Shown here: positions 1 through 45,022 of the stretch, piece by piece
How the letters are laid out: every line of letters starts with the position of its first letter
How positions within the stretch are numbered: the stretch's first letter is position 1
DNA from: Acidimicrobiales bacterium
GTDB taxonomy: Bacteria; Actinomycetota; Acidimicrobiia; Acidimicrobiales; MedAcidi-G1
NCBI GenBank assembly: GCA_022449565.1
Contig: JAKUSA010000011.1
Coordinates: 1-45,022, forward strand
Length of the DNA: 45,022 nucleotides
Direction of reading: 5' to 3'
Notes under the pieces: model-generated
What the model was told of the DNA's origin: nothing
Seen by the model: only the letters and a program-made list of their open reading frames with translations
Database searches by the model: none
Made by a program: the position numbers and the translations under genes

Positions 1-537
1 GAATGGTTCAAGGTCCAACCTGACCTGTGGTGCTTCGGCAAGGTGATCGGCGGCGGCCTTCCCGTCGGCGCCTTCGGTGGCCGCTGGGAGATCATGGAAC
101 ACCTGGCCCCATTGGGCGGCGTGTACCAGGCGGGGACCCTGTCCGGGAACCCGCTGGCCATGGCGGCCGGCCAGGCCACCCTGGATCTCCTCGATGGCCA
201 GGCTTACCAACGCCTCGAGGCGACGGCCGCCCGTCTTGCCAAAGGACTTGCCGACGCCCTCACCGGGGCCGGCCTCGACGCCGTGCTGCCCCGGGTGGGC
301 TCGTTGCTCGGGTTGTTCCTTGGTGACCGGGAACCCACCTGCTTCGACGAGGTCAAGGTGATCGCCGAAAACGGCCTCTACCCCAAGGTGTTCCACGCCC
401 TGCTGGAGCGTGGCGTAGCTCTGGCCCCAGGCCCCTACGAGGTGCTCTTCCCGAGCCTGGCCCACACCGACGAGGTTGTCGACTCCACAGTCGAGGCGGC
501 CGTCCAGGCCGCTGCCGCGGTGGCTGCCAGCCTCTGA
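1..537 (+). CDS. hemL: Glutamate-1-semialdehyde 2,1-aminomutase, C-terminal part (5' end outside window)
   Basis: This PLP enzyme converts glutamate-1-semialdehyde to 5-aminolevulinate in the C5 route to haem and other tetrapyrroles, in the cytoplasm. The frame is open from base 1, so the gene begins upstream; 178 codons are present and end at a TGA at 535-537. The visible FGKVIGGGLPVGAFGG stretch is the PLP-lysine segment of this family, with the Schiff-base Lys encoded at 40-42. It is followed by the family's YQAGTLSGNPLAMAAG block, and the C-terminal domain looks complete. An ATG at 43 lies after the catalytic lysine and is not the start. The gene converges on pgi with 30 bases between the stops. 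A haem-synthesis gene beside cytochrome genes fits the locus, although hemL is common in any aerobic genome. The assignment is firm because both motifs are diagnostic. Confidence 0.95.
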   Translation, partial: EWFKVQPDLWCFGKVIGGGLPVGAFGGRWEIMEHLAPLGGVYQAGTLSGNPLAMAAGQATLDLLDGQAYQRLEATAARLAKGLADALTGAGLDAVLPRVGSLLGLFLGDREPTCFDEVKVIAENGLYPKVFHALLERGVALAPGPYEVLFPSLAHTDEVVDSTVEAAVQAAAAVAASL

Positions 538-567
538 CCGGAAGCCGGACTGGGTACTCGATCCGCT

Positions 568-2217
568 TCAGCTACCCCCGGAGTTTCGTAAACGTCGGTA
601 GTAGCCGATCAGATCGGAGGTGGAGCCTTCGTGGGCGCCGGGGTTGGGCGTCCCGTTGCCGGCCGGCTCGGCCTGTAACCACCGGCCGAAGTGCCTGGCC
701 AGGGTCTTGCCCAGTTCTACCCCCCACTGGTCGAACGGGTTGATCCCCCACAGTGCGGCAGCCACCACCGTGCGGTGCTCATAGAGGGCGATCAACTGTC
801 CCAGAACCGAAGGGCTCAGCTCGGGTGCCAGGACGACGGTCGACGGCCGGTTCCCCGGCATGGTGCGATGGGGAACCAGTTCTGGCGGCGTGCCCTCGGC
901 CTCTGCCTCCTCGGGGGTGCGCCCCACCGCCAGTGCCTCTGCCTGGGCCAGCAGATTGGCCACCAACATGTCGTGATGCGTTCCCCCCGGGTCGTGGCCG
1001 GGCCGCATGAACCCGATCAGGTCACAGGGCACCGACCCGGTGCCCTGGTGGAGGTACTGGAAGAAGGCGTGCTGGCCGTCGGTGCCCGGCGCTCCCCACA
1101 CCACACCTCCGGTAGGGACCCCCACCGGTGAACCCTCGGCGGTCACCCTCTTACCCAGGCTTTCCATCATCAGCTGCTGGAGGAAGGAGGGGAATCGGGC
1201 TAGGCGGCTGCTGTAGGGGACAACGGCCAGCGAACCAGCCCCCAGGAACGACCGGTGCCATACGTCGAGAAGACCCAGCATGACTGGCCCGTTGGCCGCA
1301 AAGGGAGTGCCGGCCAGGTGTTCATCAACGGCCCGCATCCCGCCCAGGAGTTCTCCGAAGGACTCGGGGCCGATGGAGACCATCAGCGCCAGCCCTATCG
1401 CCGAGGCCAGCGAGAACCGGCCGCCGACCCACTGGGGAACGGGAAAGATCATCTCCGGGTCGACGCCCCACTGTCCGGCCCGGTCCGGAGCCCCGGTCAC
1501 CGCCACCAGGTGGCGACCCACTCCGTTGGACCCCACCCCGTCGGCTAGCCAGGCACGAGCGCCAGCAGCGGCCACCAGGGTCTCGGCGGTGGTGAACGAC
1601 TTGGAGGACACCACCACAAGGGTTGAGACCGGGTCCAGCCCTCGGAGGGCGTCGACGAGGTCGGTGCCGTCGAGGTTGGACGAGAAGCGGAGTTCGACCT
1701 CCGGATGGGCCAGGTCGGCCAGGGCCTCGCTGACCATGGCCGGCCCTAGGTGTGAACCACCGACACCCAGGGCTACCACCGAGTCGATGGGCGTCCCGGT
1801 AGCCCCGACCATTTCCCCGGAGCGGATGCGTCGGGCCAGGTGGGCCATGCGCTCCAGGTTCTCGTGGACAGCGGCCACCACGTCTGCGCCGTCCACCTCG
1901 ATGGTCGTATCCCGGGGGGCTCGCAGGGCGGTGTGGAGGGCCGGTCGGCCCTCCGTGGAGTTCACCGGCTCGCCGGAGAGCATGCGTTCCACAAACCGGC
2001 CCACCTCCCGTTCGGTGGCCAGGTCGACCAGCAGGTCCACCGTGGTTGCGGTCAATGGCTGGCGGGACAGGTCGAGGCGGAGGTCGGCCACCTCCAGGGT
2101 CAGCAGGCCGATCCGGTCGGCGTCGCCGACCAGTTCCCGCAGGTGAGTGCCGGCCAGGTTGTCGCGGTGGGCGGCCAGAGCGGCCCAGGCGGCTGAAGCC
2201 TCGTCTGGCGGATTCAT
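568..2217 (-). CDS. pgi: Glucose-6-phosphate isomerase
   Basis: The enzyme interconverts glucose 6-phosphate and fructose 6-phosphate in glycolysis and gluconeogenesis, in the cytoplasm. The protein has 549-552 residues, normal for the long bacterial type. Visible signatures are the substrate-binding GVGGSHLG near residues 154-161, EGRPALHTALR near 92-102, the QQLMMESLGKRV segment with the catalytic Glu, and the C-terminal NPFDQWGVELGK with the conserved Lys. Two start codons compete: ATG at 2226 and ATG at 2217. A GGGGAG ribosome-binding site at 2228-2233 is only one base from the first but ten from the second, so I chose 2217. The gene follows menJ on the same strand after about 80 bases, so it may be read through from that promoter or have its own. 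Nothing in it is unusual. Confidence 0.95.
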   Translation of the reverse strand: MNPPDEASAAWAALAAHRDNLAGTHLRELVGDADRIGLLTLEVADLRLDLSRQPLTATTVDLLVDLATEREVGRFVERMLSGEPVNSTEGRPALHTALRAPRDTTIEVDGADVVAAVHENLERMAHLARRIRSGEMVGATGTPIDSVVALGVGGSHLGPAMVSEALADLAHPEVELRFSSNLDGTDLVDALRGLDPVSTLVVVSSKSFTTAETLVAAAGARAWLADGVGSNGVGRHLVAVTGAPDRAGQWGVDPEMIFPVPQWVGGRFSLASAIGLALMVSIGPESFGELLGGMRAVDEHLAGTPFAANGPVMLGLLDVWHRSFLGAGSLAVVPYSSRLARFPSFLQQLMMESLGKRVTAEGSPVGVPTGGVVWGAPGTDGQHAFFQYLHQGTGSVPCDLIGFMRPGHDPGGTHHDMLVANLLAQAEALAVGRTPEEAEAEGTPPELVPHRTMPGNRPSTVVLAPELSPSVLGQLIALYEHRTVVAAALWGINPFDQWGVELGKTLARHFGRWLQAEPAGNGTPNPGAHEGSTSDLIGYYRRLRNSGGS

Positions 2218-2298
2218 AACCGACATTCTCCCCGGTTACCGGGCTGGTTCACGACCACCCCTTGGCAGCGGGTGCCTGCCTCGGGTTTGGGGCGGGGT

Positions 2299-3561
2299 TC
2301 AGGCGTTGACCATACGGTCGGGTAGTAGCCGGACGGTGGAGGCGATAGCCCGATAGGCCATCTCGGCGGCACCCCGCTCGTCGTCTCTCATCAGGTTGGC
2401 CATGATGCGTAGCGCCCATTCCATGAGGGGTCGCGACCGCATGCCGACCCGGGTGAGTTCCCGGATCAACGCCGGGTTGCCGATCACCCGGGCGAAGATT
2501 CGGGCCACTTTGAAGTACAGGCCGTATTCCTCTTGGAGCAGGTCCGGATAGCGGGCCAGCACCCTGTTACCGCTTGTTTTCGCCTCGGCGAACAGCCCGG
2601 CGGCCAATCGCCCCGTCTCGTAGGCGTAGTCGATTCCCTCGCCGTTGAACGGGTTGACCGAGCCGGCGGCATCACCGACAACTAGCCAGTTCTCTCCGGC
2701 CTTGGGTTCGATCGATCCGGCCATCGGCAGGCGGCCCCCAGTGGGAGGGGCCACCGGACGGGTGGGGTCGATTTGCCAGTGGTCGGGGAGAGTGCGGGCG
2801 AACTCTTCGAACAGATGGCTGGTGTTCACATCCCGGTAGTCGCGAAACGTGGAGAGAAGGCCAACACCGACATTGATGGTCCCGTTGCCGACCGGGAAGA
2901 TCCACCCGTAGCCGGGCATAGCGTTGCCCGAACGGTCCCGGACGTCGAGGGACGACTCGATCCACGGGTCATCGTGGAGGGGGCTGTCGAAGTACCCGCG
3001 TATGGCCATGCCCATTGGGAACTCCCGGTTGCGGGCCGTGCCCAGCATCCGGCCGAACCGCGAGTTAGCGCCATCGGCCACCGCGACATACCGGGCCCGG
3101 ACCTCGTGTTCGATCCCAGTGTCGCGATCCACGACGAGGGCGCCGGCGATGCCGGGGCCGTCAGCCTCCAGGGGGCGGACGGCCTCGGTGGACTGATGGA
3201 GCTCAGCGCCAGCCTCGACCGCCCGCTGGACCACGAATGTGTCCAGATCACACCGGCGGACCACGTAGCCGTGAGACGGGTACACGTCGTGTTCGGGCCA
3301 GGCCATCTCAATGGTCCGACCATGGGCGATGGCCCGCAACCCGTCGTAGCGGTGGTAGCGGTCTAGCTCTCCTCCCAGCCCCATCTCGGCGAGCTGGTGG
3401 ACGGCCCTCGGAGTGAGGCCGTCACCGCAAGTCTTCTCCCGAGGGAAGGCCTTCCGTTCAACGACGATCGTGTCGAGCCCGTTCGTGGCCGCCCAGTAGG
3501 CGGTAGCCGCGCCGGCGGGACCACCGCCTACAACGAGCAGGTCGTGAGTGCGTTCAGACAT
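2299..3561 (-). CDS. menJ: FAD-dependent geranylgeranyl/menaquinone reductase (MenJ type)
   Basis: This is a flavoprotein of the geranylgeranyl reductase family. In mycobacteria the closest type, MenJ, reduces one isoprenoid double bond of the menaquinone side chain. The 420 residues begin with a Rossmann motif VGGGPAGAATAYWAA near residues 11-25, followed by the family's PREKTCGDGLTPRAV near 40-54. The middle carries PGYGWIFPVGNGTINVGVG, and GDAAGSVNPFNGEGIDYA near 297-314 forms the second FAD contact. These blocks line up with the mycobacterial protein as I remember it, so menaquinone is the likely substrate; a geranylgeranyl-lipid substrate is the alternative. A GGGGA sits just upstream of the ATG. 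It lies 51 bases after the cytochrome c gene on the same strand, which ties quinone maturation to the bc/complex I locus. Confidence 0.85.
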   Translation of the reverse strand: MSERTHDLLVVGGGPAGAATAYWAATNGLDTIVVERKAFPREKTCGDGLTPRAVHQLAEMGLGGELDRYHRYDGLRAIAHGRTIEMAWPEHDVYPSHGYVVRRCDLDTFVVQRAVEAGAELHQSTEAVRPLEADGPGIAGALVVDRDTGIEHEVRARYVAVADGANSRFGRMLGTARNREFPMGMAIRGYFDSPLHDDPWIESSLDVRDRSGNAMPGYGWIFPVGNGTINVGVGLLSTFRDYRDVNTSHLFEEFARTLPDHWQIDPTRPVAPPTGGRLPMAGSIEPKAGENWLVVGDAAGSVNPFNGEGIDYAYETGRLAAGLFAEAKTSGNRVLARYPDLLQEEYGLYFKVARIFARVIGNPALIRELTRVGMRSRPLMEWALRIMANLMRDDERGAAEMAYRAIASTVRLLPDRMVNA

Positions 3562-3612
3562 CGCTTCCCCGGGGCTGCTTGTCAGGGGGGCTCAGGTGGA
3601 CCGTCCGGCCCC

Positions 3613-4395
3613 TCAGCCGGCTGCCATCTCGGTGTCAGGGTGATCGGCTACTCCGGCGAACAGTTCGGCGATGGACGCCGAGGTGGTGTTTGCCCGGTCG
3701 AGATACCCCGACAGGTCCAGGTCGCCGAGGTGGATGGCGTGGTCGAGCGCCTCGGCCAGCAAGCCATCTTGATCGGATTCGCCGAACCGGGTCCGTTCAT
3801 GGAGGATGGCCCCTATCAACTCGTCGGCGGTCAGCACGTCGCCAAAGGCCGGCATACCGCCCTCCACGATGCGTCCCCGCGCCGGGTCGCCGTACGGGTT
3901 GCCGACCCCGAAGCCGTCAGAGCCCCTCACCACCCACACGACGTGGTCCTCGATGTGGGGGAAGGTGACGAGTACCTCGCCGTCGGATAGTTGGTGGCCC
4001 GATCCGCCGCTGCCGGTGGCGCCGTGACAGGACGAACAGCGTCTCTCGTAGACCTCGGCCCCGTGGGCCAGGACGCCCGTGGCCTCCCTGGTGACCCGCT
4101 CCAGGGTGCCCACGTAGGTGATCGCCCAAATGGGTAGGAGGAGCAGGGTTCCGGCTGCCCACCACGGGATCTTCTGCCGGGTAAGCGCCGCGGTCACATA
4201 CGGAGCGGGTGGGGGAGGCGGAGTTGGCTCGGCCGGTACCTGCGGCGCGGCCAAGGCCGGGGTGGCCGGCGGAGCGTCGGCGGATGCTGCCGGTGCCGGG
4301 TCCTCGGACGGAGATCCCTCTCCTCCACCCGCTCCGGTCAGGGACTGGCGCGCTTCCTTCGAGCGCTTCAACAAGTGCTCGGGAACCTCGACCAA
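3613..4395 (-). CDS. Membrane-anchored monohaem cytochrome c (TTG start)
   Basis: The product is a c-type cytochrome that probably carries electrons for the neighbouring bc complex. I place the start at a TTG (4393-4395), giving 260 residues that begin (M)VEVPEHLLKRSKEAR. A GGAG lies six bases upstream of it, and the resulting N-terminus matches that of subunit IV at 6488. Longer in-frame starts exist up to 4659, but that stretch reads as low-complexity non-protein sequence. Layout: a hydrophilic Ala/Pro-rich linker (about 20-70), one membrane helix (about 75-97), then a haem motif CSSCH at 120-124 and the likely axial Met in GGMPAFGD near 181. The cytochrome domain therefore faces outward. 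There is no cleavable signal peptide. It diverges from the bc operon and probably shares its control region. Its exact redox partner is not visible. Confidence 0.85.
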   Translation of the reverse strand: MVEVPEHLLKRSKEARQSLTGAGGGEGSPSEDPAPAASADAPPATPALAAPQVPAEPTPPPPPAPYVTAALTRQKIPWWAAGTLLLLPIWAITYVGTLERVTREATGVLAHGAEVYERRCSSCHGATGSGGSGHQLSDGEVLVTFPHIEDHVVWVVRGSDGFGVGNPYGDPARGRIVEGGMPAFGDVLTADELIGAILHERTRFGESDQDGLLAEALDHAIHLGDLDLSGYLDRANTTSASIAELFAGVADHPDTEMAAG

Positions 4396-4663
4396 GGCGA
4401 TCTCCGCGACGGGCGCTGTGGGATGGCTCCGACCGGGTTCGGGTGGCCGGCCGGCCGGTGGACGACGGCAGGATAGCCCGGGCTTGACGTCGTTCGGCGC
4501 CCCGGCCGGGTGTCGGAGATCCGGCCGGCAAAGGTTGATCGTGGCACCCGCCAAGGGCACCGTCCAAGGTGTTGAAATGAGGACACGGATGGTAGAGGTC
4601 GACCCAGAGGCGGCACGCTGGGCAGTTCTCCCGGTGAGGGCACCCTGAGAGCAAACCAACCGG

Positions 4664-4669
4664 TAGCAT
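4664..4669 (+). promoter_or_regulatory. Candidate -10 box of the bc operon
   Basis: TAGCAT preceded by GG fits a TANNNT sigma-70-type -10 element. Similar GGTA-N3-T hexamers stand before other transcription units in this window (25691, 42407, 42979). No good -35 box is present at 16-18 bases upstream. Transcription from here would start near 4676, leaving a leader of about 85 bases that contains the palindrome and hairpin. Confidence 0.4.
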
Positions 4670-4683
4670 GGGGTCCTAAAACC

Positions 4684-4701
4684 TTGTGCACTATTTCACA
4701 A
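4684..4701. promoter_or_regulatory. Crp/Fnr-like palindromic operator
   Basis: TTGTGCACTATTTCACAA is a near-perfect inverted repeat. It has the TGTG-N8-CACA geometry of Crp-family sites (consensus TGTGA-N6-TCACA), with 9 of the 10 consensus bases. It is AT-rich compared with its surroundings, and it lies between the divergent cytochrome c gene and the bc operon. If the TAGCAT at 4664 is the -10 box, the site is just downstream of the transcription start and would favour repression. For a promoter placed elsewhere it could activate. The regulator is not encoded in the window. Confidence 0.5.
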
Positions 4702-4713
4702 AGTGGTGCCTGA

Positions 4714-4734
4714 CGGCGGGCCGAAAGGCCGCCG
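4714..4734 (+). other. GAAA-capped hairpin in the bc operon leader
   Basis: CGGC, a bulged G, and GGCC pair with GGCC and GCCG around a GAAA tetraloop, giving an eight-pair stem with one bulge. It lies about 28 bases before the first start codon, just upstream of the ribosome-binding site. It may stabilise the mRNA or act as a weak attenuator; no T-run follows, so it is not a standard terminator. Confidence 0.4.
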
Positions 4735-4761
4735 AGCCAGCCCAGGAAGGACGCAGATCGG

Positions 4762-5217
4762 ATGGTCGCTTTCGCCGTCTCGCTCCTGGTAACCGCGGCG
4801 ATGGTCTGGGGGCTCGACGTCTACCGGCAGCGCTGCCCGGCCGACAAGGAGTTCACTTGGGGAGAGGCGATGCTCTTCGCCACCTACGTGTTCTTGGTCC
4901 TTTTCTGGGCGTACGGCGTGGTCCCCCACCAGTGGCTCACCTGGGCCGACAGCGAACTGAACTGGCGACCCGATCGATTCATTGTCGGCCCCTCGATGCC
5001 GTGGACCGGCGACCAGGGGATCATCGAGTGGGCACTGCCCTTCACCACGACCTACCTAGTACTCCGCGACCTGATTGCCGTAGGGATCTACGGGGTGGCC
5101 CTGGCCGGCAACATCGTGATGTGGAACCAGTGGCAGAACCGGGGCGTAGAGAAGGAAGAGGCTGAGCCGACCTCCGAGTACGGTCGGCCACTAGTCCGGG
5201 AGGGGGTCGGCGCATGA
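4762..5217 (+). CDS. Small membrane protein heading the cytochrome bc operon, family not recognised
   Basis: I do not recognise the family of this 151-residue protein. It shows three likely membrane segments (about residues 3-19, 33-58 and 96-122), with an aromatic-rich stretch at 53-93 between the last two that is probably extracytoplasmic. It has a charged C-terminal tail. There is one Cys (25) and no CxxCH or iron-sulfur motif, so it is unlikely to carry a cofactor by itself. The ATG has an AGGAAGGA about ten bases upstream. The stop overlaps the ferredoxin start by four bases (ATGA), so the two are translationally coupled. First place in a bc operon and coupling to a ferredoxin suggest a membrane anchor or accessory subunit that docks the ferredoxin; that is inference. 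Confidence 0.8.
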   Translation: MVAFAVSLLVTAAMVWGLDVYRQRCPADKEFTWGEAMLFATYVFLVLFWAYGVVPHQWLTWADSELNWRPDRFIVGPSMPWTGDQGIIEWALPFTTTYLVLRDLIAVGIYGVALAGNIVMWNQWQNRGVEKEEAEPTSEYGRPLVREGVGA

Positions 5218-5630
5218 GCGTCACCGACGCCAACCCGCCCCATCCGACCTTTGTTGACGATTACGTCCTCCGCGAGGTCGACGCCGAGTGGCTGACCAGC
5301 GCCGTCAAGCCCAAGCAGTTCATCCATATCGACCAGTCCGAGTGCATCATGTGCGAGGGATGCGTGGACATCTGTCCGTGGAAGTGCATCCACATGGTCA
5401 GCCCTGAGGCCATCAGCGAATCGGTGGGGACCGAACAGCCCGGTGAGGACCCGAGCGACCATGTGATCTTCACCATCGACGACGATGTGTGTACCCGCTG
5501 TGCGCTCTGCGTCGACCGGTGCCCGACCGGAGTGATCATCATGGGTCGACTGGAGGAAGTACCCCCCGAGGGTGACGGCCACCAGCGCACCGCCTCCTAC
5601 GGCTATGGCTACGGGATGCGACTGACGTAG
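5214..5630 (+). CDS. 2x[4Fe-4S] ferredoxin within the cytochrome bc operon
   Basis: This is a 138-residue dicluster ferredoxin. The first cluster uses Cys 44, 47, 50 and 54 (CIMCEGCVDICP) and the second Cys 93, 96, 99 and 103 (CTRCALCVDRCP). The two motifs are separated by an insertion of about 35 residues (about 56-92), longer than in a minimal bacterial ferredoxin. N- and C-terminal extensions add about 40 and 30 residues. There is no membrane segment, so it should be cytoplasmic or bound at the inner face. It overlaps the upstream gene by four bases and precedes cytochrome b by 52. A ferredoxin inside a bc operon is unusual. It could be an electron donor or acceptor subunit of the complex, or the mobile donor for the NuoEFG-less complex I downstream. 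The cluster type is secure; the role is inferred. Confidence 0.9.
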   Translation: MSVTDANPPHPTFVDDYVLREVDAEWLTSAVKPKQFIHIDQSECIMCEGCVDICPWKCIHMVSPEAISESVGTEQPGEDPSDHVIFTIDDDVCTRCALCVDRCPTGVIIMGRLEEVPPEGDGHQRTASYGYGYGMRLT

Positions 5631-5682
5631 ACGAATGTCCGGAAGCGAAGAAGCGATGAGGGTCTGAGGGAGCACCGAGAAG

Positions 5683-6471
5683 ATGGCAGACACGAACGGC
5701 AGAAAGCCAGCCGGGCAGGCCCTGCAGGAGCGAATGGGCCAGATTGGTAAGCAGATGCAGGGCTCGCAGGCCTGGGCGGCCATCTTCCGGCCCGGCTCGA
5801 TCTTCCGCAAGGGATACAGCGACAACCCCCGGAACCGGTCCTACGTGATCATGAACAGCGTCCTCTACCACCTTCATCCGGTGAAGGTGAAACGGCACGC
5901 CGTAAAAGTCAGTTACACCCTCTGCCTCGGCGGGCTGAGCTTCTTCCTGTTCATCTTCCTCACCGTGACCGGCATCTTCCTGATGTTCTTCTACCGTCCG
6001 ACGGCCGCGCAGGCCTGGGCCGACATCCAGGCCCTCGAGACGGCGGTCGGGTTCGGTCTGCTCGTGCGCAACATGCACCGGTGGGGTGCACACCTCATGG
6101 TGATCACCGTGTTCCTCCACATGGCCCGGGTGTTCTACCACGGCGCCTACAAGCCGCCCCGAGAGTTCAACTGGGTCATCGGCGTGATCCTGCTGACCCT
6201 GACCCTGTTGCTCTCCTTCACCGGTTACCTGTTGCCCTGGGACCAACTGGCTCTCTGGGCGGTCACGGTGGGAACGAACATGATGGGGTACACGCCCGTT
6301 TTTGGCGACCAGGTCCGCTTCGTGCTCCTCGGAGGAGTCGAGATCGGCACCGACACCCTTCTCCGCTGGTACACGCTGCACGTCCTGATGCTGCCCTTCG
6401 TGCTGGTCATCTTCCTGGCCGTCCACTTCTGGCGCGTCCGCAAGGACGGCGGCATTTCCGGGCCGCTGTAG
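5683..6471 (+). CDS. Cytochrome b6-like subunit of the bc complex (N-terminal half of cytochrome b)
   Basis: The protein holds the two b haems of a menaquinol:cytochrome c oxidoreductase and spans the membrane four times. It has 262 residues with a hydrophilic N-terminal extension of about 55. Haem ligands are His132 and His146 (14 apart, in RNMHRWGAH and FLHMAR) and His233 and His248. The 15-residue spacing of the second pair is the b6/Firmicutes arrangement, whereas mitochondrial cytochrome b has 14. GYLLPWDQ near 181-188 is a typical quinol-site loop. Cytochrome b is split: helices E-G are encoded by the next gene, 16 bases downstream. An AGGGAG lies about ten bases before the ATG. This split-b organisation differs from the fused QcrB of mycobacteria and Streptomyces. 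Confidence 0.93.
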   Translation: MADTNGRKPAGQALQERMGQIGKQMQGSQAWAAIFRPGSIFRKGYSDNPRNRSYVIMNSVLYHLHPVKVKRHAVKVSYTLCLGGLSFFLFIFLTVTGIFLMFFYRPTAAQAWADIQALETAVGFGLLVRNMHRWGAHLMVITVFLHMARVFYHGAYKPPREFNWVIGVILLTLTLLLSFTGYLLPWDQLALWAVTVGTNMMGYTPVFGDQVRFVLLGGVEIGTDTLLRWYTLHVLMLPFVLVIFLAVHFWRVRKDGGISGPL

Positions 6472-6487
6472 GGGTTAGGTCGGATCC

Positions 6488-7252
6488 ATGGTTGAGATTC
6501 CCGAACACCTCCGCAAACGAGCCGCCGAGGCGCGGGCCAAGGCGGAGGGAAAAAGCAGCGACAAGACCGCAGGTGACGCCGATCCCGGTGACGCCCTGCC
6601 CGCCGCCGCCGACACCCCGTCCGCCTCCGGCGGTGACGGCGAGAAGATCCCAGCCCACCTGCTCGAGCGCGGCACACCGGCCGCCGACCAGCCCTCCTCG
6701 TCGACCCCGGCCCCGGCGGAAGGAGGTGGCATTCCGGAAGCGGGCAGCGGTCCGGACGGCCACAACCAGCGACTACTCACCGTCGTCAAGGCGGGCTCCA
6801 TCCAGGACGTCAAAACCGTGCCGACCGACAAGGTCCACGTGTGGCCCCACCTACTGGTCGCCGAGTTCCTCGCCGCCCTGGCCATCACCCTGTTCACGAC
6901 CCTGTTCTCGATCTTCGTCAACGCCCCTCTGCTGGAGTTGGCCAACTTCAACAAAACCCCGAACCCGTCCAAGGCCCCCTGGTACTTCCTGGGCCTCCAG
7001 GAACTACTCACCATGTTCCACCCGATGGTGGCCGGCGTGACCATTCCCGGGATGGGGATCTTCCTGTTGATCCTGGCGCCCTTCATAGACAAGAACCCCT
7101 CCACCAAACCCGAGGACCGGAAGTTCGCCATCTCGCTGATGACCATCCACCTCATGTTTTGGGCCGTCCTGGTGATGATCGGCTCGTTCTTCCGTGGACC
7201 GGGCTTCAACTTCGTCTTCCCGTGGAACGCCGGCCTCTTCTTCGATCTGTGA
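6488..7252 (+). CDS. Subunit IV-like C-terminal half of cytochrome b
   Basis: The 254-residue protein supplies the last three helices of split cytochrome b and part of the quinol-oxidation site. About 115 residues of hydrophilic Ala/Pro-rich sequence precede the membrane domain. They open with MVEIPEHLRKRAAEAR and contain a second related copy, KIPAHLLER, near 53-61. The same motif starts the divergent cytochrome c (4395). Three membrane helices follow (about 122-146, 183-200 and 215-240). The quinol-site PEWY motif reads APWY here (SKAPWYFLGLQELL, about 161-174), so the Glu is absent; I recall similar APWY forms in menaquinol-oxidising complexes of other bacteria. A short RBS (AGG) precedes the ATG. 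It must assemble with the 5683 product. Confidence 0.9.
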   Translation: MVEIPEHLRKRAAEARAKAEGKSSDKTAGDADPGDALPAAADTPSASGGDGEKIPAHLLERGTPAADQPSSSTPAPAEGGGIPEAGSGPDGHNQRLLTVVKAGSIQDVKTVPTDKVHVWPHLLVAEFLAALAITLFTTLFSIFVNAPLLELANFNKTPNPSKAPWYFLGLQELLTMFHPMVAGVTIPGMGIFLLILAPFIDKNPSTKPEDRKFAISLMTIHLMFWAVLVMIGSFFRGPGFNFVFPWNAGLFFDL

Positions 7253-7305
7253 TCGCCATGCCCCGCCGTCGGCCCGCCATCAACCCCCAGTTTGGGAGGT
7301 AAGCC

Positions 7306-8172
7306 GTGGCCGTCCTGTTCGCTGTCGTGGTACTGGTCGTGCTGGCCGCCGCTGTTCTCTTTGGCGCGGCCCGCCGCCGTGACCGGAGCGCCACTGGTCT
7401 TTCCCGGGAGGCCCGAACCCGGGATCGTCGAAACCCGGCCTTGGCCGCCGAACCCACCTCGCCGACTGGACGAGAGGTTGAGCGGGCCGAGCGGGAAGCT
7501 CGTACGAGCACCGACCTAGAGATCGTCGAGTCGGCACCACCGGCGCCGTTCGTGGCCCCCGACCCGTTGGCAATCGGCGTGTCCCGTCGTCAGTTCTTCA
7601 ATCGGGGCATCGTCGGAATGATGGGCCTGAGCATCGCCGGTTTCGGAGGCGCGTCACTGGCCTTCCTGTGGCCCCAGGGGGTGAGCGGCTTCGGCTCAAA
7701 GATCAAGGTCGGGAACTTCAACGAAGTGCTGGCCGGCATCAAGGCCAACAACGGCTTCCTCTACAAGCCGGAGGGTCGCATGTGGCTGACCGCCTACCCG
7801 AACGGCGCCGTCGAGAAGGCCCGGGCCACCTACTCGGCCGCCGAGTTGAACGGCATGACCGTCGGGGTGGACCAGGGCTTCGAAAGCGGGGTGGTGGCCC
7901 TGTACCAGAAGTGCCCACACCTCGGGTGCCGGGTCCCCAACTGCGTCCCCTCACAGTGGTTCGAATGCCCGTGCCACGGTTCGCAGTACAACCAGGTCGG
8001 CGAGAAGAAGGGCGGTCCCGCCCCCCGGGGCATGGACCGGTTCGCCGTGTCCGTCGTCGAGGGAGTTCTCACCGTCGACACCGGCACCATCGTCCAGGGC
8101 CCGCCGATCGGCACCAACACCACCGGTCAGGAGTCCGAAGGTCCCCACTGCATCGGTCAAGTTGAGCACTAG
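7306..8172 (+). CDS. Rieske [2Fe-2S] protein of the bc complex
   Basis: The protein takes the first electron from quinol and passes it to cytochrome c. Its 288 residues start at a GTG with GGGAGG seven bases upstream. There is an N-terminal membrane helix (2-21), a charged linker, and a Tat-like SRRQFF (93-98) leading into a second helix (about 101-122). The Rieske domain follows, with CPHLGC (203-208) and CPCHGS (221-226). Cys203, His205, Cys221 and His224 bind the cluster; Cys208 and Cys223 can form the usual disulfide. An additional Cys213 lies between the two motifs. Extra N-terminal membrane sequence before the Tat-like helix is typical of actinobacterial Rieske proteins. It is followed after 18 bases by the dihaem cytochrome c. 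Confidence 0.95.
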   Translation: MAVLFAVVVLVVLAAAVLFGAARRRDRSATGLSREARTRDRRNPALAAEPTSPTGREVERAEREARTSTDLEIVESAPPAPFVAPDPLAIGVSRRQFFNRGIVGMMGLSIAGFGGASLAFLWPQGVSGFGSKIKVGNFNEVLAGIKANNGFLYKPEGRMWLTAYPNGAVEKARATYSAAELNGMTVGVDQGFESGVVALYQKCPHLGCRVPNCVPSQWFECPCHGSQYNQVGEKKGGPAPRGMDRFAVSVVEGVLTVDTGTIVQGPPIGTNTTGQESEGPHCIGQVEH

Positions 8173-8190
8173 GCCCAAGGTGAGCGAACC

Positions 8191-9390
8191 GTGCCCCCGA
8201 TGATCCTTGCCGCCAGTACCCAGCGCACCGTCGGCCTCGTTCTGGCCGTCATCGTGATGGTCGGGGTAGTCATCTACCTGCTGTTCAACTTCCGGATAGC
8301 CAAACGTGAGGTCGGCTCGGAGATCGAACTAGCGGCCAACCGCCGCCAGTACGCCGACGACGCCGAGTTGGAGACCCGCATCCTGGACAAGGCCCTCGGC
8401 TGGTCGCTGGTCAGCCTGGCTGGCATCGCTTTGGTCCTCCCCCTGTACTGGCTGATGGAACCGGCCCGCCAGGAAAACGCCGCCTACAGCTGGGTGAAGC
8501 GATTCGAAAGTCGAGGGGCCAAGTCTTACGAAGAGGCCTGCTCAGGGTGCCACGGGCCCAACGGGGTCGGCGGTGTCGCCGCCTTCACCTTGGCTAACTC
8601 GGAAGGGCAGTTCGTCGCCCAGGTCCAGTGGAAGGCCCCGGCGCTCACCTCGGTGCTTTCCCGATTCGACGAATCCGAGGTGGAACACATCCTCAACTAC
8701 GGACGACCAGGATCACCAATGCCGGCCTGGGGCCTCCCTGGCGGCGGCCCGCTGACCGAACAACAGGTCCATCAGCTAATCGTCTACCTGCGCTCCATCC
8801 AACTGGACTCCGAGACGATCGCCGCGGAAGTGGCCGCCGGGGTGCGCGCCGGGGCCCGCAGGATCGTCACTGAGGCCGACCCGGTGTCCGTCGACCACGA
8901 CGAGATCGAGGCGGCGGTCGACGAGTGGCTAGCCCAGGCCACCGACCCGGCCAGCCCGGACTACTCGGACTACGGCGAACTGATCTTCAACAACAGTGCC
9001 GCCCAGGGCGCCTACGGGTGCGCACGCTGCCACACCCCCGGCTTTTCCTACGGCGCGACCGACGACGAGGCGACCGCGTCGCTGATCGCCGAATGGCCCC
9101 GGCTCGCCGAGTCGGGCATCCTGACCGGCTACCGGCCCGGAACCGGCCACGTCGGCCCCAGCCTGGCCAGTGTCGGAACCCGCTTCTCCACAGCCGACCG
9201 GCAGGCCGACTTCGTGCGCTCGGGTTCGGCGGTAGGGGTGGGGTACGGCAACGCCCGGGCCGGCACCGGCGGTATGCCCGGCTTCGGGTCCCGGACCGAG
9301 GACCTCGACGTGATCGGCACAACCGTCCGCAGTCGGATTCTCACCCCCGAGCAGATCGCCGCGGTGGTCGCCTACGAGAGGGGCCTGTGA
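8191..9390 (+). CDS. Membrane-bound dihaem cytochrome c of the bc complex
   Basis: This 399-residue cytochrome probably replaces the cytochrome c1/f of the complex and may pass electrons straight to a terminal oxidase. Two membrane helices lie at about 12-33 and 69-88. The extracytoplasmic part has two haem sites: CSGCH (117-121) with likely axial Met in GSPMPAWG (about 178), and CARCH (278-282) with Met in GGMPGFG near 360. The domains look like tandem monohaem folds joined by an acidic linker, in the manner of actinobacterial QcrC, but the helices are N-terminal here. The GTG start has no strong RBS. The stop shares a base with the next start (TGATG), indicating coupling. The two helices give an N-in topology compatible with maturation outside. 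Confidence 0.9.
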   Translation: MPPMILAASTQRTVGLVLAVIVMVGVVIYLLFNFRIAKREVGSEIELAANRRQYADDAELETRILDKALGWSLVSLAGIALVLPLYWLMEPARQENAAYSWVKRFESRGAKSYEEACSGCHGPNGVGGVAAFTLANSEGQFVAQVQWKAPALTSVLSRFDESEVEHILNYGRPGSPMPAWGLPGGGPLTEQQVHQLIVYLRSIQLDSETIAAEVAAGVRAGARRIVTEADPVSVDHDEIEAAVDEWLAQATDPASPDYSDYGELIFNNSAAQGAYGCARCHTPGFSYGATDDEATASLIAEWPRLAESGILTGYRPGTGHVGPSLASVGTRFSTADRQADFVRSGSAVGVGYGNARAGTGGMPGFGSRTEDLDVIGTTVRSRILTPEQIAAVVAYERGL

Positions 9391-10400
9391 TGGCCAGCCT
9401 GCTCGTGCTTGCCGGCCTCACATTCGATCTCGAGATCAGGGGCATCCTCGTGGTGGGCACCGGTGTCGCGGTGCTCATCGGATCCGTCTGGCTGGTTGTC
9501 GCCACCAACACTGGCATCCGACACGCCACGCTGGTGATCTTGGCCGGGTTGATGGGCTGGATGGCCATCCTGGGAAGTGCCTGGTGGATGTACGGCTCAG
9601 GTTGGAAGGGCGCCGACCCCAGTTGGCAAACCGTCGACATCAACGTCGGCGACCTGAACGCCAGCGGGGTGCCGGAGGCCCGTCTCCTACCTGATCCCGA
9701 CGAGTTACCCAGCGCCTACGAGATGGTGGTCGCCTCGGGTGATCCGAGGGCCAACGCCGAGTTCAACACCCTGCCCACCGAGGCGGACTACCCGGACCTC
9801 CCGCCCGCCGAGGTAGCCGAGATCCAGGCCGATATCCAACTTCGCAACGAGACGCTCACCCGATCAGAGTTGGCCGCCGTCGCACCCGGAGTGACCCGAG
9901 GATACGGACTCGACGACCTCGCTGGCTGGAAGTTGCTGCCCACCACCCGGGCCGGCGACGCCCAGGCCCAGGCCGTGGCCGACGTGCTCGCCCACCCCGA
10001 CCTGGGCTACAACAGCTCAGCGGACTTCAAGCTCTTAGACGCCTACACCATCGGCGGCAAGCCTGAACTTTCAGAAGACCCGAACCGCTGGGACCGCATC
10101 AGCCTCTGGGTGACCAACACGGCCCGGATCACCCATCCGATCCGCTACTCCCTGGTCCAGTTGCAACAAGTCATCGACCAGCCCGAGGTGCCCGGCATGG
10201 CCCCCCCACGTCCGGTGGTCGACACAGGGGAACCTGTGGTCTCGGTGGTCATGGTGCGTGACCTGGGTACAAGGAGGCTCCGTCCGGCGCTCGTTGCCAT
10301 CGGGTCGGCCCTCATCTTCCTAGCCCTGTGCTACTGGCTCCACGTGCGCGACAAGGAGCTCATGGCACGGCGCCGGGAGTTCGAAGCCTCGACGAGTTGA
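9390..10400 (+). CDS. Membrane protein ending the cytochrome bc operon, family not recognised
   Basis: I do not recognise this 336-residue protein. The start is the ATG that overlaps the stop of the dihaem cytochrome gene (TGATG at 9388-9392). Two membrane segments lie near the N-terminus (about 18-37 and 42-64), and one lies near the C-terminus (about 298-317). Between them is a hydrophilic domain of about 230 residues, probably outside the cell, rich in Asp, Pro and Ala. There are no cofactor motifs. The last 20 residues are basic and cytoplasmic. The shape suggests a structural or assembly subunit of the bc complex with a large extracytoplasmic domain near the cytochromes. It ends 50 bases before nuoA with no terminator between, so it may be co-transcribed with complex I. 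Confidence 0.8.
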   Translation: MASLLVLAGLTFDLEIRGILVVGTGVAVLIGSVWLVVATNTGIRHATLVILAGLMGWMAILGSAWWMYGSGWKGADPSWQTVDINVGDLNASGVPEARLLPDPDELPSAYEMVVASGDPRANAEFNTLPTEADYPDLPPAEVAEIQADIQLRNETLTRSELAAVAPGVTRGYGLDDLAGWKLLPTTRAGDAQAQAVADVLAHPDLGYNSSADFKLLDAYTIGGKPELSEDPNRWDRISLWVTNTARITHPIRYSLVQLQQVIDQPEVPGMAPPRPVVDTGEPVVSVVMVRDLGTRRLRPALVAIGSALIFLALCYWLHVRDKELMARRREFEASTS

Positions 10401-10450
10401 CCCGGTGAGCGCCTCCCCCGCTGTCAACACCGGATTTAGGAGAGGCTGAC

Positions 10451-10945
10451 ATGCTCGGCCAATACCTCCCGGTGGTCGCCTTGCTGGTGCTGACCGTGGC
10501 CTTCGCGGCGATCAGCATCCTCGCCTCCAGGCTGCTGGCCCCCAGAAGCCCCAACGATCGGAAACAGGCCCCCTACGAGTGCGGGATCATCCCGGCCCGG
10601 GAGGTGCCGGAACGCTTCCCGGTCCGGTTCTACCTGGTGGCGATGATCTTCATCGTCTTCGACATCGAGATCATCTTCTTCTACCCGTGGGCCATGGCCC
10701 ACCGGGGCATCGGCCTCTTCGGCCTAGTCGCCGCCCTGATCTTCACGGTGGCCGTGTTCGAGTCGTTCGTCTACCTCATCGGCAACGGCGCTCTCGAATG
10801 GGGCCCCCGCCACCGGGACCCGGTGATCGACCCGGTGGACCCCAAACGGCCCGCCAACACCGGTCGCATCGGCGTGCGGGTCGTCGGCGCTGACGGACGC
10901 CCGCCAGCCAGAAAACGTTCGAGTGCCGATAGGGCACTGGCCTGA
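10451..10945 (+). CDS. nuoA: NADH-quinone oxidoreductase subunit A (first complex I)
   Basis: NuoA is a three-helix membrane subunit at the junction of the peripheral and membrane arms of complex I. The 164 residues include a standard domain of about 120, with the loop motif YECG (Cys44, counterpart of ND3 Cys39) and [12 protein letters not shown] (70-81) with its conserved acidic residues. A hydrophilic, basic C-terminal extension of about 40 residues is unusual for the family. A strong AGGAGAGG precedes the ATG, which suggests this is a main translation entry point of the nuo operon. Its stop shares a base with the nuoB start. Confidence 0.95.
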
Positions 10946-11550
10946 TGGCCCGCCTTCCCGGCGCCGGCCGGCTGTCCAGGGTGCTCGACGACGGTCTTGA
11001 GGGCCTCGAGCACAACTTCGTCACCGCCCGTATCGAGAACCTCGTCAAATGGTCTCGGGCCCGCAGCTGCTGGCCGGCCACCTTCGGCCTGGCCTGCTGC
11101 GCCATCGAGATGATGGCCACCGGGGCGGCCCACTACGACCTCGCCCGCTACGGAATGGAGGTTTTCCGGGCGTCACCCCGCCAAGCCGACCTAATGATCG
11201 TCGCCGGACGGGTGTCCCAGAAGATGGCCCCCGTCCTCCGTCAGATCTACGACCAGATGATGGAACCCAAGTGGGTGATCTCCATGGGGGTGTGCGCCTC
11301 CTCAGGCGGGATGTTCAACAACTACGCCATCGTCCAGGGCATCGACCAGGTGGTACCGGTCGACGTGTACGCCCCAGGCTGTCCTCCCGGCCCCGAAACC
11401 CTGATGCACGCCATCCTCACCCTGCACGAAAGCATCCTTTCCGGTGAGTTGACCCGACGGCGGGACGCCAACGACGGAGGGGCGGGAATCGACGCCGGTT
11501 CCGGGCCCGAAGCCTTAGCCGGCCGTCCGGTGGAGATCCTGCCGCGATGA
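10945..11550 (+). CDS. nuoB: NADH-quinone oxidoreductase subunit B (first complex I)
   Basis: NuoB carries the terminal [4Fe-4S] cluster N2, which reduces the quinone. Its 201 residues have the ligands Cys51 and Cys52 ([10 protein letters not shown]), Cys117 (MGVCASSGG) and Cys146 (APGCPPGP). The [16 protein letters not shown] segment is the pattern I know from mycobacterial NuoB, so this operon is the standard actinobacterial complex I. The C-terminal 45 residues after the N2 domain are hydrophilic and variable. It overlaps nuoA by one base and nuoC by four (ATGA), so translation is coupled. The second NuoB at 26152 differs clearly, with CANCGG in the third ligand region. Confidence 0.97.
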
Positions 11551-12011
11551 GCTTGCCGACCACCCCAGCTGTCAGGTCGACGGTCCTGCATCCGGCCCGC
11601 GACGAATTGCTCGAAGTGGTGGCCGGGCTACGCAACGACGGCTACGACATGGTCATCGATCTCACCGCGGTGGACTACGTCGCCCACCCGGGCCGAACCG
11701 ATCTGCCCGAAGGCGTGGTCGGCGAGCGTTTCGAGGTGGTGGTATCGCTGATCCACCACCGGAGCCGGGAGCGGGCGAGAATCCGGGTCCAGGTGCCCGA
11801 GGAGGACCCGGTCGTCCCGTCGCTGTTCGACCTCTACCCGGGGACCGAGGCCATGGAACGCGAGGTGCACGACCTCTACGGGGTGGCCTTTGAGGGACAT
11901 CCCGACCCGACCCGGATCCTCATGCCCGAGGACTGGGACGGTCATCCCCTACGCAAGGACGTGGCGGTCGGCACCATCCCGGTCCGGTTCAAGAACCCCA
12001 CGGAACGCTAA
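11547..12011 (+). CDS. nuoC: NADH-quinone oxidoreductase subunit C (first complex I)
   Basis: NuoC is the 30-kDa subunit of the peripheral arm and has no cofactor; it packs against NuoD. The 154 residues are shorter than many homologues, but the diagnostic block is present. It reads [20 protein letters not shown] (about 110-129), followed by the [15 protein letters not shown] segment. NuoC is separate from NuoD here, unlike in E. coli. The ATG overlaps the nuoB stop (ATGA), and the stop TAA shares a base with nuoD's ATG. The N-terminal part is less conserved. Confidence 0.95.
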
Positions 12012-13345
12012 TGACCGACACCACTGACCGGGAGACCACCCGGCCCGTCGCCACCCCGGAGGAAAGCACCGGCGACGCGCGGGTGCGCCGACGCGACGAC
12101 GGGGCGGTGCTGCGGATGAGCGAGGCCGACGCTTCGGTGATGGCCGGCGGAGGTGACGACCCGGCAAACGACGTCGACGGGGGCCAACGGATGATCCTCA
12201 ACATGGGTCCGGCCCATCCGTCTACCCACGGGGTTCTGCGCCTCATGCTGGAACTCGAAGGGGAGACGGTACTCCGCTCCAAGCCGGTGATCGGCTACCT
12301 GCACACCGGTATGGAGAAGACCGGCGAGGGACTCACCTACCTCCAGGGTCCCACCAACGTGACTCGAATGGACTACGCCGCGCCGCTGTTTTGTGAACTG
12401 GTCTATTCGATGGCCGTGGAGTCGCTGCTGGGCATCGACGTGCCCCCACGGGCCACCTGGATCCGGATGCTTATGTGCGAACTCAACCGGGTCTCCTCCC
12501 ACCTCCTGTTCCAGGCCACCAACGGCATGGACCTGGGCGCGGTGTCGATGATGATCTTCGGTTGGCGAGAACGCGAGGAGGTACTCCGGTTCTTCGAAAT
12601 GGTCACCGGTCTGCGCATGAACCACAACTACATCCGGCCCGGCGGGGTGGCCGCTGACCTACCCGACGGATGGGAGGTCGACCTGGTGCGTCTCCTAGAG
12701 ATCATCCCCCCACGGCTCGACGAGTACGAGGTGCTGCTCAACAACCAGCCCATCTTCCGGGACCGGCTCCAGGGTGTCGGGGTCATCAACACCGCCGAGG
12801 CTCTCGCCCTGTCGGCCACCGGCCCGATCCTGCGGGCCACCGGCTACGACTGGGACCTCCGCCGTGACGAGCCGTACCTGGCCTACGACCAGGTCGCCTT
12901 CGATGTGGTCGTAGGGGCCCACGGCGACGCCTACGACCGGTACGCCATCCGCCTCCAGGAAATCCGCGAATCGCTGAAGATCGTTGAACAGGCCATGGAG
13001 CTCATGCCGGGAGGCGACTACCGGAACCAGGACAAGAAGGTCACCCCACCGCCCCGGGCCCGTATCAACCAGTCCATGGAGGCCCTCATCCACCACTTCA
13101 AGATCTTCACCGAGGGCTTCCACGTGCCACCCGGCGAGGCCTATGCGGCAGTGGAATCCCCGAGGGGCGAACTGGGCTGCTACCTGGTGTCCGACGGTGG
13201 ACCCAACCCCTACCGGATGCACATCAGGGCCCCCAGCTTCGCCAACCTGCAGACCCTGCCCCACCTCATGGAGGGCGGGTTCATCGCCGACGCGGTGGCT
13301 GTCATCTCCTCGGTCGATCCGATCATGGGCGAAGTCGACCGCTGA
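12011..13345 (+). CDS. nuoD: NADH-quinone oxidoreductase subunit D (first complex I)
   Basis: NuoD, the 49-kDa subunit, forms most of the quinone-reduction pocket together with NuoB. The 444 residues begin with a variable acidic stretch of about 60, followed by NMGPAHPSTHG (64-74). The quinone-contacting Tyr is Tyr122 in TRMDYAAP (codon 12374-12376). The Arg that the human NDUFAF7 enzyme methylates in NDUFS2 corresponds to Thr99 here (LHTGMEK), as I recall is also the case in Mycobacterium and Thermus. The C-terminal GELGCYLVSDGG, MHIRAPSF and DPIMGEVDR blocks are canonical. It overlaps nuoC and nuoE by one base each. Confidence 0.97.
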   Translation: MTDTTDRETTRPVATPEESTGDARVRRRDDGAVLRMSEADASVMAGGGDDPANDVDGGQRMILNMGPAHPSTHGVLRLMLELEGETVLRSKPVIGYLHTGMEKTGEGLTYLQGPTNVTRMDYAAPLFCELVYSMAVESLLGIDVPPRATWIRMLMCELNRVSSHLLFQATNGMDLGAVSMMIFGWREREEVLRFFEMVTGLRMNHNYIRPGGVAADLPDGWEVDLVRLLEIIPPRLDEYEVLLNNQPIFRDRLQGVGVINTAEALALSATGPILRATGYDWDLRRDEPYLAYDQVAFDVVVGAHGDAYDRYAIRLQEIRESLKIVEQAMELMPGGDYRNQDKKVTPPPRARINQSMEALIHHFKIFTEGFHVPPGEAYAAVESPRGELGCYLVSDGGPNPYRMHIRAPSFANLQTLPHLMEGGFIADAVAVISSVDPIMGEVDR

Positions 13346-13992
13346 TGGGCTTCTTCACCCCGGCAAACGAGAAGGTCGCCGCCGACATCGCCTCCAGGTA
13401 CCCGCGGCGGCGCTCGGCGATGATCCCCCTCCTCCACCTGGCCCAAGAACAGGAAGGGTGGGTGACCGGCCCGGCCATGGAACAGATCGCCGAGTTGACC
13501 GGGACCACCCCGGTCGAAGTGCTGGGCACCGGCAGCTTCTACGAGATGTTCAAGTTCCACCCGGTGGGCCGCTACCTGGTCAACGTGTGCACCAACATCT
13601 CCTGCCAACTCCTAGGCGCCGAGGATCTCCTCGAACACGTCGAGTCAAGCCTCGGGGTGCGAGCGGGCAGCACGACCGACGACGGCCTGTTCACCATCGA
13701 GGAGGTCGAGTGTGTGGCCGCCTGTACCGAGGCGCCGTGCTTCACCGTCAACTACCGGTACTTCCACCGGGCCACCCCCGTCCTGTTCGACGAGGTGGTG
13801 GCCGACCTCCGGGCAGGGGAAAGCCCACTTGCCCGGGGTGGAGCCGCTGACGACGGGCCGATGCCCGAACACGGCACCCTGGCCCGGAACCGCCAGCGGA
13901 TCCCGGTCCGCAGCCGGGCCGGCGTGGTGCCCCCCGAGGACGTAAACGACCCGCCGGCCTGGATGCCCACCGAGGCGGCCGCCGATGGCTGA
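13345..13992 (+). CDS. nuoE: NADH-quinone oxidoreductase subunit E (first complex I)
   Basis: NuoE is the 24-kDa thioredoxin-fold subunit of the NADH-oxidising module and binds the [2Fe-2S] cluster N1a. The 215 residues show its ligands Cys82 and Cys87 (NVCTNISCQLLG) and Cys123 and Cys127 (VECVAACTEAP). About 50 residues of Pro/Arg-rich tail follow the family domain, which normally ends near 160. The gene begins one base inside nuoD's stop and overlaps nuoF by eight bases. No counterpart exists in the second complex I operon. Confidence 0.96.
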   Translation: MGFFTPANEKVAADIASRYPRRRSAMIPLLHLAQEQEGWVTGPAMEQIAELTGTTPVEVLGTGSFYEMFKFHPVGRYLVNVCTNISCQLLGAEDLLEHVESSLGVRAGSTTDDGLFTIEEVECVAACTEAPCFTVNYRYFHRATPVLFDEVVADLRAGESPLARGGAADDGPMPEHGTLARNRQRIPVRSRAGVVPPEDVNDPPAWMPTEAAADG

Positions 13993-15409
13993 GCCCACCC
14001 TCCCCGACGGCTATATCGCCCACGCCCCCGGGTTCATCGCCAACGCCGGACCGAAGCTCATCACCGGGCGCTTCGCACATGAGGACTCCTTCACCCTCGA
14101 GCGATTCCTGGCCACCGGCGGCTACCAGGGGCTTCGGACCGCTCTCGGGCGGGCACCGGCCGAAGTGCACGCCGAGGTACGCGAGGCCACCTTGCTGGGC
14201 CGGGGCGGCGCCGGCTTCCCGGCCGGGGTCAAGTGGGGCTTCTGCCCGGAGGGGGTGTGGCCGCGCTACCTGGTGGTCAACGGCGACGAGAGCGAGCCCG
14301 GCACCTACAAAGACCGGTTGCTCATGGAACGCGACCCCCATCAACTCATCGAAGGGATGCTCATCGCCTGCTACGCCGTGGGGCTCTCCCAGGCCTTCCT
14401 GTACGTGAGAGGCGAGATGGCCCTGGCCCAGGAGCGGCTAGCCACCGCCCTCGACGAGGCCTACGCCGCCGGGTACGTGGGCGCCGAGATCTGTGGCAGC
14501 AACTTCTCGGTGGACGTGGTCCTCCACTGGGGAGCCGGGGCCTACATCGTCGGCGAGGAGACAGCCCTTATCGAAAGTCTCGAGGGCAACCGGGGCATGC
14601 CCCGTCTAAAGCCGCCCTACTTCCCGGCAGCCATCGGCCTCTACGGCCAGCCGACCATCGTCAACAACGTCGAGACACTGGCCAACCTCGGGTGGATCCT
14701 GGCCAACGGCGCCGACGCCTACAAGGGCCACGGGTCCGAGGCCTCACCGGGCACCCGACTGTTCGCAGTGTCCGGCCACGTGAGGCGACCCGGGATCTAC
14801 GAGGTCGAGCACGGGGTCACCACCTTCCGGGAGCTCTTCTACGGCGACAACTTCTGTCGGGGGATACGGGACGGCCACGAGTTGAAGACGTTCATCCCCG
14901 GCGGCGCATCGGCCCCCTGGTTCTTCGAGGAGCACCTCGACTTGCCGCTGGAGGGTCAGGTAGTTAGCGAAGCCGGTTCGATGCTCGGATCGGGTGCCAT
15001 CGTCGTCATGGACGAGACCACCGACACGGTGAAAGCATGCCTGCGGCTCGTCCAGTTCTTCGCCCGGGAATCCTGCGGCAAGTGTTCGCCGTGCCGGGAG
15101 GGCACCGGCTGGCAGGAGCAGATCCTCCAGCGGATCCTCGACGGGCACGGCCGGCCCTCCGATCTCGACCTGCTTCTCGACATCGGCGACAACATCAGCC
15201 CCGGCCCCTACCCGGTGGCCGCCTTCGCCGACCAGGGACTCGACGCGGTTCCCTTCCCACCCCGCCAGACCACCATCTGTCCGTTGGGCCCGTCGGCCGT
15301 GGCGCCCATCGTGTCGACCATTCGGCGCTTCCGCCACGAGTTCGAAACCCGGATCACCCGCCGCGACCCGATCACCGTCGCCGTTTCCGTCGAAGGGGTG
15401 GCCTCGTGA
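13985..15409 (+). CDS. nuoF: NADH-quinone oxidoreductase subunit F, NADH- and FMN-binding (first complex I)
   Basis: NuoF oxidises NADH through FMN and passes electrons to cluster N3. The 474 residues contain the glycine-rich LGRGGAGFPAGVKW (71-84) of the NADH/FMN site and NGDESEPGTYKDR (99-111). The cluster-N3 ligands are Cys364, Cys367 and Cys370 in SCGKCSPCREGT, with the fourth Cys in TTICPLG nearer the end. The length matches the family. The ATG at 13985 overlaps nuoE by eight bases, and the stop overlaps the GTG of nuoG (GTGA). Its presence shows that the first complex uses NADH; the second operon has no equivalent. Confidence 0.97.
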   Translation: MAEPTLPDGYIAHAPGFIANAGPKLITGRFAHEDSFTLERFLATGGYQGLRTALGRAPAEVHAEVREATLLGRGGAGFPAGVKWGFCPEGVWPRYLVVNGDESEPGTYKDRLLMERDPHQLIEGMLIACYAVGLSQAFLYVRGEMALAQERLATALDEAYAAGYVGAEICGSNFSVDVVLHWGAGAYIVGEETALIESLEGNRGMPRLKPPYFPAAIGLYGQPTIVNNVETLANLGWILANGADAYKGHGSEASPGTRLFAVSGHVRRPGIYEVEHGVTTFRELFYGDNFCRGIRDGHELKTFIPGGASAPWFFEEHLDLPLEGQVVSEAGSMLGSGAIVVMDETTDTVKACLRLVQFFARESCGKCSPCREGTGWQEQILQRILDGHGRPSDLDLLLDIGDNISPGPYPVAAFADQGLDAVPFPPRQTTICPLGPSAVAPIVSTIRRFRHEFETRITRRDPITVAVSVEGVAS

Positions 15410-17880
15410 CCAACCCCCCGACCACCGAGGCCGGGGTGGCCATCACCGTCGACGGTCGGGAGGTCCTGGCCCGCCCCGGCGAACTGGTCATCGACGCCTG
15501 CGAGCGCACCGGTACCTACATACCCCGTTTCTGCCACCACCCGCGCATGCAACCGGTTGGGATGTGCCGCATGTGTCTCGTTGAAGTGGACACCGGCCGC
15601 GGACCGGCCCTGCAGCCCTCCTGTGTGCTGGAGTGCACTCCGGGCATGGTCGTCGACACCGAATCTGAGGTGACCCGCAAAGCCCAGGACGGGGTGCTCG
15701 AGTTCCTCCTGGTCAACCACCCCCTGGATTGCCCGGTCTGCGACAAGGGTGGCGAATGCCCCCTCCAGGACCAGACCATGGCCTTCGGACCGGGGGAGAG
15801 CCGCTTCGTGGAGGAGAAGCGCCACTTCGAGAAGCCGATCCCTATCAACGACAACGTCCACCTGGACCGGGAACGCTGCATCCTCTGCGACCGGTGCACC
15901 CGATTCGCCGACCAGGTGGCCGGCGACCCGCTGATCCACTTCCTGGGACGGGGCAGCCGGACCCAGATCAACACCTACCCGGACCGGCCATTCAGCTCCT
16001 ACTTCAGCGGCAACACGGTGCAGATCTGCCCGGTCGGCGCCCTGACCGCAGCCCCCTATCGGTTCAAAGCCCGTCCGTGGGACCTCACCGAGGTGGAGTC
16101 GACCAGCACCCTGGACAGCGTGGGCGCTCGGATTGCCGTCCAGGCGTCACATGACCGGGTGCTGCGCTTCCTCGGGGTCGATGCCGACGCCGTCAACTGG
16201 GGCTGGCTGTCCGACAAGGAAAGGTTCGTCTTCGAGGCCTACGGCAGCGAGGACCGGCTCGGCGAGCCGCGCCTCCGGCAAGACAACGGCACCGGGTCGG
16301 TCCGTGCCTCATGGTCGGAGGCCATGGAGCGATGCGTGACTGCACTGGGTGCCGCCGAACCCGACCGGGTGGCCGTCCTGGGTGGGGCCCGACTCACCAA
16401 CGAGGCGCAGTACGCGTGGGCGCGTCTGGCCAAGGGGGTGATCGGTACCGACCACGTCGACGCCCAGTTAGCCGACGGCCTTCCGGCCCAGGTGGTACTC
16501 GGCCTCCCCCGGGCCACCATCGACGACGCCTGCACGCCGGGCGGGATCATCGTGCTGCTCGGGCCCGACCCCAAGGAGGAACTGGGCACCCTGTACCTGC
16601 GGTTGCGCCACGCCGTGGTCCACGACGGCTGCACCCTCATCGAACTAACCCCCCAGACCACCGGGCTCAGCGGGCAGGCCGCCCACTCCATTCGGGTGCC
16701 ACCGGGAGCGGCCCCCGCAGCGGTGGCCACCATGTGTGGCAAGCGGGGGGTGAAGCGGGCCGACCTTCCGTCGAAGGAGCTGGCCGCCGCCGGACGGGCC
16801 TTGGCAGCCGGTGGGCCAGTCACCGTGCTGGTCGGGCGGTCATCACTGGCCGAGGGGTCCGGCCCCACCGTCGATGCCGCCCTGGCTCTCCACGACCACC
16901 TGCCCGACGCCCGGTTCCTGTCGCTTCTCCGCCGGGGCAACATCCACGGTGCCCTTGATATGGGCCTATCGCCAGGCCTGCTCCCCGGCCGCGCCACGCT
17001 GGAAGCAGGTCGGGACCGTGCGCTCGCCCACTGGCCGACCCTGCCGTCGTCTACCGGCCACGACGCCCTGGGCATCCTCGAGGCCGCCGCCGAAGGCAGG
17101 ATCGACGTCCTCGTCCTACTGGGCGCTGACATTTTGGGCGACGTTCCCGACCATGACCTTGCCCGCCGGGCCCTTGACGGTGCCGGCACGGTCATCGCCG
17201 TCGACCTGTTCGCCACCCCCACCACCGACCGGGCCGACATCCTGCTTCCCGCTGCGGCGCCCACCGAATTGGACGGCTCGTTCACCAACCTGGAGGGGCG
17301 CATCACCGTGATCCGTCAGAAAGTCACTCCGCCGGGGACGGCCCGGCCGGACTGGATGATCGCCGTCGACCTGGCCGACCGGCTAGGCGCGGGCGCCGGG
17401 CCCAGCACCCCGGACGAGCTGTGGGCAGAACTGGCCGAAGTGTCGCTGGTCCACGCCGACATCGGACCGGCGGTTCTTGAGGCGTCGGCCCGAGAGGGGG
17501 TGCTCGTCGTCGGCCGCGCCGAACTGGCCCGCCCCAAGCCGACCAGCGTTTCCGAACCGGGTCGCCGGAAGGTGCGCCTGGTGGTCACCCGATCCATGTA
17601 CGACCGCGGCGTCCTGGTAGCCCACAGCCCGTCGCTGGTTGGACTGGCCCCCGGCACCCGGATGGCCGTGGCCCCCGACGACCTGGAACGCCTTGGCCTC
17701 ACCGACGGCGAGAAGGTACGGGCGGTCGGGGCCCGCGGAGAACTCGCCGCCGAGGTGATCGCCGACGCCGGTACGGCTCCCGGCACCGTCCACCTCCTGT
17801 GGAACCAGGACGGTCCGGACCCCGGCGACCTCATCGATGCCTCACGGGTGGTTACCGACCTGAAATTGGAGCGCCGGTGA
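15406..17880 (+). CDS. nuoG: NADH-quinone oxidoreductase subunit G (first complex I)
   Basis: NuoG is the large iron-sulfur subunit linking NuoF to NuoI. I take the GTG overlapping the nuoF stop as start, giving 824 residues; the frame is open upstream, but the family N-terminus begins right after it. The [2Fe-2S] ligands are Cys43, Cys54, Cys57 and Cys73. A His/Cys [4Fe-4S] site follows (HPLDCPVCDKGGEC, His105 and Cys109, 112, 118). The second [4Fe-4S] site has Cys158, 161 and 164 (CILCDRC) plus the Cys of QICPVGAL near 208. The remaining 600 residues form the molybdopterin-oxidoreductase-like domain, which is catalytically inactive in complex I. The stop overlaps nuoH (TGATG). Confidence 0.95.
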   Translation: MTNPPTTEAGVAITVDGREVLARPGELVIDACERTGTYIPRFCHHPRMQPVGMCRMCLVEVDTGRGPALQPSCVLECTPGMVVDTESEVTRKAQDGVLEFLLVNHPLDCPVCDKGGECPLQDQTMAFGPGESRFVEEKRHFEKPIPINDNVHLDRERCILCDRCTRFADQVAGDPLIHFLGRGSRTQINTYPDRPFSSYFSGNTVQICPVGALTAAPYRFKARPWDLTEVESTSTLDSVGARIAVQASHDRVLRFLGVDADAVNWGWLSDKERFVFEAYGSEDRLGEPRLRQDNGTGSVRASWSEAMERCVTALGAAEPDRVAVLGGARLTNEAQYAWARLAKGVIGTDHVDAQLADGLPAQVVLGLPRATIDDACTPGGIIVLLGPDPKEELGTLYLRLRHAVVHDGCTLIELTPQTTGLSGQAAHSIRVPPGAAPAAVATMCGKRGVKRADLPSKELAAAGRALAAGGPVTVLVGRSSLAEGSGPTVDAALALHDHLPDARFLSLLRRGNIHGALDMGLSPGLLPGRATLEAGRDRALAHWPTLPSSTGHDALGILEAAAEGRIDVLVLLGADILGDVPDHDLARRALDGAGTVIAVDLFATPTTDRADILLPAAAPTELDGSFTNLEGRITVIRQKVTPPGTARPDWMIAVDLADRLGAGAGPSTPDELWAELAEVSLVHADIGPAVLEASAREGVLVVGRAELARPKPTSVSEPGRRKVRLVVTRSMYDRGVLVAHSPSLVGLAPGTRMAVAPDDLERLGLTDGEKVRAVGARGELAAEVIADAGTAPGTVHLLWNQDGPDPGDLIDASRVVTDLKLERR

Positions 17881-19097
17881 TGGTGTTGGCCGCCGACCCG
17901 CTCTTTGACGCCGGAGTCGATGGCCGCGTGCTGGTCGTGGTGCTCCTCAAGGTCGGGGTGGCCTTCGCCCTCCTGCTGGTCGCCGTGATGCTGATGATCT
18001 GGTTCGAACGCAAACTGATCGGCGACATGCAGAACCGGATCGGGCCGGCGGTGGCCGGCCCGTGGGGGATCCTCCAGACACTGGCCGACGGGATCAAGCT
18101 GTTCTTCAAGGAGGACCTGCTGCCCGACCAGGCCGACCGGACGGTCTTCCGCCTGGCCCCCTACCTGTCGTTGGTTCCGGCCTTCCTCACCTTCGCCATC
18201 GTGCCCATCGGCGGGAACTTCACCGATGGAGCCGACGGCACGGTGAGCCTGCTGGGTCGACGCACCCTCCTCCAGGTGGCCGACCCACCGGTCGGCATCC
18301 TCCTGTTCCTGGCCCTGTCGTCGATCGCTGTGTACGGGGTGATGCTGGCCGGTTGGTCGTCCGGGTCGAAGTACCCGCTGCTCGGCTCAGTGCGAGCCAC
18401 GGCGCAGATGATCAGCTACGAGGCCGCACTCGGGCTGTCCATCGCCTCCGTTTTCCTGGTCTCAGGGACCCTGTCGACCAGCGGGATCGTGGCCGGCCAG
18501 GCCACCTGGAACTGGAACGTGGCCGCCACCGGGGTGGTGCCGTTCCTGGTGTTCGTTGTGGCCGGCACCGCCGAGCTGAACCGTCCACCGTTCGACCTTG
18601 TGGAGGCCGAGCAGGAACTGGTCGGCGGCTTCCACACCGAGTACAGCTCCATCCGCTTCGCCCTGTTCTACCTGGCCGAGTTCATGAACATGATCACCAT
18701 GTCGGCCATTGCGGTGACCCTGTTCCTCGGCGGCCCGAACGGTCCGATCCTCATCGACGGGATCGCCTGGATGTGGCCGATCCTGTGGTTCTTCCTCAAG
18801 GTGCTGGCCTTCCTGTTCACCTTCGTGTGGCTGAGGGCGACACTGCCCCGGTTCCGCTACGACCAGCTGATGGACCTGGGGTGGAAGGTGCTCATTCCGG
18901 TTTCGCTGGGATGGTTCCTCCTCATCGCTGCCCTGAACGTGGCCCGGGACCGGGGTTGGCCGGTGATCGTCGTGGTGGCCGTCGGGATGCTGGCGCTCCT
19001 CGCCGGCTCGGCCCTCCTCTCCGGGGCTATCGCCAAGGCCGGATCCGCCGAACGACCGGCCGTCGGGTCCGACGACCGAGAGGGGCTCCACAGCTGA
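17880..19097 (+). CDS. nuoH: NADH-quinone oxidoreductase subunit H (first complex I)
   Basis: NuoH, the ND1 homologue, has eight membrane helices and forms the quinone entry channel and the first part of the proton path. Starting at the ATG that overlaps nuoG's stop, it has 405 residues. The first cytoplasmic loop is canonical: WFERKLIGDMQNRIGP (41-56, with Glu43-Arg44), then LADGIKLFFKEDLLP. ISYEAALGLS and ELNRPPFDLVEAEQELVGG carry the other conserved carboxylates. The C-terminus runs about 50 residues beyond the last family block as an extra hydrophobic segment and tail. It overlaps nuoI by one base (TGATG). Confidence 0.96.
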   Translation: MVLAADPLFDAGVDGRVLVVVLLKVGVAFALLLVAVMLMIWFERKLIGDMQNRIGPAVAGPWGILQTLADGIKLFFKEDLLPDQADRTVFRLAPYLSLVPAFLTFAIVPIGGNFTDGADGTVSLLGRRTLLQVADPPVGILLFLALSSIAVYGVMLAGWSSGSKYPLLGSVRATAQMISYEAALGLSIASVFLVSGTLSTSGIVAGQATWNWNVAATGVVPFLVFVVAGTAELNRPPFDLVEAEQELVGGFHTEYSSIRFALFYLAEFMNMITMSAIAVTLFLGGPNGPILIDGIAWMWPILWFFLKVLAFLFTFVWLRATLPRFRYDQLMDLGWKVLIPVSLGWFLLIAALNVARDRGWPVIVVVAVGMLALLAGSALLSGAIAKAGSAERPAVGSDDREGLHS

Positions 19098-19714
19098 TGG
19101 GCTACTTCGGGGGATTCGCCGTCACTTTCCGCAAACTGTTCGAGGACCGGGTCACCACCCCGTACCCGAAGCAGAAGCGCCACAAGCCTGATCGCCTGCA
19201 CGGTCGGCACGTGCTCGGCCGCTATGAGGACGGTATGGAGAAGTGCATCGGCTGTGAATTGTGCGCCGCTGTCTGCCCGGCGAACTGCATCCACGTGCGA
19301 GGTGCCGACAATCCAGTTGACCACCCGGTCTCCCCGGGCGAGCGCTACGGGTTTGTCTACGAGATCAACTACCTGCGCTGCATCCACTGCGATCTGTGCG
19401 TCGAAGCCTGTCCCACCGAGGCGATCACCGAGACCAAGTTGTTCGAGTTCTCGTTCACCAACCGGTCCGACGCCATCTACACCAGGGACGAACTCCTCGT
19501 CGACGCCACCACAGGCCAACCACAGCGTCTGCCATGGGAGGACTGGCGCGACGGCGAGGATGCCATGACCGCAGCCTGGATGCGGGCCACCTCCCCCAGC
19601 GGCGACGCCTCCTACGAGGGCCAGGTGGCCTGGTCGGGTGAACTGGGCTACGGCGTCCGAGAACCCGAGCGAGGTCAAACCGGCCCTGTCGACCGGCCGG
19701 CCCGGGAGAGCTGA
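19097..19714 (+). CDS. nuoI: NADH-quinone oxidoreductase subunit I (first complex I)
   Basis: NuoI is the TYKY subunit and holds clusters N6a and N6b, which pass electrons to N2. The ATG overlapping nuoH gives 205 residues. The ligands are Cys50, 53, 56 and 60 (CIGCELCAAVCP) and Cys95, 98, 101 and 105 (CIHCDLCVEACP). The N-terminal amphipathic helix (YFGGFAVTFRKLF) anchors it at the membrane. About 70 residues follow the second cluster, a longer tail than the minimal family. It differs strongly from the second copy at 29558 outside the Cys motifs. It overlaps nuoJ by one base. Confidence 0.96.
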   Translation: MGYFGGFAVTFRKLFEDRVTTPYPKQKRHKPDRLHGRHVLGRYEDGMEKCIGCELCAAVCPANCIHVRGADNPVDHPVSPGERYGFVYEINYLRCIHCDLCVEACPTEAITETKLFEFSFTNRSDAIYTRDELLVDATTGQPQRLPWEDWRDGEDAMTAAWMRATSPSGDASYEGQVAWSGELGYGVREPERGQTGPVDRPARES

Positions 19715-20325
19715 TGGACGCCACGGTCTTCATCGTCGCTGCGACGATCATCATGGGCGGGGCCATCGGTGTCGTGCTGTCCCGCAACCCGGTCCACGCC
19801 GCCCTGTTCCTCGTCGGGACCCTCTTCGGGGTGGCGGTGCTGTTCGTGCTCCAGGACGCCACGTTCCTGGCCGCCGTGCAGGTGATCGTCTACGCGGGGG
19901 CCATCGTCATCCTGTTCCTGTTCGTGATCATGCTGCTCGGTGTCGACCGGGCGGAAGACCTGGGCGTTGAACCGATAGCCGGCCAGCGTCCCCTCGCCGC
20001 GGTGATCGGCGCATCGATGGTCGGCCTGCTTCTCACCGTGCTGCTGGTAGCGGTCGACGGACCTACCGGGAAGTCGGCGACCACTGCGCCTCTCGGCGAC
20101 GCCGGCGGGAACACCCGCCGACTCGGCGAAGCCCTCTTCACCGACTACGTCTTTGCGGTGGAGTTGACCGCACTCCTGCTGACCGTGGCCGTGGTTGGCG
20201 CAGTGGTCCTCTCCAGACGGGTCACCGGCCCGCTCCAACCGATCCCCGGACCAGACCCGAGGTCCGAACAGTCAGGGGACACCCCCGATGGGGCCGACCG
20301 GGCCGAGGAGGAGGCGGCCCAGTGA
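19714..20325 (+). CDS. nuoJ: NADH-quinone oxidoreductase subunit J (first complex I)
   Basis: NuoJ (ND6) is a five-helix membrane subunit next to the quinone-coupling region. The 203 residues include the characteristic third-helix segment VIVYAGAIVILFLFVIML (about 55-72), which forms the pi-bulge region involved in conformational coupling. An extracytoplasmic loop lies between helices 4 and 5. The C-terminal 35 residues are hydrophilic and acidic. The ATG overlaps the nuoI stop, and the end overlaps nuoK's GTG by four bases. Confidence 0.95.
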   Translation: MDATVFIVAATIIMGGAIGVVLSRNPVHAALFLVGTLFGVAVLFVLQDATFLAAVQVIVYAGAIVILFLFVIMLLGVDRAEDLGVEPIAGQRPLAAVIGASMVGLLLTVLLVAVDGPTGKSATTAPLGDAGGNTRRLGEALFTDYVFAVELTALLLTVAVVGAVVLSRRVTGPLQPIPGPDPRSEQSGDTPDGADRAEEEAAQ

Positions 20326-20627
20326 CCGTCACCACCACCTGGTACCTGGTGCTGGCCGCCGTCCTGTTCTCGACAGGGTCCGTCGGCCTGCTGGTCCGCC
20401 GCAACCCGTTGGTGATGGTCATGTGCGTCGAGTTGATGCTCAATGCCGTCAACCTCACGTTCGTCAGCGTCGGCACCCACCTCGGCGACCTGGGCGGCCA
20501 ACTCGCCGTGTTCTTCGTACTTGTCGTGGCGGCCGCCGAAGTGGTGGTCGGACTGGCGTTGATCGTGGCCATCATGCGACGCCGCCCCGGGGCGACCGCC
20601 GACGACCTCTCACTTCTCGGAGGCTGA
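20322..20627 (+). CDS. nuoK: NADH-quinone oxidoreductase subunit K (first complex I)
   Basis: NuoK (ND4L) is a three-helix subunit carrying two membrane-buried glutamates of the proton route. The 101 residues have both: Glu37 (MCVELMLNAVNL) and Glu73 (AAAEVVVGLAL), matching E. coli Glu36 and Glu72. The start is a GTG that overlaps the nuoJ stop as GTGA. Length and helix pattern are normal. The gap to nuoL is four bases. Confidence 0.96.
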   Translation: MTVTTTWYLVLAAVLFSTGSVGLLVRRNPLVMVMCVELMLNAVNLTFVSVGTHLGDLGGQLAVFFVLVVAAAEVVVGLALIVAIMRRRPGATADDLSLLGG

Positions 20628-20631
20628 AGCG

Positions 20632-22557
20632 GTGCTCGACCTGATCTGGCTGGTACCCGCCTTCCCGCTGGCCGGCTTCCTCGTCCTACTCGCCGTGGGC
20701 CGTCGGCTCGGCGAAGGGCGGGCCGGCTGGCTGGCCACCGGGGCCATGGCCGGCTCGTTCCTGACCACCCTGGGGGTCTTTGCCGCACTCCTCGGCCGGG
20801 ATGCCCACGACCGGTCCTCGGTCACCACCCTGTTCGAGTGGGTGCCGGCCGGTGACCTCAGCGTCGATGTGGGGTTCCTGGCCGACCCACTCTCGCTCAC
20901 CATGTGCCTGTTCATCACCGGCGTCGGAGCACTGATCCACCTCTACTCGATCGGCTATATGCACGGCGACGACGACTTCAGCCGCTTCTTCGCCTACATG
21001 AACCTGTTCGCCTTCTCGATGCTGGTCCTGGTGCTAGCCGACAACCTTCTCCTCACCTTCCTGGGTTGGGAAGGGGTGGGGGCCTGCTCCTACCTGCTGA
21101 TCTCCTTCTGGTTCTCCGACCCGGCCAACGCCACGGCGGGCAAGAAAGCCTTCATCACCAACCGCATCGGCGACTGGGGATTCATGGTGGCCATGTTCGC
21201 CCTTTTCTTTGCCGTCGGCTCGCTCGAATACCTTGAAGTGTTCGAAACCGTCGCCTCGGGTGGGCTGGTCCGCAGCACCGCGACGTTCGTGACCGTGATG
21301 CTCTTCGTCGGGGCGGTCGGCAAGTCAGCCCAGTTCCCCCTGTACCTGTGGTTGCCCGACGCCATGGCGGGGCCCACGCCAGTCTCGGCGCTCATCCATG
21401 CGGCGACCATGGTCACCTCAGGGGTGTACCTGCTGACCCGGATCAACCCGTTGCTGGCCGAGGCCGCCGGGTGGGCTCCGGGGATGATCGCCTGGGTGGG
21501 CGCGGCGACCGCCCTGTTCGCGGCGACCATCGCCGTGGCCCAGAACGACATCAAGAAGGTGCTGGCCTACTCGACGATCAGCCAACTGGGCTTCATGTTC
21601 CTGGCGGTCGGCTGCGGCGCCTACACGGCGGCCATCTTCCACATGATCACCCACGCCTTCTTCAAGGCCCTGCTCTTCCTCGGCGCCGGGTCGGTCATCC
21701 ATTCCATGGACGGTGACCAGGACCTCCGCCACTACGGCGGCCTCCGGGCGCTCATGCCGGTCACCGGCGCGACCTTCATCATCGGCTGGCTAGCCATCGC
21801 CGGCGTCCCCCCGTTCGCCGGGTTCTGGTCCAAGGACGAGATCCTGGCCTTTGCCTGGAACGAACACCCGGCGCTCTGGGCAGTGGGCCTGGTCGCCGCC
21901 CTGCTCACCGGCTTCTACATGACCCGTCAGGTGGTCCTCACCTTCTTCGGGCGGTCCCGCTACTCCGATGTACGGCCCGGCGAGGACGAGTCCGAAGGGG
22001 CCGCTCGGGCCAAACACCAGCCGCACGAGTCGCCGTGGACGATGACCGTGCCGTTGGTCGTCTTGGCCGCCCTCTCGGCGGTCGGTGGTTTCATCCAGTT
22101 ACCGTTCGGCTCGGGCACCAAGTGGCTCGAACACTGGTTGGCGCCGGCGATGTTCCACAACGAAGCCCACCTCGAGCTGGGTGCCGGCACGCTCTGGCTG
22201 CTGGCGCTGGTGGCCATGGCCACGGCGGCCGCCGGCATCGGTGTCGGAATCGCCACGTACCTGAAGGGACGGATCGACCCGGTGGCTTTCGAAAGGCCGA
22301 TCCTGGCCGAGGCCTGGCGACTCGACCACATCGTCTCCGACCTGATGGGCGGACCGGGCCGGACCTCCTTCGAGGTCACCACCCGGTTCGACGAGCAGGT
22401 GGTAGACGGCGCGGTGGATGGCATGGGCACCGCCGTCCGTTCGGCAGCCGGTGTGTTGCGCCGTTTCCAGAACGGACTGGTGCGCACCTACTCCACCGGC
22501 GTGGCCGTAGGCGCGGTGGCCCTCCTCTTCTGGTTCCTGTCCCGGTCGGCGCTGTGA
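20632..22557 (+). CDS. nuoL: NADH-quinone oxidoreductase subunit L (first complex I)
   Basis: NuoL is the distal antiporter-like proton-pumping subunit with about 16 helices and the long lateral helix. It has 641 residues. The GTG start has GGAGG eight bases upstream. The conserved helix-5 Glu is in FLGWEGVGACSYLL, and the helix-7 Lys is in VGKSAQFPLYLWLPDAMAGP. The following VSALIHAATMVTSGVYLL contains the broken helix. Its DNA around 21361-21412 is nearly identical to the same part of the second nuoL. The stop overlaps the nuoM GTG. Confidence 0.96.
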   Translation: MLDLIWLVPAFPLAGFLVLLAVGRRLGEGRAGWLATGAMAGSFLTTLGVFAALLGRDAHDRSSVTTLFEWVPAGDLSVDVGFLADPLSLTMCLFITGVGALIHLYSIGYMHGDDDFSRFFAYMNLFAFSMLVLVLADNLLLTFLGWEGVGACSYLLISFWFSDPANATAGKKAFITNRIGDWGFMVAMFALFFAVGSLEYLEVFETVASGGLVRSTATFVTVMLFVGAVGKSAQFPLYLWLPDAMAGPTPVSALIHAATMVTSGVYLLTRINPLLAEAAGWAPGMIAWVGAATALFAATIAVAQNDIKKVLAYSTISQLGFMFLAVGCGAYTAAIFHMITHAFFKALLFLGAGSVIHSMDGDQDLRHYGGLRALMPVTGATFIIGWLAIAGVPPFAGFWSKDEILAFAWNEHPALWAVGLVAALLTGFYMTRQVVLTFFGRSRYSDVRPGEDESEGAARAKHQPHESPWTMTVPLVVLAALSAVGGFIQLPFGSGTKWLEHWLAPAMFHNEAHLELGAGTLWLLALVAMATAAAGIGVGIATYLKGRIDPVAFERPILAEAWRLDHIVSDLMGGPGRTSFEVTTRFDEQVVDGAVDGMGTAVRSAAGVLRRFQNGLVRTYSTGVAVGAVALLFWFLSRSAL

Positions 22558-24140
22558 GCACCATGGGCTTCGCCCCGGCCTTCCCGGTTCTGCCAGCCCT
22601 GCTGGTCATACCGGCGGTCGGTGCTGCCCTGGTGGCCGTGCTACCCCGTCGCCGGCCCGAGGTGGTCAAACAGGTCGCCATGTTGTTTTCTACGGCCACC
22701 GCCGGTATTGCCTTCTGGGTCCTCGGCGCCTTCGAGACCGGACCGGGTGCCGCCGCCTTCCAGTTCACGGCCCACCAGCCGTGGATCGGCGACCTGGGGA
22801 TCGCCTGGAACTTCGGGGTGGACGGCATTTCACTATTCCTGGTCGTCCTTACCGCTCTCCTCTTCCCGATTGCCCTGATGGCTGTCGACCCGGGCCACGA
22901 CGAGCCCTCTTACTTCGCGTGGATGCTCCTGCTGGAGGCCGGGGTGATGGGCGTTTTCTGCGTCCTCGACTTGGTGGTTTTCTTCCTCTGCTTCGAAGTG
23001 GTGCTGGTGCCCATGTACTTCCTCATCGGGCGATGGGGCCACAACAACCGCACCTACGCGGCCACCAAGTTCTTCCTCTTCACGATGGCCGGCTCGGCCC
23101 TCATGCTGGTCGGCATTTTGGCCGTGGGGTTTCTCCATGCCGGCGCGACCGGCGACCCGGTCACCTTCGACCTGGTGACCATCGCCGAGTCGCAGAGCCT
23201 GGCCACCGGAGAGGCCCGCTGGCTGTTCGCCACCTTCGCCCTGGCTTTCGCGGTGAAGGTCCCGATCGTCCCGCTCCACACCTGGCTGCCCGACGCCCAC
23301 ACCGAGGCGCCGACCGCCGGCTCGGTGATCCTGGCCGGGGTCCTGTTAAAGCTCGGGACCTACGGCTTCCTGCGGTTCGGTCTGTACCTGTTCCCCGAGG
23401 CCGCCCACTTCTCCGCCCCGTTGTTCATGACCCTTGGGGTGGTGGGGATCCTCTACGGCGGCGTGGTCGCCACCATGCAACGGGATCTCAAGCGACTGGT
23501 GGCCTACTCCTCGGTGGCCCATCTGGGGTTCATCATCCTGGGTACCTTCGCCCTCAACACGGAGGGCATCGAAGGTGGCCTGCTCCAGATGGTCAACCAC
23601 GGCATCTCCACCGGCGCCCTGTTCCTGCTGGTCGGGATGATTTACGAGCGTCGCCATACCCGCCTCATCGACGAACTGGGAGGTCTGCAACGGGCCGCCC
23701 CGGTCATGGCTGGCGTGTTCATGGTGGTCATGCTGTCCTCCATCGGCCTGCCGGGCCTGAACGGGTTCGTCGGTGAGTTCCTCGTCCTCGTAGGGGCCTT
23801 CATGGCCCACCGATGGTGGGCCGTGGTGGCCGCTGCGGGTGTCGTACTGGCCGCCCTGTGCCTGCTTTGGGCCTACCAGCGGGTGTTCCACGGCCCCGCC
23901 GAGGGCGACAACACCGACATGGCCGACCTCAACATCCGGGAGGGTCTGGTGCTGGCCCCCCTATTGGCCCTGATCGTCTTCCTGGGGGTGTACCCCAAGC
24001 CGGTCATCGAGCGGATGCAACCAGCGGTGGATGCCCTAGTGGCTCATGTGGAACGCCACGTGCCCGCCTTCGATGAGCCCGTCAATCTCCGGGTTGCACA
24101 AGACCTTCCGAAAGCCGACGACATGGGTGATGGATCGTGA
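22554..24140 (+). CDS. nuoM: NADH-quinone oxidoreductase subunit M (first complex I)
   Basis: NuoM is the second antiporter-like pumping subunit, with about 14 helices. I use the GTG that overlaps nuoL's stop (528 residues); an ATG three codons later at 22563 is equally possible. Key residues are the Glu in FFLCFEVVLVPMYFL and the Lys in FAVKVPIVPLHTWLPDAH. The second buried Lys is in VLLKLGTYGF, where the preceding Leu is a rare TTA codon (23346-23348) shared with the second nuoM. The C-terminus has about 40 hydrophilic residues. It overlaps nuoN's GTG by four bases. Confidence 0.95.
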   Translation: MSTMGFAPAFPVLPALLVIPAVGAALVAVLPRRRPEVVKQVAMLFSTATAGIAFWVLGAFETGPGAAAFQFTAHQPWIGDLGIAWNFGVDGISLFLVVLTALLFPIALMAVDPGHDEPSYFAWMLLLEAGVMGVFCVLDLVVFFLCFEVVLVPMYFLIGRWGHNNRTYAATKFFLFTMAGSALMLVGILAVGFLHAGATGDPVTFDLVTIAESQSLATGEARWLFATFALAFAVKVPIVPLHTWLPDAHTEAPTAGSVILAGVLLKLGTYGFLRFGLYLFPEAAHFSAPLFMTLGVVGILYGGVVATMQRDLKRLVAYSSVAHLGFIILGTFALNTEGIEGGLLQMVNHGISTGALFLLVGMIYERRHTRLIDELGGLQRAAPVMAGVFMVVMLSSIGLPGLNGFVGEFLVLVGAFMAHRWWAVVAAAGVVLAALCLLWAYQRVFHGPAEGDNTDMADLNIREGLVLAPLLALIVFLGVYPKPVIERMQPAVDALVAHVERHVPAFDEPVNLRVAQDLPKADDMGDGS

Positions 24141-25630
24141 TCTTCGCCGCGCTGGCCGTACCCACCCCCGAGGTGGTGTGGTGGGGGCTTATCCCGGTGA
24201 TCGTGCTGTCGGGATCCGCCCTGCTGATGCTCACCGCGGCCTCGTTGCCCTGGCGGATGCCCGCCTGGCTGGCATCGACGTGGACGGTGGCCGCCGGGAT
24301 TGCCGTGGTGGTCGCCGTGTTTCCCATGTGGGCCCGGATCCAGAACGACGGTCCACTGGCCTTCCTGGGCAGCGCGGTGGCTGTCGACGGGTCCACCCTG
24401 TTCGTGACGGCCACCCTGGCCGTTGCCGTGGTGGCCACCGCCCTGCTGGGCCGGGCCTACCTGGAGCGGGAAGACCTGCCCGGTGTCGAGTTCTATGTAC
24501 TGCTGCTCCTGTCAGCGGCCGGCGGGGTTGTCATGGTCTCGGCCAACGATCTGATCGTGCTGTTCCTGGGCCTCGAGGTGCTTTCCATCGCCGTCTATGT
24601 CCTGGCGGCCATGCACCTCCGGCGGGTCGAGTCCCAGGAGGCGGCCATCAAGTACTTCGTGCTCGGGGCCTTCTCCTCGGCCTTCCTGCTCTACGGGATC
24701 GCCCTGGTCTACGGGGCCACCGGTTCCACCAGCCTGGTTCGCATCAACGCCCACCTGGCCTCCACGGTCCTGGTCCAGGACGCCATGCTGCTGACCGGTT
24801 TCGCCCTGGTGCTGGTGGGCTTCGGCTTCAAGGTGGCCGCCGTGCCGTTCCACGCCTGGACCCCCGACGTCTACCAGGGTGCACCCACCCCGGTGGTGGC
24901 CTGGATGGCCGCCGGGGTGAAGGCGGCCGCCTTCACCGCCCTGTTAAGGACCTTCGTGTTGTCGTTCGGCGCCTACTCCGGCGACTGGCGACCCGCGGTG
25001 GCCGTCATGGCCGGGGTCACCGTGGTCGGCGGGGCGACCGTCGCCGTGGTCCAGACCGACGTGAAGCGGATGCTGGCCTACTCGTCGATCGCCCACGGCG
25101 GGTTCATCCTGACCGGCGTACAAGCCGCCGACGATCGGGGCACCTCGGCCGTCCTTGTCTACCTGGGCGTTTACACCCTGCTGGCCGTCGGTAGTTTCGC
25201 CGTGCTCAGTGCGATGGGCGGGGTCGGCGACACGGGGCACCGCCTCGACGACTACCGGGGCCTGGCCCGCCGCCAACCGCTGCTGGCCGCCGCCTTCACC
25301 GTGCTGCTACTCGGCCAAGCCGGGATCCCGTTCACCGGTGGCTTCGTCGCCAAGCTGGGGGTCATAGCCGCCGCGGTGAACGTCGGGTCCTATGCGGTGG
25401 CCGCGGCAGCCATGCTGGGCGCGGCGATCGCCGCCTTCGTGTATCTACGCCTACTGGTGGCCATGTACCTGGACGACGACCAGGCCGCTGATACGCACCC
25501 GGTTGTCGTGCCGGTCGGGGCCCGTATGGTGATCGGCCTGGCGGCCGCCGGAGTCCTGTTCGTCGGCCTGGTACCCGGCCCGCTCGTCGACCTGAGCCGG
25601 GATGCAATCCCGGTCCTGGTGGGTGGTTGA
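24137..25630 (+). CDS. nuoN: NADH-quinone oxidoreductase subunit N (first complex I)
   Basis: NuoN is the third antiporter-like subunit and adjoins NuoK. Its 497 residues and roughly 14 helices are normal. The GTG start overlaps the nuoM stop. The helix-5 Glu is in LFLGLEVLSIAVYVL, the helix-7 Lys in GFGFKVAAVPFHAWTPDVY, and a further Lys in AGVKAAAFTALL. It is the last gene of the 14-gene operon. A short hairpin (25654-25668) follows, with 135 bases to the next nuoA. Confidence 0.95.
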   Translation: MIFAALAVPTPEVVWWGLIPVIVLSGSALLMLTAASLPWRMPAWLASTWTVAAGIAVVVAVFPMWARIQNDGPLAFLGSAVAVDGSTLFVTATLAVAVVATALLGRAYLEREDLPGVEFYVLLLLSAAGGVVMVSANDLIVLFLGLEVLSIAVYVLAAMHLRRVESQEAAIKYFVLGAFSSAFLLYGIALVYGATGSTSLVRINAHLASTVLVQDAMLLTGFALVLVGFGFKVAAVPFHAWTPDVYQGAPTPVVAWMAAGVKAAAFTALLRTFVLSFGAYSGDWRPAVAVMAGVTVVGGATVAVVQTDVKRMLAYSSIAHGGFILTGVQAADDRGTSAVLVYLGVYTLLAVGSFAVLSAMGGVGDTGHRLDDYRGLARRQPLLAAAFTVLLLGQAGIPFTGGFVAKLGVIAAAVNVGSYAVAAAAMLGAAIAAFVYLRLLVAMYLDDDQAADTHPVVVPVGARMVIGLAAAGVLFVGLVPGPLVDLSRDAIPVLVGG

Positions 25631-25765
25631 GGTGTCGTTACCTCTCCGGTCAGGACCCCGTGAGGGTCTCGGGAGTTTGGGTGGGTCCGGTAGCCTGCCG
25701 CAGGCTTCCCGGAGGGCCGCCGCTCCGTTGTCCTGTTCGACTGAGGATCGTTAGGTTCCCGACCC
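25631..25765 (+). promoter_or_regulatory. Junction between the two complex I operons: weak terminator and candidate promoter
   Basis: A five-pair hairpin, GACCC-CGTGA-GGGTC, lies at 25654-25668 without a T-run, so termination of the first operon would be leaky. A TAGCCT preceded by GG at 25691-25696 matches the other candidate -10 boxes of the window. It overlaps a second hairpin, AGCCT-GCCGC-AGGCT, at 25692-25706. No clear -35 box is seen. The second operon may thus have its own promoter as well as read-through. Confidence 0.4.
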
Positions 25766-26131
25766 ATGTCCGAGTTCCTCCGCAACTGGTTGACCGTCGC
25801 CGTGATCGGCGGCGTCGGGGTGCTGTTGGCGTCGGTGTTCCTCGGGTTAGGAAGCCTGGTCAGACCGTCCCGCGACACACCCCAGAAGGGGATGAACTAC
25901 GAGTCGGGAGTCGACCCGCAGGGCGACATGTGGAGCCAGGCCAATATCCGCTACTACGTGTTCGCCCTAATGTTCGTGCTCTTCGACGTCGAGGCCGTGT
26001 TCATCTTTCCGTGGGCGGCCCGGCTGGAGTCCTACGGGATGTTCGGCCTGGTAGAGATGGCCATCTTCATCGCCATCCTGGCCCTAGGACTGTTCTACGC
26101 CTGGCGCAAGCGCCTGCTGCGGTGGATCTGA
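25766..26131 (+). CDS. nuoA: NADH-quinone oxidoreductase-like subunit A (second complex I)
   Basis: This is a 121-residue three-helix NuoA without the C-terminal extension of the first copy. The first loop reads YESG (Ser47) where the first copy has YECG. The second helix has VLFDVEAVFIFPWAA, retaining the conserved acidic residues. The sequence is clearly divergent from the first NuoA, so the operons are old paralogues or of separate origin. The ATG has only a weak AGG-type RBS. nuoB follows after 20 bases. Confidence 0.95.
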   Translation: MSEFLRNWLTVAVIGGVGVLLASVFLGLGSLVRPSRDTPQKGMNYESGVDPQGDMWSQANIRYYVFALMFVLFDVEAVFIFPWAARLESYGMFGLVEMAIFIAILALGLFYAWRKRLLRWI

Positions 26132-26151
26132 GCGGGTAAGAGAGGCGCTTC

Positions 26152-26652
26152 ATGGGACTCGTTCAAGACGGCAAGATGCCCGGCCCGCTCACCAAGCTGC
26201 TTAACGTGAGCCGCAAGTACTCCCTCTGGGTCTACCAGTGGGGCCTGGCTTGCTGCGCCATCGAGATGGGCGCGGCCTTCGCCTCGCCCCGGTATGACGT
26301 GATGCGCTTAGGGGTCATCCCGTTCCCGGCCAGCCCCCGACAGGCCGACCTGGTCGTCATCTCGGGCACGGTGACTGACAAAATGGCCCCCGCGGTACGT
26401 CGCCTCTACGAGCAGATGCCCGAACCCAAGTACGTGATCTCCATGGGTTCATGTGCCAACTGCGGCGGGCCCTACTGGGACAGCTACTCGGTCACCAAAG
26501 GCGTAGACCAAATCATCCCCGTCGATGTGTACGTGCCCGGTTGCCCACCCCGACCCGAGGCTCTGCTGGAAGGGATCGTCCTGCTCCAGGAGCGCATCGC
26601 CAACGAAGATATGACCGACCGTTGGAACAGGGATCCAATTGTCGTCACCTGA
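26152..26652 (+). CDS. nuoB: NADH-quinone oxidoreductase-like subunit B (second complex I)
   Basis: This NuoB of 166 residues carries cluster N2 through Cys34 and Cys35 ([10 protein letters not shown]), Cys101 (GSCANCGG) and Cys131 (VPGCPPRP). An extra Cys104 lies in the [16 protein letters not shown] segment, which resembles the widespread bacterial/mitochondrial form more than the CASSGG form of the first copy. All four N2 ligands are present, so quinone reduction is expected to start from N2 here as well. The 3' end overlaps the TTG start of nuoC by 14 bases. Confidence 0.95.
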
Positions 26653-27355
26653 CACCACCACCGACGAGGTCCATGAGACCGACGACGCGGCAGAACCAGC
26701 TGTCGATGACACCCGCGACGCTCTTGTGGCATCCCTGGCCGACGCGCTCGGCGACGCCCTGGTGTCCTCCGAGGTGCAACCGGGCGTCGACGTTTGGGTC
26801 CGGGTCGACGCCGGAGCATGGGTCGAGACGGCCCAGACGCTTCAGGGCCACTGCGGCATGGTCTACTTCAACTTTCTGTCAGCCATCGACTGGCAGCCGT
26901 CGCCCTTCGGGCGCGACATGGACGCCGTTATAGACCGGGAGGATGATGGCGAGCCCGCGGCACCGGCCGACCTTGAATGGGGCATCACCGGCGGCGAGCA
27001 GCGGTTCCAACTCCTGGCCCGGGTACACGACCCGATCGGTCACCTGGGGGTCCATGTGAAGTGCGACCTCGAAGGAGACCCCCCGGAGGCTGACACCTGG
27101 ACAGTGGTCTACCCGGGGGCCGACTGGCACGAACGGGAGGCCTGGGAGATGTTCGGTATCAACTTCCGGGGCCACCCCAACCTGGTCCACCTGTACCTAC
27201 CCTCGGAATTCGAGGGCCACCCCCTCCGCAAGGACTACCCACTGCTGGCCCGGCGGGTGAAGCCCTGGCCAGGCATCGTCGACGTCGAACTCATGCCCGG
27301 CCAGGACGACGCCGACGACGAGGCCGACGACGGTGAGGACGCGGACGACTCGTGA
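26639..27355 (+). CDS. nuoC: NADH-quinone oxidoreductase-like subunit C (second complex I), TTG start
   Basis: This is a NuoC of 238 residues, clearly longer than the first copy (154). The extra length comes from an acidic N-terminus of about 50 residues, an insertion near 100, and an Asp/Glu-rich tail. The diagnostic region is [19 protein letters not shown] (about 163-181), followed by the [15 protein letters not shown] block. The start is a TTG at 26639 inside the nuoB end, with AGGG about six bases upstream. I see no better start downstream that keeps the domain. The stop overlaps nuoD's GTG. Confidence 0.88.
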
Positions 27356-28524
27356 CCGCACCGACCCAGACCCGACAGATGGCCTACATCGCTGGGCAGG
27401 CCAGCGACGCCCGGGTAAACGTGGAACTCGAGACCGAAGGCATGACCCTCAACATCGGGCCCCAGCACCCGGCCACCCACGGGACCCTCCGGATAATCGT
27501 CCGCCTCGACGGCGAACGGGTGATTTCCGCCGAGCCGGTCATGGGCTACATGCACCGCGGTTACGAAAAGCTCACCGAGGTCCGCACCTACCCGCAGGTC
27601 ACCACGCTCATCAACCGGATCGACTGGCTGGGCAGTTTCGCCAACGAAGTGCCGTTCATCCTGGCCGCCGAACGGCTCATGGAGATCGAGGCCCCACCCC
27701 GGGCCCAGTGGATCCGCACCGCCCTGTTCGAGTTGTCCCGCATCGCCAACGTGGTGCTGTTCCTCGGTGACATGGGCGTCCAGTTGGGGGCCATCACCCC
27801 GGTCTTCTACGCCTTCCGCGATCGAGAGTTTGTACTCAACCAGATCGAAGCGGTCACCGGTGGTCGGTTCCACCCCAACTTCGACCGCATCGGGGGCCTC
27901 AAGGACGACTTACCCAAAGGCTGGGTCGACGAAACCCGGGGGGCCCTGGGCCGTATCCGATCCTTCTGCGACGAGATGGAGAACCTGGTCTCCGGCAACG
28001 AGATCTTCCAGGCCCGCACCCGGAGCATCGGGGTGATCCCCGCGGACATGGGCCTGGCCTACGGGCTCTCGGGGGCCAACATACGGGCCAGCGGCGTCGA
28101 CTGGGACCTCCGCCGGGACGGCGGCGTGGGCCTGGTCCACGACCAACTGGACTGGAAGGTGTGGACCCACCCGGACGGCGACTCGTTCGCCCGGTACTGG
28201 GTGCGCCTCCAGGAGGTTCGGGAGGCCTGCGGAATGGTCGAGCAGATCCTGGACGGCATTCCGTCCGGACCGGTCATGGCCAAGGTGCCCCGCATATTCA
28301 AGGTGCCGGCCGGCGAGGCCTACGTGGAGACCGAGAACCCACTGGGGATCATGGGCTACTACGTGGTTTCCAAGGGCGACCTGGTGCCCTACCGGGTCAA
28401 GATCCGCTCGGCCTCCTTCAACAACGTCTCCATCACCCCCTGGGTGCTAAGGGGCGTGTACGTCCCCGACGTGATCTCCATCCTGGCCAGCCTCTACTTC
28501 ATCCTCGGGGACATCGACCGGTGA
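27352..28524 (+). CDS. nuoD: NADH-quinone oxidoreductase-like subunit D with altered quinone-site Tyr (second complex I)
   Basis: This NuoD of 390 residues should form the quinone pocket with NuoB2. NIGPQHPATHG (34-44) is intact. The position of the quinone-contacting Tyr (Tyr122 in the first copy; Tyr87 in Thermus, Tyr108 in bovine numbering as I recall) is Trp92 here, in INRIDWLGSF (codon TGG at 27625-27627). In contrast to the first copy, it has Arg69 in MHRGYEK, the counterpart of the human NDUFS2 Arg that NDUFAF7 methylates. [22 protein letters not shown]-type C-terminal sequence is normal. The GTG start overlaps nuoC, and the stop overlaps nuoH. Replacement of the Tyr suggests a different quinone affinity or quinone type. 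Confidence 0.95.
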   Translation: MTAPTQTRQMAYIAGQASDARVNVELETEGMTLNIGPQHPATHGTLRIIVRLDGERVISAEPVMGYMHRGYEKLTEVRTYPQVTTLINRIDWLGSFANEVPFILAAERLMEIEAPPRAQWIRTALFELSRIANVVLFLGDMGVQLGAITPVFYAFRDREFVLNQIEAVTGGRFHPNFDRIGGLKDDLPKGWVDETRGALGRIRSFCDEMENLVSGNEIFQARTRSIGVIPADMGLAYGLSGANIRASGVDWDLRRDGGVGLVHDQLDWKVWTHPDGDSFARYWVRLQEVREACGMVEQILDGIPSGPVMAKVPRIFKVPAGEAYVETENPLGIMGYYVVSKGDLVPYRVKIRSASFNNVSITPWVLRGVYVPDVISILASLYFILGDIDR

Positions 28525-29558
28525 ATACCGTGGTGACCGCCGTGGAGTTGGCCTACTGGCAGCAGACCGCCATCCGGTCGGTGGCAGCGCTGGTCGCCGT
28601 GCTCATCCCCGCTGGGACGCTGGTCTACCTGTACCTGTTCAAGATGATGAGTTTCATGCAGAGCCGGCTCGGCCCCATGGAGGCCGGCCCGTACGGTTCA
28701 CTGCAACTCCTCGCCGAGGTAGGCAAATTCCTCCAGAAGGAGGACCTCATCCCCCGGGCCGCCGATCGGGTGGTGTTCAAAGCCGCACCCTTTGTGGTGC
28801 TGGTGTCGACGTTCCTGCTGGTTCTGGTCCTGCCCGCCGGGCCCGACCTCTGGTTCATCAACGTGGATACCGGGGTGTTCCTGGCGCTCGCCGTGTCGTC
28901 CATCTCGGTCATCGGGATCCTCATGGCCGGCTGGGGGTCGGCCAGCAAGTACTCGCTGCTCGGAGGCCTACGGGCCGCTGGACAGTTGGTGGCCTACGAG
29001 CTTCCCCTGGTCCTGGCGGTGATAGGCGTGGTTATCCAGGCCGGCACCCTAAACATGCAGGAGATCGTCCTGGCCCAGGCCAACGGCGAGATCTTCGGTT
29101 GGGGCGCCATCGGCAACCCCTTCGTGATCACCCAGTTCCTGGGCTTCGCCATCTTCCTGGTCGCCGTCCAGGCCGAGTTGACCCAGCCCCCGTTCGACAT
29201 GCCGGTGGCCGAGTCGGAGATCGTCGCCGGCTACCTCACCGAGTACAGCGGCATGCGGTTCCTGCTGTTCTTTATCGCCGAGTTCGCCACCGCGGGGATC
29301 TTCGCCGCACTGGCCGCCACCCTTTTCCTCGGCGGGTGGTACGTGCCCGGCCTCGACCCGGCCTCTGACCTGTTCAATCTGATCGGGCCACTGGTCCTGC
29401 TGACCAAGATTGTCCTGGTGTCGTTCCTGATCTTCTGGTTCCGGTTCACCTACCCCCGGTTCCGGGAAGACCAACTCCAGCAACTGGCCTGGAAAGTGCT
29501 CATCCCGCTGGCCCTGGCCAACATCGTGGTCACCGGTGTTCTGAAGGTGGTGTTCTGA
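28521..29558 (+). CDS. nuoH: NADH-quinone oxidoreductase-like subunit H lacking the loop-1 Glu-Arg pair (second complex I)
   Basis: NuoH2 starts at a GTG overlapping the nuoD stop and has 345 residues, without the C-terminal addition of NuoH1. In the first cytoplasmic loop, NuoH1 and most homologues have FERK; NuoH2 reads [15 protein letters not shown], so the Glu is Leu39 and the Arg Phe40 (28635-28640). The following ADGIKLFFKED is also changed, to [11 protein letters not shown]. Later blocks are normal: [10 protein letters not shown], then [18 protein letters not shown]. It remains a membrane subunit with about eight helices. The change lies at the mouth of the quinone channel, in the same region affected by the Trp in NuoD2. 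Confidence 0.95.
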
Positions 29559-30067
29559 TGCCCGCCTTCCCGGGCCTGCCGGGCCTGATCACCGGACTCG
29601 GAGTGACCCTGCGCACCCTGGTCCGCACCATCACCAAAGGGGCCCACACCGTCCAGTACCCCCGGGTCAAGGAGGCCCCCACCACTCGGGCCCGAGGCGT
29701 GATCGCCCTCCACGAGGAGAACTGCACCGCCTGCATGCTCTGCGCCCGGGAGTGCCCCGACTGGTGCATCTACATCGAGGGACACAAGTACAAGGCCCCA
29801 CCACGGCGGCCGGGCGGCAAGCCCCGGCAGAAGAACGCCCTCGACCGGTTCGACATCGACTACGCGCTGTGCATGTACTGCGGCATCTGTGTCGATGTGT
29901 GCCCGTTCGAGGCACTGTTCTGGTCGCCGGAGTTCGAGTTCTCCGAACCCAAGATCGCCGACCTACTCCACGACAAGGCCCGCCTCTCCCAGTGGATGGA
30001 AACCGTCCCCGAATTCGAGGACTACGAAGCGGGCAGCGAAGCCAAGAAGCCCGAGGTGCCCCGGTGA
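29558..30067 (+). CDS. nuoI: NADH-quinone oxidoreductase-like subunit I (second complex I)
   Basis: This NuoI has 169 residues with two [4Fe-4S] sites: Cys56, 59, 62 and 66 ([12 protein letters not shown]) and Cys105, 108, 111 and 115 ([12 protein letters not shown]). Cys70 in DWCIYI is additional. A basic stretch ([16 protein letters not shown], about 78-93) lies between the clusters. Because this operon has no NuoG, NuoF or NuoE, NuoI2 is the only iron-sulfur entry to NuoB2 and would receive electrons directly from an external donor. Its sequence recalls the NuoI of the second nuo cluster of Streptomyces, from memory. It overlaps nuoH and nuoJ. Confidence 0.95.
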
Positions 30068-30618
30068 GCGTCGTGGTGTTGTGCGCCGCACTGCCCGGCC
30101 TGGACCCGCTCACCGGCGGCGAGGTCCTGGTCGCCCAGAACGTCGCCTTCGCGGTGATCGGCCTGACCATGGTGGCCGCCGCGCTACGCATGGTGACCAC
30201 CACCAACGTGGTGCACGCCGCCCTCTACCTGGTGATCGTGCTGGCCGGGGCCGCTGGGCTGTTCATCCTCCTGGGGGCCGAGTTCGTGGCCGTAACCCAG
30301 GTGCTGGTCTACATCGGGGCCATCGTGGTCCTCTTCCTCTTCGGGATCATGCTCACCCGCGGCTCGTACGGCACCGACGAGGACGTGGGTCGGGAACGAC
30401 ACCTGATGGCCGCCCTGGTCGGAGTGCTGGTGCTCGGCGTGACCGCCGGGTCACTGGTTGACACGTTCCGGGACGCCGAACTGGCACGCTCCGCGCCGAG
30501 CACCGCCGCTCAGATCGGCGACAGCATCTTCGGCCAGTACATCGTGCCCTTCGAGGCGATCTCGGTGCTGCTGCTCGCTGCCCTCATCGGAGCCGTCGTC
30601 GTGGCCCGGAGTGACTGA
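30064..30618 (+). CDS. nuoJ: NADH-quinone oxidoreductase-like subunit J (second complex I)
   Basis: NuoJ2 starts at the GTG overlapping the nuoI stop (GTGA) and has 184 residues with five helices. The third-helix segment [20 protein letters not shown] is conserved with NuoJ1, including the Tyr and Gly of the pi-bulge region. The hydrophilic C-terminal tail of NuoJ1 is missing. A gap of three bases leads to nuoK. The role in coupling quinone chemistry to pumping should be retained. Confidence 0.94.
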
Positions 30619-30621
30619 ACC

Positions 30622-30921
30622 ATGCTGTTGAACCAGTTCCTGCTGCTGTCCGCGGTGCTGTTCGCCATCGGCGTCTACGGGGTGCTAGCCCGCCGCAACG
30701 GGGTGCTAGTACTCATGTCGATCGAGCTGATCCTCAACGCGGTGAACATCAACCTGGTGTCGTTCGCCGCCTTCCGGGAGGCTGTCCCGGGTGAGGTGTT
30801 CGCTCTTTTCGTAGTGGCCGTGGCGGCCGCTGAGGTCGGAGTGGGCCTGGCCATGGTCCTGCTGTTGTACCGGAACCGTCGCAACATCGATCTCACCGAG
30901 ATCGACCTGATGAGGGGCTGA
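30622..30921 (+). CDS. nuoK: NADH-quinone oxidoreductase-like subunit K (second complex I)
   Basis: This is a three-helix NuoK of 99 residues. Both buried glutamates are present: Glu35 in MSIELILNAVNI and Glu71 in AAAEVGVGLA. The proton path of this complex is therefore likely to be functional. The ATG follows the nuoJ stop by three bases, and nuoL follows by four. Confidence 0.95.
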   Translation: MLLNQFLLLSAVLFAIGVYGVLARRNGVLVLMSIELILNAVNINLVSFAAFREAVPGEVFALFVVAVAAAEVGVGLAMVLLLYRNRRNIDLTEIDLMRG

Positions 30922-30925
30922 GCCG

Positions 30926-33184
30926 ATGGGAGGGTTATTCGTCCTCGCCGCCTCGGCGGCCGGAAGCCTCCCCCTCGGGGTGACCGAGAGCGGCAACTGG
31001 TTCCTGCGCAACGCCTGGCTAATCCCGCTGCTGCCCGCTCTGTCGTTTGTTGGGATCCTGTTCTTCGGCAAGCGGCTCCCACGGGGCGGTTCCGAACTAG
31101 GGATCGCCGCCCTGGGCATCGCCCTACTGCTGTCGGTGTGCACCGGGCTGGCCTGGATGAGCCACCGCGACGACTACCACGGCCAGGAGACCCACCTGTC
31201 GGTAGTGGCCGTGGACCACGACGGGCGTGCCGCCGACCCGGGCGGCCACCAGGTACACGGCGAGCCGTCGGTGGCCGTGACCAACACGGTCACCTGGTTC
31301 CAGGCGGGCGGCGTGGAGTTCACCGCCGGGACGCTGGTGGACGGGCCGGCCGTGATGATGCTCTTCATGGTGACCCTCGTGTCACTGCTCATACACGTGT
31401 ACTCCACCGACTACGTGGCCGGGGACCGTCGCTACACCCATTTCTTCGCCTTCATGTCCCTGTTCAGCGCGTCGATGCTGCTCCTCGTCGTCTCCGAGAA
31501 CACCCTGCAACTGCTGGTCGCCTGGGAGCTGGTCGGTGTGTGTTCCTTCGTGCTGATCGGCCACTGGTGGGAGGAGCGGGACAACTCCGACGCCGCCCTG
31601 AAGGCCTTCCTCACCAACCGGGTGGGCGACATGGGACTAATCGTCGGAGTGACCGTCCTGTTCTTCGCCGTGGGTGCCGCCCGGCCCGACACTTTCGGGT
31701 CATTCTCGATCGTCGAGACCAACGCCCTGGCCTCATCAGGGATGCTGCCCCACACCACCCTGCTGATCGCCGCCTGCTGCCTGATGGCCGCCGTCATGTC
31801 CAAGTCAGGACAGTTCTTCCTCCACACCTGGCTGCCCGACGCCATGGCCGGGCCGACGCCGGTCTCGGCGCTCATCCACGCGGCGACCATGGTGGTGGCC
31901 GGCGTGTTCATGATCGCCCGCCTCTACGGGGTTTTCTTCGAGGGCCTGTCCATCGCCGGAACCTCCATCAACCTGATGGCCCTCGTCGGCGGGTTCACCA
32001 CCCTCGTCGGAGCCTGCCTGGCCTTCGTGCAACGGGACATCAAGAAGGTGCTGGCCTACTCCACGATCTCCCAGTTGGGCTACATGGTCATGGCCCTAGG
32101 CGTCGGGGCCTGGACGGCAGCCATGTTCCATCTGTTCACCCACGCCTTCTTCAAGGCCTGCCTGTTCCTCGGTTCCGGGTCGGTGAGCCACGCCGTGCAC
32201 AGCTTCGACATGAAGTCCGACATGGGCGGCCTCCGCCGGGTGATGCCCCACACCTACCGGACGTTCATGATCGGTTCCATCGCCCTGGCCGGCCTGCCGC
32301 CGCTCGCCGGATTCTGGTCTAAGGACGAAATCCTGGCCGGCACCGGCGGATGGGGCCTCCTCGGTGGCACCGGCGGCAACGGCGCCTACACCCTCATGCT
32401 GGTCATGGGCATGGTCACCGCGGCCCTCACCGCCGCCTACATGACCCGCTGCGTGTACCTCACGTTCTTCGGCGAGTACCGCGGCCACGGTCAACCGCAC
32501 GAGTCGGGCCCCCGGATCACCGTGCCGCTGTGGATCCTGGCCGGTCTGGCATTGGTCGCAGGATTCGCCAACCTGCCCAAGGGCTTCCAGTTGGTCCCCG
32601 AGTCGCTCCAGGAGCGATTCGGTCACTACGTGGAACCGGTGGCCGGCTACTTCCCCCAGGTCACCCACGCCACCCCCAGTTGGTCACTGGCCATGGTGTC
32701 CACGCTGGTGGTCCTCGCCGGGATCGGGGTGGCCGCCCACTACTACTTCGTGCGCGTCGCGAGGGCCTCCAAGGCTGCCGGGCAAAGCCTCACCGAACTC
32801 CCCAATGGCCCGACCACCCGACTCGCCGTGGCCCGCCTCGGCCATACCCTGCTGGCCAACAAGTACTACCTCGACCACCTCTACACCGGGATCGTGGCCG
32901 GCGGCACAAAGGGTCCGGTGGCCCGCTTCGCCTACCGCACCAACCAGGAGGTGCTAGACCGCGCCGTCGACGGGGTGGGGCGCACCGCAGTGGCCGCAGG
33001 TCGGGTCGTCTACCACCAGATCGACCAGAAGGTGGTCGACGGTTTCATCAACGGCTCGGGACAGGTCTCGATCGACAGCGGCGAGAAACTTCGCCGCATC
33101 CAATCCGGGAAGGTCCAGAATTATGCGGCAATCCTCTTCGCCGCGGCGACGGTTCTGGCCGGACTACTCATCGTGTTCGTCTAG
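30926..33184 (+). CDS. nuoL: NADH-quinone oxidoreductase-like subunit L, extended form (second complex I)
   Basis: NuoL2 has 752 residues, 111 more than NuoL1. The additional sequence is partly an N-terminal extension of about 25 residues and partly a hydrophilic loop (about 75-125), rich in His, Asp and Gly, between the first helices. The C-terminal region after the antiporter core is also longer. The pumping residues are kept: Glu in LVAWELVGVCSFVLI and Lys in MSKSGQFFLHTWLPDAMAGP. An amphipathic lateral helix and two charged segments (VDGVGRTAVAAGR, VVDGFINGSG) end the protein, as in NuoL1. The gap to nuoM is 12 bases with a strong RBS. Confidence 0.95.
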   Translation: MGGLFVLAASAAGSLPLGVTESGNWFLRNAWLIPLLPALSFVGILFFGKRLPRGGSELGIAALGIALLLSVCTGLAWMSHRDDYHGQETHLSVVAVDHDGRAADPGGHQVHGEPSVAVTNTVTWFQAGGVEFTAGTLVDGPAVMMLFMVTLVSLLIHVYSTDYVAGDRRYTHFFAFMSLFSASMLLLVVSENTLQLLVAWELVGVCSFVLIGHWWEERDNSDAALKAFLTNRVGDMGLIVGVTVLFFAVGAARPDTFGSFSIVETNALASSGMLPHTTLLIAACCLMAAVMSKSGQFFLHTWLPDAMAGPTPVSALIHAATMVVAGVFMIARLYGVFFEGLSIAGTSINLMALVGGFTTLVGACLAFVQRDIKKVLAYSTISQLGYMVMALGVGAWTAAMFHLFTHAFFKACLFLGSGSVSHAVHSFDMKSDMGGLRRVMPHTYRTFMIGSIALAGLPPLAGFWSKDEILAGTGGWGLLGGTGGNGAYTLMLVMGMVTAALTAAYMTRCVYLTFFGEYRGHGQPHESGPRITVPLWILAGLALVAGFANLPKGFQLVPESLQERFGHYVEPVAGYFPQVTHATPSWSLAMVSTLVVLAGIGVAAHYYFVRVARASKAAGQSLTELPNGPTTRLAVARLGHTLLANKYYLDHLYTGIVAGGTKGPVARFAYRTNQEVLDRAVDGVGRTAVAAGRVVYHQIDQKVVDGFINGSGQVSIDSGEKLRRIQSGKVQNYAAILFAAATVLAGLLIVFV

Positions 33185-33196
33185 GAGAGGTCAGAC

Positions 33197-34837
33197 ATGG
33201 AAAATCTGCTCGACGGCTGGGGCCTCACCATGGCCACCTTCTCGCCGCTGCTCGGAGCCGCGGTGATGCTCCTCATCCCGAAGGAGCGGGAGGACCGGCA
33301 TCGGCTCATCGCGCTGGTTACCTCACTGTGGGTGGCATTCGTCAGCCTGCTGGTGCTGATCTGGTTCGACCTGGGCGCTACTGACCGCCTGCATTTTGTG
33401 GTCGACAAGAGCTGGATCGAAGCAATCCACAGCCGCTACGTGCTCGGCGTTGACGGCATATCGCTGCCATTGCTCCTTTTGACCGTGCTCATCGTGCCGC
33501 TGTGCATCGTCTACAGCTGGAACCACTTCCCGGAACCCCGAAACCCCAGAGCCTTCCTGATCCTCATACTGGTGCTCGAGACGGGAATGATCGGCACGTT
33601 CCTGGCCCAGGACCTGGTGCTGTTCTTCGTGTTCTTCGAAGTGGTCCTACTGCCCATGTTCTTCATGATCGCCGTGTGGGGCGGCCCCAACCGGCGCTAC
33701 GCCTCAATGAAATTCTTCCTATTCACCCTGTTCGGTTCGGCACTGATGCTGGTCAGCTTCCTGGCCCTGTTCTTCCTGACCGGCGCGGAGTCGTTCGTGT
33801 TCAGCGAAATGGCCGACAACGTGGTGGCCAACGCGGTGTCCCACACCGCGCAACTGTGGATCTTCGGCGGCATGTTCCTCGGGTTCGGGATCAAGGTCCC
33901 CATGTTCCCGTTCCACACCTGGCTGCCCGACGCCCACACCGAGGCCCCAACCGTCGGCTCGGTGATCCTGGCCGCCGTCCTGTTAAAGCTCGGCACCTAC
34001 GGGTTCATTCGAATCGCAATCCCGATCCTGCCCGACGCGGCGGTCGGGTGGGCACCATGGATCGGTCTGCTGGCCGTCATCGGCATCATCTACGGGGCGT
34101 TGGGCTGCCTGGCCCAGACCGACATGAAACGACTCATCGCCTTCTCGTCGGTGGCCCACATGGGCTTCGTGATGCTGGGTATCGCCACCCTGACCGACTT
34201 CGGCATCAACGCAGCGATCATGGGAATGGTGGCCCACGGGCTGATCACCGGGATGCTCTTCTTCCTGGCCGGCTCAGTCAAGGAGCGCTACCACACCCTC
34301 GAGATCAGCCGGCTGGGCGGCCTGCTGGTCCAAGCCCCCCGCATGGGGTGGATCTTCGGGTTCTGCGCCATGGCCTCCCTGGGCCTTCCCGGCCTGGCCG
34401 GCTTCTGGGGTGAGTTCCCAGCGATCCTGTCGGCCTACAACCCGGCCAACGGCGTGCCCGTCGAGACGTTCCGCACCTTCATGGTCGTCGCCGCCCTCGG
34501 CACCGTGCTGGCCGCCGGCTACCTCCTGTGGCTCCTACAACGGTCGGCCTTCGGCAACCCACCTGACGAATTCGCCAACGACCCCAACATCGTTGACACC
34601 ACCCGGACGGAGTGGATCGCCTGGGCGCCGATGCTGGCCCTCATCCTGGCCATCGGCATCTACCCCAACCTGGTGTTCGGGATCACCGACGACGCCGTGG
34701 ACGCCTCGCTGGCCCCCTGCCTGACCGTCGAGGCACCCTTGGACCACGACCTCGCCGAAACCCTGGCCTGCTCCGAGGTCTACGACCTGGGCGGGCAGGA
34801 CCACCACTCGCACGACCACACGGCGACCGGAGGCTGA
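33197..34837 (+). CDS. nuoM: NADH-quinone oxidoreductase-like subunit M with Cys- and His-containing tail (second complex I)
   Basis: NuoM2 has 546 residues and the 14-helix antiporter core. AGGAGAGG precedes the ATG. Conserved residues are the Glu in VFFEVVLLPMFFM, the Lys in FGIKVPMFPFHTWLPDAH and the Lys in VLLKLGTYGF, whose preceding Leu uses TTA (33983-33985) as in nuoM1. After the last helix comes an unusual tail of about 45 residues with Cys508 and Cys525, ending in DHHSHDH (535-541). In antiporter-like subunits of this family the C-terminus faces outside, so a disulfide and a metal site are conceivable. nuoN follows after three bases. Confidence 0.95.
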   Translation: MENLLDGWGLTMATFSPLLGAAVMLLIPKEREDRHRLIALVTSLWVAFVSLLVLIWFDLGATDRLHFVVDKSWIEAIHSRYVLGVDGISLPLLLLTVLIVPLCIVYSWNHFPEPRNPRAFLILILVLETGMIGTFLAQDLVLFFVFFEVVLLPMFFMIAVWGGPNRRYASMKFFLFTLFGSALMLVSFLALFFLTGAESFVFSEMADNVVANAVSHTAQLWIFGGMFLGFGIKVPMFPFHTWLPDAHTEAPTVGSVILAAVLLKLGTYGFIRIAIPILPDAAVGWAPWIGLLAVIGIIYGALGCLAQTDMKRLIAFSSVAHMGFVMLGIATLTDFGINAAIMGMVAHGLITGMLFFLAGSVKERYHTLEISRLGGLLVQAPRMGWIFGFCAMASLGLPGLAGFWGEFPAILSAYNPANGVPVETFRTFMVVAALGTVLAAGYLLWLLQRSAFGNPPDEFANDPNIVDTTRTEWIAWAPMLALILAIGIYPNLVFGITDDAVDASLAPCLTVEAPLDHDLAETLACSEVYDLGGQDHHSHDHTATGG

Positions 34838-34840
34838 TCG

Positions 34841-36349
34841 GTGGATCCCGGCCTACTAGCCCTGGCCTTCGAGCGCCCTGCGATCGACTGGCACGCTGTC
34901 GCGCCCGAGATCGTCCTGTTGTCAATGGGCTGTCTGATCACCCTCCTCGACATCGTGTTCCTCGACCGCATCCGGCCCTACACCGCGGCACTGGCCGGAC
35001 TGGGGCTGCTGGCTACCACCATCCCCATCCTCACCCTGGCCGTCGACGGCACCGACCGGGTGCTGTTCGGCGGCGCATACGTGGTGGACGACTTCGCCCT
35101 AGTCATGAAGGTCGTGTTCCTGCTGGCCGGCTACCTGGTGGTTCTGATGTCCACCAACTACGTGGCCGAAGGCGACTACTGGGAGAACGAGTACTACGGC
35201 CTGCTGCTGGCCTCGGTGATGGGCATGGTCATGATGGCCTCCTCCCGGGACCTCATCTCGGTGTTCGTGGCCCTCGAGTTGCTCTCCATCCCGGCCTACC
35301 TGATGGTGGCCTGGCGCAAACGCGACCCGCGCTCCAACGAAGCGGGGCTCAAGTACTACCTGATGGGGGTGTTCGCCTCAGCCGTGATGCTCTACGGCAT
35401 GTCCCTGCTCTTCGGGGTGAGCGGCACGACCCTCCTGGCTGGGATCGGCGAAGCGGTCGGCTCGGACGCCGGGTCGGTGGCTGCAGTGACCCTCGGCATC
35501 GTGTTTGTGGTCGCGGGTTTCGGCTTCAAGGTGTCCGCCGCGCCCTTCCACACCTGGGCCCCCGACGTGTACGAGGGCGCCCCGACCCCGGTCACCGCCT
35601 TCTTATCGGTGGCCTCGAAGACGGCCGGCTTCGTGGCCCTCCTGGCCCTGGTCTTCGTCGGCTTCTACGGCCGGGCCGACGTCTGGGAGCCGCTGGTCTG
35701 GGTGCTCTCGGCGGCTTCGATGACCGTCGGCAACCTGGTGGCCCTGCGCCAAACCAACATGGTGCGGCTCATGGCCTACTCAGGCGTGGCCCAGACCGGG
35801 TTCATGATCGCCCCGCTGGCCGTGGCCGGCCACAGCGTGGCCACCGGCGACCAGGCTCTATCGGCCACCGTCACCTACCTGGCGATCTACGCGGCCATGA
35901 ACCTGGGAGCCTTCGCAGTGGTCATCACCCTGGCCCGCCGGACCGGTTCGGCCGAGATCTCCTCCTACGCCGGCGCTTTCCACTACGCGCCAGGACTCAC
36001 CTTGGCCATGACGGCGTTCCTGTTCTCACTAGCCGGCATCCCACCGCTCGGCGGGTGGTTCGCCAAGTTCGAAGTGTTCCGGGTGCTGGCCACGGCCGGC
36101 GAACCCTGGGGGTACGTGCTGGCCGTAGTGGCCGCCGTCAACTCGGTGATCGCGCTCTTCTACTACGCGGCGATAGCCCGGCGGATGTGGGCCGAAGACG
36201 TCCCCGATGGCGACCTCTCGCCCGTGTCGGTTACCCCGTCCCTGGTCTCGGCCCTGGCCCTGTGCGGGATCGTCACCCTCGCGTTCGGCGTCGCCCCCCA
36301 AGCGGTGGCCCGGTTCACCAATGTGAGCCTGTTGGCCCTAGGAGGCTGA
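34841..36349 (+). CDS. nuoN: NADH-quinone oxidoreductase-like subunit N (second complex I)
   Basis: NuoN2, 502 residues, closes the 11-gene operon. The GTG has GGAGG seven bases upstream. The buried charged residues are the Glu in FVALELLSIPAYLM, the Lys in GFGFKVSAAPFHTWAPDVY and the Lys in SVASKTAGFVALL. About 14 helices are expected. It ends 25 bases before the methyltransferase gene; a small hairpin in the gap is too weak to be a sure terminator, so co-transcription with that gene is likely. Confidence 0.95.
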   Translation: MDPGLLALAFERPAIDWHAVAPEIVLLSMGCLITLLDIVFLDRIRPYTAALAGLGLLATTIPILTLAVDGTDRVLFGGAYVVDDFALVMKVVFLLAGYLVVLMSTNYVAEGDYWENEYYGLLLASVMGMVMMASSRDLISVFVALELLSIPAYLMVAWRKRDPRSNEAGLKYYLMGVFASAVMLYGMSLLFGVSGTTLLAGIGEAVGSDAGSVAAVTLGIVFVVAGFGFKVSAAPFHTWAPDVYEGAPTPVTAFLSVASKTAGFVALLALVFVGFYGRADVWEPLVWVLSAASMTVGNLVALRQTNMVRLMAYSGVAQTGFMIAPLAVAGHSVATGDQALSATVTYLAIYAAMNLGAFAVVITLARRTGSAEISSYAGAFHYAPGLTLAMTAFLFSLAGIPPLGGWFAKFEVFRVLATAGEPWGYVLAVVAAVNSVIALFYYAAIARRMWAEDVPDGDLSPVSVTPSLVSALALCGIVTLAFGVAPQAVARFTNVSLLALGG

Positions 36350-36354
36350 GATCC

Positions 36355-36370
36355 CCGGTCGTTCGACCGG
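36355..36370 (+). other. Small perfect hairpin between nuoN2 and the methyltransferase gene
   Basis: CCGGTC-GTTC-GACCGG forms a six-pair stem with a four-base loop and no T-run. It lies four bases before the TTG start of the next gene, in the place of a ribosome-binding site. It might reduce translation of that gene or act as a weak attenuator. Confidence 0.35.
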
Positions 36371-36374
36371 ACCG

Positions 36375-37391
36375 TTGGCCGGCCGCCTGGCCGACCGGAT
36401 CGTCCGTTCGGGTCCGATCCCATACCCGGAGTTCGTCGAGGCCTGCCTCTACGACGAGACGCACGGCTTCTACGCATCCGGTGGGGCGGCCGGCCGTCGG
36501 GGCGACTTCCTGACCAGCCCCGAAGTGGGCCCGCTATTCGGCGCTGTACTGGCCCGCTGGATGGATGACGTCTGGGAGGCCCTCGGCCAGCCGGGCGGGT
36601 TTACCGTCGTAGAAGCAGGAGCAGGCCGGGGAACCCTGGCCCGGGCGGTGGTCGCCGCTGGTCCCCGCTGCCTGGAAGCTGGGACGTACCTAATGGTGGA
36701 GCGCTCCGCGGTCCTGCGAGCCGACCAGCCATCCGGTATTGGCTTCGCATCGTCGGCCCACCTGCCCGACGGGGGTATCACCGGGGTGGTGGTAGCCAAC
36801 GAACTCCTCGACAACCTGCCTTTCGGACTACTGGCCGCCGACGGTGATCAGTGGCGGAGCGTCCGGGTAGGTCTCGAGGCCGATCAGCTTGTGGAGGTGT
36901 TAGCCGAGGAGTGCCTCCCCCCGGTAGACATCGCGCCGGTCCCCGGAGCCCGGATCCCCGATCAGGGAAGCGCTGCCGCGTGGACTACTGGGGCATTGGA
37001 GAGCCTCGACTTCGGCGCCCTACTGGTCGTCGACTACACGTCCACCACCACCGAGATGGCTACCCGCCCGGTGGACCAGTGGCTACGCACCTACCGGGGC
37101 CACCAACAAGGTGGTCGCCCGATCGACGACCCGGGCAGCCAAGACATCACCGTAGAAGTAGCCGTCGACCAACTCCCCGAACCGACCTCGACCACCGACC
37201 AGGCCACATTCCTAGCGGCCCACGGCATCGACGACCTGGTAGCAGAGGGCCGGCAAACCTGGACCGAACAAGCAACCACCGGCGACCTGGCGGCGGTGCG
37301 GGGCCGTAGCCGGATCGTCGAGGCCGAAGCCCTCCGTGACCCGACCGGCCTAGGGGGCTTCACCAACCTGGAATGGCGGGTCGGCTGCTGA
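36375..37391 (+). CDS. SAM-dependent methyltransferase of the MidA/NDUFAF7 family (TTG start)
   Basis: The 338 residues belong to the family of human NDUFAF7, which dimethylates an Arg of the NuoD homologue NDUFS2 during complex I assembly. Visible motifs are the N-terminal GPIPYPEFVEACLYDETHGF (about 13-32), RRGDFLTSPEVGPLFG (39-54) and the SAM-binding VVEAGAGRGTLARAV (78-92). VVANELLDNLPF (138-149) and a later LVVDYTSTT follow. The start is a TTG at 36375; no RBS is visible, and a hairpin lies just upstream. The position directly after nuoN2 suggests a role in maturing the second complex I: the target Arg is present in NuoD2 and absent from NuoD1. Family membership is well supported; the substrate is inferred. 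Confidence 0.88.
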   Translation: MAGRLADRIVRSGPIPYPEFVEACLYDETHGFYASGGAAGRRGDFLTSPEVGPLFGAVLARWMDDVWEALGQPGGFTVVEAGAGRGTLARAVVAAGPRCLEAGTYLMVERSAVLRADQPSGIGFASSAHLPDGGITGVVVANELLDNLPFGLLAADGDQWRSVRVGLEADQLVEVLAEECLPPVDIAPVPGARIPDQGSAAAWTTGALESLDFGALLVVDYTSTTTEMATRPVDQWLRTYRGHQQGGRPIDDPGSQDITVEVAVDQLPEPTSTTDQATFLAAHGIDDLVAEGRQTWTEQATTGDLAAVRGRSRIVEAEALRDPTGLGGFTNLEWRVGC

Positions 37392-39369
37392 CCAGGCTTT
37401 GCCTCCCACTAGGGTCCAAGGCCGGTCCGGGCTACGAGCTAAGGAGCGAAAGCGATGACCGAGCCGACCATCGAGGAGCTCTACGTCGAGGAACGGACCT
37501 TCCCGCCGCCGACCGAGTTTGCCGCCGCGGCGCTGCTCGCCGACTCCTCCCACCACGACGAGGCCACCACCGACTATGAGGCCTTCTGGGCCCGCCAAGC
37601 CCGCGAGTTGCTCACCTGGGACGAGGACTTCCACACGGTCCTTGAATGGGACCAACCCTTCTCGAAGTGGTTCGTCGGCGGTCGGCTCAACATGTCCTAC
37701 AACTGCCTCGACCGCCACGTAGAGGCAGGTTTCGGCGACCGGATCGCCTACCACTGGGAAGGCGAACCGGGCGACACCCGGACCATCAGCTACGCCGACC
37801 TGCTCGACGAGGTGTGCCGGTTCGCAAACGCATTGCTTGCCCTAGGCCTCGAGCGCGGCGACCGAGTGGCCATCTACATGCCGATGATCCCCGAACTACC
37901 GGTAGCCATGCTGGCCTGTACTCGCATCGGGGTGGCCCACAGCGTCATCTTCGGGGGCTTCTCACCCGACTCCATCGTGGACCGATGCGAGGACGCCGAG
38001 GCCCGGCTCATCGTCACCGCGGACGCCGGCTACCGCCGCGGCGCCCCGTCGGCGCTGAAGGCCAATGTGGACGCCGCGCTGGCCGGCGGGGCCCCGTCGG
38101 TCGAGCACGTGGTGGTCGTCAACCGCTGCAACACCGAGGTGGCCATGGTCGACGGTCGGGACCTGTGGTGGCACGACGTGATAGCCGATGCCCCGACCCA
38201 TTGCCCGGCCGAACCGATGGACAGCGAACAACTCCTCTACCTGCTGTACACGTCGGGCACGACAGCCAAACCCAAGGGGATCATGCACACCACGGGCGGC
38301 TACCTCACCCAGGTGGCCTACACCCACCGATACGTGTTCGACCTCCGCCGGGAGACCGACGTCTACTGGTGCGCAGCCGACATCGGCTGGGTCACCGGCC
38401 ACAGCTACATCGTCTACGGACCATTGGCCAACGGCTGCACGTCGGTCATCTACGAAGGCACCCCGGATACCCCACGGCCCGAGGGGCGTAACGGCGACCA
38501 GGCCGAGTGGCCCAAGGACCGGCTCTGGGACATCATCGAGCGCTACCGGGTCACCCAGCTCTACACGGCCCCCACTGCCATAAGGACCTTCATGAAGTGG
38601 GGCGCTCAGGAGCCCGAACGCCACGACCTCTCCTCCCTGCGGGTGCTGGGCACGGTGGGCGAGCCCATCAACCCCGAGGCGTGGATGTGGTACCACACTC
38701 ATATCGGCGGCGAATCTTGCCCGGTGGTCGACACCTGGTGGCAGACCGAGACAGGCGGGCACATGATCAGTCCGCTACCCGGTGTGACGACCACCAAGCC
38801 CGGTTCGGCCTGCTTGCCGATCCCCGGAGTGTTCGCCGAGGTGGTCGACGACGCTGGCCAGCCGGTGGCCCACGGCGGCGGCTACCTAACCATCACCCGG
38901 CCGTGGCCGGGAATGCTACGGGGCATCTGGGGGGACCCCGACCGCTACCGCGACACCTATTGGTCACGCTTCGAGGGCCGCTACTTCGCCGGTGACGGAG
39001 CCAAGGTCGACGAGGACGGTTACCTGTGGCTGCTAGGCCGGGTCGACGACGTGATGAATGTGTCCGGTCACCGGATCTCCACCGCGGAGGTCGAATCGGC
39101 CCTGGTCGACCATCCCGCAGTCGCCGAGGCCGCGGTAGTCGGGGTCACCGATGCCATTACGGGCCAGGCCATCGTCGGCTACGTGATTCTGCGCGGCTCG
39201 CACCAGGCGTCCGACGAACTAGGTGAGGAGGTGCGCGCCCACGTGGCCACCAAACTCGGCCCGATCGCCCGCCCAAAGACCGTGGTGCTAGTCCCCGACC
39301 TACCCAAGACACGCAGCGGGAAGATCATGCGGCGTCTGTTGCGCGACGTAGCTGAGGGCCGAGACCTGG

Positions 39370-40927
<1,558 letters not shown>

Positions 40928-40937
<10 letters not shown>

Positions 40938-41416
40938 AAGTTCGTGAATTGCAGCGGGAGCTCCATCTCAGCGGCCCGCAGGGCGGCGATTACCTCCTGA
41001 AGGGCGTCCCGCTTCTTGGCACTCACCCGGATCTGATCACCCTGGGCCTGTGACTGGACACCCTTGATGCCCAGGTCCTTGACAAGCCGGTTGATGGCCC
41101 GAGACTCGTCACCCCCGATTCCCGCCCTGAGCCGGGCGGTACGGCGGTACCGGGCGCCGGCCGCCTGTTCGATCGTGCCCCAGTCGAGGGTCTTCAGCGA
41201 CACCTTGCGGCGGACCAACTTCTCCTCCAGTACCAGCACCACGGCAGCCAGCCGGTCCTCGGTGGAGGAATCAAGTCGGATAGCCCCATCCAACAGTTCG
41301 ACGGCGGAGTCGGTGCCCTTGAAGTCGTACCGGGTGCGGACCTCGCGACCGGCCTGGTCGACGGCGTTGCGGACCTCCTGGAGGTCATAGTCAGAGACGA
41401 CGTCGAACGACGGCAC
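40928..41416 (-). CDS. YajQ-family nucleotide-binding protein (UPF0234)
   Basis: The 162 residues show the YajQ pattern: start PSFDVVSDYDLQEV, RYDFKGTDS (29-37), IKGVQSQAQGDQIRVS near 117-132, and the ending LQFTNFRD. The fold has two ferredoxin-like domains and binds nucleotides. A Xanthomonas member has been reported to bind cyclic di-GMP, but the role in actinobacteria is unclear. The start codon is GTG at 41414-41416. The gene converges with htpX. It stands alone and is followed upstream, in the opposite direction, by tRNA-Tyr. Confidence 0.93.
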
Positions 41417-41479
41417 GACAGCACCCTACCGACCGACCTCAACCGGTCGAACCCGGTGGGGGTGGTGCAAGTCGGCGAC

Positions 41480-41485
41480 TATCCT
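41480..41485 (+). promoter_or_regulatory. Candidate -10 box of tRNA-Tyr
   Basis: TATCCT lies 11 bases before the mature 5' end of tRNA-Tyr, a suitable place for a -10 element. The same hexamer stands upstream of tRNA-Trp. No clear -35 box is seen. Confidence 0.4.
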
Positions 41486-41496
41486 CCCGGTCTGCT

Positions 41497-41578
41497 GGGT
41501 CGGTGCCCGAGCGGCCAAAGGGAACGGGCTGTAAACCCGTCGGCATTGCCTTCGGAGGTTCAAATCCTCCCCGGCCCA
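41497..41578 (+). tRNA. tRNA-Tyr (anticodon GTA)
   Basis: The acceptor GGGTCGG (41497-41503) pairs with CCGGCCC (41571-41577) through one G-T wobble, with A as discriminator. The anticodon arm is ACGGG-CTGTAAA-CCCGT with anticodon GTA at 41531-41533. The variable arm is long, as in bacterial class II tRNA-Tyr. The T-arm is GGAGG-TTCAAAT-CCTCC. The 3' CCA is not encoded. Confidence 0.95.
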
Positions 41579-41586
41579 CTTGAGAC

Positions 41587-41619
41587 GCGATGACCGGAGC
41601 CCCAGGCTCCGGTCATCGC
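41587..41619. terminator. Strong bidirectional terminator hairpin between tRNA-Tyr and the GNAT gene
   Basis: A perfect 15-pair stem (41587-41601 with 41605-41619) encloses a three-base CCA loop. The core is GATGACCGGAGCC against its reverse complement. It begins nine bases after tRNA-Tyr and includes the stop codon of the minus-strand acetyltransferase (41613-41615). T-runs on either side are weak. Confidence 0.75.
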
Positions 41620-42107
41620 TCTTCGAGCAGTGCTTGCATGACGACCACGTCCTGCCAGCGGCCGAACTTTCGCCCCACCTCCCGTTCGGTGCCCACCCGG
41701 GTGAACCCGTGCTTCTCGTGGAGGGCGATGCTGGCCTCGTTTCCGCCGCCGATGCGGGCCACCACGACGTGGAACCCGCTGGTCCGGGCCACGGCCAGAA
41801 GCTCAACCAGCAGGCCGTCAGCCACCCCGCGGCCCCGCCAGTCGGGGTCCACGTAGACCGAGTTCTCGACGGTAGTGCGGTACGCGGCCCGTTCCTTGTA
41901 GGGGGAGAGGGCGGCGAAGCCGACGACCAAGTTGTCGAGTTCGGCCACCAAGACGCTGAACGCTCCCGAGCGCTCGGATAGCCAGGCTTCCTGGTCTTCA
42001 GGAGTCCGCTCTACGAGGTCGAAGGTGGCCGCCGACTGCCGGACCTCTTGGTTGTAGATCCTCCGGATGGCCTCCGAATCGGCTTGCTCGGCCAGGCGGA
42101 TCAGCAT
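41613..42107 (-). CDS. GNAT-family N-acetyltransferase
   Basis: The 164 residues from the ATG at 42107 start MLIRLAEQADSEAIRRIYN and follow the GNAT fold. The acetyl-CoA motif is VDPDWRGRGVADGLL near 89-103. The overall pattern (IYNQEV, TFDL, YRTTVENSVYV) resembles the phosphinothricin/methionine sulfone acetyltransferase group, which acetylate small amino-acid-like compounds; the substrate here is unknown. A longer frame to 42170 exists, but its extra residues are not conserved-looking. No RBS is visible, and TACAGT lies six bases before the ATG, so the mRNA may be leaderless. Its stop lies inside a terminator stem shared with tRNA-Tyr. Confidence 0.85.
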   Translation of the reverse strand: MLIRLAEQADSEAIRRIYNQEVRQSAATFDLVERTPEDQEAWLSERSGAFSVLVAELDNLVVGFAALSPYKERAAYRTTVENSVYVDPDWRGRGVADGLLVELLAVARTSGFHVVVARIGGGNEASIALHEKHGFTRVGTEREVGRKFGRWQDVVVMQALLEER

Positions 42108-42198
42108 GGCGTGACTGTAATGAGCCGTCGATGGGTAACGACGTTGGGGGTTGCCGGTCCGCTGTGGCATCCTTTGGGGTGGCCGTCTTGGCGGTCAC

Positions 42199-42271
42199 GC
42201 CCCCTTAGCTCAGTCGGCAGAGCGTCTCCATGGTAAGGAGAAGGTCGACAGTTCGATTCTGTCAGGGGGCT
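42199..42271 (+). tRNA. tRNA-Thr (anticodon GGT)
   Basis: GCCCCCT (42199-42205) pairs with AGGGGGC (42264-42270), with T as discriminator. The anticodon arm is TCTCC-ATGGTAA-GGAGA with anticodon GGT. The T-arm is GACAG-TTCGATT-CTGTC. The 3' CCA is not encoded. It is three bases before tRNA-Met, so both come from one transcript. Confidence 0.95.
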
Positions 42272-42274
42272 CGG

Positions 42275-42348
42275 GGCGACGTAGCTCAGCTGGTGAGAGC
42301 GCTCGACTCATAATCGAGAGGTCGACAGTTCGAATCTGTCCGTCGCTA
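42275..42348 (+). tRNA. tRNA-Met (anticodon CAT), elongator type
   Basis: GGCGACG (42275-42281) pairs with CGTCGCT (42341-42347), with a G-T wobble at the first pair and A as discriminator. The anticodon arm is CTCGA-CTCATAA-TCGAG. The base-paired acceptor end and GTAGCTCAG opening fit the elongator rather than the initiator, which has a mismatched first pair. A CAT-anticodon tRNA-Ile cannot be fully excluded from sequence alone. Confidence 0.9.
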
Positions 42349-42349
42349 C

Positions 42350-42378
42350 GGTCCGACCGGGTGTCATCCGGTCGGACC
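42350..42378 (+). terminator. Terminator-like hairpin after tRNA-Thr/tRNA-Met
   Basis: GGTCCGACCGG and CCGGTCGGACC form a perfect 11-pair stem with the seven-base loop GTGTCAT. It starts two bases after tRNA-Met. No T-run follows, as is frequent for terminators in high-GC actinobacteria. It separates the tRNA pair from rpmB. Confidence 0.65.
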
Positions 42379-42406
42379 AGCCGGTGGGGTCCCCCCTGGC
42401 GGCTGG

Positions 42407-42412
42407 TACGAT
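42407..42412 (+). promoter_or_regulatory. Candidate -10 box of rpmB-rpmG
   Basis: TACGAT preceded by TGG fits the TANNNT type seen elsewhere in the window, and an AT-rich TTTTC follows. It lies behind the tRNA terminator and 74 bases before the rpmB start. No clear -35 box is seen. Confidence 0.4.
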
Positions 42413-42486
42413 TTTCTGCCCGTGGTCAACCGGTGGGCGCCGTCCCGGCCGGGACCCCCAACCCCGAGTATCCCGAGGAGCCACCG

Positions 42487-42723
42487 ATGCCAAAGGTTTG
42501 TGAGGTCACCGGCCGCAAGCCCGGTTTTGGCAAGAAGGTCTCCCACTCCCACCGTCGGACCAACCGTCGGTGGGATCCGAATGTCCAGCGGAAGCGGTAC
42601 TGGCTCCCCAGCGAGAGGCGCTGGATCACTCTGAACTTGAGCACCAAGGGCATCAAGACAATCGACAGGCGGGGCATCGAGAGCGTAGTGGCGGAGATGC
42701 GGCGTCGGGGACAGAAGGTCTGA
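42487..42723 (+). CDS. rpmB: 50S ribosomal protein L28
   Basis: L28 is a small basic protein of the large ribosomal subunit. The 78 residues open with [20 protein letters not shown] and contain [15 protein letters not shown] and [15 protein letters not shown], all typical. Only one Cys (5) is present, so it is the form without a zinc ribbon. GAGGAG precedes the ATG. A frame open to 42151 covers the tRNA genes and is not coding. rpmG follows after seven bases. Confidence 0.96.
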
Positions 42724-42730
42724 AACGGGG

Positions 42731-42892
42731 ATGGCTAGCGACAAGCGTCCGATTATCAAACTGCGGTCGACGGCTGGGACGGGCTATACCTACGTGACCA
42801 CCAAGAACAAGGCCAACACCCGCGAGCGCATCGAGTTGAAGAAGTACGACCCGGTTGTCCGCAAGCACGTCATCTTCAAGGAAGAGCGCTGA
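42731..42892 (+). CDS. rpmG: 50S ribosomal protein L33
   Basis: The 53-residue protein begins [20 protein letters not shown] and ends VIFKEER, which is L33. It is small but complete, with the ATG at 42731 and TGA at 42890-42892. It has no Cys, so it is the zinc-independent form, in agreement with the L28 next to it. The two genes are separated by seven bases and should share one mRNA. Confidence 0.95.
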
Positions 42893-42978
42893 CCGCTCGG
42901 ATGGCCTCGGCGCGGCTTGGGCCGGGAGTTGTGGGCCTGCTCCGAATGGACCCCTGCAGAGCGGCTTGGGGCGACTGG

Positions 42979-42984
42979 TATCCT
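42979..42984 (+). promoter_or_regulatory. Candidate -10 box upstream of tRNA-Trp
   Basis: TATCCT preceded by TGG matches the hexamer before tRNA-Tyr. It lies 51 bases before the mature tRNA-Trp. It could drive tRNA-Trp together with secE and nusG. Confidence 0.35.
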
Positions 42985-43035
42985 TTCGACCGGCTCGTCC
43001 TCCGTCGGCCGTCGCCATATCGGAGGTCGGGGCAT

Positions 43036-43111
43036 AGGGCAGTGGCTCAACTGGTAGAGCACCGGTCTCCAAAACCGGCGGTTGGGGGTTCGAGTCCCTC
43101 CTGCCCTGCCA
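43036..43111 (+). tRNA. tRNA-Trp (anticodon CCA)
   Basis: AGGGCAG (43036-43042) pairs with CTGCCCT (43101-43107), with discriminator G as expected for Trp. The anticodon arm is CCGGT-CTCCAAA-ACCGG with anticodon CCA. CCA follows the discriminator in the DNA (43109-43111), unlike the other three tRNAs here. It stands before secE-nusG, a common bacterial order. Confidence 0.95.
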
Positions 43112-43157
43112 AGGCGCTCCGATGTTTCGCGACGGCGCGTGTGGGCCGAACCGCCAA

Positions 43158-43163
43158 TAGCCT
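43158..43163 (+). promoter_or_regulatory. Candidate -10 box before secE
   Basis: TAGCCT lies 37 bases upstream of the secE ATG, in the 88-base gap after tRNA-Trp. It matches the hexamer type found before the second nuo operon. It may give secE-nusG a promoter independent of the tRNA. Confidence 0.3.
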
Positions 43164-43199
43164 GTTCCTTCGTCCGACCAGTCGCATGCGAGATCGACC

Positions 43200-43499
43200 A
43201 TGTCCCTGAACCGCGAGCAGAAGCGACTCTTGCAGCGCCAGGGGGAAGTCGACGCCGACGGCGAGCCCATCCGTGAGCGCCGGCAACCCAACCAGCCACG
43301 GTCCGGTGAGGATCGGGTAGGTGTGGCCCAGTTCTCGCGTGAGGTGCGTTCCGAGTTGCGCAAGGTGGCCTGGCCGTCACGGTCCGAGACGAAGAACTAC
43401 ACGGTGGTGGTCATCCTGACCATCGTGGTGGTGACGGCTGTGGTAGCCGGCCTCGACTGGGTCTTCTCCAATTCGGTCCTCGAGTTGTTTGACGTCTGA
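43200..43499 (+). CDS. secE: Preprotein translocase subunit SecE
   Basis: SecE is the essential small subunit that clamps SecY in the protein-export channel. The 99 residues have a hydrophilic N-terminal half of about 45 and the family motif VRSELRKVAWPSRSETKNY (about 49-67). One membrane helix follows (about 68-88). The short one-helix form is usual outside the enterobacteria. The stop overlaps the nusG start (TGATG), so the two are coupled. Confidence 0.95.
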   Translation: MSLNREQKRLLQRQGEVDADGEPIRERRQPNQPRSGEDRVGVAQFSREVRSELRKVAWPSRSETKNYTVVVILTIVVVTAVVAGLDWVFSNSVLELFDV

Positions 43500-44335
43500 T
43501 GAGCACAGTCGAGGATCCCGAGACCACTGGCGAGGCCGACCTGGCCGACCTGCTTCCGACGGGGTCCATTGAGCCCCAGGTTGCCGAGGCCGATCCCCTC
43601 GACCTGTCTGTTCCCGCCGGGCTCCTCTCATCCCAGACCGACCTGTCGGTCGACGAGGCGCCCGAGTCGGTGGCCGACCAGCCCGCGGTCGACGAGGCGC
43701 CCGAGTCGGTGGCCGACCAGCCGGTGGTCGACGAGGCTGAACTGTTTGACCAGGACGCCAAGCCCGCAGCTCGACCGGAGAGCCCCTACGATCGGCCCGG
43801 CCGCTGGTTCGTCGTCCACACCCAATCGGGCTACGAAAACAAGGTCAGCAAAAACCTGGTGGCCCGTACCACCTCGATGAACCTGGAGGAGCGGATTCTC
43901 GAGGTCGTGATCCCCATGGAAGACGTGGTCGAGTTCCGCAGCGGTAAGAAGGTGAACGTTTCCAAGAAGATGTTCCCCGGCTACCTACTGGTTCGATGCC
44001 ACCTCGACGACGTTTCCTGGTCGGCCATCCGGGATACGCCCGGGATCGTTAACTTCGTGGGTGCTGGAGGCAAGCCGTTGCCTCTAAGCCGGCGCGAAGT
44101 GGAGAACTTCCTAGAGGTACCCGACGAGAGCGCTCATGAACAGACAAAGAAATCCCGGGCCCGGTTCGGGTTCGACGTCGGTGAAACGGTCCGGGTCAAG
44201 GAGGGTCCGTTCGCCGACTTCTCCGGTGCGATTATCGAGATCAACGAGGATCAGCTCAAGGTCAAGGTACTGGTCAACATCTTTGGTCGGGAGACCCCGG
44301 TGGAGCTGGAGTTCTCTCAGATCGCTCAACTCTGA
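43499..44335 (+). CDS. nusG: Transcription elongation/antitermination factor NusG with acidic repeat extension
   Basis: NusG binds RNA polymerase and couples transcription to Rho or to ribosomes. The 278 residues are longer than E. coli NusG (about 180) because of an acidic N-terminal extension of about 98. Two and a bit copies of a 13-residue unit, VDEAPESVADQP plus one residue, lie in it (about 51-80). The NGN domain starts at GRWFVVHTQSGYENKVSKNL and includes KKMFPGYLLVRC. The KOW domain, VGETVRVKEGPFADFSG, is near the end. Acidic NusG extensions are common in actinobacteria. It is followed by rplK after 110 bases. Confidence 0.95.
   Translation: MSTVEDPETTGEADLADLLPTGSIEPQVAEADPLDLSVPAGLLSSQTDLSVDEAPESVADQPAVDEAPESVADQPVVDEAELFDQDAKPAARPESPYDRPGRWFVVHTQSGYENKVSKNLVARTTSMNLEERILEVVIPMEDVVEFRSGKKVNVSKKMFPGYLLVRCHLDDVSWSAIRDTPGIVNFVGAGGKPLPLSRREVENFLEVPDESAHEQTKKSRARFGFDVGETVRVKEGPFADFSGAIIEINEDQLKVKVLVNIFGRETPVELEFSQIAQL
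43649..43739 (+). repeat. 39-bp tandem repeat, 2.3 copies, inside nusG
   Basis: The unit starts GTCGACGAGGCGCCCGAGTC and repeats exactly every 39 bases at 43649 and 43688, with a partial third unit at 43727. It keeps frame and encodes 13 residues per unit. The near-identity of the copies points to recent expansion, so copy number may vary between strains. Confidence 0.85.
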
Positions 44336-44445
44336 CCACCGATCCGGGTTGTCATCGTGCCGACCGGCCAGCAGACTTGGCCCCTGGCCTTCGGCCCCCG
44401 ACCAGCCCCTAGACCAGCAGTAAACGCACCTCGGAGAGAACGACC

Positions 44446-44871
44446 ATGGCTAAGAAGAAGGTTGCCGCACTGGTAAAGATCCAGATTCCGGCTGGCCAGG
44501 CCTCCCCCGCTCCGCCGGTGGGTACGGCACTGGGCCCCCATGGTGTGGCGATCATGGACTTCTGCAAGGAGTACAACACCAAAACCGAGGACAAGCGGGG
44601 ACAGATCATCCCGGTCGAGATCACCATCTACGAGGACCGCTCGTTTACGTTCATCACCAAAACGCCGCCGACCTCGTTCCTGGTCCGGCAGGCCGCTGGC
44701 CTGGAGAAGGGTTCCGGCGAGACCGGACGCGAGCAGGCCGGTTCGATCTCCTGGGCCCAGGTAGCCGAGATCGCCGCGATCAAGATGCCTGACCTCAATG
44801 CCATCGACCTAGAGGGTGCCAAGCAGCAGGTTGCGGGTACGGCCCGCAGCATGGGCGTCGCCGTGGACTGA
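44446..44871 (+). CDS. rplK: 50S ribosomal protein L11
   Basis: L11 sits at the GTPase centre of the ribosome. The 141 residues start [20 protein letters not shown] and include [20 protein letters not shown] and [20 protein letters not shown], all typical. The length equals the family. A GGAGAG lies about ten bases before the ATG. The preceding 110 bases after nusG show no clear terminator. rplA follows after 119 bases. Confidence 0.97.
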
Positions 44872-44990
44872 GGGTCTGCCGGTTCTACTGACAATCGAAG
44901 GTCGCCGTTCGAAGACGGTTCCAGGCCGGGGAGGACCTCGCCCCGACGGAGATAAGGGCCGAACCGAGGTAGCCAGGAGGAAGTGGCGAC
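44872..44990 (+). promoter_or_regulatory. rplK-rplA intergenic leader, possible autoregulatory structure
   Basis: This gap is long for an L11-L1 pair. It contains a stem CGGGG...CCCCG around 44926-44944, followed by GACGGAGATAAGG. L1 is known to control its own operon by binding a mRNA structure resembling its rRNA site. Whether this structure is such a site is only a guess. AGGAGG at 44975-44980 is the rplA ribosome-binding site. Confidence 0.3.
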
Positions 44991-45022
44991 ATGACCAGGA
45001 AGGGCAAGCGTTACCGGGAGGC
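44991..45022 (+). CDS. rplA: 50S ribosomal protein L1, first codons (3' end outside window)
   Basis: Only the first ten codons are present, reading MTRKGKRYRE. This matches the usual start of L1, and the position directly behind rplK is standard. AGGAGG lies ten bases before the ATG. L1 forms the mobile stalk at the ribosome's exit side. Confidence 0.85.
   Translation, partial: MTRKGKRYRE

Follow-up and report, generated by a model that had tools for sequence, protein, structure and literature searches.

A MidA-family methyltransferase gene next to the second nuo cluster of an Acidimicrobiales-type actinobacterium, with NuoD2 Arg69 as its predicted substrate

Results

Two versions of complex I and a predicted methylation target in one of them

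The product of the midA gene that follows the second of two nuo clusters in a marine Acidimicrobiales-type actinobacterium most likely dimethylates Arg69 of NuoD2 during assembly of the nuo2 complex, with NuoD1 of the same genome predicted to be no substrate. MidA would act as an S-adenosylmethionine (SAM)-dependent protein arginine methyltransferase on NuoD2 before this subunit joins NuoB2, as suggested by homology with the human NDUFAF7-NDUFS2 pair; again by homology, Arg69 is expected at the interface of NuoD with NuoB, close to the terminal cluster N2. The evidence laid out below comprises the family, fold and conserved residues of MidA, the gene order, the co-occurrence of midA with one type of NuoD in Actinomycetota, the tracking of nuoD2 by midA and a residue switch in NuoB; that Arg69 becomes dimethylated is predicted from the human and Paracoccus homologues, and the symmetry of the product, the stage of assembly at which it is made, its effect and the selectivity of the enzyme in the cell are likewise predictions.

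The window (the whole analyzed stretch of 45,022 nucleotides) encodes a complete nuo1 operon followed directly by the nuo2 cluster, and the genes relevant to the argument are the following:

10945..11550, + strand: nuoB1 (PF01058), with Arg89 in VAGRVSQKM (codon 11209-11211)
12011..13345, + strand: nuoD1, predicted non-substrate, with Thr99 in HTGMEK (codon 12305-12307, ACC)
25766..36349, + strand: nuo2 cluster of 11 genes, A2 B2 C2 D2 H2 I2 J2 K2 L2 M2 N2
26152..26652, + strand: nuoB2 (PF01058), with Thr73 in ISGTVTDKM (codon 26368-26370)
27352..28524, + strand: nuoD2, proposed substrate (PF00346, E 1.8e-74)
27556..27558, + strand: codon CGC of NuoD2 Arg69, the proposed target, in HRGYEK
36350..36374, + strand: nuoN2-midA gap of 25 bases, the nuoN2 stop being at 36349
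36375..37391, + strand: midA, a PF02636/COG1565 MidA/NDUFAF7-family methyltransferase of 338 amino acids, called from TTG
37455-39449: acetyl-CoA synthetase gene, downstream of midA

The nuo2 cluster lacks NuoE, NuoF and NuoG (NuoA2 was assigned from its position and from relatives). Such a cluster is known from the related Ca. Actinomarinales, for which the coenzyme F420 (F420H2) has been proposed as the donor (PMC7771536). The peptide around Arg69 of NuoD2 reads VMGYMHRGYEKLTEV, whereas NuoD1 reads VIGYLHTGMEKTGEG at the matching site; this difference, Arg69 in HRGYEK against Thr99 in HTGMEK, had been pointed out in the first-pass annotation, and both residues and both codons are confirmed on the sequence. 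The PF00346 match of NuoD2 is split in two, with about 25 profile positions (172-196) absent compared to NuoD1, and the same is seen in relatives. Of 80 relatives, 68 likewise have a relative of the acetyl-CoA synthetase gene close to midA.

Complex 1 carries the arginine in NuoB instead

Reading the paired residue of NuoB by pairwise alignment revealed a mirror image of NuoD that had been overlooked previously: complex 1 combines Thr99 of NuoD1 with Arg89 of NuoB1, and complex 2 combines Arg69 of NuoD2 with Thr73 of NuoB2. Thus, nuo2 of the window shows the Arg-type complex I pattern (Arg in HRGxE plus a NuoB Thr), and nuo1 shows the Thr-type pattern (Thr in HTGxE plus a NuoB Arg). Across all the loci compared, the NuoD/NuoB pair was Arg/Thr in 59 cases and Thr/Arg in 39, with no Arg/Arg and no Thr/Thr pairs; the remaining pairs were Arg/Trp (3) and Arg/Ser (1), and 12 had one or both residues unreadable. 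An intersubunit arginine switch of this kind has been described for Yarrowia NDUFS2 R121/NDUFS7 T122 versus Thermus Nqo4 Thr/Nqo6 R83, where both arginine side chains occupy the same space (PMC8042128). Given this reciprocal pairing, the arginine of complex 1 sits in NuoB1 and the NuoD1 site offers no target; NuoB1 Arg89 would supply the equivalent positive charge, as in Thermus, and complex 1, having in NuoB1 the arginine that is missing from NuoD1, would not need MidA.

The midA gene and its product

A Pfam profile search with the midA ORF product gave a match to PF02636 (Methyltransf_28) with E 1e-28 and 100.7 bits, above the cut-off of 23.3. In an AlphaFold model built from 22 relatives (mean pLDDT 91.6), the window MidA aligns with all 5 MidA-family structures over 312-321 residues (Z 31.7-33.7), so that these match the whole chain, whereas the best of the other methyltransferases reaches Z 14.6 over about 195 residues. 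The window protein retains all the residues that are invariant or near-invariant in an alignment of 18 diverse actinobacterial members: G82, G84 and G86 of the glycine-rich SAM loop (E80-AGAGRG-86), E109, N142-E143-D146, D220-Y221 and G254/D257/T259. The proposal that ORF 36375-37391 encodes a MidA/NDUFAF7 methyltransferase is therefore borne out: by Pfam match, fold and conserved residues, the product is a full-length member of the family. It is the sole midA of the source assembly, which is 74.6% complete.

As proposed earlier, midA follows nuoN2 after exactly 25 bases, and a scan of this gap called no terminator-like site, in line with the claimed lack of a strong terminator. The gap contains a short, perfect hairpin, CCGGTCG-TT-CGACCGG (36355-36370), which we rejected as a terminator because it has no T run and was not called by the scan. 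No Shine-Dalgarno sequence is present ahead of TTG 36375. A candidate alternative start, ATC at 36351-36353 (+ strand), lies in frame 5 bases past AGGAGG (36340-36345). The same arrangement, an in-frame ATC or ATT 5 bases past a GG[G/A][G/A]G stretch overlapping the 3' end of nuoN2 (GGxGGCTGA[C/G]AT[C/T]), is found in 11 related sequences (the loci compared were L190, L194, L196, L198, L200, L201, L203, L206, L296 and L297, together with window positions 36340-36377). In L190, L194, L198, L200 and L296, there is no in-frame ATG, GTG or TTG upstream of the conserved MidA core; in the more AT-rich relatives L191-L193 and L195, the midA start is ATG. These sequence comparisons suggest that ATC 36351-36353, rather than TTG 36375, may be the true midA start, and CTG starts are possible too.

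midA co-occurs with Arg-type NuoD

In a sample of 296 actinobacterial genomes (all at least 90% complete except for that of the window), Pfam identified midA in 78. When the genomes were compared by NuoD motif, midA was found in 39 of 40 with HRGYEK, 16 of 18 with HRGAEK and 5 of 5 with HRGHEK, that is, 60 of 63 in these three classes. One apparent exception, G430 (HRGAEK), was dismissed, as it has a divergent midA-like gene close to nuoD2 (E 8e-71 with the Streptomyces-type profile), and counting this gene raises the total to 61 of 63. In the genomes without a midA match, G039 and G218, the contig ends inside nuoH2, less than 1.3 kb from the HRG motif, and 456 bases from the motif, respectively. 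If midA were as common alongside Thr-type NuoD in genomes lacking a second nuo operon, the pairing with NuoD2 would fail; among genomes with only the Thr (HTG) type, midA occurs in 3 of 60, compared to 61 of 63 (Fisher p = 1.9e-27 for HRG[YAH]EK versus Thr-only, a descriptive value that ignores shared ancestry). The three Thr-only genomes with a PF02636 match are G279, G376 and G417, for which incompleteness is the sole explanation that we can offer; the match in G417 is partial and lies near a Thr-type NuoB.

The same comparison was performed for 198 genomes of the class to which the window belongs, with the HRG-type motif detected by a DNA pattern. midA was found in 162 genomes and the motif in 162; both were present in 151 and neither in 25, leaving 11 discordant genomes of each kind. 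Most of the genomes with the motif and no midA (8 of 11) were rejected as true counter-examples, their contigs ending inside nuo2 before the midA position; the other three are G021, G109 and G192. Among the genomes with midA and no motif, loss of the arginine was rejected for families f53 (HRAAEK), f71 (HRSLEK) and f89 (HRSVEK), which retain it and were missed by the DNA pattern. In G040, NuoD2 is truncated by a contig end, and this is probably also the case in G172 and G180.

The altered motif of f53 (L093-L098), where Ala replaces the Gly after the target Arg and midA is still located near nuoD2, bears on the possibility that MidA is an assembly chaperone of NuoD2, with methylation of Arg69 absent or minor and, perhaps, another NuoD2 residue or a neighboring subunit being modified. 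The persistence of midA beside a nuoD2 that has lost HRGxEK would fit such a role, as would the strong divergence, apparent in the alignment, of MidA proteins in Streptomyces-like genomes, given that Arg69 methylation is predicted by homology. However, the SAM loop and N142-E143-D146 are intact in the window MidA, the corresponding arginine is fully dimethylated in human and Paracoccus (PMC3829151, PMC3750175), and f53, f71 and f89 keep the arginine despite the changes around it. We consider a chaperone role unlikely and favor dimethylation of Arg69.

midA follows nuoD2 when the operon breaks up

Among 80 named genome loci, 77 have a nuoN2 ahead of midA in the same orientation, mostly adjacent to it; in the same 80 loci, the NuoD2 motif is GYMHRGYEK in all 46 readable cases. 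Such an arrangement would also be produced if midA were a hitch-hiker of nuo2 with another protein, or DNA, as the substrate, its association with Arg-type NuoD being a by-product of linkage: most Acidimicrobiia merely have midA as the gene following nuoN2, midA-like genes occur in 3 Thr-only genomes, and a study in which Wolbachia MidA was expressed in E. coli reports DNA methylation by this protein (PMC12455994), so that the family may not be confined to one kind of substrate. Linkage and shared ancestry do account for part of the co-occurrence. However, in f26 (G013, G042) and f47 (G269), midA is on a separate contig far from nuo2, and both midA and the HRG-type NuoD have been kept; elsewhere, the two are 19-57 kb apart. 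Furthermore, in the Streptomyces-like, f52 and f53 genomes, the nuo2 cluster lacks D2, and nuoD2 is found elsewhere with midA adjoining it; the distance between midA and nuoD2 was 0.4-8.6 kb in all 14 Streptomyces-like genomes measured, and in G372, the two genes run in the same direction, with midA extending over the nuoD2 start. (The label 'Streptomyces-like' is putative and reflects the resemblance of the separate nuoD2 to that described for Streptomyces in a passage of PMC8388888.) Thus, midA tracks nuoD2, not the operon, and the retention in f26 and f47 together with the displaced pairs indicates that linkage alone is no explanation. We regard the tracking of nuoD2 by midA through the break-up of the operon as the strongest argument for a functional connection between the two, and an unrelated substrate as improbable. 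Action of MidA on NuoD1 as well, or at some other conserved residue in both complexes, would be conceivable, since the operons share a region and the cell contains both NuoD proteins, but is barely credible, considering the Thr at the NuoD1 site and the absence of midA from 57 of 60 genomes with only the Thr type.

Arg-type NuoD without MidA

Although the genome-level co-occurrence upholds the earlier prediction that MidA acts on NuoD2 but not on NuoD1, with methylation itself projected from the homologues, the arginine alone does not predict midA: the gene is found in 1 of 31 genomes with HRGFEK, 0 of 20 with HRGLEK and 0 of 5 with HRGIEK. Some of the HRGLEK and HRGIEK matches probably represent hydrogenase-type subunits rather than complex I; L119 and L120 fit weakly. 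The HRGFEK genomes, by comparison, have a full nuo2 with a Thr-type NuoB2 and no midA (L115, L116, L117, L121), so Arg-type NuoD functions without the enzyme in these lineages. In the class of G244 (34 genomes), a single weak, partial PF02636 match was detected, in G417, where only a Thr-type NuoD was found.

The NuoD tree places the HRGFEK clade within Arg-type lineages that carry midA (main branches with support of 97-98; its grouping with the Streptomyces-like clade, 86), and, because of this nesting, midA was probably lost in the HRGFEK clade. Within family f66, G225 has HRGMEK and midA, whereas the 11 other members have HRGFEK, with midA in none of them (L189 vs. L118). These observations suggest that, in two separate lineages, midA loss went along with Phe two residues past the Arg; G235, which has both HRGFEK and midA (with 5% contamination), speaks against a strict Phe rule. 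A tentative generalization, which we consider possible but on balance doubtful, is that, in Arg-type complex I outside proteobacteria, methylation of NuoD by MidA is an optional, switchable addition, kept for the second complex I of Actinomycetota, with midA tracking nuoD2 through the break-up of the operon, and dropped in at least two HRGFEK lineages, where Phe, perhaps, makes methylation unnecessary.

Comparison with known systems

Human NDUFAF7 forms symmetric dimethylarginine at the matching residue of NDUFS2 (PMC3829151), and in Paracoccus the matching arginine of NuoD is dimethylated, whereas that of E. coli is unmodified (PMC3750175). A scan of control genomes gave PF02636 matches in just three, Caulobacter, Synechococcus and Haloferax; E. 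coli and Thermus had none, although both have NuoD-family proteins. E. coli is therefore another case of the arginine without MidA. Both a role of bacterial MidA homologues and methylation of a bacterial NuoD at the matching residue (in Paracoccus) have been proposed previously (PMC3750175, PMC9006661).

Sequence relatives of the window MidA in the PDB are limited to 1zkd (Rhodopseudomonas), 4f3n/4g67 (Burkholderia) and 5ztz (Dictyostelium MidA). The nearest in both sequence and structure, 1zkd and 4f3n/4g67 (COG1565), are proteobacterial and were deposited as uncharacterized or likely methyltransferases; 4g67 contains a bound S-adenosyl ligand. Dictyostelium MidA and human NDUFAF7 have the same fold as the window protein (for 5ztz, Z 32.8 over 317 residues, with 22% identity), and the proposed substrate and residue are alike; unlike these, the window MidA is bacterial and encoded in a nuo operon, and the NuoD1 of the same cell lacks the target. 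The paper behind 5ztz reportedly proposes, judging by its title, a proteobacterial origin of NuoD modification, a proposal on which a working MidA-NuoD pairing far outside proteobacteria, if real, would bear.

Paracoccus denitrificans is known to have a single complex I with the full set of 14 subunits, unlike the window, where an 11-gene cluster lacking NuoEFG accompanies a Thr-type complex. It likewise has an HRG-type bacterial NuoD, the arginine of which is symmetrically dimethylated (PMC3750175), a state that is predicted for the window. Thermus thermophilus, with Nqo4 Thr and Nqo6 Arg83 (PMC8042128), shows the same arrangement as NuoD1 Thr99 and NuoB1 Arg89, whereas the window genome has both arrangements, one per complex. 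A methylated Arg-type and an unmethylated Thr-type complex in one cell would, if confirmed, serve as an internal control for the effect of dimethylation, and the HRGFEK lineages would provide an Arg-type complex without the enzyme for comparison.

The passage on Streptomyces nuoD2 in PMC8388888 places this gene apart from the remaining nuo2 genes, the same split as in the Streptomyces-like genomes sampled here; the passage names no methyltransferase gene, whereas midA is close to nuoD2 in those genomes. If the proposed function is correct, Streptomyces would offer a compact midA-nuoD2 pair for genetics. No link of midA to actinobacterial nuo2 was found in the open papers, a set that does not cover the main 2018 MidA paper (Cell Reports); the new elements here are the contrast of two complexes within one genome and the nuoD2-midA gene pair.

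Acidimicrobiales-like midA loci, with 45-49% identity, were also encountered in records labeled as Dehalococcoidia, Acidobacteria and Bifidobacterium breve (L249, L254, L262, L269), which are probably mislabeled or misassigned metagenome bins.
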